A stretch of DNA of 64,000 nucleotides, from contig JAKURY010000004.1 of assembly GCA_022452145.1 (NCBI GenBank), positions 62,001 to 126,000 on the forward strand, read 5' to 3'. Positions within the stretch are counted from its first letter, which is position 1. The number at the start of each line of letters is the position of its first letter. Below are positions 1 through 64,000 of this stretch, one piece after another. The notes under the pieces were generated by a model, which saw only the letters and a list, made by a program, of their open reading frames with translations, did no database searches and was not told the origin of the DNA. This DNA comes from Acidimicrobiales bacterium. GTDB lineage: Bacteria > Actinomycetota > Acidimicrobiia > Acidimicrobiales > MedAcidi-G1. The position numbers and the translations under genes are program-made.

Positions 1-1581
<1,581 letters not shown>

Positions 1582-1674
1582 GGGACGTTCCCTTCATCGG
1601 GGGGATCGTCGCGAAGACGTACACCGCTGCTGCGGTACGGAACGTCGCGAAGCCCAGCAGGCAGGTAACGAGGT

Positions 1675-3294
1675 TCACTCGGTCTCCGAGATGTCCTCTT
1701 CGGGGAGCGTCGTGGTGGCATCCACGATGTGCGACTCGATGTCGGTGGACTCTGCGTCGGGGGCCGACTCGACATCCGACGCCGAACCCTGGAACTGCTC
1801 GGCGAACGCGGCGATCAACGCCTCGAAGGCGTCCTCGTCGGCGATCTTCCCGGAGGTCCGGATGTCGGCGAGCACGTCGCTGTGGCGTGTGCGGAACCAG
1901 TCCAGCACCTCGGCCTCGAAGCGCCGCACGTCGGTGACCTCGATGCCGTCCAGGTGGCCCCGGGTACCCGCCCAGATCAGCACGACCTGTTCCTCGACAA
2001 CCAGCGGGGAGTTGAGGCCCTGCTTGAGCAGTTCGGTGAGGCGGTAGCCACGGTCCAGCTGGGCCTGGGACACGGCGTCCAGGTCCGACCCGAAGGCGGC
2101 GAACGACTCCAGCTCGCGGAACTGCTGGAGGTCCGACTTGAGCGTGCCCACGGCCGTCTTCATGGCCTTCACCTGGGCGGCCGAGCCGACACGGGAGACC
2201 GAGATGCCGACGTCCACGGCAGGCCGCACGCCCGACTTGAAGAGGTCGTCCTGCAGAAAGATCTGGCCGTCGGTGATCGAGATCACGTTGGTCGGGATGA
2301 ACGCCGAGACGTCGCCGGCCTTGGTCTCGATGACCGGCAGGGCTGTCATGGAACCGGCACCCAGGTCGTCGCTGAGCTTGGCGGCCCGCTCCAGCAGGCG
2401 GCTGTGCAGGTAGAAGACGTCACCCGGGTAGGCCTCGCGGCCCGGCGGGCGACGCAGCAGCAGGGACATCTGGCGGTACGCCTCGGCCTGCTTGGAGAGG
2501 TCGTCGTAGACCGCCAGGGCGTGCCCGCCGTTGTCCATCCAGTGCTGGCCGATGGCGCAGCCTGCGTACGGGGCGAGGTACTTGAAGGGCGCCGGGTCGG
2601 ACGCCGGAGCTACCACCACGACGGTGTACTCCATGGCCCCGTGGGCCTCGAGCACAGCGACCGTCTGGGCGACCGTGGAGGCCTTCTGGCCGATGGCCAC
2701 GTAGACGCATTTCATGCCCTGGCCGGCCTGGTTGATGATCGTGTCTATTGCGATCGTCGTCTTGCCAGTCTTGCGGTCGCCGATGATCAACTCGCGCTGG
2801 CCACGACCGATGGGGATGAGCGAGTCGATGGACTTGATGCCGGTCTGCATCGGCTCGTGGACGGGCTTGCGTCCCATGATCCCCGGCGCCTGGATCTCCA
2901 TGCGTCGGGGCTGCGTGTTGGTGAGCGGACCCTTGCCGTCGATCGGCTCGCCGAGGGCGTTCACCACACGGCCCAGGAGGCCGTCGCCGACCGGTACCCA
3001 CAGGATGTCGCCGGTGGCGCGGACGGTCTGGCCCTCCTCGATGTCGTCCACCTCGCCAAGGACGACGGCACCGATGGAGTGCTCGTCCAGGTTCAGGGCG
3101 AGGCCGAACGTGCCGCTCTCGAACTGGAGCAGCTCGTTGACGGCGGCGTCGGGAAGGCCCGACACGCGGGCGATTCCATCGCCCACCTCGAGTACACGCC
3201 CGACCTGGGTCTGCTCGAGGCTCGGCTCGAAACCGTCGAGGTTCTTCCGGATCGCTGCGGCGATCTCATTCGTGTCGATCGTCAGTTCAGACAT
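1675..3294 (-). CDS. atpA: F1 ATP synthase subunit alpha
   Basis: Non-catalytic nucleotide-binding subunit of F1. The 539-residue protein carries the P-loop GDRKTGKT at residues 172-179 and the arginine-finger region [10 protein letters not shown] in the C-terminal half, so it should contribute normally to catalysis. The family usually ends near 500-515 residues. Here roughly the last 35 residues form an acidic, Ser/Asp/Glu-rich tail (for example [14 protein letters not shown]) that looks disordered and is unlikely to be part of the fold. The gene lies 30 nt downstream of atpH in the operon. Confidence 0.97.
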
Positions 3295-3324
3295 TGTGTG
3301 TCTCTCTCGTCTCTGGCCCGCGGC

Positions 3325-3855
3325 CTAGCGAAAGCTCTCGCGGAGCTGGTTGAGGCGGCGTCGGACGCTGCCGTCGATGATGTCGTCACCGATCTCGGTG
3401 ACCACGCCGCCCAGCACGGACGGATCGATGACCACCCTGACCTCGACCTCGCGACCGGTCCGGGTGTTGATTGCGGCGGCCAGGCGCTCGCGCTGGTCGG
3501 CGGTCAGGTCGACCGCGCTCCGCACCGTCGCAACCGCCTTGTTCCGTGAGGCCGCACTGCGCTCCAGCATGGCGTCCACGATGGCGGGCAGCTCGGCGGC
3601 CCGACCGGCACCGACCACCATCGAGACCAGCGCCGTGGTGACGGCAGACGCCCTGGCACCCAGCAGGTCCTCGACGACCTGGAGGCGACGCGCCATCGGC
3701 AGGGCCCGGTCGGCCAGGGTGGAACCCAGGTCGTCGTCGGACCGGAGGGCCTGGGCGAAACCGAACAGCTCGTCCTCGACCACGGAGAGGTCACCCTCCG
3801 CCGCAGCGACGGCGAACAGTGCCTCGGCATAGCCGGCCACCCTGGGATCAGCCAT
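3325..3855 (-). CDS. atpH: F1 ATP synthase subunit delta
   Basis: Peripheral-stalk subunit that joins F1 to the b subunits (equivalent to mitochondrial OSCP). The 176-residue length is typical, and the N-terminus (ADPRVAGYAEALFAVA) and C-terminus (IGDDIIDGSVRRRLNQLR) match the family pattern. Its ATG at 3855 lies inside the 3' end of atpF, an 8-nt overlap that implies translational coupling of the two stalk subunits. In many other actinobacteria b and delta are fused or duplicated; here they are separate genes. Confidence 0.95.
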   Translation of the reverse strand: MADPRVAGYAEALFAVAAAEGDLSVVEDELFGFAQALRSDDDLGSTLADRALPMARRLQVVEDLLGARASAVTTALVSMVVGAGRAAELPAIVDAMLERSAASRNKAVATVRSAVDLTADQRERLAAAINTRTGREVEVRVVIDPSVLGGVVTEIGDDIIDGSVRRRLNQLRESFR

Positions 3856-4573
3856 CGGTGCCTGCCACCTCGTCGATGTAGGCGTCTATGAGCCGGCCCT
3901 GCACCTCGGCATCCAGGCTGGCGTGGACCACGCGTTCGGCGGCACCGAGGGCGATCCCGGCAACCTCGGCACGGAGGTCGGCGATGGCCTGGGCTCGCTC
4001 CGACTCGAGGCCGGCGGCGGCACGCTCGCGCATCTCGGAGATGTCGGTCTCGGCGCGGTCCGCCAGGTCACCCTTGAGCTGGTCGGCAGCCACGCGGGCC
4101 TCGTCGATCAGCCGGGAGGCCTCGGTCTTGGCATCGGCCAGCCGGGCCTCGTAGTCCGACTGGACCGACTGGGCATCCACCCTGGCCTGCTCGGCGGCGT
4201 CCAGGTCGCTCCGGATCTTCTCGGCGCGGGCGTCCATGGCGCCCCTCACGGCCGGGAAGCCCTTCTTGACCATCAGCACGAAGAGGATCAGGAAGGCGGA
4301 GCCTCCCCAGATGATCTCGTTCGTCTCGGGCAGGATCGGGCTGGGAGCCTCGATGCACTTCTTCTCGAAGTGGTCTCCGATCGAGGCATCCACGTGCAGC
4401 TCGTGCAGGACCTCCTCGAGGTCGCCGTGACTCTCCTCGATCAGTTCTCCGAGCTTCTCGGCGATGCAGGAGCCGACGCTCTCTCCCGAGGCGGATGCCG
4501 GGGCGGCAAAGACCAGGAGCGCCAGGAGGGCGAGCAGCGGGGCCACCAGCAGGCGGTTCCGTCGGTTTGTCAT
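3848..4573 (-). CDS. atpF: F0 ATP synthase subunit b with exported N-terminal extension
   Basis: Membrane-anchored peripheral-stalk subunit. At 241 residues it is much longer than the usual ~160-185. Residues 1-29 look like a cleavable signal peptide (basic MTNRRNR, Leu/Ala-rich core, ASA just before Gly30). About 57 residues follow that would be extracytoplasmic, with Cys36 and Cys73. The normal b-type transmembrane helix comes next (about 87-102, IIWGGSAFLILFVL), then the long Ala/Glu/Arg-rich coiled coil that contacts delta. The C-terminal part and its place between atpE and atpH make the assignment firm. The meaning of the exported extension is inferred only: it may be a disulfide-linked cap on the outer face of F0. 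Confidence 0.93.
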   Translation of the reverse strand: MTNRRNRLLVAPLLALLALLVFAAPASASGESVGSCIAEKLGELIEESHGDLEEVLHELHVDASIGDHFEKKCIEAPSPILPETNEIIWGGSAFLILFVLMVKKGFPAVRGAMDARAEKIRSDLDAAEQARVDAQSVQSDYEARLADAKTEASRLIDEARVAADQLKGDLADRAETDISEMRERAAAGLESERAQAIADLRAEVAGIALGAAERVVHASLDAEVQGRLIDAYIDEVAGTDG

Positions 4574-4605
4574 GGGTTCTTCTCGTCTCTGCTCGTCGAA
4601 CCCGA

Positions 4606-4974
<369 letters not shown>

Positions 4975-5751
4975 CTAGTGGGCCGGGTGGAGGGAGCCGC
5001 CGATGTACACGGCGGTGAGGATCGTGAAGATGAAGGCCTGCAGCACCGAGACCAGGATCTCGAAGCCGGTCATCATGGTGAGCATTGCGAACGGTGCCAC
5101 CGAGCCGACCTTGCCGATGATGCCACTGGTGAACATGGTGTGGCTGAGGATTGCGAACGTGACCAGCAGGAGGTGTCCGGCGACCATGTTGGCCCAGAGC
5201 CGGATGGCCAGGGAGAAGGGCCGCACGATGAACGTCGACACCAACTCGATCGGCGTCACGATCAGGTACAGGGCCACCGGCACGCCCGGTGGGAAGAGCG
5301 AGTTCTTGAGGTAGCCGCCGAGGCCCTGGGACCTTATGCCCACGTAGTTGTAGATGACCCATACGACCAGGGCGAGGGTGATCGGGATGGCCATGCGGCT
5401 GTTGGCCGGGAACTGGATGCCCGGGACGACCTCGAAGATGTTCGAGAAGAGGATGAAGAAGAACATCGTGGTCAGGAAGGGCATGAACTTCTTGCCCTCC
5501 TCGCCGATGGTCTCCATGACCACGGACTCCTCGATGAAGGTCACGCCCGCCTCGGCGACGTGCTGGACCCCGGCCGGCACCAGCGAGCCGGTCTTCCGGC
5601 CGGCCACCAGGAAGATGGCCGCTGTGATCGCCACGGCGGCCAGGTAGACCAGCACCGTCTTGTTGATGGCGTAGAAGGTCCCGTGGAACGCGATCTCAGG
5701 CCATTCGAAGAGGTGGCTGATGGGCGGGAACTCGAGTGCGAGCACGTTCAC
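4975..5751 (-). CDS. atpB: F0 ATP synthase subunit a
   Basis: Proton-channel subunit of F0, 258 residues, with five to six hydrophobic helices. The essential arginine is Arg184 in the motif IRLWANMVAGHLL, and the conserved FFILFSNIFEVVPG segment is present. The GTG start at 5751 overlaps the stop of the atpI-like gene (GTGA), showing translational coupling. It is separated from atpE by 111 nt in which no gene or clear terminator is visible. Confidence 0.96.
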   Translation of the reverse strand: MNVLALEFPPISHLFEWPEIAFHGTFYAINKTVLVYLAAVAITAAIFLVAGRKTGSLVPAGVQHVAEAGVTFIEESVVMETIGEEGKKFMPFLTTMFFFILFSNIFEVVPGIQFPANSRMAIPITLALVVWVIYNYVGIRSQGLGGYLKNSLFPPGVPVALYLIVTPIELVSTFIVRPFSLAIRLWANMVAGHLLLVTFAILSHTMFTSGIIGKVGSVAPFAMLTMMTGFEILVSVLQAFIFTILTAVYIGGSLHPAH

Positions 5752-6194
5752 GTGGAGCGCTTCTCCTGTGGGGATCTACTTCGGGGCCTGAGGCCCGGGG
5801 CGGCGAGCGTCATTGCGACGTGCCGGGATTCCCAGGTCAACAGGCCTAGGTGGGTGACGAGCAGGGTGATTGCGAACGGGACGGTGGCCAGCCATCCGCC
5901 GGCCTTCACGACCAGCACGACTGCCGTCATGAGGCCGAGCCGGACGATGTAGCCACCCAGGACCGCACCGAACAGGGCGTTTAGCGAGATCTGCGAGGCG
6001 CGGGTGATGATCGCCGCGCCGAGGCGGAAGTTGAGGGCCACGAGCACCAGCGCCAACGCCGTGGAGAAGAGGCCGGTGGTCCCCCAGCCCAGGAGGCCCA
6101 CGAGCAGGAAGGCCGGAGCCACGTACAGGGCCCGGCGAACCAGGTCGCGCGCTATCGCCGACTCCGGGGCTGCCGATTCCACGTCCACGCTCAC
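5748..6194 (-). CDS. atpI: AtpI-like membrane protein of the ATP synthase operon
   Basis: A 148-residue, four-helix membrane protein at the position where actinobacteria and many other bacteria carry atpI, directly before atpB. AtpI-type proteins are thought to assist c-ring assembly or divalent-ion supply to the enzyme. No catalytic motif is visible; the call rests on size, hydrophobic pattern and place. It overlaps both neighbours by 4 nt (GTGA at its start and at the atpB start). The last ~15 residues are basic and probably cytoplasmic. Confidence 0.75.
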   Translation of the reverse strand: MSVDVESAAPESAIARDLVRRALYVAPAFLLVGLLGWGTTGLFSTALALVLVALNFRLGAAIITRASQISLNALFGAVLGGYIVRLGLMTAVVLVVKAGGWLATVPFAITLLVTHLGLLTWESRHVAMTLAAPGLRPRSRSPQEKRST

Positions 6195-6460
6195 AGCGGG
6201 GAGCCCTCGGCCTGCCAGGTGGCCCGGCGCTCGGCTCGGGCCCGCTCCAGGCTCTCGCCGTAGTCGTGGGCTAGTCGCCAGGACGAGTAGGCGAGGGCGA
6301 TCACTACGAAGGCGACGGTGAAGATCGGGGTCGTACCCAGCCGGCCGTCCAGGAGCCAGCCCAGGAAGCCGAATATGGCCGGCGTTACCACGAGCTCGAA
6401 GGCGGCAGCGAACGCGTCGCTGAAGCCCTGTCGCATCTCACGCGTCTCGGCCTGCGCCAT
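6191..6460 (-). CDS. AtpZ/AtpI-type small membrane protein
   Basis: An 89-residue protein with two transmembrane helices separated by a short loop (about residues 15-35 and 42-62), resembling AtpZ/AtpQ-type accessory proteins encoded just upstream of F0 genes. The ATG at 6460 is preferred over an upstream in-frame start at 6577 because the extra 39 residues are charged and unlike the family, and because AGAGGACC lies at Shine-Dalgarno distance. Its stop overlaps the next start (GTGA). In AtpI/AtpZ systems the two proteins are proposed to act together in magnesium supply or ring assembly; that role is inferred here from position only. Confidence 0.65.
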   Translation of the reverse strand: MAQAETREMRQGFSDAFAAAFELVVTPAIFGFLGWLLDGRLGTTPIFTVAFVVIALAYSSWRLAHDYGESLERARAERRATWQAEGSPL

Positions 6461-6551
6461 CGGAATGGTCCTCTGCCAGTGGGCGCAATCGGCCCCACGG
6501 TCGTCGTGCATGGCGGTCCGGTGACGACGGTCCCCGGACGCGCTTGTGAAT

Positions 6552-7790
6552 CTAATCACCAACTCCCCCTCCGGCAACCCCCGAATCGGTCACACCCGCC
6601 GGACCGCCACTGGGCACGCCCGAACCGCCCGGCCCGCCCGAACCCGTTGACCAGTCCGAACCTGCCGACCAGTCCGCCCCGTTCGTCGCCGGAGTCGTCC
6701 GGAGGCGCGGGTGGAGCACGGTGAAGAGGAGCAGGCCGATGGCCAATATCCCGATCGGCACGATGGCGTCGCCGTCGCCCGAGTAGGTGGGCCAGAGCAC
6801 GAAGCCGGAGAGCAGGGCCGTCCACCCCCACAGGATCAGCACGGCCCGGCGGTGGCCATGGCCGAGGCGCAGCAGGCGGTGGTGCAGGTGCTCCTTGTCG
6901 GCGGCGGTGACGTGCAGGCCGGGCGTGGCCACACGCCGGACGATGGCAAAGGCCATGTCGAACAACGGCACCCCGAGGATCACCACGGGGATGAACACGG
7001 GGGCGAAGAAGAAGAACGACTGGCCGCTGTAGGCCGCCTCGGTACGACCACCCACCGAGACCGTGGAGGCCGCCATGAGCAGGCCCAGGAGCAGCGCCCC
7101 GCCGTCGCCCATGAAGATCCGGGCGGGGTGGACGTTGTGGGGCAGGAAGCCGACGCATATCCCGACCACGATGATGGCCAGAACCGATCCCGGATTTCCG
7201 TCGAAGAGGAGCCCCTCGTCTCCGAGGCGGATCGCGTACAGGAAGAAGGTGGCCGCGGCGATGGCCGCGATGCCGGCCGCCAGGCCGTCCAGCCCGTCGG
7301 TCAGGTTCAGGGCGTTGGCCAGGAGCACCACCCACACCACTGTGAGCAGGGCCGACAGGTCGGGCGAGAGCAGCACGACGTCCAGGAACGGGATGCGCAG
7401 CACGACCAGCGATACGCCGGACAGCGACAGCACGCTGCCGGACAGCACCATCCCGGCGACCTTGGCCGGTGCGGACACGGGTCGCACGTCGTCTATGACC
7501 CCGACTGCACAGATGATGACCGCAGCCGCCACCACGCCGACCATCTCCGACGGAGCGGCGAACACCTCCCGGAAGTCTCCGAGCATCCAGGCGACCAGGA
7601 CCCCGGCCAGCAGGCCCAGGAGCATCGCAGTTCCGCCCAGCGGGGGGGTGGGTGCCGAGTGGACGTTGCGCTCGTCGGGGGCGACCAGCAGGCCGGAGCC
7701 GACGGCGAAGCGCCGGACCAGCGGGGTGGCCGTGGCGGTCACCAGGGCGGCCACGGCGCCGACGACTAGGTGGGGAACGATGCCCGGCAC
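6552..7790 (-). CDS. wecA: Polyprenyl-phosphate N-acetylhexosamine-1-phosphate transferase (WecA/TagO type)
   Basis: Integral membrane enzyme of the MraY/WecA superfamily that transfers an N-acetylhexosamine-1-phosphate from a UDP-sugar to decaprenyl or undecaprenyl phosphate, starting a cell-envelope polymer such as arabinogalactan linker or teichoic-type glycan. The signature motifs are all visible: DDVRPVSAPAK, NALNLTDGLDGLA, FMGDGGALLLG and the His-rich loop EHLHHRLLRLGHGHRR near residues 310-325. About eleven hydrophobic segments are present. The last ~45 residues are a Gly/Ser/Trp-rich low-complexity tail with a repeated DWS element, absent from typical homologues. GTG start at 7790. 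A wecA (rfe) gene just before atp is an actinobacterial arrangement. The exact sugar substrate is not deducible. Confidence 0.88.
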   Translation of the reverse strand: MPGIVPHLVVGAVAALVTATATPLVRRFAVGSGLLVAPDERNVHSAPTPPLGGTAMLLGLLAGVLVAWMLGDFREVFAAPSEMVGVVAAAVIICAVGVIDDVRPVSAPAKVAGMVLSGSVLSLSGVSLVVLRIPFLDVVLLSPDLSALLTVVWVVLLANALNLTDGLDGLAAGIAAIAAATFFLYAIRLGDEGLLFDGNPGSVLAIIVVGICVGFLPHNVHPARIFMGDGGALLLGLLMAASTVSVGGRTEAAYSGQSFFFFAPVFIPVVILGVPLFDMAFAIVRRVATPGLHVTAADKEHLHHRLLRLGHGHRRAVLILWGWTALLSGFVLWPTYSGDGDAIVPIGILAIGLLLFTVLHPRLRTTPATNGADWSAGSDWSTGSGGPGGSGVPSGGPAGVTDSGVAGGGVGD

Positions 7791-7837
7791 GTCGGATCAG
7801 CCTCAGGGTCCCAGCGGCGAACGTACCCGTCGCCCGC

Positions 7838-9082
7838 TCAGCCCCCGTAGACGGGGAACCGCGCGCAGAGGGCGTTCACGTCGGCTCGGACCGCGGCTAC
7901 GGCCGCGTCGTCGTCCCGCCCCCGCAGCGTCCGCACCATCAGGTCGGCGATCTCGGCCATCTCGGGCTCGGCCATCCCCTGGGTGGTGGTCGACGGGGTG
8001 CCGATTCGCACGCCGCTGGCCACGAACGGTGACCGCGGGTCATCGGGGACCGTGTTCTTGTTCAGCGTGATCCCGGCCCGGTCCAGCACCGTCTGGGCCA
8101 CCGCGCCGGTGATGTCGTCATCGAAGGTGCGGAGGTCGACGACCATCAGGTGGTTGTCGGTCCCGCCGGTGACCAGGCGGAGGCCGTAGCCGACAAGGGC
8201 GGCGGCCAGCGCCGAAGCGTTGGTCACGATCTGGCGGGCGTAGTCGGCAAACGACGGATCGGCCGCCTCGCGGAAGGCCACGGCCTTGGCCGCTATGTGG
8301 TGCTCCAGTGGTCCGCCCTGCGAGCCGGGGAAGATCGCCTTGTCGATCGCCGCCGCATACTCCTCCCGGGTGAGGATGCACCCGCCGCGTGGGCCCCGGA
8401 GGGTCTTGTGCGTGGTGAAGGTGACGATGTCGCAGTGCGGTACCGGGTTGGGGTGCACCCCGCCGGCGATGAGGCCGGCGATGTGGGCGGCGTCGAACAT
8501 GAGCACGGCACCCACCTCGTCGGCTATCTCCCGCAGCGGAGCCGCCTCGATGATCCGCGGATAGGCCGTGGCGCCGGCCACGATCATCTTCGGACGGGCC
8601 GCCCTGGCCTTGTCGCGCAGCTCGTCCATGTCGATGCGCTCGTCGCTGCCGGTCAGGCCGTAGGACACGAAGTTGTAGAGCCTGCCGCTGGCGTTGACCG
8701 GCGATCCATGGGTGAGGTGGCCGCCGTGGTCGAGGCTGAGGCCCAGCACGGTGTCGCCGGGCTCTAGGAGCGCTTGGTACACGGCCATGTTGGCGTTGGC
8801 TCCCGAGTGGGGCTGGACGTTGGCGTGGTCGGCGCCGAACAGCGCCTTGACCCGCTCGCGGGCCAGGTCCTCGACCTCGTCAACGTGGACGTTGCCACCG
8901 TAGTACCGCTTGCCCGGATAGCCCTCTGCGTACTTGTTGGTCAGCACCGAGCCGCTGGCCTCCAGCACCGCCGGCGAGGCGAAGTTCTCCGATGCGATCA
9001 GCTGCAGCGTGGTGTTCTGCCGCTCGAGCTCGTTCTGGACGTGGCCGAATAGCTCGTCGTCACGGGAGGTGGGCCAGGGCAT
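7838..9082 (-). CDS. glyA: Serine hydroxymethyltransferase
   Basis: PLP-dependent cytoplasmic enzyme that converts serine plus tetrahydrofolate to glycine plus methylene-tetrahydrofolate. The 414-residue product has the N-terminal [12 protein letters not shown] motif, [13 protein letters not shown], the aspartate region [14 protein letters not shown] and the PLP lysine Lys226 in [17 protein letters not shown] at 9082 was chosen over a GTG at 9136, because the extra 18 residues do not match the family. A TACCTT hexamer lies 12 nt before this ATG, so transcription of the glyA-wecA-atp operon may begin here with a very short leader. It is the first gene of the operon. Confidence 0.96.
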
Positions 9083-9202
9083 GGGAGCCGCCTGAAGGTA
9101 GGGGCGAACGTCGCAGGATGATCGGATCTGGTGCACCCCGGCATCATCGGCCAGATCGCCGATGACGACCGGAGTCGCGCCGGGAGACTACCCGTCCAGA
9201 CC

Positions 9203-9218
9203 CCGGGTCGTCACCCGG
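9203..9218 (-). terminator. Possible terminator hairpin after the LysR gene
   Basis: Inverted repeat CCGGGT-CGTC-ACCCGG, six perfect pairs with a 4-nt loop, 17 nt beyond the LysR stop codon on the minus strand. There is no U-rich tract, which is common for GC-rich actinobacteria but makes the call weak. Confidence 0.3.
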
Positions 9219-9234
9219 CCCGACCGGCAGCGGG

Positions 9235-10110
9235 TCAGCCCTCGACCAGCACGGTGGCCAGCGCTTCGACGGCGGCATCGGCTGGGGCGCCCGAGCGTCG
9301 GGCCACCACCAGGCGCCGTACCCCGATAGGAAGCCGACGGACCCGCTCCAGCGACTCGACGCCGGCCTCGGCCTGTGCCTCGGGGAGCACCGCCCAACCC
9401 ATGCCCAGGCGGACCATCTCCCGGAGCACGTCCGGCTGGTTGGACTCGGCGACCACCTCGAACGGTGCCCCGACCGCCATCAGGCCGGCGGCGATGACGC
9501 TGCGCGTATGGGACCCGTCGGGGTAGGTGACCCACGGCCCCCAGGTCGCGGGGGCTCCGACGGCGGCGCCGTCCGGGGCGTAGGCGTGCAGCGGCTCCTC
9601 GAGGCAGATCACGGTGTCGATGCCGACCGGTGGATCAGCCGACTCGACGCAGACCACCAGGTCCAGGTCGCCCACGCGCAGCGAGTCGAGCAGCGCTCCC
9701 GAGGGCGCCACGGTGAGCCTCAGGTCGAGATCCGGGCTGACCCGCCGGTGGCGGCGGATGGCGGCGGCCCGGTGGTGGACGGCCACCGCGTCGATGGTGC
9801 CGAGCCTCACCGTGCCAGCGCTTCCGCTCCGCCGGGTCTCGGCCCACCGGGCCAGGTCCCGGGTCTCAGCCACGACCCGGCGGGCGTGGGCGAGGACCTC
9901 GGCGGCCTGCGGTCGGAGCCTGGTCTGGCGGCCATGGCGCTCGAACAACGGTACGCCGACACGCCGCTCGAGCTCGGCCAGGCCCTGGGTGAGGGCCGAC
10001 GGCGTCACGCCCAGCCCAGCTGCCGCGGCCGCTCGGGTCGGCGAGGCCGCGGCAGCCACCATGTATTCCAACTGCTGGACGGTCAGGTTCGGGAGCGTCG
10101 GGTCGACCAT
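9235..10110 (-). CDS. LysR-family transcriptional regulator
   Basis: A 291-residue LysR-type protein. Residues ~8-66 form the winged helix-turn-helix (NLTVQQLEYMVAAAASPTRA, then GVTPSALTQGLAELERRVGVPLFER), and the remainder is the periplasmic-binding-protein-like effector domain that senses a small ligand. It is divergent from the inositol-3-phosphate synthase gene, with 92 bp between the two starts, so it most likely controls that gene and itself. The effector cannot be read from the sequence. ATG at 10110, with CAGGGAAA upstream. The HTH is very alanine-rich (AAAAASPTRAAAAAGLG) but not broken. Confidence 0.9.
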   Translation of the reverse strand: MVDPTLPNLTVQQLEYMVAAAASPTRAAAAAGLGVTPSALTQGLAELERRVGVPLFERHGRQTRLRPQAAEVLAHARRVVAETRDLARWAETRRSGSAGTVRLGTIDAVAVHHRAAAIRRHRRVSPDLDLRLTVAPSGALLDSLRVGDLDLVVCVESADPPVGIDTVICLEEPLHAYAPDGAAVGAPATWGPWVTYPDGSHTRSVIAAGLMAVGAPFEVVAESNQPDVLREMVRLGMGWAVLPEAQAEAGVESLERVRRLPIGVRRLVVARRSGAPADAAVEALATVLVEG

Positions 10111-10202
10111 CGGTGGTTTCCCTGGTCCGGCGGGTGGCGAGGCACTTGACGTGTGCTGATGCTCAGTTCAGTCTTCCTGAATCTTAGCTATAAATCATTA
10201 GC
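10111..10202. promoter_or_regulatory. LysR / ino1 divergent control region
   Basis: This AT-rich 92-bp gap contains TATAAAT (10189-10195) placed as a -10 element 8 nt before the first ATG of ino1. A TTCAG-tcttc-CTGAA inverted repeat (10167-10181, 5-bp arms and 5-bp spacer) covers the expected -35 position. A second repeat, GCTA-N8-TAGC (10187-10202), straddles the -10. No good TTGACA is present, as expected of an activator-dependent promoter. The repeats are visible; their use by the LysR protein is inferred. Confidence 0.55.
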
Positions 10203-11528
10203 ATGTGCTTATCCTCAACCGCCATGAACACACCTCTGGACATCGCACCCGCTTCCGGCCGCCTCGGGATCCTCACCCCGGGCATGGGAGCCGTGGCCTC
10301 CACCTTCATCGCCGGCGTGATCGCCGCCCGGAACGGCCTCACCGCTCCCATCGGCTCGGTCAGCCAGATGGCCCACATCCGCCTAGGCAGCCGCGACGAG
10401 GACCGCAACCCGCTCATCCGCGAGTTCGTTCCGCTGGCCGGGCTGGACGACATCGTCTTCGGAGGCTGGGACCCCATCTCGGCCAACGTGCTGGAGGCGG
10501 CCCGCACCTGTGGCGTGCTCGAGGAGCGGGACCTCGCTCCCGTGTCGGCCGAGCTGGAGGGCATCGTCGCCATGGACGCCGTCTTCGACCAGCGCTGGGT
10601 CAAGAAGCTCGAAGGAACCCGGGTCAAGTCCGTGACCGCCAAGTGGGAGCAGGCCCAGGCGCTCATCGAGGACATCGAACGGTTCCGCATCCAGAACGAG
10701 TGCGACCGCCTGGTCATGATCTGGTGTGGCTCGACCGAGGCCTACCAGGAGCCCAGCGCCGTCCACGACTCCGTCGAGGCGTTCGAAGCGGGCCTTCGCG
10801 CCGGCGACGAGAACATCTCACCCAGCCAGATCTACGTCTACGCCGCTCTGATGAGCGACGTGCCGTTCGCCAACGGCGCTCCCAACCTGAGCGTGGACCT
10901 GCCGTGCATGATCCAGTTGGCCGCCCGCCGCGGCGTACCGATCGCCGGCAAGGACTTCAAGACCGGCCAGACCCTCATGAAGACCCTCCTGGCCCCGGGA
11001 TTCAAGGCCCGGATGCTGGGCCTTCGCGGCTGGTACTCCACCAACATCCTGGGGAACCGCGACGGTGAGGTCCTCGACGACCCGGAGAACTTCAAGACCA
11101 AGGAGATGTCCAAGCTGGGAGTGCTGGATGCCATCCTCCAGCCGGACTCCTACCCGGAGCTCTACGGCAACATCGACCACGTGGTGCGGATCAACTACTA
11201 CCCGCCCCGCGGGGACAACAAGGAGGGGTGGGATGCCATCGACATCTTTGGATGGATGGGCTACCCGATGCAGATAAAGGTGGACTTCCTCTGCCGTGAC
11301 TCGATCCTGGCCGCCCCGATCGTCCTGGACCTGGCGCTGTTCCTGGACCTCGCCCACAGGGCCGGCCAGTCGGGTGTGCAGGAGTGGCTGTCCTTCTACC
11401 TGAAAGCACCGCAGGCGGCCGGCGAGGCCGGCGCTGAACACGACCTGTTCATCCAGCAGACCAAGCTGAAGAACACGCTGAGGGAATGGATGGGCGAACA
11501 ACCCGTCACCCACTCCGAAGCCGGCTGA
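10203..11528 (+). CDS. ino1: Inositol-3-phosphate synthase
   Basis: NAD-dependent enzyme that cyclises glucose-6-phosphate to 1D-myo-inositol-3-phosphate, the entry step for phosphatidylinositol, mycothiol and inositol-derived solutes. The 441-residue product has the family landmarks: N-terminal Rossmann glycines (GRLGILTPGMGAVAST), FGGWDPISANVLEAA, the GKDFKTGQTLMKTLL loop with active-site lysines, and ILGNRDGEVL. The start at 10203 is 8 nt after a TATAAA -10, implying a leaderless mRNA. An ATG at 10224 (MNTPLDIAP) is the alternative, but neither ATG has a Shine-Dalgarno sequence. A six-pair hairpin spans the stop codon. Regulation by the divergent LysR protein is inferred. Confidence 0.9.
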   Translation: MCLSSTAMNTPLDIAPASGRLGILTPGMGAVASTFIAGVIAARNGLTAPIGSVSQMAHIRLGSRDEDRNPLIREFVPLAGLDDIVFGGWDPISANVLEAARTCGVLEERDLAPVSAELEGIVAMDAVFDQRWVKKLEGTRVKSVTAKWEQAQALIEDIERFRIQNECDRLVMIWCGSTEAYQEPSAVHDSVEAFEAGLRAGDENISPSQIYVYAALMSDVPFANGAPNLSVDLPCMIQLAARRGVPIAGKDFKTGQTLMKTLLAPGFKARMLGLRGWYSTNILGNRDGEVLDDPENFKTKEMSKLGVLDAILQPDSYPELYGNIDHVVRINYYPPRGDNKEGWDAIDIFGWMGYPMQIKVDFLCRDSILAAPIVLDLALFLDLAHRAGQSGVQEWLSFYLKAPQAAGEAGAEHDLFIQQTKLKNTLREWMGEQPVTHSEAG

Positions 11529-11535
11529 CCCGGCT
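11519..11535. terminator. Hairpin spanning the ino1 stop codon
   Basis: AGCCGG-CTGAC-CCGGCT, six perfect pairs and a 5-nt loop that contains most of the TGA stop. It lies between the convergent ino1 and PhyH genes, so it could act in both directions. No T-tract is seen. Confidence 0.35.
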
Positions 11536-11547
11536 GCCCTCTGGTCT

Positions 11548-12402
11548 TCAGGCGTTGGCGGGTTCCCGGCGCCAGAGCTCAGGGTAGAGGTCGGTGCCGA
11601 TGCGGCAACCCGACGACAGGCCCACTTGGGTCATGACGGCCGTGTTGTCGGGGTCCATGCCCTCGGGGCGAAACAGCACACGCACGTCGTCGCCCAACCA
11701 CTGGGTGTTGAACACCTTCAGGTCCCGGTCGGGGGCGAGGTTGCCGGACCCGCCGTGGACCATGCGGGCGTTGAACACGACCACGTCGCCGGGCTCCATG
11801 TCCCAGCCGAGGATTTCGTAGTCGTCCCGGCTGCCCTCGACGTCGGGGAACGCCACGGCGTCGTCATCGAATGCCACCTGGTCCCGATCGTCGCCGGTGA
11901 GCGCCCCGAAGTTCTCCTGCACGAGCTTCTGCGTCCACCGGTGCGACCTGGCCACCAACTCGAGGGTGCTGGCCCGCTCGACGGCCACCAGCGGCATCCA
12001 TGCCGAGCAGGTGTCGAACCCCTCGACCGACCAGTACGGCTCGTCCTGGTGAAATGGGGTGCGGAACTGCGTCCCTGCGGAACGGACGAACACGGCGTCG
12101 AAGAAGAAGTTGACGGCCTCGACCTCCATGAGCCACCCGGCGATCTCCGCCATGTCGGAGTGGAAGGCGAAGTCGCGGTACTCGGGGATGTGCATCCACG
12201 ACTGGCTGTCGTAAAAGGTGGTGTGCCCGTCAGCATCCCGGTCCCAGAAGCGGCCCCGGCCGGACGGCTCGGCGATGTTGCGCTCGATGCCGGCGGTCAG
12301 CATGTCGATCCATCCGGGACCGAACGCCTGTCGCAGGCACACAGCGCCGTCACGCGAATAGACGTCGACCACTTCGTCGGTAACCAGTTCGGCGACGCCC
12401 AT
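11548..12402 (-). CDS. Phytanoyl-CoA dioxygenase (PhyH) family protein
   Basis: Putative Fe(II)/2-oxoglutarate-dependent hydroxylase, about 284 residues. The facial triad is visible as HQD (about residues 118-120) and the distal His in VVFNARMVHGGSGN (about residue 216), followed by the basic region expected to bind 2-oxoglutarate. The family hydroxylates acyl-CoAs, but many bacterial members act on other small molecules, so the substrate is unknown. It is the second gene after an acyl-CoA ligase (50-nt gap, same strand), which suggests that a CoA thioester is the substrate. ATG at 12402 was preferred; a GTG at 12411 is also possible. Confidence 0.85.
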   Translation of the reverse strand: MGVAELVTDEVVDVYSRDGAVCLRQAFGPGWIDMLTAGIERNIAEPSGRGRFWDRDADGHTTFYDSQSWMHIPEYRDFAFHSDMAEIAGWLMEVEAVNFFFDAVFVRSAGTQFRTPFHQDEPYWSVEGFDTCSAWMPLVAVERASTLELVARSHRWTQKLVQENFGALTGDDRDQVAFDDDAVAFPDVEGSRDDYEILGWDMEPGDVVVFNARMVHGGSGNLAPDRDLKVFNTQWLGDDVRVLFRPEGMDPDNTAVMTQVGLSSGCRIGTDLYPELWRREPANA

Positions 12403-12461
12403 CGGACCCACGTGTCGTTCAGAACCTGTGCAGAGCGCGGCAATGTAGCAGCGGCACCCGG

Positions 12462-14039
12462 TCAGATATTGGCCGGGTGGTCCTGCCAGTACTCGTCCTT
12501 GAGGAGGCGCTTGTAGAGCTTGCCGGTCGGGTGACGGGGCAATTCATCGCGGAAGTCGATGCTGCGGGGACACTTCACGTCGGCGAGGTGTGACCGGCAG
12601 TAGGCGATCAACTCGCGTTCGAGCTCCGCGCCGGGGACGGCGCCGTCAGCCGGCTGGACCACGGCCTTTACCTCCTCGCCGAAGTCGTCGTTGGGTACGC
12701 CGAACACAGCCACGTCGAACACCGAGGGGTGCATAGTGAGGACGTTCTCGGTCTCCTGGGGATAGATGTTCACCCCGCCCGAGATGATCATGTACGCCTT
12801 GCGGTCCGTGAGGTAGAGGAACCCGTCATCGTCGAGCCGGCCCACGTCGCCGAGGGTCGAGAGGTCCTCGCCCAGGCGGGCAGCGGCCGTCTTCTCCGGG
12901 TCGTTGTGGTACTCGACCTTGATGTCCGAGCGGAAGTAGATGCCGCCCTCCTCGTCGGCCGGGAGCTCGTTTCCCTCGTCGTCGACGATGACGACCTCGC
13001 CCATCAGCGCCTTTCCGACCGTGCCTGGGTGGGCCAGCCAGTCCTCGGAGTTGGTGAACGTGAGGCCGGTGCCCTCGGTGCCGGCGTAGTACTCGTAGAG
13101 CACGGGTCCCCACCAGTCGATCATCCGGCGCTTCACCTCGACCGGGCAGGGGGCGGCGGCGTGGATGGCGACCCGCATTGTCGACACGTCGTACCGGGCT
13201 CGGACGTCATCGTCGAGTTTGAGCATCCGCACGAACATGGTGGGCACCCACTGGCTGTCGGTGACGCCGTGGCGCTCGATCAGGGCCAGGGACTGCTCGG
13301 GGTCGAACTTCTCCATCACGATGATGGTGGTGCCGAGGCCCAGGTAGCCCATGCAGAAGCGCAGCGGCGCCGCGTGGTACAGCGGCGCAGGCGAGAGGTA
13401 GGTGCCTCCCGGCTGTGAGCCGAACAGGACCTGCGCCATCGCCGAGATGGATCCGGCCGTGCCGAGCGGCTCGGGGACCAGGGTCCGCTTAACCCCCTTC
13501 GGCCGGCCGGTGGTGCCCGACGAGTAGAGCATGTCGGTGCCGCTCACCCAGTCGGGATCGGCGTCAGAGGACTGGGCAGCGACGGCGTCCTCGAAGGGGG
13601 CGTGGTCGGGCAGTTCGCCGCCGATCGAGAAGCGGACCTCGACGTTCGGCGTTGCAGCGGTGACCTCGGCCAGCACGTCCTCCTTGTAGGGGGAGGTGAC
13701 GAACATGCGAGCGCCGCAGTCGTCGACGATGTAGGCCAACTCGTCGGCGGTCAGCCGGGATGAAGCCGCCGTGTATCGGAGGCCGGCGTAGTGGGCGCCC
13801 CAGACGAGCGGCAGGAACTCGATCCGGTTCTCGAGACAGAAGGCGATGTGGTCGCCGAACCCCAACCCGAGACTGCGGAACAGATTGGCGATGCGGCACG
13901 CCTGCTCGTGGAGTTCGCCGAAGGTCATCGTCTCGCCGGAGCCAGCCATGACGATAGCGAGACGGCCGGGGTCCTCGGTGGCCCAGTGGCCCGGGTACTC
14001 GGTCAGCGCCAGTTCAGGGGCGGAGGTGTCGTCGCTCAT
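12462..14039 (-). CDS. Acyl-CoA ligase (AMP-binding, FadD type)
   Basis: A 525-residue adenylate-forming enzyme that activates a carboxylic acid with ATP and joins it to CoA. Seen: the P-loop motif YSSGTTGRPKG at residues 172-182, the YYAGTEGTG adenine-binding motif, the hinge region GFLYLTDRKAYMIISGG, and the catalytic lysine in HPTGKLYKRLLK near the C-terminus. It most resembles mycobacterial FadD4-like ligases, but the acid chain is not predictable. A TACGGT hexamer 8 nt before the ATG indicates a leaderless transcript. It is followed on the same strand by a PhyH-type oxygenase. Confidence 0.92.
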   Translation of the reverse strand: MSDDTSAPELALTEYPGHWATEDPGRLAIVMAGSGETMTFGELHEQACRIANLFRSLGLGFGDHIAFCLENRIEFLPLVWGAHYAGLRYTAASSRLTADELAYIVDDCGARMFVTSPYKEDVLAEVTAATPNVEVRFSIGGELPDHAPFEDAVAAQSSDADPDWVSGTDMLYSSGTTGRPKGVKRTLVPEPLGTAGSISAMAQVLFGSQPGGTYLSPAPLYHAAPLRFCMGYLGLGTTIIVMEKFDPEQSLALIERHGVTDSQWVPTMFVRMLKLDDDVRARYDVSTMRVAIHAAAPCPVEVKRRMIDWWGPVLYEYYAGTEGTGLTFTNSEDWLAHPGTVGKALMGEVVIVDDEGNELPADEEGGIYFRSDIKVEYHNDPEKTAAARLGEDLSTLGDVGRLDDDGFLYLTDRKAYMIISGGVNIYPQETENVLTMHPSVFDVAVFGVPNDDFGEEVKAVVQPADGAVPGAELERELIAYCRSHLADVKCPRSIDFRDELPRHPTGKLYKRLLKDEYWQDHPANI

Positions 14040-14047
14040 GACGCCGG

Positions 14048-14053
14048 ACCGTA
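14048..14053 (-). promoter_or_regulatory. -10 element of the acyl-CoA ligase gene
   Basis: TACGGT on the minus strand, 8 nt before the ATG at 14039; it fits the TANNNT leaderless-promoter pattern repeated across this window. No Shine-Dalgarno sequence is present. Confidence 0.55.
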
Positions 14054-14131
14054 CCGCTGGACGTCACGTGGGACCGAGGCGGGTGCGACGCGGATGGGTA
14101 GTCACACGAGGTGCCTACTCTTTGATCCGAC

Positions 14132-17100
14132 ATGAAGACGACCTTCACCTTCACCGCCTGCGGGGCGCCCGCCACCGCCGCACTCGCAGACGCCATCACA
14201 GCGGCTAAGGGCGACGACCCGTTGGCTCCCGTCACCGTGGTGGTGCCGTCGAACCTCGTGGGCGTTTCGGCTAGGCGCACGCTGGCCGCCGGCTCGCCCG
14301 CCGGACTGGCCGCAGTCCGCTTCGAGACCGTCCTGGGCCTCGCCCGCCTGCTGGCTGGGCCTTCGCTTCCCGGCGAGCGCCGCAGGGTCACCGACCCCGT
14401 CGTGGGTGCTGCAGTGCGGTCCGTCCTCACGGCGTCGGCCGACCTCCTACGGCCGGTTGCCCGCCACCCCGCGACCGAGCGGGCGCTGATCCGGGTCCAC
14501 CGCGAGTTACGCGAACTCGACGACCACGCCCTCACGGCACTGGCCGACGCCGGTCCGCGGGCCGCCGAGGTGGTGCGGCTTCATCGAGAAGTCCACGGCC
14601 GCCTAGCCGACTGCTACGTCGACGAGGTCGACCTGCACCGGGCTGCCGCGGCCACCGTTGCCGCCAGGCACCCCCTGTTCGACGGGCTGGGCGCTGTCGT
14701 GCTCCACCTCCCTGAACGGCTCCCGGCGTCGGGCCTCGCACTCCTTGAGGCACTGGCGGCCAACGGCCCGGTCGCCGCCGTCGCCGCCCACACCGGCGAC
14801 GCCGAGGCCGATGCACCCCTGCGCCACCTGGTCGGGCGGCTGGGCGGCACGCTCCCCACCGAACCACCCGCAGTGGCTGCGTCGCACCTACTGGTGCGCT
14901 CGGTCGCCGACCCCGACGAAGAGGCACGGCTGGCGGTCCGCGAGGTGCTCGCTGGGGCGAGGGCCGGCATCGCGTTCAACCACATGGCGATCGCCCACCC
15001 GGGCAACGACCGCTACGCCCGACTGCTCCACCAGCACCTCGCCGCCGCCGATGTGCCGTTCAACGGCGTGGCCGGCCGGCGACTGGGAGAGTCCCTCACC
15101 GGGCGCACCCTGCTGGCACTGCTCGCCCTCCCCGACCACGACCTCGCCCGGACCGCCGTCATGGCGGTGCTGTCCTCGGGGGCCATCCTCGGCATCGACA
15201 GCCGACCCGTGCCGGTCACCGCCTGGGAGCGGCTGTCCCGCGAGGCCAGTGTCGCCGCCGGGATCTCCCAGTGGCAGGAACGACTTGAGCGGTACGCCGA
15301 CGACCAGGACGTCCGACTCACCGAACTCGAGGCCGAGGGCGCCGACGAGTCCCGGCTGCGCGGGCCCCGTGAGCGCAGGGCACGGGCCGACGACCTGCTG
15401 GCGTTCGTCCAGCGCCTCGCCGACGACCTCAATCCCGAGGAACACCCGACCGACTGGCCGGGCCTGACCCGTTGGGCCGCCGGACTCCTCGAGCGCTACC
15501 TGGGGTCGCCGGCCGACCGTGCCAACTGGCCACCCGAGGAGGCCGACGCCCACGTCCGGGTCGGCGACCTGCTCCGTAACCTCGCAGGCCTCGGAACGAT
15601 CGAGGCCGCTCCGGGCTTTGCCAACTTCCGGCGAGCCGTTGCCGACGGGCTCGACCGCGAGGTTGACCGCGAGGGCCGGTTCGGAAACGGCGTGTTCGTC
15701 GGCGGCTTCGGGGCCACCGCCGGACTTGACTTCGACCGGGTGGTCGTCGTCGGCCTCGCCGAGGGGGTCACCCCGTCCCGCCGACGCGATGACCCGCTGC
15801 TGGCCGACGCCGTCCGCCGCACCCTTGACGGGGCACTCACCCTGCGAGCTGAACGCCAGGCCGACCTCCACCGCAGCCTCCTCGCCACGTTCGCTGCCGG
15901 TGCGACCGACCGGGTGCTGGTGTTCTCCCGTGGCGACTTCGGCTCCAGGACCGAGGCCGTGCCATCTCGATGGCTGCTCGACCAGGTCGAAGCCGAACTC
16001 GGCGAACGACCCAACCCGGCCCAACTCGAAGCCCTCGAAAGCGACTGGTTCGCCACGTCGTCGTCCTTCGCCCAGTCTCTCGAACAGCTCGACCATCCGG
16101 CCGACCACCACGAGTACGCACTTGCCGAACTCCTCCGCGACCGCCACCGGGGCCTCCTCCCCGACGTGAGCGACCGACGACTGACCGACGTGGTGCTCGA
16201 CCGCGGCATCGCCCTCGTCCGGGGACGGGAGGATCCGGAACTGACCCGCTTCGACGGCCTGCTCGACGGCGTCGAACTCCCCTCGCCCGCCGACGGCCAC
16301 ACCATCCTCTCCGCCACCCGGCTCGAGAACTGGGTCAGGTGCCCGTACGCCTACTTCATGCGGTACGTCCTCGGAGTCGGGTCCCTCGACGAGCCCGCCG
16401 ACGAGGACGGCATCACGCCTCTGGCACGCGGATCGCTTGCCCACGAGATCCTCGACCGTTTCCTCACCGAGTCGATCGAGGCCGATGACCTGCCCTCCCC
16501 CGACGTCCCCTGGGGTCCCGCCCACCACCAACGCCTCGACCGCATCTGCGACGAGGAGTTCGCCCTGGTCGAGTCCCGTGGCCTCACAGGACGACCCCTC
16601 CTGTGGCAGCGCGACGGCGGTCGCCTTCGGCGAGCCCTCCAGGAGTTCCTCTTCCAGGACGACGAACGACGCAGCGATGACCTCCTCACCCCGGTCGCCG
16701 CCGAGATGGCGTTCGGGTTCGACGGCGCCGAGCCCTTCGTCCTCCACCTCTCAGACGGCCGCACGCTCCGGTTCCGCGGGCGGATCGACCGCGTCGACCG
16801 AGCCGTCGGCGGCGGGCTGGTCGTCACCGACTTCAAGACCGGGAAGAAGCAGTACTACAACAAGGTCAGCGAAGACTTGCCCGATGCCAATGGCCAGTAC
16901 CTCCAGTTGCCGCTCTACGGACTCGCAGCCCGAGAACGCCTGGCGAGACCGGACGCCGATGTTGAGGCCCGCTACTGGTTCCTCACCGACGGCGGCCGGG
17001 TCGTCGGGCACCCGTTGTCCGATCCCGTGCTCGAACGGTTCGACCTCGTCCTGACCACGATCGTGGACGGCATCGAACGGGGACTCTTCCCAGCCCGCCC

Positions 17101-17287
17101 ACCGAAGTCCTCGTACGGCATCGGCTGCGACTACTGCGACCCCGACGACCTGGGCACGAAGTCCCGCACCGACCTCTGGGACCGCAAGCGCCTCGACCCC
17201 CGACTCGACGACTACCGCCGCCTCATCGGCGACCTGCCCGACGACGGACCGATCGCCGTCATCGACCTCGGAGGCTCCGGTGCCTGA
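14132..17287 (+). CDS. addB: AddB-like nuclease subunit of a RecBCD-type DNA repair complex
   Basis: A 1051-residue protein with an inactivated UvrD-like helicase fold and a C-terminal PD-(D/E)XK nuclease domain; with AddA it would process double-strand ends for RecA. The nuclease is intact: RGRIDRVD, then VVTDFKTGKK and the QLPLYGLA motif. The N-terminus (TFTACGAPATAALADAI) lacks the GKT/GKS of a Walker A box. Of the four cysteines that hold the AddB iron-sulfur cluster, Cys737, Cys999 and Cys1002 are present, but the fourth position is Gly1008. The gene starts 10 nt after TACTCT, a possible near-leaderless promoter. Its stop overlaps addA by 8 nt. An alternative name is an AdnA/AddB-family RecB-like exonuclease. 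Confidence 0.85.
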   Translation: MKTTFTFTACGAPATAALADAITAAKGDDPLAPVTVVVPSNLVGVSARRTLAAGSPAGLAAVRFETVLGLARLLAGPSLPGERRRVTDPVVGAAVRSVLTASADLLRPVARHPATERALIRVHRELRELDDHALTALADAGPRAAEVVRLHREVHGRLADCYVDEVDLHRAAAATVAARHPLFDGLGAVVLHLPERLPASGLALLEALAANGPVAAVAAHTGDAEADAPLRHLVGRLGGTLPTEPPAVAASHLLVRSVADPDEEARLAVREVLAGARAGIAFNHMAIAHPGNDRYARLLHQHLAAADVPFNGVAGRRLGESLTGRTLLALLALPDHDLARTAVMAVLSSGAILGIDSRPVPVTAWERLSREASVAAGISQWQERLERYADDQDVRLTELEAEGADESRLRGPRERRARADDLLAFVQRLADDLNPEEHPTDWPGLTRWAAGLLERYLGSPADRANWPPEEADAHVRVGDLLRNLAGLGTIEAAPGFANFRRAVADGLDREVDREGRFGNGVFVGGFGATAGLDFDRVVVVGLAEGVTPSRRRDDPLLADAVRRTLDGALTLRAERQADLHRSLLATFAAGATDRVLVFSRGDFGSRTEAVPSRWLLDQVEAELGERPNPAQLEALESDWFATSSSFAQSLEQLDHPADHHEYALAELLRDRHRGLLPDVSDRRLTDVVLDRGIALVRGREDPELTRFDGLLDGVELPSPADGHTILSATRLENWVRCPYAYFMRYVLGVGSLDEPADEDGITPLARGSLAHEILDRFLTESIEADDLPSPDVPWGPAHHQRLDRICDEEFALVESRGLTGRPLLWQRDGGRLRRALQEFLFQDDERRSDDLLTPVAAEMAFGFDGAEPFVLHLSDGRTLRFRGRIDRVDRAVGGGLVVTDFKTGKKQYYNKVSEDLPDANGQYLQLPLYGLAARERLARPDADVEARYWFLTDGGRVVGHPLSDPVLERFDLVLTTIVDGIERGLFPARPPKSSYGIGCDYCDPDDLGTKSRTDLWDRKRLDPRLDDYRRLIGDLPDDGPIAVIDLGGSGA

Positions 17288-20200
17288 GCCGACCGTGCCC
17301 ATCGACCAGGCGGCGCGTGACCGCATCGTCGGCGACCTCGAGACGACCCTGTTCGTCGAGGCCGGTGCCGGAACCGGCAAGACCAGCGCCCTCGTCGACC
17401 GCATCGTGTCCCTCGTGGTCTCGGGCGTGTCCGTGGAGCACATCGCCGCCATTACGTTCACCGACCGGGCGGCCACCGAACTCCGTGACCGGGTCCGTCG
17501 CCGCCTCGAGGCGATGGCCACCGGGAAGGGTACCGAGGCCGAGGCCGCCGGCCGGGCGCTCGTGGAACTCGACGGGGCTGCGCTGTGCACCCTCCACGCC
17601 TTCGCCCAGCGGATCCTCGTCGAGCACCCCATCGAGGCCGGGCTGCCGCCGGCGGTAGAGGTCATGGACGAGGTGTCGTCTTTGGTTGACTTCGATGAGC
17701 GCTGGGCCGGAGTCGTCGACACGCTGCTCGGCGATCCACAGCACGCCTTCACGGTGCTGGTCGCCTTCGAACTCGGCATCAGCCTCCGCCTCCTCCGCGA
17801 CATGGCTCACCGACTCGACGACAACTGGGACCTCGTCGATGACCGGCTGGTGTCCACGCCCGATCCCCGGCCGATCGACATCGGGCCGTTGCTCGCCGAC
17901 CTGCGTGAGGTGGTTGACCTCCGCGAACACTGCACCGCCCAGGCGGACACGATGCTCGATCGCCTCGACCGGGTCGAGGCGATCGCCGACCAACTCCAAG
18001 AGGCTGATGGCAACCCCCTTTCCGTGGTCCGGGTCCTCGGCGACCGCAAGGACGTCACCAGCCGGAAGAAGGTCGGCAACAAGAAGAACTGGGCGGGCAG
18101 CGTCCCCATCGATCAGGTGCGCGACCAACTCTGGTCTGCCGACGACCGCATCGAAGCCGAGGTGCAACGGCTCAACGACGAGGTAATCGACCGCCTGGTA
18201 GAGGTCGTGGGCCGTGGTGCGGTCGAAGCCGCCGAAAAGCGGCGGCGGCAGGGGCAGCTCGGCTTCCACGACCTGCTGGTCCTGGCTCGGCGCGTCCTGA
18301 CCGAATCAGGCCATGGGCTCGCCGTGCGCGCCGCTCTCGCCGACCACTACCGCTGCCTCCTGCTCGACGAGTTCCAGGACACCGACCCGCTCCAGATCGA
18401 GTTGGCAGCCCTCATCGCCGACCCAGACACCGTCACGGACGACTGGCGCCGACTGCGCCCCCGGCCCGGGTCGCTGTTCTTCGTCGGCGACCCGAAGCAG
18501 TCGATCTACGGGTTCCGACGGGCCGACATGGCCGTCTACCTCGACGCCCGCGAGGCTTTTGGCGACAACGCCGTGCACCTCGAGCAGAACTTCCGGACCA
18601 CCGTGCCCATCCTCGACTGGGTCAACGCCGTGTTCGAACGCCTCATCGACCACCGGCACCGGAAACAACCCGAGTACACGCCCCTGGTTCCCGCCCGGGT
18701 TGACGGTTCCACCGGTCCCCCGGTTGTGCTACTCGGCGCCGACGATTCGGAAAAGCGCGGTGCCGACGACCTCCGTGCAACGTCGGCAGCCGATGTCGCC
18801 GCCGTCGTGAGCACGGCACTGGCCGAGGGCTGGACGGTTGTCAACGAGTTGAAGCCGGCCGCCGACGGCAGCCCACCCGTCGAGGCCTGGCGACCCTGCC
18901 AACCCCGCGACATAGCCATCCTCGTCCGCAGTCGTACCCCGGTCGACGCCCTGGCCGCCGCACTCACCGATGCCGGGATCCCCTACCGCATCGAAGCGGG
19001 CTTCAACCCCCTGGCCACCGACGAGGTCCGCGACCTCCTGACCACCCTCCGGGCCGTCGACGACCCCACGGACGAACTGGCCCTGGCCACGGCACTGCGC
19101 TCGCCTCTCTTCGGCTGCGGCGACGACGACCTGTTCGAGTTCACCTCGGCCGGTGGGCGCTGGAACCACCAGGACCCCGGCTCCTCCGGCCTCTCCGACG
19201 ACCACCCGGTGCTCGAGGGCATCGCCTGGATGGCGACCATGCACGCCCGACGGCCCTGGGAGGGGGCTGCCGACCTGGTCGGCCACCTCGTGCGGGACCG
19301 TCGCGCCATGGAGTTGGCGCTCTGTTCGCCGCGGCCCCGCGACGCATGGCGACGCATCCGCACGTTCCTCGACACGGCACGGGCCTTCGGCGAGACACGG
19401 GGCAGCGACCTCCGGTCGTTCCTGGCCTGGTGCCGCCTCCATGCGGCGGACGACGTCCGGGTCGACGAGGTCGTGCCGCCGGAACCCGATGACAACGCCG
19501 TGCGAATCCTCACGATGCATGGCGCCAAGGGCCTCGAGTTCCCGATCTGCGTCCTCGCCGACCTCGGCAGCAAGCGCATGAGCGGCGGAATGGCCGTCCA
19601 CTTCCCCGAGGAGGGTGGCATCGCCGTGGCGCTCACCAAGAAGCTGGCGAACGCCGCCCATCGGGCCCACGCCGACGCCCTGCTCGATGCCGACCACCTC
19701 GAGCGGCTACGCCTCCTCTATGTAGCCGCCACCCGTGCCCGCGACCACCTAGTCCTCGCCCTGCACCGCAGCACGCCGGCCAAGGAGCCCGACCACACTG
19801 GCACGGTGACCAACGCCGAGATCCTCGCCACCGCCTCGGCCGACCTCGACACGCACGTGGTGCTCGAGCCGACCGTGCTTCCGCTGCCGGCGCTGCTCCC
19901 ACCCGACACTACGCCGATCCCTGACGAGGCAACCTGGGCTGTCGAACTCGACAACGCCCGGGTCGGTGGCGAGAGGCGGCGCACCGTCTCGGCCACATCG
20001 CTGGCTGCCGACGACGCCGAACCGGACGACGAGGCCGAACGCCGGTGGCACGGCGAGGCCGGACGGCACGGTCCGGCGATCGGGCGAGCTGTGCACCAGG
20101 CCCTCGAGGTCACCGACTTGGCAGGTGACGGCAGCGCCGAGGGACTTGCAGCGGCGACAGCCGAGAACGTCGATCCCGATGCTGTCGTCGCAAAGGTCGC

Positions 20201-20624
20201 CGCCGCTCTTGCGGCACCCTCGGTGCGGGCCGCTGCTGCTGTCGAGCACTGGCGCGAGCTCTACGTAGCCGTGCCGATCAACGACGACGTACTCCTCGAG
20301 GGCTACCTCGACCTGGCGTGGCGCTCAACCGAAGACGGCGTCGACGGCCTCACGGTCCTCGACTACAAGACCGACGCCTTCACCGACGATGTCGACCTCG
20401 ATGCCAAGGTCGCCCGCTACCGGCACCAGGGCGCCGCCTACGCCCTCGCCCTCGGTCGGACCACCGGTCGGCCCGTCCACCGCATGGTCTTCTGCTTCGT
20501 GGGCGGGCCCGACGGCACCCCGGCCGTCGAGCGCCGGGTCGACAACCTCGATGCTGCCGTCGCCGAGGTCGAGGCCCTGCTGGCGGCGCAGGCCCCCAGC
20601 CTCGGCAGGCCGGACGCCAACTGA
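17280..20624 (+). CDS. addA: AddA-like UvrD-family helicase-nuclease
   Basis: A 1114-residue ATP-dependent 3'-5' helicase and nuclease, the motor of an AddAB complex. Helicase motifs in order: I, AGAGTGKT (28-35); Ia, ITFTDRAATELRDR; II, LLLDEFQDTDPLQ; III, FFVGDPKQSIYGFRRAD; IV, LEQNFRTT; V, RILTMHGAKGLEFP; VI, LLYVAATRARDHLVL. The C-terminal RecB-type nuclease is complete, with GRAVHQALE, LEGYLDLAW, TVLDYKTD and YRHQGAAYALA. The start overlaps addB by 8 nt, so the two subunits are co-translated. Mycobacteria use AdnAB for this role; this pair looks closer to AddAB by domain order (helicase-nuclease plus pseudo-helicase-nuclease). Confidence 0.92.
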   Translation: MPEPTVPIDQAARDRIVGDLETTLFVEAGAGTGKTSALVDRIVSLVVSGVSVEHIAAITFTDRAATELRDRVRRRLEAMATGKGTEAEAAGRALVELDGAALCTLHAFAQRILVEHPIEAGLPPAVEVMDEVSSLVDFDERWAGVVDTLLGDPQHAFTVLVAFELGISLRLLRDMAHRLDDNWDLVDDRLVSTPDPRPIDIGPLLADLREVVDLREHCTAQADTMLDRLDRVEAIADQLQEADGNPLSVVRVLGDRKDVTSRKKVGNKKNWAGSVPIDQVRDQLWSADDRIEAEVQRLNDEVIDRLVEVVGRGAVEAAEKRRRQGQLGFHDLLVLARRVLTESGHGLAVRAALADHYRCLLLDEFQDTDPLQIELAALIADPDTVTDDWRRLRPRPGSLFFVGDPKQSIYGFRRADMAVYLDAREAFGDNAVHLEQNFRTTVPILDWVNAVFERLIDHRHRKQPEYTPLVPARVDGSTGPPVVLLGADDSEKRGADDLRATSAADVAAVVSTALAEGWTVVNELKPAADGSPPVEAWRPCQPRDIAILVRSRTPVDALAAALTDAGIPYRIEAGFNPLATDEVRDLLTTLRAVDDPTDELALATALRSPLFGCGDDDLFEFTSAGGRWNHQDPGSSGLSDDHPVLEGIAWMATMHARRPWEGAADLVGHLVRDRRAMELALCSPRPRDAWRRIRTFLDTARAFGETRGSDLRSFLAWCRLHAADDVRVDEVVPPEPDDNAVRILTMHGAKGLEFPICVLADLGSKRMSGGMAVHFPEEGGIAVALTKKLANAAHRAHADALLDADHLERLRLLYVAATRARDHLVLALHRSTPAKEPDHTGTVTNAEILATASADLDTHVVLEPTVLPLPALLPPDTTPIPDEATWAVELDNARVGGERRRTVSATSLAADDAEPDDEAERRWHGEAGRHGPAIGRAVHQALEVTDLAGDGSAEGLAAATAENVDPDAVVAKVAAALAAPSVRAAAAVEHWRELYVAVPINDDVLLEGYLDLAWRSTEDGVDGLTVLDYKTDAFTDDVDLDAKVARYRHQGAAYALALGRTTGRPVHRMVFCFVGGPDGTPAVERRVDNLDAAVAEVEALLAAQAPSLGRPDAN

Positions 20625-20679
20625 ACCAGCGCCGGTCCGACGTGCCATCCTGAGCCAAGCATGAACCCGGAGGTTTCCG

Positions 20680-21624
20680 ATGGCCAACCTGGTCCCCGAG
20701 GGTGGGGCACTCTACGGCATCCAACTCCCCATCCAGACTCTGACGCGCACCCTCGTCGACCCCTGGGAGGACGACGCCACCGCCGGCGACCTGGTCACTG
20801 TCGCCCGGGCGGCCGAGGCGGCCGGCCTTGACTTCATAGGTGTCTGCGACCACGTGGCGATCCCCGACAACGACTACGCCGCCCACATGCGGACCACCTG
20901 GTACGACCCAGTGGCGACGCTGGCGTGGCTGGGCGGTCAGACCGAGTCGATCCGCCTCCTCTCCGTGGTGTGGATCGCCGCCTACCGCCATCCCCTCCTC
21001 ACGGCCAGCTCGTTCGGAACCCTCGCCCACCTGACCGGAGATCGGCTCATCCTCGGCGTCGGCGCCGGACACGTCGAGGCCGAGTTCGCGGCGCTCGGCG
21101 TGGACTACCACCGCAGGGGTCGACTCCTCGACGAGTGCATCGATGCCGTACGTGGCGCGTATGCGGACACGTACGTCAGCCACGACGGCGAGGCCTACTC
21201 GTACGCCGACGTCGGCATCTCCCCCGGTCCGACGTCACGGGACCTCCCGATCTGGGTCGGTGGCTCGGGCGCGGCGGCGTGGCGACGGACCGGCCAGAGG
21301 GGCGACGGCTACATACCGATGGGGGCACAACGGGATCAGTACCCGGAGATCATCGACGCCATCCTCCGATCAGCCGACGAGGCAGGACGGGGCGGTACCG
21401 GGTTCGACATCGGGATCATGCCTGGCTGGGCCTACATCGGTGAACCGCCCGATGGCCTTCCCCCCGCCTGGCTGACCGGCCCACCGGAGAGGATCGCCGA
21501 AGAACTGCGAGCCGACCGCGACGTCGGCGCCAACACCTTCCACCTGAAGTTCCGGGCTCGCACCATCGAGGAATACCTAGACCAGCTGGCCGCGTTCGGC
21601 GAGCAGGTCCGGCCACTTCTCTGA
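20680..21624 (+). CDS. LLM-class F420/flavin-dependent oxidoreductase
   Basis: A 314-residue luciferase-like TIM-barrel oxidoreductase. Seen: GLDFIGVCDHVAIPDNDYA near residue 50, the LTGDRLILGVGAGH motif near residue 120, and DLPIWVGGSGAAAWRRTGQRGDGYIP near residue 190, which mark the F420/FMN-binding subfamily. The reaction and substrate are unknown. A strong GGAGG lies 9 nt before the ATG, 55 nt after addA, so it may be read from the addBA transcript or from its own promoter. Confidence 0.85.
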   Translation: MANLVPEGGALYGIQLPIQTLTRTLVDPWEDDATAGDLVTVARAAEAAGLDFIGVCDHVAIPDNDYAAHMRTTWYDPVATLAWLGGQTESIRLLSVVWIAAYRHPLLTASSFGTLAHLTGDRLILGVGAGHVEAEFAALGVDYHRRGRLLDECIDAVRGAYADTYVSHDGEAYSYADVGISPGPTSRDLPIWVGGSGAAAWRRTGQRGDGYIPMGAQRDQYPEIIDAILRSADEAGRGGTGFDIGIMPGWAYIGEPPDGLPPAWLTGPPERIAEELRADRDVGANTFHLKFRARTIEEYLDQLAAFGEQVRPLL

Positions 21625-21731
21625 CCGGAGCCACTTCTACGACAGGAACGAACAGGCCGCTCTCCTGACCGGAACAGAGAGATCACGGCCGGGAGGGTGC
21701 GAGTCGGCCGCTGACCGGCGATCATGGGGCC

Positions 21732-22037
21732 ATGGTCAAGATCGACGACGACACCCAGAAGGCCCTTCTCCTCTTCAATCGCCGCTCCGAGGCTGCCGAA
21801 GCAGCCAAGGCCGCCGAGCGCCGCCTGACGAAGGCCGTCAAGGCCAAGGACGAAGCCGCTGCCGCTCTCAAGGAGGCCCACGGTGCCGAGGCCGTGGCCG
21901 CCGCCGAGGCCGAATGGCGTACGGCGTTCGACACCTGGCAGCGGCTGCGCGATGGAGAGGAACTCCCCGACGAGGCCCCGGCCGAAGAAGCAGCCGACAC
22001 GCCAGACGAAGAAGCCCTGGCCGACGAGGAGGAATAG
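21732..22037 (+). CDS. Small acidic coiled-coil protein, unknown function
   Basis: Not recognised. The 101-residue product has an Ala/Lys/Glu-rich amphipathic helix (about residues 18-60, with REAxE-like heptads) followed by an acidic, disordered-looking tail of about 25 residues ending in EEE. Base and codon use match the neighbours. The next gene's Shine-Dalgarno sequence (GAGGAGG or AGGA) lies inside its last codons and the next ATG is 11 nt after the stop, so the two are probably co-translated. It has no signal peptide or membrane segment. A GATCAT hexamer 6 nt before the ATG could be a weak -10 element. Confidence 0.6.
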   Translation: MVKIDDDTQKALLLFNRRSEAAEAAKAAERRLTKAVKAKDEAAAALKEAHGAEAVAAAEAEWRTAFDTWQRLRDGEELPDEAPAEEAADTPDEEALADEEE

Positions 22038-22048
22038 GACCCCGGACC

Positions 22049-22918
22049 ATGTCGGCGCTGTCGACCGAGCCCCTCAGGCCAGTCACCGATGACGAGCTCG
22101 CCAGGTTCGTCGCCGACGGCGTCGTCCACCTCCCTGGAATCCTCCCCACCGCCTGGCTGAAACACCTGACCGGACCTGTCGACGAGACGATCGCCGATCC
22201 GTCCATCACCGCCGACATGACGGCGCTCAGGGCCGGGCTGGGCGGAGCAGGTGACAAGGCAGAGGAAGGCGGCCGCTTCCTCTCCGGAGTCGACCACTGG
22301 CTACACGACAGCGCCTTCGCCTCCTTCGCCACCACCTCGCCGCTACCTGCCATCGCCGGCGCCCTCATGTGCGCCGACCGGATCCACCTCTACGAGGACT
22401 CGGTGCTGGTCAAGGAGCCGGGAACCGTCGAGGCGACGGTCCTGCACCAGGACCTGGGCTACTTCCACCTGTCCGGCGAACGCATCTGCACCTGCTGGGT
22501 TCCCCTCGATCCGGTATCCGTCGATAGCGGCGCCATGGTCTACGTACGTGGTTCGCACCGCTCGGGGACCGTGTACCGGCCCAACTGGTTCGTGACCCGT
22601 GATCCACTCCCGGACACCGAAGGCGAAGCCGTCCCGACCATCCAGCCCGACGACGACCGTGTTGCGTGCATTCCCGCCGAGCCGGGCGACGTGATCGTCC
22701 ACCATGCCGCCACCCTCCACGGCTCCGGTCCGAACCGGTCGGCCACCACGCGCCGGCGTGCCGTCTCGGTGCGCTACTGCGGCGACGGCGTCCGCTACGA
22801 GATCCGACCCGGAGCGCCCTCCAAACCCCATCACGCCCACATCCGATCCGGTGACCCGGTCGTCGACCACCCCGGGTGTCCACAGGTCTGGAGCCGGCCC
22901 GTAGGGTCCGGCCGATGA
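22049..22918 (+). CDS. Phytanoyl-CoA dioxygenase (PhyH) family protein
   Basis: A 289-residue putative Fe(II)/2-oxoglutarate hydroxylase with HQD at residues 133-135 (VLHQDLGYFH) and a distal His in HHAATLHGSGPNRS, completing the facial triad. The start at 22049 was chosen because the longer reading frame begins inside the coiled-coil gene in another frame and is Arg-rich. Its TGA overlaps the ATG of the following acyl-CoA ligase (ATGA), so the hydroxylase and ligase are made together; a CoA-linked acid as substrate is inferred. Confidence 0.87.
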   Translation: MSALSTEPLRPVTDDELARFVADGVVHLPGILPTAWLKHLTGPVDETIADPSITADMTALRAGLGGAGDKAEEGGRFLSGVDHWLHDSAFASFATTSPLPAIAGALMCADRIHLYEDSVLVKEPGTVEATVLHQDLGYFHLSGERICTCWVPLDPVSVDSGAMVYVRGSHRSGTVYRPNWFVTRDPLPDTEGEAVPTIQPDDDRVACIPAEPGDVIVHHAATLHGSGPNRSATTRRRAVSVRYCGDGVRYEIRPGAPSKPHHAHIRSGDPVVDHPGCPQVWSRPVGSGR

Positions 22919-24492
22919 GTGCGTCCTGGTCCACGATCCCGCGGCTGGTCGACGACGCCGCCGAACGCTTCGGCGACCTCGAGGCCTTCGTCGACGGCGA
23001 CAGGCGGTGGACGTTCGCCGAGTACCGGGACCGGATACACGCCGCCGCCCGGGCCCTGATGGCCCGGGGAATAGGCCCCGGCGACCGCATAGCCGTGTGG
23101 GCCCCCAACGTGGCTGAGTGGGCGGTGGCGGCGATCGGCGCCCACTGTGTTGGCGCGGTCCTCGTCCCGATCAACACCCGCTTCAAGGGCCGTGAGGCCG
23201 GGCACCTCCTGGACCGCACGTCGGCCCGGATCCTCTTCACAGTCACCGACTTCCTGGACACCAACTACGTCGCCCTGCTGCGCGACTCCGACCAGGGCAC
23301 CGGGTTGGACGAGGTGGTCGTGCTACGGGGCACCGTCCCCGAAGGCTGCACCTCCTGGCAGGAGTTCATGGCCGCCGGAGACGGTGTCGACGACGCGGAC
23401 CGGGCCGCCCGATCGGCGGGCGTCGACGGCGACGACCTCTGCCATCTCATGTTCACGTCGGGCACCACCGGATCTCCGAAGGGCGCCATGCTCCGCCACT
23501 CGGCGATCTGCCGGGCCTTCGAGTCGTGGAGCGACGTGGTCGGGCTCCGGGCCGGCGACCGCTACCTGGTCGTCAACCCGTTCTTCCACGCATTCGGCCT
23601 GAACTCCGGCATCCTCGCCTGCCTGATGAGGGGCGTAACGCTCGTCCCCCACCCGGTCTTCGACGTACCGGCGGTAATGAGGCGCATCGGCGAGGAGCAC
23701 ATCACCATGTTCCCCGGCCCTCCAGCCATCTACCAGACCATCCTGAACCACCCCGACCTGGACGGGTTCGACCTGTCCTCGCTGCGGCTGGCGGTGACCG
23801 GCGCGGCAGCGATACCGGTGCAGATGATCCACGACATGCGCGACCGTCTCGGCTTCGAGAAGGTGGTCACCGGCTACGGGCTCACCGAGGCCTCGGGGAT
23901 CGCCACCATGTGCCGCCACGACGACGACCCGGCCCTCATCGCCGGGACCTCGGGACGGGCCATCGACGACGTCGAGGTACGGGTCGTGGACCCGGACGGC
24001 ACGGAGTGCCCAGCCGGCCAACCGGGTGAGGTGGTGATCCGTGGCTACAACGTGATGGTCGGCTACCTGGACGATCCCGGGCAGACGGATGAGGCCATCG
24101 ACCCCGACGGCTGGCTGCACACCGGCGACATCGGGGTCATGGACGCCGCCGGCTACCTGGACATCACCGACCGTGTGAAGGACATGTTCATCAACGGCGG
24201 CTTCAACGTGTACCCGGCGGAGGTAGAGCAGGTCATGGGAGCCCACCCCGACATCGGACAGGTGGCGGTAGTCGGAGTGCCGGACGAGCGGCTGGGAGAG
24301 GTGGGCATGGCCTTCGTGGTGGCGGCCGTCGGAACCTCACCGGATCCGGCGGGCATCCTCGCCTGGTGCAAGGCCGAGATGGCCAACTACAAGGCCCCAC
24401 GCCATGTCGAGGTGGTCGATGCCCTGCCCGTGAACGCCAGCGGCAAGGTCCTCAAGTTCGAGCTCAGGGAACGGGGCGCGGCGATCGACTGA
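22915..24492 (+). CDS. Acyl-CoA ligase, FadD3-like
   Basis: A 525-residue ATP-dependent CoA ligase. Motifs: TSGTTGSPKG (181-190), GYGLTEASGIATMCRHDDD, GWLHTGDIGVMD, DRVKDMFINGGFNVYPAEVE and the catalytic Lys in NASGKVLKFELRER. The GYGLTEA...TMCRxDDD stretch and overall layout resemble FadD3, which activates the steroid C/D-ring acid HIP in mycobacteria, but other steroid genes are absent here, so the substrate remains open. ATG at 22915 overlaps the PhyH stop codon by 4 nt. Confidence 0.85.
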   Translation: MSASWSTIPRLVDDAAERFGDLEAFVDGDRRWTFAEYRDRIHAAARALMARGIGPGDRIAVWAPNVAEWAVAAIGAHCVGAVLVPINTRFKGREAGHLLDRTSARILFTVTDFLDTNYVALLRDSDQGTGLDEVVVLRGTVPEGCTSWQEFMAAGDGVDDADRAARSAGVDGDDLCHLMFTSGTTGSPKGAMLRHSAICRAFESWSDVVGLRAGDRYLVVNPFFHAFGLNSGILACLMRGVTLVPHPVFDVPAVMRRIGEEHITMFPGPPAIYQTILNHPDLDGFDLSSLRLAVTGAAAIPVQMIHDMRDRLGFEKVVTGYGLTEASGIATMCRHDDDPALIAGTSGRAIDDVEVRVVDPDGTECPAGQPGEVVIRGYNVMVGYLDDPGQTDEAIDPDGWLHTGDIGVMDAAGYLDITDRVKDMFINGGFNVYPAEVEQVMGAHPDIGQVAVVGVPDERLGEVGMAFVVAAVGTSPDPAGILAWCKAEMANYKAPRHVEVVDALPVNASGKVLKFELRERGAAID

Positions 24493-24548
24493 ACCGCCGG
24501 GACCCTCCCTACGGCCCCCCGGGGGACGCCGGTAGCCTGCTCCCGGCC

Positions 24549-27734
<3,186 letters not shown>

Positions 27735-27781
27735 CCAGGGGGAACGAGCCACCAGCCCCGGCACGGAGGATCGGTCAACCG

Positions 27782-27795
27782 GCCCCGAATGGGGC
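27782..27795. terminator. Hairpin between convergent ileS and a 2OG oxygenase gene
   Basis: GCCCC-GAAT-GGGGC, five GC pairs with a tetraloop, in the 76-bp gap between two convergent genes. No T-tract; its use as a bidirectional terminator is inferred from position. Confidence 0.4.
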
Positions 27796-27810
27796 AGGGC
27801 CGCTATCCCT

Positions 27811-28800
27811 TCAGTCGTCCAGCCGCCGACCCGCCTCCACCAGGTTGATCTCCCAGATCACCTGCTCCAGGCGGTCCGATGCCGAGATGGTCGGGTAGCG
27901 CAGAGGGTTCTCCGACGTAACGCAGGTCGATATCGGGGCCAGCATCGTCCACGGCGTCGGGTGGCAGAACTGGACCACCGAGTGGCGCTCGCCCGGAGCG
28001 TCGGAGACCACCCGGTGTATGCCCGGGGAGATCAGGCCGTTGGTGAGGTGGTCGAGCATGATCCCGGTGTTGACGATGACATGTCCATCGGGCGGGGCGG
28101 CGGCGATCCACCCCTCGTCGGTACTGACCTGGAGGCCCGAGGCGGTGGCCCGGGGAAGGGCGGTGATGAGGTTGATGTCTCCGTGCTCGGCGGCCCAGAC
28201 GTGCTCGTCGCCGGGTGCCAGGTCCATCGACGGGTAGTGGAGGGCCCGGGTGAGGGCCGCCCCGTCTCGCAGCATGGCATCGAAGAACCCCTCGTCGACC
28301 CCCAGGCCGACCGCCAGGATCCGAAGCACCCTGCGCTGCAGTTCCAGGGTGACCCTGTGGAACTCCATCAGCACCTCCGTCGTGCCCGGGAGGTCCTCGT
28401 CGGGCAGCGTGGGATCGCCGTACCGGTGGGGGAAGCGCCGGCGGAGTGGATGGCCGATCGGCACCGGAGCGCTCCAGTTGAGCATCTCCTTCCAGTCCGG
28501 GACGTCGGAGGCCGCTGCGGTCTCGACCAGCAGGCCCGTGTACCCGGTCTGTCCATTGGCCCCTTCCACGGTGTAGCGGTCCTTGCGTTCCTGCGGGAGG
28601 GCGAAGAAGTCCGAGAGGCGTCCGTATGCGTCGTCGAGCAGGTCCTCGGACAGGTCGTGGCGTACGTACACGAAGCCGGTGGCGAGGCTGCGCATGGTGC
28701 CGTCGACGACGGCGCGCCGGGTGGCCGCATCGCCGGATTCGAACGCCGGGAGGTCGACGTCCAGGATCGGCGACGTGTGGGATCGGCGGGAATCGGTCAC
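27811..28800 (-). CDS. Isopenicillin-N-synthase-like Fe(II)/2-oxoglutarate oxygenase
   Basis: A 329-residue member of the 2OG-Fe(II) oxygenase family (DIOX_N plus oxygenase core). The N-terminal module has RSLATGFVYVRHDLSED and FFALPQERKDRY. The iron ligands are in EHGDINLIT (His206, Asp208) and GIHRVV (His262), and the 2OG-binding RHS is at Arg272. The family includes desaturases, ring-closing and hydroxylating enzymes; the substrate is unknown. The GTG at 28800 was chosen over the GTG at 28809 because TAACGT sits exactly 7 nt before it, matching the leaderless pattern of the window. It is divergent from nrdAB. Confidence 0.88.
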   Translation of the reverse strand: MTDSRRSHTSPILDVDLPAFESGDAATRRAVVDGTMRSLATGFVYVRHDLSEDLLDDAYGRLSDFFALPQERKDRYTVEGANGQTGYTGLLVETAAASDVPDWKEMLNWSAPVPIGHPLRRRFPHRYGDPTLPDEDLPGTTEVLMEFHRVTLELQRRVLRILAVGLGVDEGFFDAMLRDGAALTRALHYPSMDLAPGDEHVWAAEHGDINLITALPRATASGLQVSTDEGWIAAAPPDGHVIVNTGIMLDHLTNGLISPGIHRVVSDAPGERHSVVQFCHPTPWTMLAPISTCVTSENPLRYPTISASDRLEQVIWEINLVEAGRRLDD

Positions 28801-28807
28801 GGCCGAC

Positions 28808-28813
28808 ACGTTA
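28808..28813 (-). promoter_or_regulatory. -10 element of the 2OG oxygenase gene
   Basis: TAACGT on the minus strand with a 7-nt gap to the GTG at 28800. It overlaps the alternative upstream GTG at 28809, which argues against that start. Confidence 0.5.
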
Positions 28814-28962
28814 GGCCGACGGCGCCCACCGACTACCTGATCGCGGGCCCCGGATCCGTCACGTGGCCGACCACCCGGAGCGCGAATCGTGGCCGTTTCG
28901 GGGTGGGGCCAACCACGCCACGCGCGCCCACTGAGAAATTCCGGATCCCGACATCGATTCTC

Positions 28963-28992
28963 TTGACACGCTTGTAATTACATGCGTGCAAT
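28963..28992 (+). promoter_or_regulatory. Putative nrdAB promoter
   Basis: A perfect TTGACA (28963-28968) and TGCAAT (28987-28992) are 18 bp apart, the only consensus-like -35 box noticed in the window. The spacer is almost entirely filled by a palindrome, so the promoter looks built for repression. Confidence 0.55.
28967..28988. repeat. 22-bp near-perfect palindrome, likely operator of nrdAB
   Basis: Arms CACGCTTGTAA and TTACATGCGTG are complementary at 10 of 11 positions; the inner TGTAATTACA is a perfect palindrome. It fills the gap between the -35 and -10 boxes, where a bound repressor would exclude RNA polymerase. It does not match the 16-bp NrdR box (ACACWATATATWGTGT) or an actinobacterial LexA box, so the regulator is unknown. 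Confidence 0.7.
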
Positions 28993-28996
28993 TCAG

Positions 28997-29138
28997 AACC
29001 CGGGACGCGCGCTCCGGCCGATCCACCGAGAGGTGACCGGACGGAGGAACACGGTGGCCCGGGTTGGATCGGAGGCTCGGGTACCAGGGCCTCCGGGGGT
29101 ACGCCGGCGGGAACCCGGGGGAAAGAGGGAACAGGAAG
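28997..29138 (+). ncRNA. Structured 5' leader of nrdA (candidate cis-regulatory RNA)
   Basis: The gap between the 2OG oxygenase and nrdA is ~330 bp; downstream of the promoter it is a ~140-nt leader able to fold. CCCGGGTT (29057-29064) pairs over 8 bp with AACCCGGG (29112-29119), enclosing a 7-bp hairpin CGGAGGC/GCCTCCG (29069-29075 with 29088-29094). A second AACCCGGG (28997-29004), near the inferred transcript start, competes for the same CCCGGGTT, so two exclusive pairings exist. The AGAGGG ribosome-binding site (29124-29129) lies just after the closing stem. It resembles no riboswitch class known to me. Function is inferred; CCCGGG being self-complementary weakens the argument. Confidence 0.4.
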
Positions 29139-31550
29139 ATGGCACTCACCGAGGACCGCATCGGCGGCGTCGACACCGAACCGACCGGTGCGACACCCAT
29201 GAGGGTGCGCAAGCGCAATGGTGACCTGGAACCGGTCGACGTCAACAAGATCGTCAAGGCCGTGGAACGCTGCGCCGTCAACCTTCACGGTGTCGACCCC
29301 ATGCGCGTCGCCACCCGCACGATCTCGGGCCTGTGCGACGGCGCCACCACCGAGGAGCTCGACGAGCTGTCGATCCGCACGTCGGCCGCCCTCATCGTGG
29401 AGGAGCCCAACTACTCACGCCTGGCCGCACGCCTACTGGCCACAGTGATCGACAAGGAGGTCCGCAACCAGGACATCCACTCGTTCTCGCAGTCGGTCAG
29501 CATGGGCCTCGAGCAGGGCGTCATCGGAGCCGAGGTGGCCGAGTTCGTGGCGACCAACGCCCGCAAGCTCAACGACACCGTCGAGGGCGACCGGGACCAC
29601 CTCTTCGAGTTCTTCGGCCTCCGTACCGTCTACGACAGGTACCTGCTGCGGCACCCCGAGAACCGCAGGGTCGTCGAGACCCCCCAGTACTTCTTCCTCC
29701 GGGTGGCCTGTGGCCTCTCGACCTGCCCGGACGAGGCCATCAACTTCTACCGACTCATCTCCTCCCTGCAGTACCTGCCGTCCAGCCCGACGCTGTTCAA
29801 CTCGGGCACCGTCCACCCGCAGATGTCCAGCTGCTACCTGCTGGACTCCCCGGAGGACAGCCTCGAGGGCATCTACAGGCGCTACACCGACATCGCCCAG
29901 CTCTCGAAGTTCGCCGGGGGCATCGGCGTGGCCTGGCACCGCATCCGGTCCAAGGGCTCGCTCATCCGGGGCACCAACGGCCTGTCCAACGGCATCGTCC
30001 CATGGCTCAAGACCCTCGACAGCTCGGTCGCCGCAGTCAACCAGGGAGGCCGTCGGAAGGGGGCGGCCTGCGTCTACCTCGAGACGTGGCACGCCGACAT
30101 CGAGAACTTCCTGGAGCTCCGCGAGAACACCGGCGACCCGATCCGCCGGACCCACAACCTGAACCTGGCCAACTGGATTCCGGACCTCTTCATGGAACGG
30201 GTCGAGAAGGACTGGCAGTGGTCGCTGTTCGACCCCCACAAGGTTCCCCACCTCACCGACCTGTACGGCTCCGAGTTCGAGTCCGCCTACCAGAGGGCCG
30301 AGGAGGAGGGCATCTACGAGCGGCAGGTCTCGGCGCGGGAGCTCTACAGCCGGATGATGCGCTCACTGGCCCAGACGGGCAACGGCTGGATGACGTTCAA
30401 GGACGCCTCCAACACCAAGTGCAACCAGACAGGCACCGACGGCCGGGTGGTGCACCTCTCGAACCTCTGCACCGAGATCCTGGAGGTCACCGATCAGTCG
30501 GAGACCGCCGTCTGCAACCTCGGCTCGGTGAACCTGAGTTCCCTCGTCGTCGACAGCGCCTTCGACTTCGAGCGGCTGGCCGAGGTGGTCCGCCTGGCCG
30601 TGCCCTTCTTGGACCGCGTGGTCGACATCAACTACTACCCGACGCCCGAGGCCCATACCTCGAACTCCGCGTGGCGGCCGGTGGGCCTGGGCCTCATGGG
30701 CCTACAGGACGTGTTCTTCAAGCTGGGGCTTCCCTTCGACTCCCCCGAGGCACGGGAACTCTCCAGGCGGATCTCCGAGGAGATCTACTTCAACGCCCTC
30801 TGGGCCTCCACCGATCTGGCGGAGGCGGCTGGCCCCCACCCCAACTTCGCCATCACCAGGGCGGCCGGGGGCGACCTCCAGTTCGACCTGTGGGGGGTGG
30901 AACCGACCGACCCGGCACGCTGGGATACCCTCCGGGACCGCATCTCCCAGCACGGCCTGCGCAACTCCCTGCTCATCGCCATCGCCCCGACGGCGACCAT
31001 CGCGTCGATCGCCGGCTGTTGCGAGTGCATCGAGCCCCAGGTCTCGAACCTCTTCAAGCGCGAGACGCTGTCCGGCGAGTTCATGCAGATCAACAGGTAC
31101 CTGGTGCGCGAGCTCCAGGCCCGTGGCCTCTGGAACGAAGCCATGGCCAACCGGATCAAGACGTCGGAGGGTTCCATCCAGGACGTGGAGGGAATCCCGG
31201 ACGACCTCCTGGACATCTACCGCACCGCATGGGAGGTACCCATGCGATCGCTGATCGACATGGCCGCCGAACGCGGTGCCTACATCGACCAGAGCCAGTC
31301 GCTGAACCTGTTCATGGAGTCCCCGACCATCGGAAAGCTCAGCTCCATGTACCTGCACGCATGGAAGTCCGGATTGAAGACCACGTACTACCTGCGATCC
31401 CGACCGGCGACCCGGATCAACAAGACCACCACCGGCGGTCCGGTGGATGGACCCGGCAGTGGAGAAGTGGTGGAGAAGCCGACGTACAGCGACGAGGAGA
31501 CCGTCGCCTGTTCGCTCGAGAACCCCGAGTCGTGTGAGGCGTGCAACTGA
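29139..31550 (+). CDS. nrdA: Class I ribonucleotide reductase, large subunit
   Basis: Oxygen-dependent reduction of ribonucleoside diphosphates to deoxyribonucleotides, working with NrdB. The 803-residue protein begins with an ATP-cone (MRVRKRNGDLEPVDVNKIVK), the allosteric activity site. Catalytic residues are present: Cys232 (SSCYLLD), the Asn442-Leu-Cys444-Thr-Glu446 radical-site motif, Cys459 (AVCNLGS), and the C-terminal redox pair Cys799/Cys802 (ESCEACN). The ATG at 29139 has AGAGGG 9 nt upstream; an earlier in-frame start would lie inside the structured leader. Presence of an ATP-cone and NrdB pairing suggest class Ia. Control by the promoter palindrome and leader is likely. Confidence 0.96.
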   Translation: MALTEDRIGGVDTEPTGATPMRVRKRNGDLEPVDVNKIVKAVERCAVNLHGVDPMRVATRTISGLCDGATTEELDELSIRTSAALIVEEPNYSRLAARLLATVIDKEVRNQDIHSFSQSVSMGLEQGVIGAEVAEFVATNARKLNDTVEGDRDHLFEFFGLRTVYDRYLLRHPENRRVVETPQYFFLRVACGLSTCPDEAINFYRLISSLQYLPSSPTLFNSGTVHPQMSSCYLLDSPEDSLEGIYRRYTDIAQLSKFAGGIGVAWHRIRSKGSLIRGTNGLSNGIVPWLKTLDSSVAAVNQGGRRKGAACVYLETWHADIENFLELRENTGDPIRRTHNLNLANWIPDLFMERVEKDWQWSLFDPHKVPHLTDLYGSEFESAYQRAEEEGIYERQVSARELYSRMMRSLAQTGNGWMTFKDASNTKCNQTGTDGRVVHLSNLCTEILEVTDQSETAVCNLGSVNLSSLVVDSAFDFERLAEVVRLAVPFLDRVVDINYYPTPEAHTSNSAWRPVGLGLMGLQDVFFKLGLPFDSPEARELSRRISEEIYFNALWASTDLAEAAGPHPNFAITRAAGGDLQFDLWGVEPTDPARWDTLRDRISQHGLRNSLLIAIAPTATIASIAGCCECIEPQVSNLFKRETLSGEFMQINRYLVRELQARGLWNEAMANRIKTSEGSIQDVEGIPDDLLDIYRTAWEVPMRSLIDMAAERGAYIDQSQSLNLFMESPTIGKLSSMYLHAWKSGLKTTYYLRSRPATRINKTTTGGPVDGPGSGEVVEKPTYSDEETVACSLENPESCEACN

Positions 31551-32626
31551 TGGCCCTCGCAGAGGTCCCCTTCGAGGAGCCCGGGGAAGCCGCAACCCCC
31601 ACGCTCGCCCCGACCACCCGGCGGGCCAACATCCTGGACCCGGGCTTCGACCTGACGCTCCGACCCATGCGCTACCCGGAGTTCTACGAGATGTACCGGG
31701 ACGCCATCAAGAACACCTGGACGGTCGACGAGATCGACTTCTCGGATGACCTGATCGACCTGGACCGCAAGCTGCTCCCGGCCGAGAAGCACCTCATCAA
31801 CCGCCTGGTCGCCTTCTTCGCCACCGGCGACTCGATCGTGTCCAACAACCTGGTGCTGAACCTGTACAAGCACATCAACGCACCTGAAGCCCGGATGTAC
31901 CTGTCGCGCCAGCTCTACGAGGAGGCGCTGCACGTCCAGTTCTACCTGACGCTCCTCGACAACTACATCCCGGACATGGCCGAAAGGGAAGCCGCCTTCG
32001 CCGCGATCCACAACATCCCGTCGATCGCCCAGAAGGGCGAGTTCTGCTTCAAGTGGATGCGGTCCGTGAACGACCTGGAGGAACTTCACACCGACGAGGA
32101 GCGCAGGACGTTCCTCCTGAACCTGATCTGCTTCGCCACGTGCATCGAGGGTCTGTTCTTCTTCGCCGCCTTCGCCTACGTGTACTTCCTGCGCTCCAAG
32201 GGCCTGCTGAACGGCCTTGCCGCCGGTACCAACTGGGTGTTCCGCGACGAGAGCTGCCACATGAACTTCGCCTTCGAGGTGATCAACACCGTCCGGTCCG
32301 AGCAGCCCGAGCTGTTCGACGAGGAACTCGGCACGCAGATCTACGCCATGCTCGACGAGGCCATCGAGTGCGAGTACCGGTTCGCAGAGGATCTCCTGGG
32401 GCAGGGAGTGCCGGGAATGTCAACCGCCGACACCAGGCAGTACCTGGAGTTCGTGGCCGACCAGCGCCTTTCCCAGTTGGGCCTGGATCGGGTCTACAAC
32501 GTCAGGAACCCGTTCGGGTTCATGGAACTCCAGGACGTCCAGGAGCTGACCAACTTCTTCGAGCGCACGGTCGCGGCCTACCAGACGGGCGTCGAGGGCG
32601 CGGTCGCCTTCGACGAGGACTTCTAG
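31550..32626 (+). CDS. nrdB: Class I ribonucleotide reductase, small subunit
   Basis: Radical-generating diiron (or Mn/Fe) subunit. The 358-residue ferritin-like protein has the metal ligands Asp94, Glu125, His128, Glu200, Glu234 and His237, and the radical tyrosine is conserved at Tyr132 (EALHVQFY, four residues after His128), so a tyrosyl radical is expected rather than a tyrosine-free class Ic type. The ATG at 31550 shares one base with the nrdA stop (TGATG), giving tight coupling; a GTG three codons earlier is less likely. It is convergent with, and only 7 bp from, the PhoX-like gene. Confidence 0.96.
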   Translation: MALAEVPFEEPGEAATPTLAPTTRRANILDPGFDLTLRPMRYPEFYEMYRDAIKNTWTVDEIDFSDDLIDLDRKLLPAEKHLINRLVAFFATGDSIVSNNLVLNLYKHINAPEARMYLSRQLYEEALHVQFYLTLLDNYIPDMAEREAAFAAIHNIPSIAQKGEFCFKWMRSVNDLEELHTDEERRTFLLNLICFATCIEGLFFFAAFAYVYFLRSKGLLNGLAAGTNWVFRDESCHMNFAFEVINTVRSEQPELFDEELGTQIYAMLDEAIECEYRFAEDLLGQGVPGMSTADTRQYLEFVADQRLSQLGLDRVYNVRNPFGFMELQDVQELTNFFERTVAAYQTGVEGAVAFDEDF

Positions 32627-32633
32627 GCCCGGC

Positions 32634-34202
32634 TCAGCCTTCCGGCCCGCCGGACCCCCGGCGGCGCACGGCCACCACGCTGGCGCCCAGCGCCAGCACG
32701 GCCACTGCCCCCAACCCCAGGGTCGCCCCGCCGATCCGCCGGTCGACCCGACCGCCCGCGGCGGTCGCCCGCTCCAGCGTGGTGGTCGGCGGCACGGTCG
32801 TAGGCGGCAAGGTCGGTGGGCTGGTGACCGCCGGCTGCGTAGTCGGCACGGCCGTCGTGTCGGTCCTGCTCGAGGCGACCGTCATTGACGGCGGCGGCCC
32901 GGTCGTGGTCGGACCAGCCGACAGTTCGACCCCCGACTCGAGCCGGAAGGCCCCAGATACCTCGTAGGTCACGCCGACATGTCGGCCCTCGGCGCCGTCG
33001 CCCCAGTCGATGGCCGGGACCACGTCGCGCACCAGGGCATCGCCACGACCCCGCAGCGAGCTCACGTAGAGGCGGGTGCCCGACGGATCGAAGCACGGGC
33101 CGGTCAACGCCGAGAGCCGGTGATCGTCACCGACCATCCGACAGAACGGGACCACGTCACCCTCGGTGCTGATCAGCACCAGCTCCATGTCGCCCCGGTC
33201 CTCGGCGGCGAACACGTCGCCCGACCCGGGAGCGACGGTCAGGTCGCCGATGCCGACCAACGGCTGGCGGTGACCCGAACCGTCCCAGACCACGGAGTGG
33301 TGCTGGTCGGCAAGGTCGATCGCGTGGACCCGGTCGTCCAGGCCGGTGGTGAAGACCGCGACGCCGTCATGCACCCAGACGCCGCCGCCCATGGGAGTGA
33401 CGAAGCCGTCGGCTGCCTGCACCCGGGTGGGGGCCACTGTTCCCGACGGGTCGGGGACGGGAATCCACGAGACACCACCGTCGGGGTCCACGACCATCGC
33501 CTCCAGAGGCCCGTCGGCCAGCGCGGCACCTGAAAGCGACTCGTCGAGCATGGTGAAGCGGTAGAGGCGGCCATCACGGTGGGCCTCGGTCATGTAGCAG
33601 CGGCCGCTGGCCGGGTCTACGGCCACCGAACCGTGGGTCCGTACGCCCAGGGCATTGCGTGGCACCGCCGGACGACCACCCGTCGGGTCGCACTCCCAGA
33701 TCAGACCGTCACCGCCGAAGGCCTCCTGGCAGGAGAGCCACGTTCCCCACGGGGTGGTGGCGCCACGGCTGTTGGAGTGGCTGCCGACCAGGATCGGCCC
33801 GGCATCGACGATCCGTCCGTCCGCGTCGAACCGGATCGACGAGGCGCCACCCACCGATTCGCCCGGAGTCTGGAAGTCGAAGACCTCGTGATTGCAGGAC
33901 AGGATCCAGCCGCCGTCCCGCTTCGGAAACGTCCCCTTCCCGTCGGGGAACAGCGGCCACGTGTAGCCCGTGCCGCCGACCGGCACGCCGCCGACGGCCA
34001 CGATGCGCGAGGTGAACCCCTCGGGCAGCACCAGGCCGTTGTCGTCCGTGGTCCGGCCATCCAGCGGACCGTAGGGTCCCGGACCCGGTACCGCCGCCGA
34101 CGCCAGCCCGACAACCCCCGGGATGGTCGAACCCAGGATGGTCGAGCCGACCGCCGTGCCGCCCATGGCCAGGCCGTTCCGGAGGAAGGCCCGCCGGTGC
34201 AC
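32634..34202 (-). CDS. PhoX/DUF839-family protein, Tat-exported and C-terminally anchored
   Basis: A 522-residue PhoX-like beta-propeller protein; the family contains calcium/iron phosphatases. Residues 1-36 are a twin-arginine signal (HRRAFLRNG, hydrophobic core, ASA), so it should be folded in the cytoplasm and exported. Family segments include SCNHEVFDFQTPGE, WGTWLSCQEAFGG and MTEAHRDGRLYRF. After the propeller comes a Thr/Pro-rich linker (about 425-475) and a C-terminal membrane helix followed by VRRRGSGG, predicting a surface-anchored enzyme. No LPXTG is present. Phosphatase activity is inferred. It begins (GTG, 34202) 3 nt after meaB, so it is the last gene of the mutase operon. Confidence 0.8.
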   Translation of the reverse strand: MHRRAFLRNGLAMGGTAVGSTILGSTIPGVVGLASAAVPGPGPYGPLDGRTTDDNGLVLPEGFTSRIVAVGGVPVGGTGYTWPLFPDGKGTFPKRDGGWILSCNHEVFDFQTPGESVGGASSIRFDADGRIVDAGPILVGSHSNSRGATTPWGTWLSCQEAFGGDGLIWECDPTGGRPAVPRNALGVRTHGSVAVDPASGRCYMTEAHRDGRLYRFTMLDESLSGAALADGPLEAMVVDPDGGVSWIPVPDPSGTVAPTRVQAADGFVTPMGGGVWVHDGVAVFTTGLDDRVHAIDLADQHHSVVWDGSGHRQPLVGIGDLTVAPGSGDVFAAEDRGDMELVLISTEGDVVPFCRMVGDDHRLSALTGPCFDPSGTRLYVSSLRGRGDALVRDVVPAIDWGDGAEGRHVGVTYEVSGAFRLESGVELSAGPTTTGPPPSMTVASSRTDTTAVPTTQPAVTSPPTLPPTTVPPTTTLERATAAGGRVDRRIGGATLGLGAVAVLALGASVVAVRRRGSGGPEG

Positions 34203-34205
34203 CGG

Positions 34206-35177
34206 TCAGCCGCCGAACGCGTCGAGCAGGCGCTCGGCTGCGGCGGCCGGGGTGGTTCGGCCCTCCAGCACGTCGGCTTCGGCCGTCCTGAGGAGCTCCA
34301 GCACGGCGGGATCACGGCGCAGGGAATCCAGCAGGCGATCCTCGACCATTGACCACATCCAGGCCAGCTGCTGGGCGCGGCGCCGGTCCTCCCACTCCCC
34401 GCTGGCCGTCATTGCGGACCGGTGGCTGAGGATGCGACCCCACAGGTCGTCGAGGCCATCGCCTGTCAGGCCGGAACACGTCACCACCGGCGGAGTCCAC
34501 GTGGGGCTTGCCGGATGGGTGAGGCGCAGGGCGGCCGAGTAGTCACGGACCGCCGTCCGGGCCGCCGGAAGGTTCTCGCCGTCGGCCTTGTTGACGGCGA
34601 TCATGTCGGCCAGTTCCAGGACGCCCTTCTTGATGCCCTGCAGCTCGTCGCCGGCACCGGGCAGCATCAGGACGAGAAAGAAGTCGACCATGGCGGCCAC
34701 CACGGTCTCGGACTGGCCGATCCCCATAGTCTCCACCAGCACCACGTCGTGTCCTGCGGCCTCAAGGACCACCATCGTCTCCCGGGTGGTGCGGGTGACG
34801 CCGCCGAGCGTCCCTGCGCTGGGCGAGGGCCGCACGAAGGCCGACGGGTCATTGGACAGGCGGGGCATGCGGGTCTTGTCCCCGAGGATGCTCCCTCCGG
34901 TCACCGTGCTGGTCGGGTCCACCGCCAGGACCGCCACCCGGTGGCCGACGGCCGTCAGCGACGAGCCGAGGGCCTCGATGAACGTGCTCTTGCCCACGCC
35001 GGGCACGCCGGTGACGCCAACGCGCTGGGCGTCCACGGCGTGGGGCGCCAGAGCGTCGAGCAGGTCGCGGGCCTCGACCCGGTGGTCGTACCGGTTGGAC
35101 TCGACGAGCGTCACCGCCCGGCCCACCGCGGCGCGGTCACCGCCCAGGACCCCGTCGACCAGCTCGTGTACGGCCAT
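34206..35177 (-). CDS. meaB: Methylmalonyl-CoA mutase GTPase chaperone
   Basis: G-protein chaperone that loads and protects the adenosylcobalamin cofactor of methylmalonyl-CoA mutase (MeaB/ArgK family). The 323-residue product has Walker A GVPGVGKS (57-64), the switch region DPTSTVTGGSILGDKTRM, VETMGIGQSE and the guanine-specificity motif NKAD. ATG at 35177 was chosen; the upstream extension of the frame is the antisense-like read-through of mutB and is not real. It begins 14 nt after the mutB stop with only a weak ribosome-binding site, consistent with coupling to mutB. Confidence 0.95.
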   Translation of the reverse strand: MAVHELVDGVLGGDRAAVGRAVTLVESNRYDHRVEARDLLDALAPHAVDAQRVGVTGVPGVGKSTFIEALGSSLTAVGHRVAVLAVDPTSTVTGGSILGDKTRMPRLSNDPSAFVRPSPSAGTLGGVTRTTRETMVVLEAAGHDVVLVETMGIGQSETVVAAMVDFFLVLMLPGAGDELQGIKKGVLELADMIAVNKADGENLPAARTAVRDYSAALRLTHPASPTWTPPVVTCSGLTGDGLDDLWGRILSHRSAMTASGEWEDRRRAQQLAWMWSMVEDRLLDSLRRDPAVLELLRTAEADVLEGRTTPAAAAERLLDAFGG

Positions 35178-35191
35178 GCCGGAGGTACCGA

Positions 35192-37360
35192 TCAGGACAG
35201 CCGGTCGAGAAGCTCGACGGCCGCTTCGGAGACGACGGTCCCCGGAGTGAACACGACCAGGGCCCCGGCCTCCAGCAGGGTGGCGTGGTCCCCGTGCGGA
35301 ATCACGCCACCGACCACGATGGCGATGTCGGGACGTCCCTGGGCGGCCAACTCGTCGCGGAGTTCCGGGACCAGGGTCAGGTGGCCGGCTGCCAGCGAGC
35401 TCACGCCGACAACGTGGACGTCGTTCTCGACGGCCTGGCGGGCCACCTCGCCCGGGGTGGAGAACAAGGGGCCGATGTCCACGTCGAATCCCAGGTCGGC
35501 GAACGCCGTTGCTATGACCTTCTGTCCGCGGTCGTGGCCGTCCTGGCCCATCTTGGCCACCAGGATTCGCGGTCGTCGTCCGTTGGCCGCCTCGAAGTCG
35601 ACCACCCGGGCACGCGCCGCCCCAACCACCGCGCCGTCGCCAATCTCGCTGCTGAACACCCCGGAGATCGTACGGACCTCGGCCACGTGACGCCCGAACA
35701 CCTTCTCCATGGCGTCGCTGATCTCCCCGACCGTGGCCCTGGCCCGGGCGGCATCGATCGCCAGCGCCAGCAGGTTGCCATCGCCGGACGCGGCACACCG
35801 GGTGAGCGCGGCCAGGGACGCTTCGCAGGCGCCGCCGTCCCGTTCGGAGCGCAGTCGCTCCAGCCGGGCCACCTGGTCGGCCCGCACCTGTGCGTTGTCC
35901 ACACGCAGCACCTCGACCACGTCCTCGCTGTCGAGGCGGTACCGGTTGACGCCGATGACCGACTGCCGACCGGCATCGATACGGGCCTGGGTCCTGGCTG
36001 CCGCCTCCTCGATCCGTAGCTTGGGGATCCCGGCCTCGATGGCCCTCGCCATGCCGCCCATCTCCTCCACCTCGGCCAGGTGCGCCATGGCCCGCGTCGC
36101 CAGGTCGTGGGTGAGTCGTTCGACGTGGTAGCTGCCGCCCCAGGGGTCGACCACCCGGCAGGTACCGCTCTCCTGCTGCAGGAACAACTGGGTGTTCCGG
36201 GCGATCCGGGCCGACGAGTCGGTGGGCAGGGCGAGGGCCTCGTCGAGGGCGTTGGTGTGGAGCGACTGGGTGTGGCCCTGCGTGGCGGCCATGGCCTCCA
36301 CACAGGTTCGCACCACGTTGTTGTACACGTCCTGAGCCGTCAGGCTCCAGCCCGACGTCTGGGAGTGGGTACGTAGCGAGGAGGACTTCGGATCCGCCGG
36401 CGAGAACTGCCTCATGAGGTCGGCCCACAGCAGGCGGGCGGCCCGCAACTTGGCCACCTCCATGAAGAAGTCCATGCCAATGGCCCAGAAGAAGCTGAGT
36501 CGCGGGGCGAACGAGTCGACGTCCAACCCGGCCTCCACGCCGGCCCGGACGTACTCGACCCCGTCGGCCAACGTGTAGGCCAGCTCCAGGTCGGCCGTCG
36601 CCCCGGCCTCCTGCATGTGGTAGCCGGAGATCGAGATGGAGTTGAAACGGGGCATCTCGGCGCTCGTGAAGGCGAAGATGTCCGAGATGATCCGCATGGA
36701 CGGGGCCGGCGGATAAATGTAGGTGTTCCGGACCATGAACTCCTTGAGGATGTCGTTCTGGATGGTCCCCGAGAGTTGCGCCGGAGCGACCCCCTGCTCC
36801 TCGGCCGCCACGACGTAAAGGGCCAGGATGGGCAGGACGGCGCCGTTCATGGTCATCGAGACGCTCATGCGGTCCAGCGGGATGCCGTCGAACAGCATCC
36901 GCATGTCCAGGATCGAGTCGATCGCGACGCCGGCCATGCCGACGTCGCCGGAGACCCGCGGATGGTCGCTGTCGTAGCCCCGGTGGGTGGCCAGGTCGAA
37001 GGCCACCGACAGGCCCTCCTGGCCGGCGGCCAGGTTGCGCCTGTAGAAGGCGTTGCTCTCCTCGGCAGTGGAGTACCCGGCGTACTGGCGCACGGTCCAA
37101 GGCTGGCTTGCGTACATCGTGGGGTACGGGCCCCGCAGGTACGGCGCGGCGCCTGGCCAGGTGTCCAGGAAGTCGAGGCCCTCGAGGTCGGCCGCGCTCG
37201 TTAGCGGTGGAACGGCCAGCCCTTCGGGGGCCTCGTTGACCAGTTCATCCGGCGTACAGCCGATCTCGTGGGCCACCCGGTCGGCCCACGCCGCCCGGTC
37301 GTCGGACGGACCGGGCGGCGGGCCCAGGTCGACGGTGGTGAAGTCGGGGATCCCGGTCAT
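35192..37360 (-). CDS. mutB: Methylmalonyl-CoA mutase, large (catalytic) subunit
   Basis: Adenosylcobalamin-dependent isomerisation of (R)-methylmalonyl-CoA to succinyl-CoA, in the cytoplasm, linking propionyl-CoA (from odd-chain, branched or sterol acids) to the TCA cycle. The 722-residue protein has the substrate-barrel segment ([32 protein letters not shown]) and the C-terminal cobalamin domain with the base-off motif DGHDRG (near residues 603-608), whose His ligates cobalt. It overlaps mutA by 4 nt (ATGA) and is followed by its chaperone meaB. Confidence 0.97.
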
Positions 37361-39180
37361 CGGACAACCCCTAGGACGTCCAGGGCCCGGGACAGCACCT
37401 CGATCACGTCGCTGTCCACGTGGATGAACTCATCGATGCCGGACGAGCGCAGGTGTTCCTCGTCGTCGCCGGGTTGCCCGGCGAGGTAAACCCGCCGCAC
37501 GCCGGCCGCCTTCAGGTCGCCGGCGACGGTAGACGCCTCGCTGGAGTACCGCTCGTCGGAGCCGCACAGCACGGCGATCCCGGCGCCCATGGAGCCCCTG
37601 AGAGCGTGGGCCTCCGCGGCCCGGATGCCGGCCACCTCAAAGAGGTTCTTGGCGAACGTGGCCCGGGCCGTGTGCTCGGCAACCGGTCCGAGGGTGACGA
37701 GCAGGACGGTAGGCCCGGGGTCAGTGGCAGCCGTCGCATCGCGCAGCACCTCGAACGGTTCGGCCCGGCGCCGTAGTGGCAGTGGACCGGCGGCCGGCGT
37801 GGGGCCCGGCGGCCGCTCCAGCAGGACCTCGTCGATGTCCGGGAATTCGGAGACCCCGGTGACCGGTTCGCGCCGGGTGGCCAGGCGACCGGCCCGCTCG
37901 GCCCAGCAGGCCTCGGCATCGGCTGCCACCCGGCCCGACGTGAGGGCGGCGGCCATCCCGCCATCGGCCTCGAGGTCCCGGAACCGCTCCCAGGCCTCGG
38001 CGGCCAGTCGTTCCGTGAGGTCCTCGACGTACCAGGAGCCTCCGGCCGGGTCGATCGCCCGCGCCAGGCCGCTCTCCTCGAGTAGGACGAGCTGCAGGTT
38101 GCGGGCCGTACGTCGGCCGAACTCGTCGGGCCTGCCCAGGGCGCTGTCGAACGGACGGACCGTCACCGAGTCGGCGCCACCGGTCCCGGCGGCGAACGCA
38201 GCGACCGTCGAACGGAGCATGTTCACCCACGGATCCCAGCGACTCAGCATGGCCGCCGACGTCATGGCGTGTTGGCGTGGCGCTCGATCCTCCATGTCGG
38301 CCCCCGAGGCCTCGGCCACCCGGGCCCAGAGCCGACGGGCGGCCCGGAACCGGGCCATGGTCAGGAACTGGTCGGCATCGGCCGTGAGCGTGAAGGTCAA
38401 CGAGCGCAGTGCCTCGGCGAGCACCACGCCATGGCCGGTCAACGCCCTGAGGTAGGCGACGCCGGTAGCGAGGCCGGCGGCCAGTTCCCGGGCGTCGCTG
38501 GTCCCCGCATCGGTGTACGGGGTCGTGTCGATGGTCAGGGCACGTACTCCTGGGAGCCCCAGCGCACGATCCACGACCGTCAGGGAGGCGGCATCCAGAA
38601 AGGTGGGTCCGCCGTGTCGCGCTGCCACGCCCAGGGGGTCGAGGCCCAGGTCGCCCCGACGTTCGCCGACCGGCACCGCCCGCTCCTCCCACAGGTCGAG
38701 CAGCCACCCGGCGGCATCGACCGAGCGGGGGCCAGGCACCAGTGCCACCGTCGTCATCTCGAGGAACACGCCGTCCAGCACGCCACCCAGGTCGTCGACC
38801 GATCCGATGCCGATGGCCACGGGATCCAACAGCAGCGAGGTCGACCCGCGCTCCAACTCGTCCAGGATCACCTGGTTGGTGGCGGCGACCCCCTCCTCGA
38901 CCACCAGCGCCCGGACGTCCCAACCGTCGACCACGTGGCCGGACGATCGACGCCCCCGGGTGAACGGTCCGGCGCCGGGCAGGCCTGCGGGATCACCCGC
39001 GGTGGACGCCCGATCGGGTCCGTAGACGACCGGGATGCGGATCCCGTCGGCCGTCGTGGTGGCCAGCGAGTCCACGGACCGCCCCCTGAGGCCGGCTTCG
39101 GCCAGGAGCAGCCACCCGTCGCGGTCGATCGCTTCGAAGGCGTCTGCCGACACCACGGGATCGACGCGCTCGCTGGTCAT
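37357..39180 (-). CDS. mutA: Methylmalonyl-CoA mutase, small subunit
   Basis: Structural partner of MutB in the heterodimeric mutase. The 607-residue protein is homologous to MutB but its C-terminal Rossmann-like domain ([13 protein letters not shown] to the end) lacks the DxHxxG cobalamin motif, as expected of the non-catalytic subunit. ATG at 39180 stands 6 nt after TACCAT, pointing to a leaderless mRNA for the whole mutA-mutB-meaB-phoX-like operon. No cobalamin-riboswitch B12 box was seen upstream. Confidence 0.95.
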
Positions 39181-39186
39181 GGATCG

Positions 39187-39192
39187 ATGGTA
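39187..39192 (-). promoter_or_regulatory. -10 element of the mutAB-meaB operon
   Basis: TACCAT on the minus strand with a 6-nt gap to the mutA ATG; no Shine-Dalgarno is present, so a leaderless start is inferred. Confidence 0.55.
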
Positions 39193-39489
39193 GGTGACCG
39201 CCCCTCAGGGCCCTGAAGCCATGTGACGGGTGACCTCGGGATCGGATCCACCGGTGCCGGTCCACGGGAGCCCGTCCGACAAGCCTCCGGAGGCACGGAG
39301 ATTCGGCGTCGAAAGAGATTCCAGGAGATCAGATGACCGCCCAGCAGACCGATATCAGGCACCCGCGCCGGTGGTTCATCCTGGTTTCCGAAGGACTGAC
39401 CCGGAGGCGCGTCCGGCTGGACTCACCGGCTGGGACAGGACGGCCCGTCCGGCTGCGGTCTAGGGGCCCCGGAATGCGAGGATCGCCAT
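39193..39489. other. Intergenic region between mutA and an LLM gene
   Basis: About 300 bp with no convincing gene. It holds two perfect 12-bp palindromes, TCAGGGCCCTGA (39205-39216) and GCCTCCGGAGGC (39283-39294). An AGGAG-N5-ATG (ATG at 39333) opens a frame that runs without stop far into the next gene and is therefore doubtful. The LLM gene's own ribosome-binding site (GAGGATC) lies at the right end. Confidence 0.5.
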
Positions 39490-40527
39490 ATGCGCATATC
39501 CACCTCCCTCAACTACGCCACCGACCCCCAGACCGCCGCCACCCAGGCACGGGAGCTGGAGGCGGCCGGCGTCGACCGCATCTGGATCCCCGAGGCCTAC
39601 GGCTTCGATGCCGTGAGCCTGCTGGGCTACCTGGCCGCCAGCACGTCCACCGTCGAGTTGGCCAGCGGCATCCTCAACACCTTTTCCCGTACGCCGGCAC
39701 TTCTGGCCCAGACCGCGGCCGGCTTGGATGCCCTGTCCGGCGGTCGGTTCGTGCTGGGCCTCGGGGCCTCGGGGCCCCAGGTCATAGAGGGCTTCCACGG
39801 CGTGCCGTACGCCAGGCCGGTGACGCGCATGAAGGAGATCATCCAGATCTGTCGGGCCGCCTGGCGCCGTGAACGCCTGGTGCACGACGGCGACGTGTTC
39901 ACCCTGCCCCTGCCGTCCGACCAGGGCACCGGGCTGGGAAAGCCGCTGAAGATCATCAACCACCTGAAGCGGTCCGACATCCCGATCTACATCGCCGCCC
40001 TGGGGCCGAGGAGCGTCGAGGAGACCGCCGCCACCTGCGAGGGCTGGCTTCCGTTCCTCGTCTACCCGGAACGGATGGACCAGGTGTGGGGCGACGCCGT
40101 CAGGGCCGGCCTGGCCCGACGGGACGACACCCTCGGCGAGCTCGACGTGGTGGCCGGCGGCCTCGTGGCCATCGGCGATGATGCAGCCCAGTACCGCGAG
40201 CTCGCCAGGCCGATGGCCGCCCTCTACATAGGCGGCATGGGCGCCCGAGGGAAGAACTTCTACAACGACGTCTGCCGGGACTACGGCTTCGCCGACGAGG
40301 CGACCGCCGTTCAGGACGCCTACCTGGATGGCCGCAAGGACGAGGCCGCCGGGCTGCTACCCGACGAGCTCATCACGAACACGACCCTGTGTGGTGACGA
40401 GGCCTACGTGGTCGACCGGCTGGCCGCCTATTCCGACGCCGGCGTGACCTCACTGAACGTGACCCCGGTGGGCGGCGAGCCCGCCACGGTGCTGGGTCGA
40501 CTGCGGGAGCTGGCCGAGCACGCCTGA
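39490..40527 (+). CDS. LLM-class F420-dependent oxidoreductase
   Basis: A 345-residue luciferase-like TIM-barrel protein. N-terminus MRISTSLNYATDPQTAATQA leads into ELEAAGVDRIWIPEAYGFDAVSL, then LDALSGGRFVLGLGASGPQVIEG and DIPIYIAALGPRSVEETAATCEGWLPFL, all typical of mycobacterial-type F420 enzymes. The substrate is unknown. GAGGATC lies 7-8 nt before the ATG. It is convergent with the SDR gene, 15 bp away. Confidence 0.87.
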   Translation: MRISTSLNYATDPQTAATQARELEAAGVDRIWIPEAYGFDAVSLLGYLAASTSTVELASGILNTFSRTPALLAQTAAGLDALSGGRFVLGLGASGPQVIEGFHGVPYARPVTRMKEIIQICRAAWRRERLVHDGDVFTLPLPSDQGTGLGKPLKIINHLKRSDIPIYIAALGPRSVEETAATCEGWLPFLVYPERMDQVWGDAVRAGLARRDDTLGELDVVAGGLVAIGDDAAQYRELARPMAALYIGGMGARGKNFYNDVCRDYGFADEATAVQDAYLDGRKDEAAGLLPDELITNTTLCGDEAYVVDRLAAYSDAGVTSLNVTPVGGEPATVLGRLRELAEHA

Positions 40528-40542
40528 CCCGTCCGGGGTTGC

Positions 40543-41361
40543 TCAGGGTCCGTCGGGCCGTGTGTCGGTCGGGTCCAGGCGCACGCCGGCCAGGAGCCCC
40601 TCGGTCATCCGCTGCGGCGCCTCGCCGAGCATGAAGTTGACCGATAGGCGGCGGGGCGTCCGTACGTGGCGGGTCCGCCGTGCCGTGGCCCGGACCACCC
40701 GTCGGGCGAGGCGGTCCGGGTCGACCATGGGTATGAGCCGCAGCAGGTTGAACCTGTCGACCACCCGCCCTGTGCTGGCCGACGAGTTCTCGACGGCGTC
40801 CCACATGCGGGTGTCCACCGGGCCGGGGGCCACGAGCGTCGTCCGGATCGGTGAACCCTTGAGTTCCATGCGCAGGGAGGCCACGAAGTTGTTGATGCCC
40901 GCCTTGGTGGCGCAGTAGGTGGCCATCGACGGAAAGCCCGACGTGCCGGCGATCGACGACAGGTAGACGATGTGGCCGCTGCCCCGTTCCAGCATCCCGG
41001 GCAGCACGTAGCGGGTCAGGACCATGGGCGCCTCGAGGTTCACCCGAGTGGCCGCACGTACGTCGGCCGGACTTATGACCGCCGCCATGTCGGTGGTCTC
41101 GACGCCGGCGTTGTTGACCAGCACGTCGATCGGCCCGAGGTCGGCCTCCACTCCCGGTACCAGGCCCTCCACGGCCGCCGGGTCGGATAGGTCGACCACC
41201 ACAGCGTGGCCTCCCACCTCGTCGGCCACCGCCTGCAGGTCGACCACCGACCGGGCGGCGACGACGACCTCGGCGCCCTCGGCCGCATACGCCCGCGCCA
41301 GCGCCGCCCCGATCCCCCGCGATCCACCCGTCACCAGTATCCGCGCACCTTTGAACTCCAT
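40543..41361 (-). CDS. Short-chain dehydrogenase/reductase
   Basis: A 272-residue classical SDR: cofactor motif TGGSRGIG (11-18), NNAG, catalytic Ser in YLSSIAG and YCATK (Tyr-x3-Lys). The Rossmann N-terminus VVVAARS suggests NADP use, but this is uncertain. The C-terminal ~60 residues are basic and resemble the membrane-associated tail of DltE/SDR7-like oxidoreductases. ATG at 41361 was chosen because TACGGT is 6 nt before it and the 128 extra N-terminal residues of the longer frame are not SDR-like. Confidence 0.88.
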   Translation of the reverse strand: MEFKGARILVTGGSRGIGAALARAYAAEGAEVVVAARSVVDLQAVADEVGGHAVVVDLSDPAAVEGLVPGVEADLGPIDVLVNNAGVETTDMAAVISPADVRAATRVNLEAPMVLTRYVLPGMLERGSGHIVYLSSIAGTSGFPSMATYCATKAGINNFVASLRMELKGSPIRTTLVAPGPVDTRMWDAVENSSASTGRVVDRFNLLRLIPMVDPDRLARRVVRATARRTRHVRTPRRLSVNFMLGEAPQRMTEGLLAGVRLDPTDTRPDGP

Positions 41362-41367
41362 GGGACG

Positions 41368-41373
41368 ACCGTA
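41368..41373 (-). promoter_or_regulatory. -10 element of the SDR gene
   Basis: TACGGT on the minus strand, 6 nt before the ATG at 41361; leaderless start inferred. Confidence 0.55.
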
Positions 41374-41481
41374 GCCCGGTAGCGACAGGCTTCCAGATGG
41401 GCTCCGGCTTCCTGACGGCGCACCGGCCACGGGTACGGTCGGTCCGCATCTCCGACGGAGACCCCGAACCCAGGAGCAGCA

Positions 41482-42645
41482 GTGGCCCAGACTCCGCACG
41501 TCGAGCCGTTCACCATCTCGGTGTCCGACGCCCAGATCGCCGACCTGCGCCGGCGCCTCGCCGACACCCGGTGGCCCGACCAGCTCCCGGGCACCGGCTG
41601 GGACTACGGATGCGACCTGGCTTGGCTGAGGGACCTGGCCTCGTACTGGGCCGACGGCTTCGACTGGCGGGCCGCCGAGGCGCGACTCAACTCGATGGAC
41701 CAGGTCGTCACCACCATCGACGGTCAGCGCATCCATGCCATCCACCAGCGGTCCCCGGAGCCCGATGCGCTACCGCTGCTCATCAGCCACGGCTGGCCCG
41801 GCTCGGTGGTGGAGTTCCTCGGGGTGATCGGGCCGCTCGCCGATCCGGCCGCCCACGGCGGCGATCCGGCTGACGCCTTCCACGTCATCGCCCCGTCGCT
41901 TCCCGGCTACGGCTGGTCCGGTCCGACCACCGAGCGGGGCTGGGGCGTTGGACGGACCGCCATGGCGTTCGTCGAGTTGGCGGACCGCCTGGGCTACGAC
42001 CGCTACGGCGTGCAGGGCGGTGACTGGGGATCCATGGTCTCCCGGCAGGTGGCGGCCGCCGCACCCGACCGGGTGGTCGGCTGCCACGTCAACATGTTCG
42101 CCGGCGGGCCCCCGGGCCACGACGACGACTTCGACGACGTCACAGTGACCGAACAGCGGCTCATGGACCGGGGCACCTGGTACATGGCCGAGGACAACGG
42201 GTACTTCCGCATCCAGGAGACCCGACCCCAGACGCTCGGCACCGGGCTGAACGACTCTCCGGCCGGCCTGCTGTCGTGGATCGGCGAGAAGTTCCACGGC
42301 TGGGTCGATCACGACGGCAACCCGCTGGACGTGGTCGACCGTGACCAGGTCCTGGCCAACGTCAGCACCTACTGGTTCACGGGCACCATCAACTCCTCGA
42401 CCCGCATGTACTTCGAGACGATGAAGGCCCTGGCCCGCGGCGAGGTGCTGGCCGAGGATCCGGAGGTGCCGCTGGGGGTGTCGGCATTCCCGGCCGAGCT
42501 CTTCATGTCCCGCCGGCGCTGGGTGGAGGCAACCCACAACGTGACGTTCTGGCGTGAACACAACCGGGGCGGACACTTCGCCGCCATGGAGCGCCCCGAG
42601 GCCCTGGTGGCCGACGTGCGCGAGTTCTTCCGGGGCCTTCGATGA
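41482..42645 (+). CDS. Epoxide hydrolase (EHN-domain alpha/beta hydrolase)
   Basis: A 387-residue microsomal-type epoxide hydrolase that opens epoxides to diols through an ester intermediate. The N-terminal EHN segment (PFTISVSDAQIADLRRRLADTRWP) is followed by the oxyanion motif HGWP (103-106), the nucleophile Asp181 in GGDWGS, and the catalytic His in REHNRGGHFAAMERP. GTG at 41482 with AGGAG 5 nt before it. Its stop overlaps the next gene (ATGA), so it is co-translated with a second hydrolase. Confidence 0.9.
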   Translation: MAQTPHVEPFTISVSDAQIADLRRRLADTRWPDQLPGTGWDYGCDLAWLRDLASYWADGFDWRAAEARLNSMDQVVTTIDGQRIHAIHQRSPEPDALPLLISHGWPGSVVEFLGVIGPLADPAAHGGDPADAFHVIAPSLPGYGWSGPTTERGWGVGRTAMAFVELADRLGYDRYGVQGGDWGSMVSRQVAAAAPDRVVGCHVNMFAGGPPGHDDDFDDVTVTEQRLMDRGTWYMAEDNGYFRIQETRPQTLGTGLNDSPAGLLSWIGEKFHGWVDHDGNPLDVVDRDQVLANVSTYWFTGTINSSTRMYFETMKALARGEVLAEDPEVPLGVSAFPAELFMSRRRWVEATHNVTFWREHNRGGHFAAMERPEALVADVREFFRGLR

Positions 42646-43358
42646 GCCCGGCGACGATGCTGGTCGGTGCCGGGTCCGTCTCGATCGCGTCCGAGACCAG
42701 GGGTCCGGCAACCCACACGACCTGGCCTCCGATCGTCGCCACCACGGGATGGGCCAACGACCGGAGCGTCTGGACGCCGATGGTTGACGACCTGTGCAGC
42801 GACCACCTGATCACCACGTGGGACCTTCGGGGCCACGGGGCCAGCGGAGCCCCACCCCCCGGCTGCTATACCCGGGCCCACGCCCTGGGCGACCTGGCCG
42901 CCGTGCTGGACCGGGCGGGTCGCCCGGCCGTGCTGATGGGCCACAGCCTGGGCGGCTTCCTGTCGCTGGCCCACGCCGTCGACCACCCGGAAGAGGTGGC
43001 CGGCCTGGTGCTCGTGGCCACCGGCCCTGGCTTCCGCAAGGTGGACGCCCGCGAGCAGTGGAACGAATCGGTCCGGGAGGCCGCTGCGGGGATTGACCTG
43101 CCACCGGGAGCCGAGGAGATCTCGATGCACCACGACGCCCACGTCATCGACCACCTGGCCGAGGTCAGCGTTCCGGTCCTCGTGCTGCTCGGCGAGCGTG
43201 ACACCCGTTTCGCGGCGTCGGCCGCCCTCTTCGAGCGCGACCTGGACGTGCGAGAGACCGTCGTCGTCCCGGACATGGGCCACATGGTGCACGTGAAGGC
43301 CCCCGGCGAGTGCGCGGCGGCCGTAAGGCGTTTCATGGCCGGACTGCACGGTCGATGA
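42642..43358 (+). CDS. Alpha/beta hydrolase
   Basis: A 238-residue serine hydrolase fold with Ser102 in GHSLGG, the acid in LLGERDT and the His in DMGHMVHVKAP. The usual oxyanion HG of the first loop reads TTGWAND here, so the His is replaced by Thr. The natural substrate is unknown; esterases, lactonases and C-C hydrolases share this form. It overlaps the epoxide hydrolase gene by 4 nt and probably acts on a product of the same pathway. Confidence 0.82.
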   Translation: MSPATMLVGAGSVSIASETRGPATHTTWPPIVATTGWANDRSVWTPMVDDLCSDHLITTWDLRGHGASGAPPPGCYTRAHALGDLAAVLDRAGRPAVLMGHSLGGFLSLAHAVDHPEEVAGLVLVATGPGFRKVDAREQWNESVREAAAGIDLPPGAEEISMHHDAHVIDHLAEVSVPVLVLLGERDTRFAASAALFERDLDVRETVVVPDMGHMVHVKAPGECAAAVRRFMAGLHGR

Positions 43359-43418
43359 CGACGAGCTCCGACTCGGCGACCGCTACATGACCACCGAACC
43401 CCTCCCGGCTGGCACCGG

Positions 43419-44285
43419 ATGAGAGCCGATCCGCTGGCCCGGATGGTCGAGTTGCCAGGCGGTGGGTTCCGCATGGGCAACGACGAGGGCGGGTACCCAG
43501 CCGACGGGGAGGGGCCGGTCCGGGCCGTGGTCCTGTCGGCGTTCGCCATCTCGGCCACAGCGGTGGCCACGACACAGTTCTCCGCCTTCGTGGAGGCCAC
43601 CGGGCACGTAACCACCGCCGAGCGCGAGGGCTGGTCGTTCGTCTTCGCCGGGCAGCTGCCCGACGAGTTCGAGGCCACCCGGGGCGTGGTGGGCGCCGAG
43701 TGGTGGCGCCAGGTATTCGGTGCCGACTGGCGCCATCCCGAAGGCCCACACAGCGACCTCGCCGACCGAAGCGACCATCCGGTGGTCCACGTGTCGTCGA
43801 CCGACGCGGCGGCGTTTTCCTCCTGGGCCGGTGGTCGCCTGCCCACCGAGGCCGAGTGGGAGTACGCAGCCAGGGGCGGCCTCGACCAGAAACGCCTGCC
43901 GTGGGGAGACGAGAACCGACCCGACGGTCCCGACGACCACCGGTTCAACATCTTCACCGGGAGCTTCCCCACCGCGGACACAGCCGAGGACGGCTGGGCA
44001 GGCACCTGCCCGGTCGACGCCTTCGCACCCAACGGCTACGGCCTATACAACTGCTCTGGCAACGTCTGGGAGTGGACGTCCGACTGGTTCGAAACCGATC
44101 ACGGCGCCCCGGCCACCGCTCCGCACATCGATCCGACCGGTCCGCCGATCGGCGTGGACCGGGTGGTCAAGGGTGGTTCGTACCTCTGCCACGACAGCTA
44201 CTGCCACCGCTATCGGCTGGCCGCCCGGTCGTTCACTCCCCCGGACAGCACCACCGGACACCAGGGGTTCCGTCTCGCCCGTTGA
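43419..44285 (+). CDS. Formylglycine-generating enzyme (SUMF1/FGE type)
   Basis: A 288-residue protein of the FGE-sulfatase fold, including GGGFRMGNDEGGYPADGEGP, LPTEAEWEYAARGG and NVWEWTSDWF. Both active-site cysteines are kept: Cys257 and Cys262 in KGGSYLCHDSYCHRYR, the copper-binding pair of true formylglycine-generating enzymes, unlike EgtB- or PvdO-like relatives that lack them. It would convert Cys in a CxPxR motif of a sulfatase to formylglycine with oxygen. No sulfatase is encoded in this window, so the client lies elsewhere. The region just upstream has no clear ribosome-binding site. Confidence 0.85.
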   Translation: MRADPLARMVELPGGGFRMGNDEGGYPADGEGPVRAVVLSAFAISATAVATTQFSAFVEATGHVTTAEREGWSFVFAGQLPDEFEATRGVVGAEWWRQVFGADWRHPEGPHSDLADRSDHPVVHVSSTDAAAFSSWAGGRLPTEAEWEYAARGGLDQKRLPWGDENRPDGPDDHRFNIFTGSFPTADTAEDGWAGTCPVDAFAPNGYGLYNCSGNVWEWTSDWFETDHGAPATAPHIDPTGPPIGVDRVVKGGSYLCHDSYCHRYRLAARSFTPPDSTTGHQGFRLAR

Positions 44286-44315
44286 ACGTTGACCGGCCTC
44301 GCGGCGGTCCACCCG

Positions 44316-44321
44316 TAGCAT
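44316..44321 (+). promoter_or_regulatory. -10 element of the dusB-like gene
   Basis: TAGCAT with a 7-nt gap to the ATG at 44329 and no Shine-Dalgarno sequence; leaderless start inferred. Confidence 0.5.
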
Positions 44322-44328
44322 TGGGTCC

Positions 44329-45531
44329 ATGGGCCTGCGCAGCGCGGTGAACCAGCACGTCCCGCCGGCCTCCCCCGGCGAGTTCGCCGTACCCCGGATC
44401 GGACCACTGGATGTATGGCCCCCGGTCGTCCTGGCTCCGATGGCCGGTGTCACCAACGCACCGTTCCGCACCCTCTGCCGGGAGTTCGGAGCAGGCCTCT
44501 ACGTCAGCGAGATGGTTACGGCACGGGGCCTGCTCGACGGTCACATCAAGACGACGCGCCTCGCCCACTTCGGTCCCGACGAATCGCCCCGCAGCATCCA
44601 GCTGTACGGCACCGAGCCGGAGAGCATCGGACGGGCCGTTGACCTGCTGGTCGACGAGGGACGGGTCGACCACATCGACATGAACTTCGGATGCCCGATG
44701 CCGAAGGTGACCCGCAGGGGTGGCGGGGCGGCCATCCCGCTGAAGCCACGGCTGTTCGAGGACATCGTGCGGGCCGCCGTGGAGTTCTCCGGAGACGTGC
44801 CGGTAACCGTCAAGTTCCGCAAGGGCACCGACGACGACCACCTCACCTTCCTGGAGGCGGGACGAATCGCCGAGGCGGTGGGGGCCGCCGCGGTGTCGCT
44901 CCACGCCCGCACGGCCGAACAGTTGTACTCGGGCGAGGCCGACTGGTCGGCGGTGGCCGACCTGAAGGCGGCGGTGGCCACCATCCCGGTGTTCGGCAAC
45001 GGCGACGTCTGGGAGCCGTGGGACGCACTACGCCTCATGCGGGCCACCGGCTGCGACGGTGTGGTGGTCGGGCGTGGCTGCCTCGGCCGCCCGTGGCTCT
45101 TCGGCGACCTGGCCGACGTGTTCGGCGACGAGCCCTCGGTCGGCGGCGGGGAACCGGGAGATCCCCCGAGGCTCCGTGACGTCACGGTCGCCATGTCCCG
45201 CCACGCCCGGCTGCTGGTGGACTGGGCCGGACCGCACGGCATCAGGGACTTCCGGAAGCACACCGCGTGGTACCTGAAGGGCTACGCCACCGGTCCGGCG
45301 GCCCGCCGGGACCTCCAGACGATCGCCGACGTCGACCACCTGGACCGCCTGCTGGCCGCCCTGCTGGACGAGGTGGATCCCGACATGACGCTAGATCCCG
45401 GGTCGCTGCGCATTCCCCGGAGCCACCGCAGCGGTCCGAGGCCGGTGGTCCTGCCCGAAGGCTGGCTGGACGATCCGCTGGACGCCACGCCGCCGCCAGC
45501 ATCCGCCGAGGTCCTGGTCTCCGGGGGCTGA
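44329..45531 (+). CDS. dusB: tRNA-dihydrouridine synthase (DusB type)
   Basis: FMN- and NADPH-dependent reduction of uridines in the tRNA D-loop. The 400-residue TIM-barrel plus helical-domain protein has the family pattern LAPMAGVTNAPFR (35-47), YVSEMVTARGLL, IDMNFGCPMPKV with catalytic Cys122, VTVKFRKG, SLHARTAEQLYSGEADW, GNGDVW and GRGCLGRPW. The extra C-terminal ~40 residues are Pro-rich. Placement next to maf is plausible housekeeping context. The DusB subgroup call is less certain than the Dus family. Confidence 0.92.
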   Translation: MGLRSAVNQHVPPASPGEFAVPRIGPLDVWPPVVLAPMAGVTNAPFRTLCREFGAGLYVSEMVTARGLLDGHIKTTRLAHFGPDESPRSIQLYGTEPESIGRAVDLLVDEGRVDHIDMNFGCPMPKVTRRGGGAAIPLKPRLFEDIVRAAVEFSGDVPVTVKFRKGTDDDHLTFLEAGRIAEAVGAAAVSLHARTAEQLYSGEADWSAVADLKAAVATIPVFGNGDVWEPWDALRLMRATGCDGVVVGRGCLGRPWLFGDLADVFGDEPSVGGGEPGDPPRLRDVTVAMSRHARLLVDWAGPHGIRDFRKHTAWYLKGYATGPAARRDLQTIADVDHLDRLLAALLDEVDPDMTLDPGSLRIPRSHRSGPRPVVLPEGWLDDPLDATPPPASAEVLVSGG

Positions 45532-45566
45532 GCCCGGCGACCCTGTCTGCCCTGCCGACCCTGCCG

Positions 45567-45669
45567 ATGCTCCCCGACCACCTGATCCCGTCGTCGGCCT
45601 CGCCACGGCTACTTGAGAGATGCTCCCGGACCACCTGATCCTGGCGTCGGCCTCGCCCCGCCGACTCGA
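45567..45669 (+). repeat. Tandem imperfect duplication of the maf 5' end
   Basis: Copy 1 (45567 on) and copy 2 (45620 on, the real maf start) agree at about 43 of 50 positions with a 53-bp period. Copy 1 still reads MLPDHLIPSSASPR before diverging and stopping at 45638 (TGA), against MLPDHLILASASPRR in copy 2. The 53-bp period is not a multiple of three, so copy 1 is out of frame with maf. Confidence 0.85.
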
Positions 45670-46213
45670 CCTGCTCCGCCGGGTGGACCTCGACCCCGAG
45701 GTGCGTGTCCCCGACGTCCAAGAGACCCGCCTCCCCGGCGAGGACGTGGCGGCCATGGTGGAGCGGCTGGCCTGCGCCAAACGGGACTCCGTGGCCGGTG
45801 CTGGGGAGTGGGTGGTGGCAGCCGACACCGTGGTGGTGTTGGACGGTGAGGCGCTCGGCAAGCCGGGCACGCCGGACCGCGCCACCGCCATGCTGAAGCG
45901 CCTATCGGGCCGGACCCACGAGGTGCTGAGCGGCGTGGCGGTGGCTGGGCCGACCGGTCGGGCATCGACGACGGTACGTACCGAGGTGACCTGGCGGGAG
46001 CTCTCCGACAAGGAGGTGGCCGACTACGTGGCCACGGGAGAGCCGCTCGACAAGGCCGGCGGCTACGGGCTCCAGGGTGGAGGAGAGGACTTCGTGGTGG
46101 AGCTGGTGGGAAGCCGGGACAACGTCATCGGCCTGCCGGTCACCACCGTGCTGGAGCTCCTGGCCACCGTCGGTCCCGCCGACGGTGCATGGCGACGTCT
46201 ACCCGGGGGCTGA
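45620..46213 (+). CDS. maf: Maf-family nucleotide pyrophosphatase
   Basis: House-cleaning enzyme that hydrolyses non-canonical or methylated NTPs (dTTP, UTP or m5UTP type) to monophosphates. The 197-residue product has the Maf motif SASPRR (10-15), the ESD/QET segment VPDVQETRLPGE, AADTVVVLDGEALGKP with the catalytic Asp, and GGYGLQGGGEDFV. The QET-type middle motif suggests the YhdE/Maf-1 (dTTP/UTP) subgroup; this is inferred. No ribosome-binding site is evident at the ATG; the upstream duplicate ORF may deliver ribosomes by overlap (its TGA is 19 nt inside maf). Confidence 0.9.
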   Translation: MLPDHLILASASPRRLDLLRRVDLDPEVRVPDVQETRLPGEDVAAMVERLACAKRDSVAGAGEWVVAADTVVVLDGEALGKPGTPDRATAMLKRLSGRTHEVLSGVAVAGPTGRASTTVRTEVTWRELSDKEVADYVATGEPLDKAGGYGLQGGGEDFVVELVGSRDNVIGLPVTTVLELLATVGPADGAWRRLPGG

Positions 46214-46223
46214 TCGGGGGACC

Positions 46224-46997
46224 TCAGCCGACTGGCGGGACCAGCCGTCGGTCGTCGCTGAGAAACGTCCGGACACCCAGCAACACCACCACCAGCGCGG
46301 TCACCGCCGCCGTCCCCAGGATGAGGAACAGGATGGCCACCTGGATCAGCGCCGCCTGGAGTGGGTCCACCCCGGCCAGGATCAGGCCGGTCAGGGCCCC
46401 GGGCAGGAACACCACGCCGGCCGACCGGGTGATCTCGATCTGGGGCCGCAGTGCCAGCCGCAGGGCGTCGGAGGTCACGTCGCGCACGGCTCGACCCGGT
46501 CCGAAGCCAAGGGCGAGCATGGCCTCGACCTCGCCGGCCCGGTCCCGGATGCCGTCCACCAGGCGGGTAGCTGCCACCACCACGACCTTCAACGAGTTGC
46601 CGACAACCATGCCGGAGACCGGTACAAGCACCCGTGCCTCCAGCGGAAGAATCCCGAAGGCGAATACGGTGGCCAGCGAGACCGACAGGCCCAGTGCGGC
46701 GCCCCCGGTCGTCATCAGGCCGAGGCCCCGGAGTCGGGGCTCGCGACGACGGGCTGCGTCGCCGGCCATCGGGACCATGGCGACCACCCAGGCCCAGGCC
46801 CAGAGGATCGATGTTCCCTCGTCCAGCAGCAGGGTCAGGGCCCAGCCGGCCAGCACCAGCTGCGCGATGGCGCGGACCGTAGCCACGAGCAGCGCCCGCT
46901 CCAGCCCTAGGTGGCGTACCACCGAGACGCCCGCCGCCACGGCCACCGGGACGAGCGAGGCGACCAGCCCCCACCAGCCGATGTCCATGTCGGTCAC
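46224..46997 (-). CDS. FetB/UPF0014-type ABC transporter permease
   Basis: A 257-residue membrane protein of the FetB (YbbM) family, with six to seven hydrophobic helices and the signature stretches VRAIAQLVLAGW and MVVGNSLKVVVVAATR followed by RDRAGEVEAMLALGFGPG and LPGALTGLILAGVDP. FetAB is a metal exporter-type system in E. coli that affects iron homeostasis. Here no FetA ATPase is beside it, and the nearest ATPase is the divergent FbpC-like gene. The GTG at 46997 was chosen because TACGGT lies 6 nt upstream; ATG at 46988 is the alternative. Confidence 0.85.
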   Translation of the reverse strand: MTDMDIGWWGLVASLVPVAVAAGVSVVRHLGLERALLVATVRAIAQLVLAGWALTLLLDEGTSILWAWAWVVAMVPMAGDAARRREPRLRGLGLMTTGGAALGLSVSLATVFAFGILPLEARVLVPVSGMVVGNSLKVVVVAATRLVDGIRDRAGEVEAMLALGFGPGRAVRDVTSDALRLALRPQIEITRSAGVVFLPGALTGLILAGVDPLQAALIQVAILFLILGTAAVTALVVVLLGVRTFLSDDRRLVPPVG

Positions 46998-47003
46998 CGT
47001 CGC

Positions 47004-47009
47004 ACCGTA
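47004..47009 (-). promoter_or_regulatory. -10 element of the FetB-like gene
   Basis: TACGGT on the minus strand, 6 nt before the GTG at 46997; leaderless start inferred. It lies in the 100-bp divergent region shared with fbpC. Confidence 0.5.
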
Positions 47010-47084
47010 GCCAGCAACCACCGGGCGGTGCATCCACCTCCAGGTGCCCACAACCCCGGCCTTGGGGAGTGCCGCGGCGACCCA

Positions 47085-47109
47085 TATCCTGTTAGGCATG
47101 CTGAACAGG
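47085..47109 (+). promoter_or_regulatory. fbpC promoter with overlapping palindromic operator
   Basis: TATCCT (47085-47090) is 7 nt before the ATG at 47098, a leaderless promoter. A palindrome CCTGTT-N10-AACAGG (47088-47109) with GCATGC in its centre covers the -10, the start site and the first codons, and contains TGTTAGG, the same heptamer found twice before fbpA. A metal-regulated repressor could block initiation here. Confidence 0.55.
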
Positions 47110-48147
47110 CGCACCCATGTGCCCCGGGCGACGGCCGAGGGGCTCGAGGTGTCGGACCTGTCGGTCGCCTACGACGGTCCACCCGTCCTCACTCTTGTGT
47201 CGCTGGAGGTGGCCGCCGGCGAGGTGGTAGCCCTGCTCGGACCCAGCGGGTGTGGCAAGACCACGTTGCTGCGCACCATCGCCGGCCTCGAGCGCCAGCA
47301 GACCGGCACGGTGCGCCTCGGTGACCGGGTGCTCAGTGACGGCACCACGTTCGTGCCACCGGAGAAGCGCCGCATCGGCATGGTCTTCCAGGACGGCGCC
47401 CTGTTCCCCCACCTCGACGTGGGCCAGAACGTGGCCTACGGCCTGCCCCGTGCCGAACGCCGTTCCACACGGGTGGCCGACACCCTGGAGCTGGTCGGGC
47501 TGGCCGGCATGGTCGACCGCATGCCCGGCTCGCTCTCGGGCGGCCAGCAGCAGCGCGTGGCGCTGGCCCGGGCACTGGCTCCACGGCCCGGCGTCCTGCT
47601 CCTGGACGAACCCTTCTCCAGCCTCGACACCTCGCTCCGGGTCCAGGTCAGGAGCGAGATCCACCACCTGCTCCTGGAGTTGGGGGTGACCACGGTGTTC
47701 GTCACGCACGACCAGGAGGAGGCCTTCGTACTGGGCGACCGGGTGGCCGTCCTGAACGACGGACGCCTGGCCCAGGTCGGGACACCTGACGAGCTCTACC
47801 GCCATCCGGTCGACCGCTGGGTGGCGACCTTCGTCGGTGACGCCAACCTGATTCCGGTGGCCAAGGCGATCGGAACGTGTCGCACGGCGGTGGGCGACGT
47901 GCCGGTGGCCGAGGGCGTGGACGGACCAGCCGAGCTGCTCCTGCGCCCCGAGGACATACGGGTGGCCGACGGCGAGGACGGAATCGTCGAGCTGGTCGAG
48001 TACTACGGCCACGATGCGATGGTCCTGGTCCGCCTCCAGGATGGCACCTCTATACGAGTCAGGACCGGGTCCGACCTGGCCCACCAGCGCGGCGACGCGG
48101 TCGGTGTGACATATGTCGGCCCCGGTGCCGTGGCCCTCGGGGTTTGA
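47098..48147 (+). CDS. fbpC: Iron(III)-type ABC transporter ATP-binding protein
   Basis: Cytoplasmic ATPase of an FbpABC-type ferric-iron importer. The 349-residue protein has Walker A GPSGCGKT (48-55), the Q-loop VFQDGALFPH, the signature LSGGQQQR (146-153), Walker B LLLDEP (167-172), the H-loop FVTHDQEE and a C-terminal TOBE-like domain from about residue 260 (IPVAKAIG, LLRPEDIRVAD). ATG at 47098 was chosen because the longer frame starts upstream of the promoter. It is followed by fbpA and fbpB on the same strand; control by a DtxR-family protein is inferred from nearby TGTTAGG sites. Confidence 0.9.
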   Translation: MLNRRTHVPRATAEGLEVSDLSVAYDGPPVLTLVSLEVAAGEVVALLGPSGCGKTTLLRTIAGLERQQTGTVRLGDRVLSDGTTFVPPEKRRIGMVFQDGALFPHLDVGQNVAYGLPRAERRSTRVADTLELVGLAGMVDRMPGSLSGGQQQRVALARALAPRPGVLLLDEPFSSLDTSLRVQVRSEIHHLLLELGVTTVFVTHDQEEAFVLGDRVAVLNDGRLAQVGTPDELYRHPVDRWVATFVGDANLIPVAKAIGTCRTAVGDVPVAEGVDGPAELLLRPEDIRVADGEDGIVELVEYYGHDAMVLVRLQDGTSIRVRTGSDLAHQRGDAVGVTYVGPGAVALGV

Positions 48148-48162
48148 TCGCCGACCTGTAGT

Positions 48163-48200
48163 TGTTAGGTTCCCTTCACGCTCTGTTAGGGCACCCTTAC
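48163..48200 (+). promoter_or_regulatory. Paired DtxR/IdeR-like operator sites before fbpA
   Basis: Two direct copies of TGTTAGG followed by a CCCTT element (48163-48178 and 48184-48199) lie 21 bp apart, two helical turns. TTAGG is the half-site of DtxR/IdeR boxes (TTAGGTTAGGCTAACCTAA), and TTAGGG-CA-CCCTTA in copy 2 is nearly palindromic. The sequence is visible; binding by the DtxR-family protein encoded at 51036 is inferred. Confidence 0.55.
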
Positions 48201-48231
48201 ACCTACATGCCAAGATGGCTAACCCCTCCTC

Positions 48232-49281
48232 ATGAACGAACGCAGCCTCCGACGACTGTCCCAACGGATGGCCGCCACGGCGACGGTCATCCTCCTCACC
48301 CTCGGCCTCGGTGCATCGGCCACGGCCTGTGGAGACGGCGACCCCGAGTCGCTGGTCGTCTACTCCGGCCGCAGCGAGAAGTTGGTCGGTCCGATCCTGG
48401 ATGCCTTCACCGCGGAGACTGACATCCGCCTGAAGGTGCGCTACGGCTCGTCCAACGACCTGGCCCTGCTGCTGGCCGAGGAGGGCGACAAGACACCCGC
48501 AGACGTGTTCCTCTCGCGAAGCCCCGGCCCGGCCGGCTACCTGGACGACCTCGGCATGCTCTCGGTCGTCGCCGACCACGTTCTGGAACGGGTGGCCGAC
48601 GGCGACCGCTCGCCTGACGGCACCTGGGTCGGCTTCGCCGGCCGGGGCCGGGTCCTCGTCTACAACATCGACAAGGTGGACGCCGCCGACCTACCCGACT
48701 CGGTATTCGACCTGACCAGTTCCGAGTACGCCGGCCGGGTGGCCGTACCGGGCTCCAACTCCTCGTTCCAGGACTGGTTCACCTTGTTCCGGCTGCGCAA
48801 CGGCGACGACGTGGCGATCGAATGGCTGGACGCCATGGTGGCCAACGGCTCCCGCTTCTACCCGAAGAACGGCGCCATCGTGGAAGCCGTGGGCCGCAAC
48901 GAGATCCAGTTCGGCCTCGTGAACCACTACTACAACTTCCAGAAGGTGGCGGCCAACGGTGGCTCCCAGCGCTCGGCCAACCACGGCTTCGCCCCGCGCG
49001 ACGACGGCGGCCTCATGATCATCGCAACGGCGGCGGTGCTCAGCCAGAGCGACGAGAAGGACGCCGCCAACCGACTCCTGGCCCACCTCCTGAGCGATGA
49101 GCAACAGGCCTACCTGACCAACAAGGTGTACGAGTACCCGCTTGCCCTCGGCGTCGCCCCGGCCGACGTCCTCCCGCCAGCTCCGGCCGACCGGGTGGGT
49201 GCCGTGGACATCGACGACGTGGCCGCCGAATTCACCCGGACCATCGAGATCATCGAGGCCAGCGGCATCCTCGACCAATGA
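48232..49281 (+). CDS. fbpA: Ferric-iron ABC transporter substrate-binding lipoprotein
   Basis: Extracytoplasmic ferric-iron-binding protein. The 349-residue precursor has a signal peptide ending in SATAC, a lipobox with Cys33 as the lipid-bearing residue, so it should be a membrane-tethered lipoprotein. The mature domain begins VVYSGRSEKLVGPILDAFTAETDI and carries the tandem tyrosines Tyr233/Tyr234 in NHYYNF, the iron ligands of FbpA-type proteins. The ATG at 48232 lacks a Shine-Dalgarno; a six-codon frame (48215-48235) ends with a TGA that overlaps this ATG and may couple translation. Operator-like repeats lie just upstream. Confidence 0.9.
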   Translation: MNERSLRRLSQRMAATATVILLTLGLGASATACGDGDPESLVVYSGRSEKLVGPILDAFTAETDIRLKVRYGSSNDLALLLAEEGDKTPADVFLSRSPGPAGYLDDLGMLSVVADHVLERVADGDRSPDGTWVGFAGRGRVLVYNIDKVDAADLPDSVFDLTSSEYAGRVAVPGSNSSFQDWFTLFRLRNGDDVAIEWLDAMVANGSRFYPKNGAIVEAVGRNEIQFGLVNHYYNFQKVAANGGSQRSANHGFAPRDDGGLMIIATAAVLSQSDEKDAANRLLAHLLSDEQQAYLTNKVYEYPLALGVAPADVLPPAPADRVGAVDIDDVAAEFTRTIEIIEASGILDQ

Positions 49282-49318
49282 CCGCCGGAGCCACGGTGGC
49301 CAGCCGTCGACGGGACCG

Positions 49319-50992
49319 ATGGCGGTCCGGCCCGTCGTGACGATGGCCGCCACCGATGCTCCACGGACGGGGGCCGTCCAACGCCGGGTGGGCGTACGGC
49401 GGCCCCCCAGAACCCTCACCGCGGCGGCACTCGCGGTCGCTGCGCTCTTCGCCCTACCCGGCGGCTACGTGGTCTGGCGGGTCATCGGCGGCTCGGCCTC
49501 GCCGATCGCCCTGCTGGCCTCGCGCCGGACCCTCGAACCCCTGTGGCGCACCATCCAGCTGGCCGTCCTCGTCTCGGCCTCCTCCGCGGTGCTCGGCACC
49601 GGCCTGGCGTGGCTGACCACCCGGACCGACATTCCGCTGCGTCGCTTCTGGCGCATCGTCGTACCGCTCCCGCTCGTCTACCCGAGCTTCGTGGGGGCAG
49701 CCGCGTTCATCTCCGGGCTGACACCGGGTGGGATCGTCGACGACCTGGCCGGCGGGCTGGGGATCGACCTCTCCATCCGACTCCACGGGCTGACCGGGGC
49801 GTGGCTGGTGCTCACCCTGTTCACCTACCCGTACGTGTACCTCCCGGTTGCCGCACGCCTGACCGCGCTGCGGGGAGCCTTCGAGGAGAACGCACGCCTG
49901 CTCGGCGACGGACCGGGGCGGGTCTTCGCCCGTGTCGTGCTCCCCCAGGTCTGGTCATCGATCGCCGCCGGATCGCTGCTGGTGTTCCTGTACACGGTCT
50001 CGGACTTCGGTGCCGTGCACCTCATGCGGTTCGAGACGCTCACCCAGACGATCTTCCGGACCCGGCTGTTCGACCGGGACCGGTCGTTCGCCTTGGCCCT
50101 CGTGCTCCTGGTTCTGGCGCTGCTGGTGGTGGCCGCCGAACGCACCGTGGCCCGGGCCGGCCAACGACGGGGAGCGCGGCTGGACGTGGTGGGCGAACGA
50201 CGGGCCCTCGTCGTGCCGCTGAGAGGCTGGACCGCGCCGGCCCTGGCCGCCACGACCTCGGTGGTCGGTGTGGCCCTCGTCGCACCGGCGGTGTCGCTGG
50301 CCGACTGGGGACTGTTCGGCCTCCTGCGGGCCCGTCGCGACGGCGCTCCGCTCCGCCTCGATTGGAACGACGTCCTGGGCCCCACCTGGAACACGGTCTG
50401 GATCAGCGTGGTGACCGCCATGGTGGCGGTCGCCGTGGTGCTCCCCGTGGCCTACCTGCTGGCCCGTCACCGCAGCAGGCTGGGCGAGGTGGTCAACGCC
50501 GTCGTGGTGGCCGGGTTCGCCATCCCGGGCCTGGTGGTTGCGCTCTCGCTGGTCTTCTGGACGATGCACGCCTCGCCGTTCGAGTTCCTCATCGGCTCCA
50601 TGCCCGTGCTGGTCTTCGCCTACGTCGTCCACTTCGGGGCCCAGGCCATGCGTACCGCGCAGGTTGCCGTCGGAACCGTTCCGCTACGCATGGACGACGC
50701 CGCCCGCCTCCTGGGCGCCGGCCGCCTTCGACGCCTGACCACCGTGGACCTCCCGCTGATGGCTCCCGGCCTGGCTGCCGGAGCGGGCCTCGTGATGCTC
50801 TCCACCATGAAGGAGCTGCCGGCCACCCTGCTGGCCTCACCCATAGGGTTCCAGACGCTGGCCACCCAGATCTGGAACACCTACGAGGCTCTGTTCCTAC
50901 CGGAGACTGCGATCCTCGCCCTGGTGCTGCTGGGCATCAGTGCGGCCCTCACCTGGCTGCTGGTGGTGCGCCACAGCGAGCACCTGCGCTGA
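49319..50992 (+). CDS. fbpB: Ferric-iron ABC transporter permease, fused two-domain
   Basis: Inner-membrane permease of the FbpABC system, about 557 residues with two binding-protein-dependent transport modules in one chain (about twelve helices), as in FbpB. Each module has its ATPase-docking EAA loop: ENARLLGDGPGRVFARVVLPQV in the first half and DAARLLGAGRLRRLTTVDLP in the second. The ATG at 49319 was chosen as the first start after fbpA that does not overlap it; ATG at 49343 is possible. It lies 37 nt after fbpA and is convergent with the DtxR-family gene. Confidence 0.9.
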   Translation: MAVRPVVTMAATDAPRTGAVQRRVGVRRPPRTLTAAALAVAALFALPGGYVVWRVIGGSASPIALLASRRTLEPLWRTIQLAVLVSASSAVLGTGLAWLTTRTDIPLRRFWRIVVPLPLVYPSFVGAAAFISGLTPGGIVDDLAGGLGIDLSIRLHGLTGAWLVLTLFTYPYVYLPVAARLTALRGAFEENARLLGDGPGRVFARVVLPQVWSSIAAGSLLVFLYTVSDFGAVHLMRFETLTQTIFRTRLFDRDRSFALALVLLVLALLVVAAERTVARAGQRRGARLDVVGERRALVVPLRGWTAPALAATTSVVGVALVAPAVSLADWGLFGLLRARRDGAPLRLDWNDVLGPTWNTVWISVVTAMVAVAVVLPVAYLLARHRSRLGEVVNAVVVAGFAIPGLVVALSLVFWTMHASPFEFLIGSMPVLVFAYVVHFGAQAMRTAQVAVGTVPLRMDDAARLLGAGRLRRLTTVDLPLMAPGLAAGAGLVMLSTMKELPATLLASPIGFQTLATQIWNTYEALFLPETAILALVLLGISAALTWLLVVRHSEHLR

Positions 50993-51016
50993 CGCCCCCA
51001 GTGCCGTACTCCCGAA

Positions 51017-51030
51017 CGGCCGGCAGGCCG
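51017..51030. terminator. Hairpin between convergent fbpB and DtxR-family gene
   Basis: CGGCC-GGCA-GGCCG, five GC pairs with a tetraloop in a 43-bp gap between convergent genes. There is no T-tract. Confidence 0.35.
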
Positions 51031-51035
51031 GGCGG

Positions 51036-51701
51036 TCAGCGTGTGGTGACGAGGATCCGGTCGGCCACGTACTGCTCCACCTCAACCCGGCAACCGCCGA
51101 TCTCGACGGTTACGGCGCCATCGGCCGAAGCGGTGACTGCACCCTGCTCGCCCGGCATGAGGCTGGAGACCTCCAGGAACTCCAGCAGCCCCTCGGCGAA
51201 CTCCAACTCCTCGGGGATCCGACTCACCGTGAACGACTCCCCCACCCCGATGTCGGCCAACTGTCGGGTGTCGGGCTCACGGTAGGAGCTCCCGGGAATC
51301 GGGTTGCCGTGCGGGCAGGTGGTCGGCTGGCCCAGCAGGCGATCCAGCGCCGACTCCACGGCAGGCGAGATGACGTGCTCCCACTTGCCGGCCTCGTGGT
51401 GCGCCTCGGTCCAGGAGAGGCCCAGGACGTCGGTCAGGAACCGCTCGGCCAGCCGATGTCGTCGCACCACCGAGGTGGCCAACTCCCGCCCATCCTCGGT
51501 GAGGAGGATCACATGGTCGTCGCTGGTGACCAGGCCCTCCTTCTCGAGGCGCTTGACCATCTCGGACACCGCCGGTCGGCTCACCTCGAGGCGCTCGGCG
51601 ATCCGGGCCTGTATGACGTCCAGGTCGTCCTCGGCGAGCTCGAAGATCGTCTCGCAGTACTCCTCGAAGGCCGGGTGGTACTCCGGCGTCTCGTACGGCA
51701 C
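51036..51701 (-). CDS. DtxR-family metal-dependent transcriptional regulator
   Basis: A 221-residue repressor with the DtxR order: winged helix (residues ~12-70, ARIAERLEVSRPAVSEMVKRLE), dimerisation/metal domain (~75-135) and a C-terminal FeoA-like SH3 domain. The ancillary-site ligands are kept (His82, Glu86, His101). The primary site is altered against DtxR/IdeR: the Met10 equivalent is Glu14, and the Cys102 equivalent is Gly105 in EAGKWEH, while Glu108 and His109 remain. It is thus neither a standard iron form nor the MntR form (Asp/Glu). Its gene is convergent with fbpB, and it probably controls the fbp genes. GTG start with TAGACT 6 nt upstream. Confidence 0.9.
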   Translation of the reverse strand: MPYETPEYHPAFEEYCETIFELAEDDLDVIQARIAERLEVSRPAVSEMVKRLEKEGLVTSDDHVILLTEDGRELATSVVRRHRLAERFLTDVLGLSWTEAHHEAGKWEHVISPAVESALDRLLGQPTTCPHGNPIPGSSYREPDTRQLADIGVGESFTVSRIPEELEFAEGLLEFLEVSSLMPGEQGAVTASADGAVTVEIGGCRVEVEQYVADRILVTTR

Positions 51702-51707
51702 GTCCCG

Positions 51708-51713
51708 AGTCTA
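51708..51713 (-). promoter_or_regulatory. -10 element of the DtxR-family gene
   Basis: TAGACT on the minus strand, 6 nt before the GTG at 51701; no Shine-Dalgarno sequence, so leaderless. No TGTTAGG is present here, so autoregulation by the same site is not suggested. Confidence 0.5.
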
Positions 51714-51786
51714 CGCCCCGTCCCCGCCGCCGGATCCGGGCGACTGGCAGGTGCAGGACCGGCATCAGCCCAGGGTCCAGTCGGCA

Positions 51787-52767
51787 TCAGCCGCCCCAGG
51801 ACAGCCCGACCAGGTCCTCGCTGGCAGACCACAACGCGGCCGCCGTGTCGTCGTCGAGGATCCACGGTGAGATCCCGCGACCACCCGGACCGGTACCGGG
51901 CTCGCCCTCGGGTACCCCCAGCTGGCAGTCGCCCAGGTAGGCACCGCCGTGGGCGTCCAGTTCGGGAGCGGTAGCCGCCCACACGCTGGTGGCCGCGCCG
52001 GCCTCCACCGCCTTGGGGGTCATCCCCGACGTGTCCACAGCGGCCGATATCTGGGCCCGGCGGCGCTCCTTGAGGCGTTCGTAGGCCACCTCGTCCAGGT
52101 GCCTGCTCAACTCGGTCATGATCACGCCCGGGTGGACGGCGAGGGCCCGCACGCCACCTCCACCGACCCGGCGGTCCAACTCGCGTGCGAACAGGGCGTT
52201 GGCCGACTTGGACTGGCCGTATGCAGCCCAACCCTCGTAGTCACGGCGCTCGAACATCAGGTCGTCGAGGTCGACGCCACAGATCCCGTGGGCCCCGGAC
52301 GAAAGGCAAACCACCCTCGACGGGGCCGCGGTGGTAAGGGCAGGTAGCAGTAGGCCGGTCAGCAGGAAGTGGCCGAGGTGGTTGACGCCGAACTGCTGCT
52401 CGAAGCCGTCGGCCGTGGTACCGAACGGGGTGCACATGATCCCGGCGTTGTTGACGAGCACGTGGAGGCCGTCGTGGTCGGCCAGGAATCCCCCGGCAAA
52501 GTCCCTCACGGCGGCCAGCGAGCCAAGGTCCAGCTCCCGGAGCTCCAGGTCGGCAGAGGGGTGTCGATCCCGGATGCGACCGGCCGCCTCCTCATTCTTC
52601 GCCGGGTTCCGCGCCGCCATGACCACCGACGCACCGGCGGCGGCGAGCGCACGCGCCGTCTCCTCGCCGAGCCCACCGGATGCACCGGTGACCACCATCC
52701 GACGACCGGACAGGTCGAGGCCTGCCAGCACCTGGTCCGTCGTGGTATCCCGGTCCCAGTCGCCCAT
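51787..52767 (-). CDS. SDR oxidoreductase (retinol dehydrogenase-like)
   Basis: A 326-residue short-chain dehydrogenase of the retinol-dehydrogenase/protochlorophyllide-reductase-like group: TGASGGLGEETARAL, MAARNPAKNEEAAGRI (Arg at the position favouring NADP), VNNAGIM, CLSSGAHG and the active-site YGQSKSANALFARELDRR. Such enzymes act on lipophilic alcohols or aldehydes, but the substrate is unknown. ATG at 52767 with GGAGG 7 nt before it. It is divergent from a thiolase-like gene across a 147-bp gap that holds an 8-bp inverted repeat with arms ~70 bp apart. Confidence 0.87.
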   Translation of the reverse strand: MGDWDRDTTTDQVLAGLDLSGRRMVVTGASGGLGEETARALAAAGASVVMAARNPAKNEEAAGRIRDRHPSADLELRELDLGSLAAVRDFAGGFLADHDGLHVLVNNAGIMCTPFGTTADGFEQQFGVNHLGHFLLTGLLLPALTTAAPSRVVCLSSGAHGICGVDLDDLMFERRDYEGWAAYGQSKSANALFARELDRRVGGGGVRALAVHPGVIMTELSRHLDEVAYERLKERRRAQISAAVDTSGMTPKAVEAGAATSVWAATAPELDAHGGAYLGDCQLGVPEGEPGTGPGGRGISPWILDDDTAAALWSASEDLVGLSWGG

Positions 52768-52914
52768 CGCCGCCTCCGGTCATCGTCTCTAGTAATCGCC
52801 AGTCGACAACGCAGGCTGATCCCCACCGGGCGCGATGTGCCGTCGGCCACCTTGCGGCGAGACGATAGGCGACCCGGTGCGGTCGGTCGCCACCGTGGGG
52901 ACGATGATGGTCCG

Positions 52915-54399
52915 GTGAGCATCGACCCACGCACTCCGGTGATCATCGGCGTCGCCCAGGTCACCGATCGGGTGGACGATCCGGAGTTGGCCCGCACACC
53001 CGTCGAGATGATGGCCGATGCCCTGCGCAGTGCGGCCATCGATGCCGGAGCGCCGGCCGCCCTCGCCGGACTCGACCTCGTGGGTGCGGTCGGGGGCATC
53101 TGGCGGTATTCCGACCCCGGCCGACAGGTGGCGACGGCGGTCGGGGCCGGAGATGCCGGAACGCTCCTGACCGGCCTCTCCGGCACGTCCCCCCAGCGCC
53201 TGCTGGACCACCTGGCCACCCTCATCGCCACAGGCCGGATCGAGGCCGCCGCCATGGTGGGCGGCGAGGCGTTCCGGTCCCGACGAAGGGCGCGGCGCCT
53301 GGGCGTCGAGGTGAGGCGCGACGCCGATCCCGACCTGGACCCCGCCGAGCGCTACGAGGGCACCCTGGACATGGCCACCGACCACGAGGCGGGGCGCGGC
53401 GTGGTGGAGCCCGGGGTGGTCTACCCGTTGATCGAGACTGCGATCCGCCACGCCCGCGGCGAGTCGGTGGCCGACCACCGATGCCGGATAGGGGCCCTCT
53501 GGGCAGGGTTCAACGCAGTGGCCGTGGACAACCCCCACGCCGCGGTACGTAGGCCGATGACCGCAGCCCAGATCGCTACGCCGTCGGAGGACAACCGGAT
53601 GGTCGCCGCGCCGTACACGAAGGCGATGATGGCCAACAACAGCGTCGACCAGGCTTCCGCCGTGCTGATCGTCTCGGCAGCCAGGGCAGCGTCCCTCGGC
53701 GTGCTCCGGGACCGATGGGTGTTCCCCCTGGTCGGGACCAGGGCCGACGACGAGGCATCACCGGGAGCCCGCCGGGACCTCCACCGGTCGCCCGGAGCCA
53801 GGGCCGCTGGCAGCCAAGCGCTGGAAACTGCCGGGACGGGCATCGACGACGTGGACCACCTGGACCTCTACGCCTGCTTCCCCGCCTCAGTGCAGGTCTG
53901 CGCCCTGGAGCTGGGCCTGGACATCGACCGCCCGTCGGACCGGCCACTCACCGTAACCGGGGGCCTCACCTTCGCCGGAGGCCCCCACAGCAACTACGTG
54001 GGCCAGGCCATCGCTGCCATGGTCGACCGGCTCCGCGACCGACCGGGGACCGGTCTCGTCTACGGCAACGGCGGCTACCTCGGCAAGCACGCCTTCGGCC
54101 TGTACGGCACAGAGCCACCTGCCCAGGGCTATCGGACCGGACAGCCCCGCGTCGACGTGGCTGCTTCGCCCAGCCGGAACCCGGATCCCGACTTCGCAGG
54201 CAGGGCCACAATCGACGGCTATTCGGTCTCGCATGACCGCGAGGGCGTACCCACCCGTGCCCTGGTCGCCCTGCTGACCGCCGCAGGCTCCCGGGTGTGG
54301 GGTGGCAGCACCGAGCGTGCCACCCTCGATGCCATGGTCGACGAGGAGTTCGTCGGCCGAACGGCAGAACTGGACCCCGACGGTCTCATAGCCATCTGA
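52915..54399 (+). CDS. Thiolase-superfamily protein with C-terminal OB-like domain
   Basis: A 494-residue protein annotated in many genomes as acetyl-CoA acetyltransferase. The N-terminal half has TPVIIGVAQVTDRVDDPE and LSGTSPQRLLDHLA at the place where true thiolases carry the nucleophilic Cys; there is none here. Downstream are DDVDHLDLYACFPASVQV, TFAGGPHSNY and NGGYLGKHAFGLYG. The last ~80 residues look like the thiolase-associated C-terminal OB-type domain. It may be a retro-Claisen or non-decarboxylating relative of SCP2 thiolases. GTG at 52915 was chosen since the longer frame reads antisense of the SDR gene. Confidence 0.78.
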   Translation: MSIDPRTPVIIGVAQVTDRVDDPELARTPVEMMADALRSAAIDAGAPAALAGLDLVGAVGGIWRYSDPGRQVATAVGAGDAGTLLTGLSGTSPQRLLDHLATLIATGRIEAAAMVGGEAFRSRRRARRLGVEVRRDADPDLDPAERYEGTLDMATDHEAGRGVVEPGVVYPLIETAIRHARGESVADHRCRIGALWAGFNAVAVDNPHAAVRRPMTAAQIATPSEDNRMVAAPYTKAMMANNSVDQASAVLIVSAARAASLGVLRDRWVFPLVGTRADDEASPGARRDLHRSPGARAAGSQALETAGTGIDDVDHLDLYACFPASVQVCALELGLDIDRPSDRPLTVTGGLTFAGGPHSNYVGQAIAAMVDRLRDRPGTGLVYGNGGYLGKHAFGLYGTEPPAQGYRTGQPRVDVAASPSRNPDPDFAGRATIDGYSVSHDREGVPTRALVALLTAAGSRVWGGSTERATLDAMVDEEFVGRTAELDPDGLIAI

Positions 54400-54442
54400 G
54401 TCGACTCTTCTGATACAAGTCCCTCTGACCCGGAGAAAGCCC

Positions 54443-55576
54443 ATGCAGACGCCGATCACCGAAATGTTCGACATCGAGTTCCCGATCGTGGCATTCACCC
54501 ACTGCCGCGACGTGGTAGCCGCCGTGTCCAGGGCCGGCGGCCTCGGAGTGCTCGGTGCCGTTGGACACGGCGACGCAGCCCTCGAGACCGACCTGGCCTG
54601 GATCGAGGACGAGATCGGGGACCGGCCGTACGGCGTGGACCTGATCATCCCCGCCCGGTACGCCGGCTCCGAAGAGGGTGGCCTCCAGGTTGCAGACCTG
54701 CTGGCAACCATCCCTGGCGCCCACAGGGAGTTCCTGGACGAGCTGTTGGAGCGCTACGACGTGCCCGAGAACCCTGACGCCGCCGGTGGTTGGGCCGAAC
54801 AGCCGGGCGACGCCCCGTTCTCGGCCAACAGGGCAATCCGGCAGCTCGACATAGCCCTGGCCCACAGGCCGGCGCTGGTGGCCAACGCCCTCGGCCCGCC
54901 ACCGCGCGAGATGATCGACCGCTGCCACGAGGCCGGAATCAGGGTGGCCGCCCTGGCCGGCACGAAGGTCCACGCCGAGCGCCACGTGGCCGCCGGTGCC
55001 GACATCATCATCGCCCAGGGCACCGAGGGTGGCGGCCACACGGGCCAGATTGGCTCCATGGTCCTGCTGCCCGAGGTGGTCGACGCCGTGGACCCGGTAC
55101 CGGTGCTGGGCGCCGGTGGCATCGGTCGGGGCCGGCAGATGGCGGCCGCAATGGCGTTGGGAGCAGCCGGCGTGTGGTGCGGCTCGGTGTGGCTCACCAC
55201 CGAGGAGGCCGAGACCCATCCGGTGGTCAAGGCCAAGATGCTGGCCGCCGGCTCAGGCGACACGCTCCGCTCGCGGTCGATAACCGGCAAGCCGGCTCGC
55301 ATGCTGCGCACCGCCTGGACCGAGGAATGGGACCGCGACGACACCCCGGCGCCGCTAGGAATGCCGCTGCAACCCATGCTGACCAGCGCCGCCCTGGACC
55401 GCATCAACCGGGCCGCACACCACGATGGATCTGGCGCCGAGGACCTCGCCACCTACTTCGTGGGCCAGATAGTCGGCGACATGAACCGCTCGAAGGGCGC
55501 AGGCCAGGTGGTGATCGACATGGTCGAGGAGTTCATCGACGCCGCCCAGGCGGTAGCCGCACAGCTCGAGGTCTGA
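54443..55576 (+). CDS. Nitronate monooxygenase-family flavoprotein
   Basis: A 377-residue FMN TIM-barrel protein (NMO/2-nitropropane dioxygenase family) with FDIEFPIVAFTHCRDVVAAV, VAALAGTKVHAERHVAAGAD, AQGTEGGGHTG and VPVLGAGGIGRGRQMAAAMALG, which hold the FMN phosphate. Many members detoxify alkyl nitronates or act on enoyl-type substrates, so the exact role is uncertain. Strong GGAGAAAG precedes the ATG. It is 43 nt downstream of the thiolase-like gene on the same strand and could be co-transcribed with it. Confidence 0.87.
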   Translation: MQTPITEMFDIEFPIVAFTHCRDVVAAVSRAGGLGVLGAVGHGDAALETDLAWIEDEIGDRPYGVDLIIPARYAGSEEGGLQVADLLATIPGAHREFLDELLERYDVPENPDAAGGWAEQPGDAPFSANRAIRQLDIALAHRPALVANALGPPPREMIDRCHEAGIRVAALAGTKVHAERHVAAGADIIIAQGTEGGGHTGQIGSMVLLPEVVDAVDPVPVLGAGGIGRGRQMAAAMALGAAGVWCGSVWLTTEEAETHPVVKAKMLAAGSGDTLRSRSITGKPARMLRTAWTEEWDRDDTPAPLGMPLQPMLTSAALDRINRAAHHDGSGAEDLATYFVGQIVGDMNRSKGAGQVVIDMVEEFIDAAQAVAAQLEV

Positions 55577-55590
55577 GCGGCGGGAACCGA

Positions 55591-55608
55591 CCGTCGGACG
55601 ATCGACGG
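55591..55608. terminator. Hairpin between convergent NMO and MBL-fold genes
   Basis: CCGTCG-GACGAT-CGACGG, six perfect pairs with a 6-nt loop in the 34-bp gap between convergent genes. No T-tract. Confidence 0.4.
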
Positions 55609-55610
55609 GA

Positions 55611-56465
55611 TCAGGTCCCTACAGGGATCCGATCCAGGTCGTCGGGGAGCAGCACCTCGCCGTCGAAGTGCTCGGAGGCAAGGGCCAGCCATTCGTTGCG
55701 CCCGTTCGGCCCGTCAGGATCGGGCCCCGGGGTCGGGACGCAGTGGTTCAGGACAAGGGTGCCCACCCCGGACCGGGCGGCGGTCCGGGCCGCGTCGGCG
55801 ACCGTCGAGTGGTAGTCGAGGACGTCGTGCAAGCGCGGGACGGGGACGTTCCGGATGACGTCGTCGCGCACCACGGTCTGTACGTAGACATCGGCCCCGG
55901 CGCAGAGGTGGTCGAGTCCCTCACACGGCACCGTGTCGCCTGCCAACACCACCGACAGGCCGTCGGCCTCCACGCGGTATGCCACCGTCGGATGCACCGG
56001 CCTGTGGTCCGTCGGCGCGGCGATTATCCGCACGCCGTCGTCCACGACCACCTCGCCCATGACGCCCGTGGTCTCGGTGACATGAACCTCGGGACCGGCC
56101 ACCACGTCGTCGTGGTGGGCCACCCGCCAGCCGATGTCGGGTCCGAGCATCCTCAGAGTGTCGTCAACGAAGCGCTGCGTGCCCTGTGGCCCCACCACCG
56201 GGAGGGGCAACGGAGGGAAGCCGGTTATCCAACGCGTGGTGATGACGTCGTTGAGGTCGGTGACGTGATCACTGTGGAGGTGCGTTACGAGCAGGCGCTC
56301 GAGCAGCGTCGGCCCCACCCCGGCCGCAGCGAGACGCATCAGGCAGCCTCGGCCGGCATCGATCAGGAACCAGCGGCCGTCCACGCCCACGAGTTGGGAC
56401 GGTCCGGCACGTTGCGCATCGGGCACGGGACTCCCCGTCCCCACCATTACCAACTCGACAGCCAC
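55611..56465 (-). CDS. MBL-fold metallohydrolase
   Basis: A 284-residue metallo-beta-lactamase-fold protein with HLHSDH at residues 62-67, an Asp in VLAGDTVPCEGLDHLC and a C-terminal LVLNHCVP in place of the usual xHxxP, all zinc ligands of the RNase Z/ElaC-like and phosphodiesterase-like branch. The real substrate is unknown. GTG at 56465. It lies 27 nt after the next gene on the same strand (SDR, 56493), so it is probably the last gene of a ligase-SDR-MBL transcript. Confidence 0.85.
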   Translation of the reverse strand: MAVELVMVGTGSPVPDAQRAGPSQLVGVDGRWFLIDAGRGCLMRLAAAGVGPTLLERLLVTHLHSDHVTDLNDVITTRWITGFPPLPLPVVGPQGTQRFVDDTLRMLGPDIGWRVAHHDDVVAGPEVHVTETTGVMGEVVVDDGVRIIAAPTDHRPVHPTVAYRVEADGLSVVLAGDTVPCEGLDHLCAGADVYVQTVVRDDVIRNVPVPRLHDVLDYHSTVADAARTAARSGVGTLVLNHCVPTPGPDPDGPNGRNEWLALASEHFDGEVLLPDDLDRIPVGT

Positions 56466-56492
56466 GGTTCGCTCCGGTGGGCCGACCCGGGT

Positions 56493-57254
56493 TCAGCTGA
56501 TGTTGACCAGCTGGCCACCGTCGACCAGCACGGCGTGTCCGGTCAACCAGCTGGCGGCGTCCGACGCCAGGAACAGGGCCGTGTTGGCAATGTCGGCGGG
56601 TTCGCCGAGGCGCTTCATCGGCAGGTTCTGGGCTATCGCATCACCCCGGCCGTCCTCCCACAGGGCCCGGGCGAAGTCCGTGCGGATGAGGCCAGGGCAC
56701 ACGGCGTTCACACGCACGGTTGGGCCCATCTCGGCGGCCAACTGCTCGGTGAGGTGGATGAGCGCCCGCTTGGTGAGGTCGTAGACGCCGAGGATGGCGT
56801 TGGTCCCAAAGGCGCCGACCGATGAAATATTGATAACCGCTCCTCCGTGTTCCTTCATCCAGGCGTTCCAGCAGGCCTGGGTCCAGACCAGCGGCGTCGT
56901 GAGGTTGGTGGCGAAGGTCTTCTCCCAGCGGGGCAGGTCGATGTCGATGACCGGACCGGCGTACGGGTTGGTGGCCGCGTTGTTGACCAGCACGTCGATG
57001 GCGCCAAAGGCCTCCAGCGTGCCGTCCAGGACACGCTGCATGTCCTCGGTCTTACCGACGTGGCCGGCGACGTAGGCCAGGTCACCACCGGTGGAGTCCT
57101 GCAGCTCCTCCACGGTGGCCGCACAGGTCTCCTCGTTGCGGCTGGTGATCATCACCTTCGCTCCGGCACCGGCCATGGCGGCGGCGATGCCACGACCGAT
57201 TCCACGTGATCCACCGGTGACGATGGCGACCTTGCCGTCAAGGGAGAGTTCCAT
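56493..57254 (-). CDS. Short-chain dehydrogenase/reductase
   Basis: A 253-residue SDR: TGGSRGIG (13-20), NNAATN in place of NNAG, INISSVGAFG with the catalytic Ser, YDLTK (Tyr-x3-Lys) and a C-terminal GHAVLVDGGQ motif of FabG-like or 3-hydroxyacyl dehydrogenases. Likely a 3-ketoacyl or alcohol dehydrogenase acting in fatty-acid or sterol catabolism together with the neighbouring acyl-CoA ligase; this is inferred. The ATG at 57254 is 6 nt after TAGGGT, a leaderless promoter. Confidence 0.9.
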   Translation of the reverse strand: MELSLDGKVAIVTGGSRGIGRGIAAAMAGAGAKVMITSRNEETCAATVEELQDSTGGDLAYVAGHVGKTEDMQRVLDGTLEAFGAIDVLVNNAATNPYAGPVIDIDLPRWEKTFATNLTTPLVWTQACWNAWMKEHGGAVINISSVGAFGTNAILGVYDLTKRALIHLTEQLAAEMGPTVRVNAVCPGLIRTDFARALWEDGRGDAIAQNLPMKRLGEPADIANTALFLASDAASWLTGHAVLVDGGQLVNIS

Positions 57255-57260
57255 GCGGCG

Positions 57261-57266
57261 ACCCTA
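57261..57266 (-). promoter_or_regulatory. -10 element of the SDR gene at 56493
   Basis: TAGGGT on the minus strand, 6 nt before the ATG at 57254; leaderless start inferred. Confidence 0.5.
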
Positions 57267-57317
57267 GCCACGGACCCCGACGCCGATCTCAGCGGGGCCG
57301 CGGCCCGGCCCCGTCGC

Positions 57318-57334
57318 CGACCCCGGTGGGGTCG
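57318..57334 (-). terminator. Hairpin after the acyl-CoA ligase gene
   Basis: CGACCCC-GGT-GGGGTCG, seven perfect pairs and a 3-nt loop, 13 nt beyond the ligase stop codon on the minus strand. GC-rich stem without T-tract; the best-looking hairpin of its kind in the window. Confidence 0.45.
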
Positions 57335-57346
57335 CGGGCGAAACGG

Positions 57347-58903
57347 TCAGCCGACGCGTCGGTCGTGGCCCTCCCAGTAGGGCTCGCGGAGCTCCCGCTT
57401 GAGGATCTTGCCGGACGGGTTGCGGGGGATCGCCTCGACGAAGTCGACCGACCGGGGAAGCTTGAACCCGGCGAGGCGCTCCCGGGCGTGGGCCAGGATC
57501 TCGTCGGCGGTGACGCCGGAGTCGGGCACGGGGACGACCAGGGCCTTGCCGACCTCGCCCCACTTCTCGTCGGGCACGCCGATGACCGCCACGTCGGCGA
57601 TCCCCTCATGGGCCATGAGGGCGTTCTCGATCTCGGCCGGGTAGACGTTCTCGCCACCCGAGATGATCATGTCCTTAACCCGGTCGTGGATGTAGAGGTA
57701 CCCGTCCACCATGTAGGCGGCATCCCCGGACCGCAGCCAGCCGTCACCCGGCATGGCCTTGGTCGTCTCCTCGGGCATGTTCCAGTAGCCCTTCATGATC
57801 CCGCCGTGGCGCATCCAGACCTCGCCGACCTCACCGTCGGGCATCGGCTCGCCGGACTCCGGATCGACGATCTTCATCTCCATGCCGCGGATCGGCTTGC
57901 CGGCCGAACGCAGGAGGCCGGGGTCGGCATCGGCGCCGTGGTCCTCGGGAGGGAGGGTCGTGCCGGCCCCGCATGTCTCGGTCATGCCGTACACCTGGAA
58001 GAACTTGCAGCCGAACTGCTCCATCGACTTGACGAGCACGTCCTCGGTGATCGGCGAGGCCCCGTAGGCGATGTACTGCATGGTCGAGAGGTCGATGCCG
58101 TCGCTGGGGACCATGAGGAAGAACTGGAGGATGGCCGGCACGAAGATCGCATGCGTGCAGGCCTCGGACTCCACGATCTGCAGGCCGGCCACCGGGTCGA
58201 ACTCCCGCATCATCACCGTCACGGCGCCGTTGGCCATCCCGAACAACGCCCAACCACTGCCCGCTATGTGGAAGAGCGGCATGACGCAGAGGTTGCGGGA
58301 GTCCTCGCCCATGTCCCAGTCCACGGTGGCGAACAGGGCCTGGAAGTTGGCGTTGGTGAGCTGGGCGCCCTTGGGCAGGCCGGTGGTCCCCGAGGTGTAG
58401 AGCTGGGCGGCCACGTCCTCGTCGGTGGATCCGACGCGCTGGAATGCGCCGTCGTGGGCATCGCGCCAGGCGTCGTAGGAGGCATGTGAATCGTGTGAAC
58501 CGATCACCACGATCCGCGTGGTGTGGACCAGGTCGGCCTCGAAGGTCGCCAGGTGTCCGGCGAACTCCTCGTGGACTATCAGGACCTTCGCCTGGGAGTC
58601 GTTGATGATGTAGGCCATCTCCGGCGGAGCCAACCGCCAGTTCACCGCCACGGTGACGGCGTTCACGTAGGCGGCACCGAAGGCCAACTCGAAGAACTCG
58701 ATCGAGTTCTTGTCGATGAACGCCACCCGATCCTGGGACCCGACGCCGTCGGCGACCAGTGCGTTGGCCACCTGACCGGCCCGCCGCTGCATCTCGTTCC
58801 ACGACACCCGGTCGTCGCCCAGGACGACCATGTCGCTGTCCCCCAGGGCCGCAGCCCCCAAGTCGATCACGTCCGTGTAGTTCTTGACTCGCGATAGGTC
58901 CAT
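57347..58903 (-). CDS. Acyl-CoA ligase (long-chain FadD type)
   Basis: A 518-residue adenylate-forming CoA ligase: YTSGTTGLPKG (169-179), VYGMTETCGAGTTLPP, GWLRSGDAAYMVDGYLY, RVKDMIISGGENVYPAEIE and catalytic Lys in NPSGKILKRELREPYW. It resembles FadD13/FadD5-like ligases, acyl length unknown. A second CoA ligase group is thus present in addition to the ones near 12-14 kb and 23-24 kb. ATG at 58903 stands 7 nt after TAGGTT. It precedes an SDR and an MBL-fold hydrolase on the same strand. Confidence 0.92.
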   Translation of the reverse strand: MDLSRVKNYTDVIDLGAAALGDSDMVVLGDDRVSWNEMQRRAGQVANALVADGVGSQDRVAFIDKNSIEFFELAFGAAYVNAVTVAVNWRLAPPEMAYIINDSQAKVLIVHEEFAGHLATFEADLVHTTRIVVIGSHDSHASYDAWRDAHDGAFQRVGSTDEDVAAQLYTSGTTGLPKGAQLTNANFQALFATVDWDMGEDSRNLCVMPLFHIAGSGWALFGMANGAVTVMMREFDPVAGLQIVESEACTHAIFVPAILQFFLMVPSDGIDLSTMQYIAYGASPITEDVLVKSMEQFGCKFFQVYGMTETCGAGTTLPPEDHGADADPGLLRSAGKPIRGMEMKIVDPESGEPMPDGEVGEVWMRHGGIMKGYWNMPEETTKAMPGDGWLRSGDAAYMVDGYLYIHDRVKDMIISGGENVYPAEIENALMAHEGIADVAVIGVPDEKWGEVGKALVVPVPDSGVTADEILAHARERLAGFKLPRSVDFVEAIPRNPSGKILKRELREPYWEGHDRRVG

Positions 58904-58910
58904 GGCGCCG

Positions 58911-58916
58911 AACCTA
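58911..58916 (-). promoter_or_regulatory. -10 element of the acyl-CoA ligase gene at 57347
   Basis: TAGGTT on the minus strand, 7 nt before the ATG at 58903; leaderless start inferred. Confidence 0.5.
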
Positions 58917-58971
58917 CACCCGGCCCCTACGGCGCGTCACCGCCGGTGGGCCTGCTGTTACCCGGCGGAAC

Positions 58972-58977
58972 TACCGT
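58972..58977 (+). promoter_or_regulatory. -10 element of the LLM gene at 58986
   Basis: TACCGT, 8 nt before the ATG at 58986, facing the ligase promoter in the 82-bp divergent gap. No Shine-Dalgarno sequence is present. Confidence 0.5.
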
Positions 58978-58985
58978 CGACGAGC

Positions 58986-60032
58986 ATGGGCCTGGAGATG
59001 GACATGATGGCGTCGCCCCTCCCGCTGAGGGAGGTCAGCGGCCTGGCCACCCGGGCCGAGGAGGCGGGCTTCGGGACCCTCTGGTTCACCGAGGGCGCCC
59101 GCACCGCCTACCTGTCGTGCACCGCATCGGCGCTGGCCACCGAGCGGCTGAGCCTGGGCACGGCCATCGCGGTGGCCTTCCCCCGGAGTCCCATGGTCAC
59201 CGCCGAGGTTGCATGGGAGCTGGCCGAGGCGACCGGCGGCCGCTTCGTGGTCGGCCTGGGCACCCAAGTGAAGGCTCACGTGGAACGCCGCTACAGCAGC
59301 GAGTACGTGCCGCCCGGCCCGCGGCTGCGGGAGTACGTGCTGGCCATGCAGGCAATCTTCCGGGCCTTCAGGGGCACCGAGAAGTTGTCGTTCGACGGAG
59401 ACCACTACTCGTTCTCGCTGCTACCCGGCATGTGGTCGCCGGGCCCCATCGACGTTGACGACCCGCCCATCTACGTCTCGGCGGTTCTGCCGTGGATGAG
59501 CCGGATGGCCGGTGCCGTGTGCGATGGCGTGCACATCCACCCGATGCACTCGCCCGGATGGCTGGTCGACGTACAGGTTCCCCTGATCGCGGAGGGTGCG
59601 GCCTCGGAGAGCCGCACGCTGGACGACGTGACCCTGGTCTGTCCGGTGATCATCGCCGTGGGCGACTCCGACGAGGAGATCCATGCCATGCGGGAGCGAA
59701 ACAGGGCCACGATCGCCTTCTACGGCTCGACGCCCAACTACGCACCGGTCCTGGAGCACCACGGCTTCGACGGCCTCCAGGGTGGGCTGAACTCGCTCCA
59801 GCGGACGGGCGACCTGGCGGGCATGGTCGACCTGGTCACCGACGACGTGCTCGACCACTACACGGTCAGCGCAAGATGGGCGGACCTGGGCGGCGTGCTG
59901 GCCGACCGCTACCGGGGGGTGGCGCCGAACCTGCGGGTCATGACGTACACCGCCCTGGACCACTGGCGCCGGGACCCCAACCTGCTGGACCGCTGGTCGG
60001 ACGTGGTCCGCGACCTACGGGACTCCGACTGA
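58986..60032 (+). CDS. LLM-class F420-dependent oxidoreductase
   Basis: A 348-residue luciferase-like TIM-barrel enzyme. Seen: GLATRAEEAGFGTLWFTEGARTAY, RLSLGTAIAVAFPRSPMVTAEV, EATGGRFVVGLGTQVKAHVERRYSSEY and DPPIYVSAVLPWMSRMAGAVCDGVHIHP, a layout like the MSMEG_2256-type F420 group. The substrate is unknown. ATG at 58986 was chosen because of the -10 hexamer 8 nt upstream; the longer frame adds 34 residues that overlap the divergent ligase gene. Convergent with an ABM-domain gene. Confidence 0.86.
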   Translation: MGLEMDMMASPLPLREVSGLATRAEEAGFGTLWFTEGARTAYLSCTASALATERLSLGTAIAVAFPRSPMVTAEVAWELAEATGGRFVVGLGTQVKAHVERRYSSEYVPPGPRLREYVLAMQAIFRAFRGTEKLSFDGDHYSFSLLPGMWSPGPIDVDDPPIYVSAVLPWMSRMAGAVCDGVHIHPMHSPGWLVDVQVPLIAEGAASESRTLDDVTLVCPVIIAVGDSDEEIHAMRERNRATIAFYGSTPNYAPVLEHHGFDGLQGGLNSLQRTGDLAGMVDLVTDDVLDHYTVSARWADLGGVLADRYRGVAPNLRVMTYTALDHWRRDPNLLDRWSDVVRDLRDSD

Positions 60033-60070
60033 AGCCTCCGGTCCACGCCGGCACCGGCCCCCAGAAGGCT
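60033..60070. terminator. Nested hairpin between convergent LLM and ABM genes
   Basis: Outer arms AGCCT (60033-60037) and AGGCT (60066-60070) enclose inner arms CCGGT (60038-60042) and ACCGG (60053-60057). Position between convergent genes suggests termination; no T-tract. Confidence 0.35.
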
Positions 60071-60372
60071 CAGACAAGCTTGGACTCCGAGGCGATCTCG
60101 AACTTGTCGACCGACATGCCGGTGACGCCACAGCCCCGGATGGCCTTCTGGAAGATGCCCATGTGGGGCGCCTTCATGTGGGCTCCCAGGGCCTCGTCGG
60201 ACTCCCACTTCTCGAAGATCCGGATGGTCCCGAGCTCCTTAGGATCGGCGCTCAACACGTAGTCGATGCAGCCGTCCTCGGCCTGGGTGGCCTCCATGAG
60301 CGGCACGATGGCGGCCAGCATCTCGTCGGTCCTGTCGGGGTCGAGGGTGATGGTGCCGGCGATGACGAGCAT
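60070..60372 (-). CDS. Antibiotic-biosynthesis-monooxygenase (ABM) domain protein
   Basis: A 100-residue dimeric alpha-beta barrel protein of the ABM/YgiN group. It starts MLVIAGTITLDPDRTDEMLAA, then MEATQAEDGCIDYVL and IFEKWESDEALGAHMKAPH, the typical segments. Members are cofactor-free quinol oxygenases or heme-related proteins; the function here is unassigned. GGAGGTCC precedes the ATG at the right distance. It is a single-gene transcription unit between the LLM gene and tag. Confidence 0.85.
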   Translation of the reverse strand: MLVIAGTITLDPDRTDEMLAAIVPLMEATQAEDGCIDYVLSADPKELGTIRIFEKWESDEALGAHMKAPHMGIFQKAIRGCGVTGMSVDKFEIASESKLV

Positions 60373-60504
60373 GGTTGGACCTCCGGGGTCGTGCCTTCGT
60401 TGGTCGAGGCTTCATTAGTCGAATGGGTCGGCGCGGAGCGTACTGTCGGACCTTCCCGGAGACGGAAGCGGGACCCGACGAGACCCCCGGGAGGAGGCGA
60501 CGGC

Positions 60505-61137
60505 ATGGACGAGCACCTGGCCACCGGCCCTGACGGCGTCGTGCGGTGCTGGTGGCCCGGCGGACACGACGACTACCTCGCCTACCACGACCACGAGTGG
60601 GGCCGCCCGGTGGTCGACGACGTCCGCCTGTTCGAAAAGGTCTGTCTGGAGGGATTCCAGGCCGGCCTGTCGTGGCTGACCATCCTCCGCAAGCGGGACA
60701 ACTTCCGGGCGGCCTTCGCCGGGTTCGATCCCACGCTGGTTGCCGGGTTCGGCCCGTCCGATGTCGAACGATGCCTCGGTGATGTCGGCATCGTCCGGCA
60801 CCGGGGAAAGATCCAGTCCACGATCAACAACGCCGGGCGCGCCCTGGAGCTTGCCGGGGAGTTCGGGTCGCTGGCCGCCTACCTGTGGGGGTTCGAACCC
60901 GCCGACCACCTCCGGGCCGCCGTCGGAGACGTCCCGTCCTCCACGCCCGAATCGACCGCGCTTAGCCGCGACCTCAAGCGGCGGGGCTGGTCGTTCGTCG
61001 GGCCGACGACGGTGTACGCCCTCATGCAGGCCATGGGAATGGTCAACGACCACCTGGAGGGCTGCGCGTTCCACGACGTGGTCGAAGGTGAGCGCTCGGC
61101 ACTGGTCCGTCCGACCCCGACTGGCAGCCGGGCGTGA
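60505..61137 (+). CDS. tag: DNA-3-methyladenine glycosylase I
   Basis: Removes 3-methyladenine from alkylated DNA as the first step of base excision repair. The 210-residue protein has the complete HhH-GPD-related Tag fold: zinc ligands Cys15 (VVRCWWPGG), His28 (AYHDHEWG), His183 and Cys187 (NDHLEGC), and the substrate pocket segment CLEGFQAGLSWLTILRKRDNFR. The start at 60505 has a strong GGAGGAG 8 nt upstream; an earlier frame begins antisense of the ABM gene and is not real. The stop overlaps the next start by 4 nt (GTGA), so it is co-translated with an LLM monooxygenase. Confidence 0.94.
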   Translation: MDEHLATGPDGVVRCWWPGGHDDYLAYHDHEWGRPVVDDVRLFEKVCLEGFQAGLSWLTILRKRDNFRAAFAGFDPTLVAGFGPSDVERCLGDVGIVRHRGKIQSTINNAGRALELAGEFGSLAAYLWGFEPADHLRAAVGDVPSSTPESTALSRDLKRRGWSFVGPTTVYALMQAMGMVNDHLEGCAFHDVVEGERSALVRPTPTGSRA

Positions 61138-62141
61138 GCCTCCGGCTTTCGGTCCTGGACCAGTCGCCGGTCCCCGAGGGCTCGACGCCGGGCGACGCCC
61201 TGCGCAACACCATCGACCTGGCCCGACGCTGTGAGGCCATGGGCTACCACCGCTACTGGGTGGCCGAGCACCACGGCATGACCGGCCTGGCCGGATCCAG
61301 CCCCGAGGTCCTCATCGGGTCGATCGCCGGGGCCACCCGGCGGCTGCGGGTGGGCTCCGGCGGGGTGATGCTCACGCACTACGCGCCGCTGAAGGTGGCC
61401 GAATCGTTCTGCGTGCTGGCCTCCCTGCATCCCGGCCGCATCGACCTCGGGGTGGGACGGGCCCCCGGTTCGGACCACCTCACGGCCGCGGCCCTGGCCC
61501 GGGGTGGCGCCCGGACCGCCCTGGAGAACTACCCGAACCAGATCCAGGAACTGGTCCACCTGGTCGACGACACCCTGCCGGCCGACAGCCCCATACAGGG
61601 GGTGCGGGCCACCCCACGGCCGGAGGAGCCGCCCGAGGTGTGGATTCTGGCGTCCAGCCCCGACTCGGCGGCCTTCGCCGCCCACTTCGGCCTGCCCCTG
61701 GGCTGGGCCGACTTCATCGCTCAGGTGGACGGTGCGCCGATCGTCGACGCCTACCGTCGGCAGTTCCAGCCGTCGCGCGGGTGTCCGGAGCCCCGGGTGC
61801 TGGTGTGTGCCAGCGCTGTGGTCGCCGCCACCGACGCCGAGGCCGACGCCATCGTGGCCGCCGTCCGTGCCTGGAGGGCCGCCGGGCTGCGCGGCCCGAT
61901 CCCGGCCGCTCCCAGCGGTTCCACGTCGGCAAGGGTGGCCGTGCAAACCGGACGTCGTTCGATCGCCAATGGTTCACCCACCCGGGTGGCAGACCGCCTG
62001 CGCCAACTGGTCGACGGGTTCGGCGCCGAGGAGCTGATGGTGGTCACCATCTGCCACGACCACGAGGCCAGGGTCCACTCCTACGAGCTGCTGGCCGCCG
62101 AGTTCGGCCTCGCGACCGGCGCCGTGGAGGAGACCGGGTGA
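61134..62141 (+). CDS. LLM-class flavin-dependent oxidoreductase (MsnO8-like)
   Basis: A 335-residue luciferase-like monooxygenase of the FMN-type group: SVLDQSPVPEGSTPGDALRN at the N-terminus, YHRYWVAEHHGMTGLAGSSPEVLIG, RLRVGSGGVMLTHYAPLKVAE, GRIDLGVGRAPGSD and EVWILASSPDSA. The VAEHH stretch distinguishes it from the F420-type enzymes elsewhere in the window. Function unknown. The GTG start overlaps the tag stop, and its own stop overlaps the helicase start (both GTGA), so it lies inside a co-translated repair-gene set. Confidence 0.86.
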   Translation: MSLRLSVLDQSPVPEGSTPGDALRNTIDLARRCEAMGYHRYWVAEHHGMTGLAGSSPEVLIGSIAGATRRLRVGSGGVMLTHYAPLKVAESFCVLASLHPGRIDLGVGRAPGSDHLTAAALARGGARTALENYPNQIQELVHLVDDTLPADSPIQGVRATPRPEEPPEVWILASSPDSAAFAAHFGLPLGWADFIAQVDGAPIVDAYRRQFQPSRGCPEPRVLVCASAVVAATDAEADAIVAAVRAWRAAGLRGPIPAAPSGSTSARVAVQTGRRSIANGSPTRVADRLRQLVDGFGAEELMVVTICHDHEARVHSYELLAAEFGLATGAVEETG

Positions 62142-64000
62142 CCGACACGACGACGGCCACGCTGGCCGACTGCATACCGGCCGGTACCGAACCGGACCGG
62201 GTGGCCGACCTGTTCCTCGACTGGACCGCCGAGCGGAACCTGGAGCTCTACGAGGCCCAGGAGGAGGCCATCCTGGAGATCCTGGGCGGCAGCCACGTCA
62301 TCCTGGCCACGCCCACCGGTTCCGGGAAGTCCCTTGTCGCCACCGCCGCCCACGCTGCGGCCATGGCCCGGGGCGAGCGGAGCATCTACACCGCCCCCAT
62401 CAAGGCACTGGTGAGCGAGAAGTTCTTCGCCCTGGCCCGGGACTTCGGTCCCGAGCACGTGGGCATGGTCACCGGCGATGCCTCGGTGAACGCTGACGCC
62501 CCGATCATCTGCGCCACGGCCGAGATCCTGGCCCACCAGGCCCTCCGGGAGGGTGCGGTCTGTCCGTTCGGGCTGGTGGTGGCCGACGAGTTCCACTTCT
62601 ACGGCGACCCGCAGCGCGGCTGGGCGTGGCAGGTACCGCTCCTGGAGTTGCCCCACGCCCAGTTCCTGCTCATGTCGGCCACGCTCGGGCCGACGGCCCG
62701 ATTCACCCTCGACCTGACCCGACGGACCGGGCGTCCCGCGGTCACCGTGGCGGGCAGCGTCAGGCCGGTGCCGCTCACCTTCGAGTACCGGGAGACCCCG
62801 CTCCACGAGTCGATCACCGAGCTGGTCGACACTGACCGCGCACCCGTCTACATCGTCCACTTCACCCAGAAGGCGGCATCCGAGAAGGCCCAGGATCTGT
62901 GCAGCATCGACGTGCTCACCAAGGACCAGAAGGCGGCCGTCCGTGAGGAGGTGGGCGGCTTCCGCTTCGACACGCCCATAGGGAAGGACCTAAAGCGCTT
63001 CATCGGCCACGGCATCGGCCTGCACCACGCCGGAATGCTCCCCCGCTACCGGCTGCTCATCGAGAAGTTGGCCCAGGCCGGCCTGCTGAAGTTGATCTGC
63101 GGCACCGACACCCTCGGCGTAGGCGTCAACGTGCCCATCCGGACAGTGCTGTTCACCCAACTCTGCAAGTACGACGGCATCTCCACGCGTCTGCTGGGCA
63201 ACCGCGAGTTCGCCCAGATCTCCGGACGCGCCGGTCGGCGCGGCTTCGACGACGAGGGCCACGTCTGGGTCCAGGCCCCGGTGCACTGGATCGAGAACCT
63301 GCGTGCCGATGCCAGGGTGGCGGCCGACCCACACAAGAAGAAGAAGTTGGTGAGGAAGAAACCCCCCGAACGGGGCTACGTCCACTGGAACGAGGATTCC
63401 TTCCAGAAGATGGTCGACGGATCGCCCGAGCCGCTGCTCTCCAGCTTCGGCGTGAACCACCAGATGGTCATGAACGTGTTGTCCCGACCCGGCGACGGAT
63501 GCCGTGACCTCCGAAACCTGCTGCTGGACAACCACGAGCCGCGGGAACGACAGCGCCGACACGTGCGCAAGGCCATCGGCATCTACCGCTCGCTGCGCGA
63601 GGCCGGCGTCATCGACGAGCTGGATGAGCCTGACGACGAGGGCCGTATGGTCGCCGTCGGCGTCGACCTCCAGGACCGGTTCGCACTCCACCAGCCGCTA
63701 TCGCTGTTCGCCCTGGAGGTCATTCCCGAGTTGGCCGACCGGCCTAGCGATGCCGAGTCAACAGACGGACCCGAACCGGCAGACGGACCCAAGCCTGCAG
63801 GCACGACCGATCCTGATGCAGCGGCGCGCGAACACGCCCTGGACGTGCTGTCGGTGATCGAGTCCGTGCTTGAGGACCCCGGGGTGGTCATCGCCGCCCA
63901 GGTCAACCGGCTCCGCGGCGAACTGGTGGCCCGACTCAAGATGGAGGGCGTCGAATACGAGGAGCGGATGGAGCGCCTCGACGAGGTCGAGGCGCCAAAG
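62138..64000 (+). CDS. SF2 DEAD/DEFH-type helicase (DUF3516-like), 5' part
   Basis: Only the first 621 codons lie in the window; there is no stop before the right edge. Motifs: Walker A TGSGKS (60-65) in ATPTGSGKSLVATAAHA; APIKAL; motif II ADEFHFY, a DEFH form; SATL; HHAGMLPRYR; GTDTLGVGVN; and QISGRAGRRGFD (motif VI). After the helicase core a Lys-rich segment and a helical domain follow, as in actinobacterial DUF3516 Ski2-like helicases. It probably works on RNA or damaged DNA; with tag upstream a repair role is plausible but inferred. GTG at 62138 overlaps the preceding stop by 4 nt. Confidence 0.9.
   Translation, partial: MTDTTTATLADCIPAGTEPDRVADLFLDWTAERNLELYEAQEEAILEILGGSHVILATPTGSGKSLVATAAHAAAMARGERSIYTAPIKALVSEKFFALARDFGPEHVGMVTGDASVNADAPIICATAEILAHQALREGAVCPFGLVVADEFHFYGDPQRGWAWQVPLLELPHAQFLLMSATLGPTARFTLDLTRRTGRPAVTVAGSVRPVPLTFEYRETPLHESITELVDTDRAPVYIVHFTQKAASEKAQDLCSIDVLTKDQKAAVREEVGGFRFDTPIGKDLKRFIGHGIGLHHAGMLPRYRLLIEKLAQAGLLKLICGTDTLGVGVNVPIRTVLFTQLCKYDGISTRLLGNREFAQISGRAGRRGFDDEGHVWVQAPVHWIENLRADARVAADPHKKKKLVRKKPPERGYVHWNEDSFQKMVDGSPEPLLSSFGVNHQMVMNVLSRPGDGCRDLRNLLLDNHEPRERQRRHVRKAIGIYRSLREAGVIDELDEPDDEGRMVAVGVDLQDRFALHQPLSLFALEVIPELADRPSDAESTDGPEPADGPKPAGTTDPDAAAREHALDVLSVIESVLEDPGVVIAAQVNRLRGELVARLKMEGVEYEERMERLDEVEAPK

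Follow-up and report, generated by a model that had tools for sequence, protein, structure and literature searches.

A predicted signal peptide and a paired-cysteine N-terminal segment on the ATP synthase b subunit of many Acidimicrobiia

The F-type ATP synthase b subunit encoded in the window, the whole 64,000-nucleotide stretch of Acidimicrobiales DNA that was analysed, starts with an N-terminal extension that is conserved among close relatives and contains two cysteines. The extension reads as a signal peptide followed by a small segment that probably lies outside the membrane and is closed by a disulfide, ahead of a membrane helix and a stalk. Judged by sequence, the feature recurs over much of the class and is not peculiar to the window's genome, which goes beyond the original prediction. 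Few machines have been studied as thoroughly as ATP synthase, and to our knowledge its bacterial form is regarded as almost bare on the outer face. An outer-face disulfide domain, if real, would give the stator a new site of stabilisation or regulation, and Sec, signal peptidase and oxidative folding would become requirements of b assembly.

Results

The atpF gene is located on the minus strand at 3848..4573 and encodes 241 residues in an open frame from an ATG. A b subunit with an N-terminal extension had been predicted here without a strand, and both gene and extension are confirmed. Residues 92-215 of the product match PF00430 (1.3e-26, 93.7 bits at a cut-off of 28), so that about 90 residues precede the match; TIGR01144 also matches above its cut-off. 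This PF00430 match is the only b candidate in the window's genome. By Pfam assignment of the neighbours, which are on the same strand, atpF sits between atpE (subunit c, 4606..4863, PF00137, 3.6e-17) upstream and atpH (delta subunit, 3325..3855, PF00213, 7.1e-42) downstream, the latter sharing 8 bases with the end of atpF. The atpB gene (subunit a, 4975..5751, PF00119, 4.8e-61) lies further upstream. The products of atpE and atpB are both free of cysteine.

Residues 1-28 (4490..4573, minus strand) form the predicted signal peptide. It was judged by a rule of thumb, namely a positive N-region, a hydrophobic core and small residues at -3 and -1. The arginine-rich start (RRNR) is followed by 17 mostly hydrophobic residues and by A26-S-A28, the end reading ASA|SG with the predicted cut at A28|S29. 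Within 30 family sequences alanine occupies -1 in all (30/30) and -3 in 29, while position -2 is variable. The window's genome also encodes signal peptidase I. The predicted exported segment, residues 29-86 (4316..4489, minus strand), is acidic, contains histidine and is kept in relatives. Its length of about 58 residues agrees with the roughly 57 extracytoplasmic residues originally claimed. It carries C36 (4466..4468) and C73 (4355..4357), the sole cysteines of the protein; a proline-rich linker then leads to the membrane helix (approximately residues 87-102, 4268..4315) and to the cytoplasmic stalk helix (residues 103-241, 3851..4267), all on the minus strand. The exported segment has no Pfam or NCBIfam match, and a PDB sequence search returned 0 matches at E values up to 10.

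AlphaFold modelling of the mature window protein gave a confident, continuous stalk helix (mature residues 56-211), which starts with the membrane helix and has pLDDT values mostly above 90 in the stalk. The N-terminal part was modelled as three short helices, the first containing C36 and the third C73, at a pLDDT of about 48-62. The model of the compact form from Aquihabitans (L091), likewise of low confidence, places the first cysteine in a helix and, past a turn, the second in another, short one. Over both models the pLDDT of the exported part is about 47-62, so its fold is provisional, and a close approach of the two cysteines or a contact with subunit a is putative. A Foldseek search with the whole low-confidence window model found nothing at E 0.001.

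Several observations argue that translation begins at the upstream ATG. The next methionine after M1 is M101, which is already inside the membrane helix, and the only in-frame alternative starts ahead of the helix are GTG codons at V10 and V61. In the window's genome the atpE stop and this ATG are 32 bases apart, and an ATG is kept at the same place in relatives, which speaks against the concern that the upstream start is unused. The comparison of AtpF across Acidimicrobiia, suggested with the original prediction, revealed that relatives keep the extension. In ten pairs among five atpF genes of equal length, dN/dS was 0.03-0.29 for residues 29-81 of the exported part, 0.11-0.39 for membrane helix plus stalk and 0.17-0.99 for the signal peptide, which in 9 of the 10 pairs was under the weakest constraint of the three. 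These sequence ratios indicate that the exported part is under purifying selection and constrained like the rest of b, the signal peptide less so. A start-site error or a chance extension of the frame was therefore rejected, given the conserved extension, the dN/dS values, the ATG kept after atpE and the two-or-none pattern of cysteines described below. We found no point in its support and assign it next to no probability. The near-invariant alanines around a free -2 position, and a relaxed signal ahead of a constrained segment, likewise lend indirect support to the predicted signal peptide and export.

A protein search with the window's b found the protein in 42 of 48 genomes of its family. 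It also returned 33 loci in named records, mostly marine Acidimicrobiales MAGs; some Actinomycetota MAGs and Aquihabitans sp. G128, whose complete genome carries the compact form, were also among them. PF00430 was detected in 268 of 296 genomes in a class search and in 83 of 83 in an order search. The b N-termini were read from both searches and from fetched stretches, only part of the class matches being fetched, and all frames were counted by one mechanical start/signal rule. A total of 185 class frames was read in this way, a set that leans towards the window's family and includes the window's genome twice. A signal together with exactly two mature cysteines was seen in 76 of them, neither feature in 103, and two cysteines lacking a recognised signal in 5; 1 frame was partial. 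Every signal-bearing class frame carries the pair (76/76), and none of the 184 readable frames has one or three exported cysteines. The five exceptions are two f73 rows, whose long arginine-rich start seems to have been missed by the signal rule, two f2 rows (L163, L164) and L188. These five apart, signal and pair come and go together as far as the frames can be read. In an evenly drawn sample of the order, the pair was present in 30 of 83 genomes, absent in 52 and cut by a contig end in 1. Among 50 b frames from other classes of the phylum (the best-scoring 30 loci and 20 stretches, one in fact of the class, most picked for long open frames), 6 have a signal, of which 5 have no cysteine and 1 has a single one, and 44 have neither signal nor cysteine.

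The distribution of the pair follows the tree of subunit a, as estimated from a quick tree of 153 sequences. The trait needs 9 changes on this tree, compared to a mean of about 51 after shuffling, and the starred branches alone force 7 changes.

The second cysteine is part of a C-x8-P-x3-E motif ahead of the membrane helix. It stands at this fixed place, always nine residues ahead of the invariant proline, in 79 of 79 pair rows with the window's genome counted once, and the glutamate is invariant as well. The position of the first cysteine varies: between 12 and 62 residues separate it from the second in the signal-bearing rows (n = 76), the loop averages 33 residues in the window's family, and compact members such as EECIHILEGGGTAEEC (L028) occur. 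Past the linker, the 80 two-cysteine b rows counted contain no further cysteine. Subunit c has none at 77 of 77 pair loci, which rules out a cysteine partner there, and of 75 full-length a subunits at pair loci, 47 are free of cysteine. Where f2 genomes have tandem b genes, the pair occurs in only one of the two (L163, L164), which favours a bond within one chain. Together with the lack of any other cysteine in b or c, these tandem cases make an intrachain bond the simplest reading. Alternatively, the bonds might run between both b chains of a stalk, or from b to a partner protein. A single b gene is found in 28 of the 30 pair genomes of the order sample, so that symmetric bonds in a homodimer would be possible. 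Yet each chain always has two cysteines though one would do, and the L163 and L164 cases speak against a bond between chains as well; we consider it improbable. Tandem b genes as such were seen in 22 of the 83 order genomes (e.g. L131, L137, L138, L139, L144, L146, L151), 20 of these 22 lacking the pair. Another locus (L093, 2444-3798) contains two consecutive b genes that both have a signal-like start and a cysteine pair.

The proposed C36-C73 disulfide gains indirect support from the two-or-none cysteines, from the missing cysteine partner in b or c and from an even-cysteine bias of exported proteins. In 755 kb of the window's genome, exported proteins with even and odd cysteine numbers stood at 15:2, compared to 169:206 for cytosolic proteins (Fisher p 0.0004). 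The 15:2 count is based on 21 exported proteins called by rule and having no further helix, 4 of them cysteine-free, with the lipid-bearing cysteine subtracted and likely cytosolic matches dropped; a few of the 21 may be miscalled. A first, cruder count had given 12 even, 14 odd and 3 without cysteine (n = 29, many lipoprotein cysteines and likely cytosolic proteins included), and the stricter rule, along with more sequence, was adopted only after this 12:14 result was known. With that history, the sequences suggest a preference for even cysteine numbers among this genome's exported proteins.

A putative oxidation route was visible in part of the genomes. DsbB was found in 14 of 31 family genomes including the window's, where a DsbB gene is followed by a gene for a thioredoxin-like protein that has a CPHC site and an N-terminal membrane anchor (L272, 8421-9660, on contig C29). 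VKOR and Thioredoxin_4 were each found in 0 of the 31 family genomes. VKOR was therefore rejected as the oxidase of the window's family. The accessible part of one paper describes actinobacteria such as mycobacteria as using VKOR in place of DsbB (PMC12421883). The 30 pair genomes of the order, at the threshold used, comprise 11 with DsbB alone, 5 with both, 2 with VKOR alone and 12 with neither; oxidative machinery is thus seen for part of the carriers only. Across the order the pair showed no clean correlation with VKOR or DsbB.

Discussion

From these data we infer the following arrangement. The b subunit would be made with a Sec signal peptide, which signal peptidase I cuts off. The new N-terminal part (S29 to about E86) would lie outside the membrane, followed by a single membrane helix and the cytoplasmic stalk in an N-out, C-in orientation. 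A bond between both exported cysteines of one chain would tie a small acidic helical domain to the conserved proline linker just outside the membrane helix. In F-type enzymes b meets a at the outer face of Fo, and the domain may serve as an outer-face clamp, holding the b N-terminus against subunit a, or a second b, at the outer Fo surface. We propose that the stator would thereby be stiffened or stabilised. The sequences directly show the gene, the extension with its conservation, the two-or-none cysteines and the fixed second cysteine, from which cleavage, the bond, the placement outside and the clamp are inferred. The anatomy of signal peptide, two-cysteine segment, helix and stalk we regard as highly probable. 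The clamp role, bracing the stator against Fo, is put forward as a tentative idea with somewhat less than an even chance, and for the explanation as a whole, anatomy and clamp on the outer end of the peripheral stalk together, the chances appear balanced. Counted against this explanation are the low confidence of the modelled exported part, the 12 pair genomes with neither DsbB nor VKOR, the first cysteine count of 12:14, a loop whose 12-62 residues sit oddly with a precise clamp surface, and L163/L164, where the pair comes with no recognised signal peptide.

A bolder reading is suggested by the composition of the segment. On average 30-32% of the loop between the cysteines is Asp or Glu, both in the window's family and in other carriers, compared to 13.2% in the proteome; histidine makes up 13.5% of the loop in the window's family, compared to 2.3% in the proteome. 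The median net charge of the exported segment is -11 in the family and -9 in other carriers, while the short tails of pair-less b subunits have -1. In a test that was chosen post hoc, the histidine and acid content of the window's segment was reached by 13 of 18,636 stretches of 53 residues from predicted proteins. The domain might thus gather or buffer protons or cations next to the outer half-channel between a and c, with the disulfide merely positioning it. Proton gathering would be of advantage in sea water, with its pH of about 8, and by its motif the window's subunit c is presumably of the proton type. More broadly, a clade-wide, disulfide-locked acidic cap by the proton entry half-channel, also rich in histidine in the marine family, could tune the enzyme from outside by gathering protons or by sensing pH or redox state. 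However, the histidine enrichment is confined to the window's family (1.7% in other carriers), the 21 exported proteins of the genome are somewhat acidic anyway (14.9% Asp/Glu), and the placement beside the channel is putative. We consider both the antenna and the wider cap unlikely.

It is also conceivable that the signal only directs insertion of b and that the exported segment is a tolerated passenger with no function at Fo. The highly variable loop length and the signal peptides on b of other classes that come with no cysteine pair (6 of 50 frames) would fit such a passenger; the purifying selection on the segment and the pair in every signal-bearing class frame would not, and this seems rather unlikely. 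The signal might even remain uncut and form a first membrane helix, making b a hairpin with its N-terminus inside, as in mitochondrial b, which is a hairpin of this orientation. The hydrophobic stretch at about residues 8-24 could just span the membrane. However, the AxA motif is kept in nearly all family members with its middle position free, and the signal is the least constrained segment in nearly all pairs, unlike a packed helix; a two-helix b is very unlikely. On the sequences compared, the outer-face clamp is favoured, and the uncut two-helix form and the passenger are less likely.

The window's b has the membrane helix, stalk and operon place of F-type b subunits in common, but the models for these (PF00430, TIGR01144) leave its first approximately 90 residues uncovered. 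The solved b subunits found have shorter N-terminal tails: residue 85 of the window protein corresponds to residue 4 in 6oqr, which we take to be the E. coli enzyme, residue 87 to residue 11 in Bacillus PS3 (6n2y), and residue 94 to residue 38 in 7jg5, presumably from Mycolicibacterium. None of these three structures covers the exported part. The six signal-bearing b subunits from other classes (L217, L225, L232, L235, L238, L239) have a signal-like N-terminus like the window's b, but their exported tails are only 12-19 residues long and have no cysteine pair. Signal-bearing b subunits also occur in Rhodobacterales and Campylobacterota. Chloroplast b (CF0-I) is processed at its N-terminus after a short presequence and has no exported disulfide domain; the likeness to the window's b is the N-terminal cut, here predicted. 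In chloroplast ATP synthase, the gamma subunit has a redox-regulated, reversible disulfide on the rotor that blocks hydrolysis, as described in the accessible part of PMC9244403. The putative disulfide of the window's b would instead lie outside the membrane, on the stator, and is more likely structural. The portion of a comparative survey available to us (PMC4154653) describes insertions and extensions in several ATP synthase subunits, none of which is a two-cysteine b domain. We found no description of a two-cysteine exported domain on b in the literature searched or in family models. While signal-bearing b subunits are already known elsewhere, the two-cysteine exported domain is the new part. 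An extra secreted mini-domain with no counterpart in standard b suggests an enzyme that is braced or tuned from outside.

Within the one class, the exported domain would have been gained or lost several times. The b subunit of L188 (f28) starts with a long N-terminal extension, perhaps of independent origin, whose two cysteines sit at other positions; no signal was recognised there. In L112 and 19 more order loci, subunit a is set apart by a branch length of 3.02, and the b N-termini are mostly of the SNFLVPNATF type. By their sequences, these twenty members perhaps represent a second, differently inherited ATP synthase inside one order.

Follow-up and report, generated by a model that had tools for sequence, protein, structure and literature searches.

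Regulator gene and neighbouring transporter genes

The window analysed here, a 64,000-nucleotide stretch of an Acidimicrobiales genome, contains a DtxR-family regulator gene beside a set of ABC transporter genes (Table 1). The protein belongs to the DtxR/MntR superfamily, with scores above the cut-offs for both PF01325 (50.8 bits) and PF02742 (109.4 bits). Its scores were below the cut-offs of the NCBIfam equivalogs for IdeR/DtxR (NF053665, 170.9 vs 290 bits) and MntR (NF047407, 113.6 vs 350 bits; NF008273, 74.1 vs 153 bits; NF003025, 46.9 vs 138 bits).

Table 1. Features of the regulator locus (window coordinates; residue numbers refer to the regulator).
Feature	Position	Strand	Basis or remark
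DtxR-family regulator gene, 221 aa, GTG start	51036-51701	-	ORF and Pfam
Winged HTH, Fe_dep_repress	residues 12-59		Pfam
Dimerisation/metal domain, Fe_dep_repr_C	residues 68-136		Pfam
SH3/FeoA domain	residues 147-219		Pfam
Codons 14-16: Glu14 (DtxR Met10 position), Tyr15, Cys16	51654..51662	-	Alignment
Codon 105: Gly105 (DtxR Cys102 position)	51387..51389	-	Alignment
Codons 108-109: Glu108, His109 (DtxR Glu105, His106), retained primary-site ligands	51375..51380	-	Alignment
Codons 129-131, CPH: Cys129 and His131	51309..51317	-	Matched by motif to ScaR Cys123/His125 (secondary metal site)
Codons 164-167, EELE: Glu164 and Glu167, SH3 ancillary-ligand positions (DtxR Glu170/Gln173)	51201..51212	-	Alignment
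Operator-like box GTTAGGCATGCTGAAC, 2 mismatches	47091..47106		Between ABC ATPase and divergent FetB-like gene
Operator-like box GTTAGGTTCCCTTCAC, 2 mismatches	48164..48179		Upstream of solute-binding protein gene
Operator-like box GTTAGGGCACCCTTAC, 1 mismatch	48185..48200		21 bp from the 48164-48179 box
FetB-like permease	46224-47114	-	TIGR00245, E 7.6e-33 but below cut-off; divergent from ABC ATPase
TOBE-domain ATPase of the ABC transporter, probably starting at about 47098	47044..48147	+	Pfam ABC_tran, TOBE_2
Solute-binding protein, AfuA/FbpA/FutA-like, NHYYN motif; probable target	48232..49281	+	Pfam SBP_bac_6; motif read directly
Fused two-unit ABC permease; probable target; convergent with regulator gene	49319..50992	+	Pfam BPD_transp_1, two stretches

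The NHYYN motif of the solute-binding protein includes a tyrosine pair like that with an iron-binding role in Fe(III)-binding proteins, and iron is its presumed substrate. The best NCBIfam matches of the binding protein are 2-aminoethylphosphonate transporters, below cut-off, and the ABC transporter could carry a ligand other than iron. Close relatives (L033-L035, L037, L038 and L174) keep the FetB-like gene beside the operon, and the box at 47091 sits in the upstream region that this gene has in common with the ATPase gene. Of 80 loci of the regulator clade in public genomes, roughly 25-30 have an SBP_bac_6-group transporter next to the regulator; its orientation varies, and more than one transporter lineage is represented.

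Metal-binding residues

Residues were equated by aligning the regulator to the IdeRs of S. erythraea and M. tuberculosis. The sequence-only reading had placed Glu14 and Gly105 at the positions of DtxR Met10 and Cys102, and the alignment to both IdeRs agrees. It had also described the other primary-site ligands, Glu108 and His109, and the ancillary residues His82, Glu86 and His101 (DtxR His79, Glu83 and His98) as intact, which the alignment and a comparison of 132 clade sequences confirmed. The SH3 ligands are present as well, with DtxR Glu170 kept as Glu164 and Gln173 conservatively replaced by Glu167. The sulfur ligands of IdeR/DtxR are missing, and so are Asp8 and Glu99, which form the binuclear Mn site of MntR. 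The two variable positions are occupied by Asp and Glu in all of the crystallised Mn- or Mn/Fe-type proteins SloR, ScaR, MtsR, 5zr4 and DR2539. The primary site, as had been claimed, matches neither the Met/Cys site of the iron type nor the Asp/Glu site of the Mn type, and this is a trait of the whole clade.

Conservation in Acidimicrobiales

A genome search found matches to the regulator in 177 of 198 genomes of the order Acidimicrobiales. By our own count from the match table, about 104 of these 177 genomes have a best match from the same clade (~60-76% identity); the remaining genomes have a second regulator type, mostly at ~45-52% identity. A scan of public genomes yielded the 80 clade loci mentioned above, labelled mostly Acidimicrobiia or Actinomycetota, with search patterns that included FEEYCETI and HHEAGKWE and are thus biased towards such sequences; loci from the genome search, which did not use these patterns, agree with the scan loci on the residues. 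In the match of the single-contig genome G006 (C1:3563901-3564551), there is one TGA, possibly the gene's own terminal stop. A literature search on Acidimicrobi-, DtxR and iron returned no description of the regulator by title or abstract.

All 111 distinct homologues in the first order-wide set have Glu14 and Gly105, and Cys16, His82, Glu86, His101, Glu108, His109, Cys129, His131, Glu164 and Glu167 were also invariant among them. A one-off or degenerate gene was rejected on the basis of these order-wide homologues with the same residues. In the full clade set, extended with more distant members to 132 distinct sequences, 122 have Glu14/Gly105, one has Asp/Gly and nine are eroded, all nine belonging to family f41. 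Cys16 is present in 127 of the 132; family f17 has Thr, Ala or Ser instead. The ancillary ligands, including SH3 Glu164 and Glu167, together with Cys129 and His131 are invariant throughout (132/132).

Family f41 is represented by two or three copies in each of three genomes (G040, G152 and G178). Its members (L215-L223) have Gln or His at position 14 and Ala, Glu, Asn or Ser at 105, and have lost Glu108, His109 or both; despite this decayed primary site, the ancillary set and the CPH residues are intact. No operator box was found near the f41 copies. The neighbours of one copy, L222, include a ferritin-like gene and one for an ABC permease.

Phylogeny and predicted structure

In a maximum-likelihood tree, the regulator clade (support 100/99) is separate from the Met/Cys IdeR clade, and its nearest neighbours are Acidimicrobiia proteins of family f63 with Ala or Glu at position 105. 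The IdeR clade groups with the second Acidimicrobiales type (support 98/85), which mostly has Glu14 and Leu16 with Gly or Cys at 105. Gly105 therefore occurs in two separate clades. Across the sequences compared, Met14 was always paired with Cys105 (18/18), and every sequence with Gly105 had Glu, Asp or Gln at position 14. For DtxR and SirR, the residue conclusions are based on matched database chains and the IdeR alignment.

The AlphaFold (AF2) model of the regulator (pLDDT 94) has IdeR 7b1v as its best fold match (Z 25.5, rmsd 2.6 over 210 residues). The first two domains superpose on 7b1y_A with an rmsd of 1.0 A at 55% identity. The predicted geometry of the Glu14/Gly105 site is based on the alignment and on the fold match.

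Comparison with characterized regulators

The regulator resembles IdeR/DtxR (7b1v, 1fx7 and 1c0w) in its three-domain architecture, fold, conserved primary and ancillary ligands, TTAGGnnnnCCTAA operator and predicted iron-uptake targets. It differs from them in Glu14/Gly105 and Glu167 and in forming its own clade outside the IdeR branch. Members of the IdeR clade have Ser, Asp or Cys together with Tyr, Phe or His in place of Cys129 and His131. The CPHG loop of the regulator is shared by SloR, ScaR, MtsR and SirR. The MntRs of B. subtilis and B. halodurans, which have no SH3 domain, share an acidic residue at the Asp8 position, Glu at the Glu11 position and the equivalents of His82, Glu108 and His109; unlike them, the regulator has Gly for the bridging Glu99 and possesses the SH3 domain and ancillary site. 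Most Mn or Mn/Fe regulators (SloR, ScaR, MtsR, SirR, 5zr4 and TroR) resemble it in having a carboxylate at the Met10 position, but the two variable positions of this group hold Asp (Asn in TroR) and Glu rather than Glu and Gly. A mixed primary site fitting neither type is also known from P. gingivalis PgMntR, which has Asp19 and Cys108 instead and binds a Mn transporter promoter, not an iron transporter promoter (PMC4805248). The sister Acidimicrobiales regulators can likewise have Gly105, and two of them have the same box beside the regulator gene (G080 and G007), but they carry Leu16 and fall in the clade that groups with IdeR.

Operator boxes and predicted regulon

Boxes were scored by mismatches to GTTAGGnnnnCCTAAC. 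The sites quoted at 48163-48200 in the sequence-only reading exist and have two and one mismatches; the box at 47091 was absent from it. The source genome (2.07 Mb) has 22 sites with at most two mismatches, and the box at 48185 is the sole site with at most one; two of the 21 two-mismatch sites, at 48164 and 47091, lie within 1.1 kb of it. The clade box equals the 14-bp redefined IdeR consensus TTAGGNNNNCCTAA (PMC8464063). No box lies upstream of the regulator gene itself in the source genome, and autoregulation was rejected there for this reason; such a box is present in L035-L038, G016 and G185.

Exact GTTAGGNNNNCCTAAC occurs 22 times in 64 regulator-bearing genomes, compared with six occurrences of a reversed control pattern, a small control count. 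By our own assignment, confirmed with Pfam for a subset, 15 of the 22 exact boxes stand directly before iron genes: nine AfuA-type binding proteins, two FTR1/EfeU permeases, three FecB-type Peripla_BP_2 proteins and one divergent siderophore-interacting pair. One further box precedes a small ORF, after which comes a Peripla_BP_2 gene, and the six without a gene assignment are about the number that the reversed control predicts. Near the regulator gene, 14 of 18 binding-protein promoters have a box with at most two mismatches (each shuffle p <= 0.01), although the pattern was derived from some of these promoters and the count is circular there, whereas the FTR1, FecB and siderophore-interacting protein targets are independent. 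By comparison, the same threshold gave boxes upstream of 2 of 33 ATPase genes and 4 of 78 regulator genes. In two genomes (L175 and L273), the regulator gene and an iron gene flank the box. In silico, TTAGGnnnnCCTAA operators are thus found before iron-uptake genes, and a TTAGG box alone does not name the metal.

At L272 (G002:C1:1814169), a perfect box separates two divergent siderophore-interacting protein genes, one of them fused to DUF2470. Two ORFs in different genomes (L267:4441-4983 and L168:836-1480, both on the minus strand) have no Pfam match, start right after a perfect GTTAGGnnnnCCTAAC box and have only a 14-residue similarity in common; they are possible iron-regulated proteins of unknown kind, or their boxes arose by chance. 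The only Fur-family protein found in the source genome is encoded on contig C10 (L262:3968-4447, minus strand).

Metal specificity and mechanism

The suggestion, made from the sequence alone, that the sensed metal may differ from iron was not supported by the predicted regulon, which consists of iron-acquisition genes, or by iron-responsive relatives. Neither Nramp (PF01566) nor ZnuA-type (PF01297) genes had a match in the source genome, which is 95% complete, so that it offers none of the usual targets of a Mn regulator. Nramp was not found in 31 of 37 regulator-bearing genomes, and no box was found at the Nramp loci of relatives; control of Nramp or Mn-ABC importers, as expected of MntR, is therefore seen neither in the source genome nor at those loci. 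The combination of iron-gene targets and missing Mn importers makes iron the likely signal. Changed ligands are no proof of another metal, because T. denticola TroR (Asn/Glu), SirR and MtsR, none of which has the Met10/Cys102 pair, respond to both Fe and Mn, and DtxR(M10D/C102E) is also Fe-responsive when Fe is high (PMC2628430). Met10/Cys102 as a marker of iron sensors probably fails in the regulator clade.

From the sequence, its conservation and the association of operators with targets, we infer repression, Fe(II) as the effector and its coordination: the regulator is probably the IdeR-like Fe(II)-dependent repressor that governs iron uptake in this Acidimicrobiales lineage, with an all N/O primary site. 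The presence of a Fur-family protein in the source genome counts against this reading. Mn(II), or Mn together with Fe, as the signal is improbable. Glu14 and Glu17 resemble Asp8 and Glu11 among the MntR metal ligands (PMC6860424), with Glu17 at the BsMntR Glu11 position in 108 of 111 proteins, and Mn-type relatives are likewise acidic at the first variable position; however, with Gly for the bridging Glu99 the binuclear site cannot form as in MntR, and the targets and the transporter inventory described above point to iron.

It is possible, if unlikely, that the primary site is weak or vestigial in this clade and that His82, Glu86, His101, Glu164 and Glu167, with Cys129 and His131, do most of the iron sensing. 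These seven residues are more constant than the primary site, and in f41, one copy of which adjoins the ferritin-like gene, they outlast it. In IdeR, Fe binds more tightly to the ancillary site than to the primary site (about 0.3-0.5 uM vs 7-9 uM; PMC10317159), and three residues of the ScaR secondary site Glu80/Cys123/His125/Asp160 (PMC4805248), namely Glu80, Cys123 and His125, appear by motif alignment to match Glu86, Cys129 and His131. However, Glu14, Glu108 and His109 are practically invariant outside f41, and the primary site is therefore under selection. Mutations in the primary site of IdeR are also more harmful than those in the ancillary site (PMC10317159), and the f41 copies, having no nearby box, may serve another role. 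A more tentative extension, which we regard as rather unlikely, is that the clade as a whole has shifted iron sensing to the SH3 ancillary site and Cys129/His131, with the sulfur ligands lost first and the primary site dismantled in one lineage; if true, the ranking of primary and ancillary sites would be reversed in nature. Cys16, found in nearly all clade sequences and absent from the sister and IdeR clades, might be a replacement thiolate shifted from position 105 to helix 1. This is very improbable: Cys16 lies two residues on from Glu14 in the same helix (H10-24) and so points to another side than Glu14, Leu16 is found in sister proteins that have Gly105, and family f17 has Thr, Ala or Ser while Glu14/Gly105 is unchanged. 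Cys16 was accordingly rejected as an essential ligand. Least credible is a loss of metal sensing that left a constitutive or otherwise controlled repressor; both sulfur ligands are gone and the f41 primary site decays, but all other ligands are invariant over the order-wide clade and would hardly have been retained if the protein did not bind metal.

For the favoured Fe(II)-dependent repressor, we propose the following mechanism. When Fe(II) is plentiful, it would enter the ancillary site (His82, Glu86, His101, Glu164 and Glu167) and then a primary site formed by Glu14, the backbone carbonyl of Gly105, Glu108, His109 and water. Glu14 would take the place of Met10, and Gly105 has only its backbone carbonyl to offer. 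Cys102 already contributes its backbone carbonyl as a metal ligand in IdeR, and sulfur ligands are considered to make such a site more selective for Fe (PMC10317159). Without a sulfur-based iron preference, selectivity would depend on which metals the cell has available and on the SH3 ancillary site, which is fully kept, possibly also on Cys129/His131. With Fe(II) bound, the protein would dimerise, close its DNA-binding domains onto TTAGGnnnnCCTAA operators and switch Fe(III) uptake off; at low iron, it would be released. Two helical turns separate the two boxes ahead of the binding-protein gene, a spacing that would suit two dimers on one face. Most substitutions of Cys102 inactivate DtxR, and Gly at this position therefore needs a compensation that is only presumed here.

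Implications

Met10/Cys102 vs Asp8/Glu99 are in use for predicting iron or manganese sensing in the DtxR family. Iron uptake throughout the Acidimicrobiales, an order of mostly uncultured bacteria, appears to be run by a regulator that fits neither residue rule and has no side chain at position 102, a caution against naming the metal from two residues alone. The natural series of Glu/Gly, Glu/Cys, Met/Cys, Asp/Glu and eroded copies offers a test of which site sets the choice of metal.
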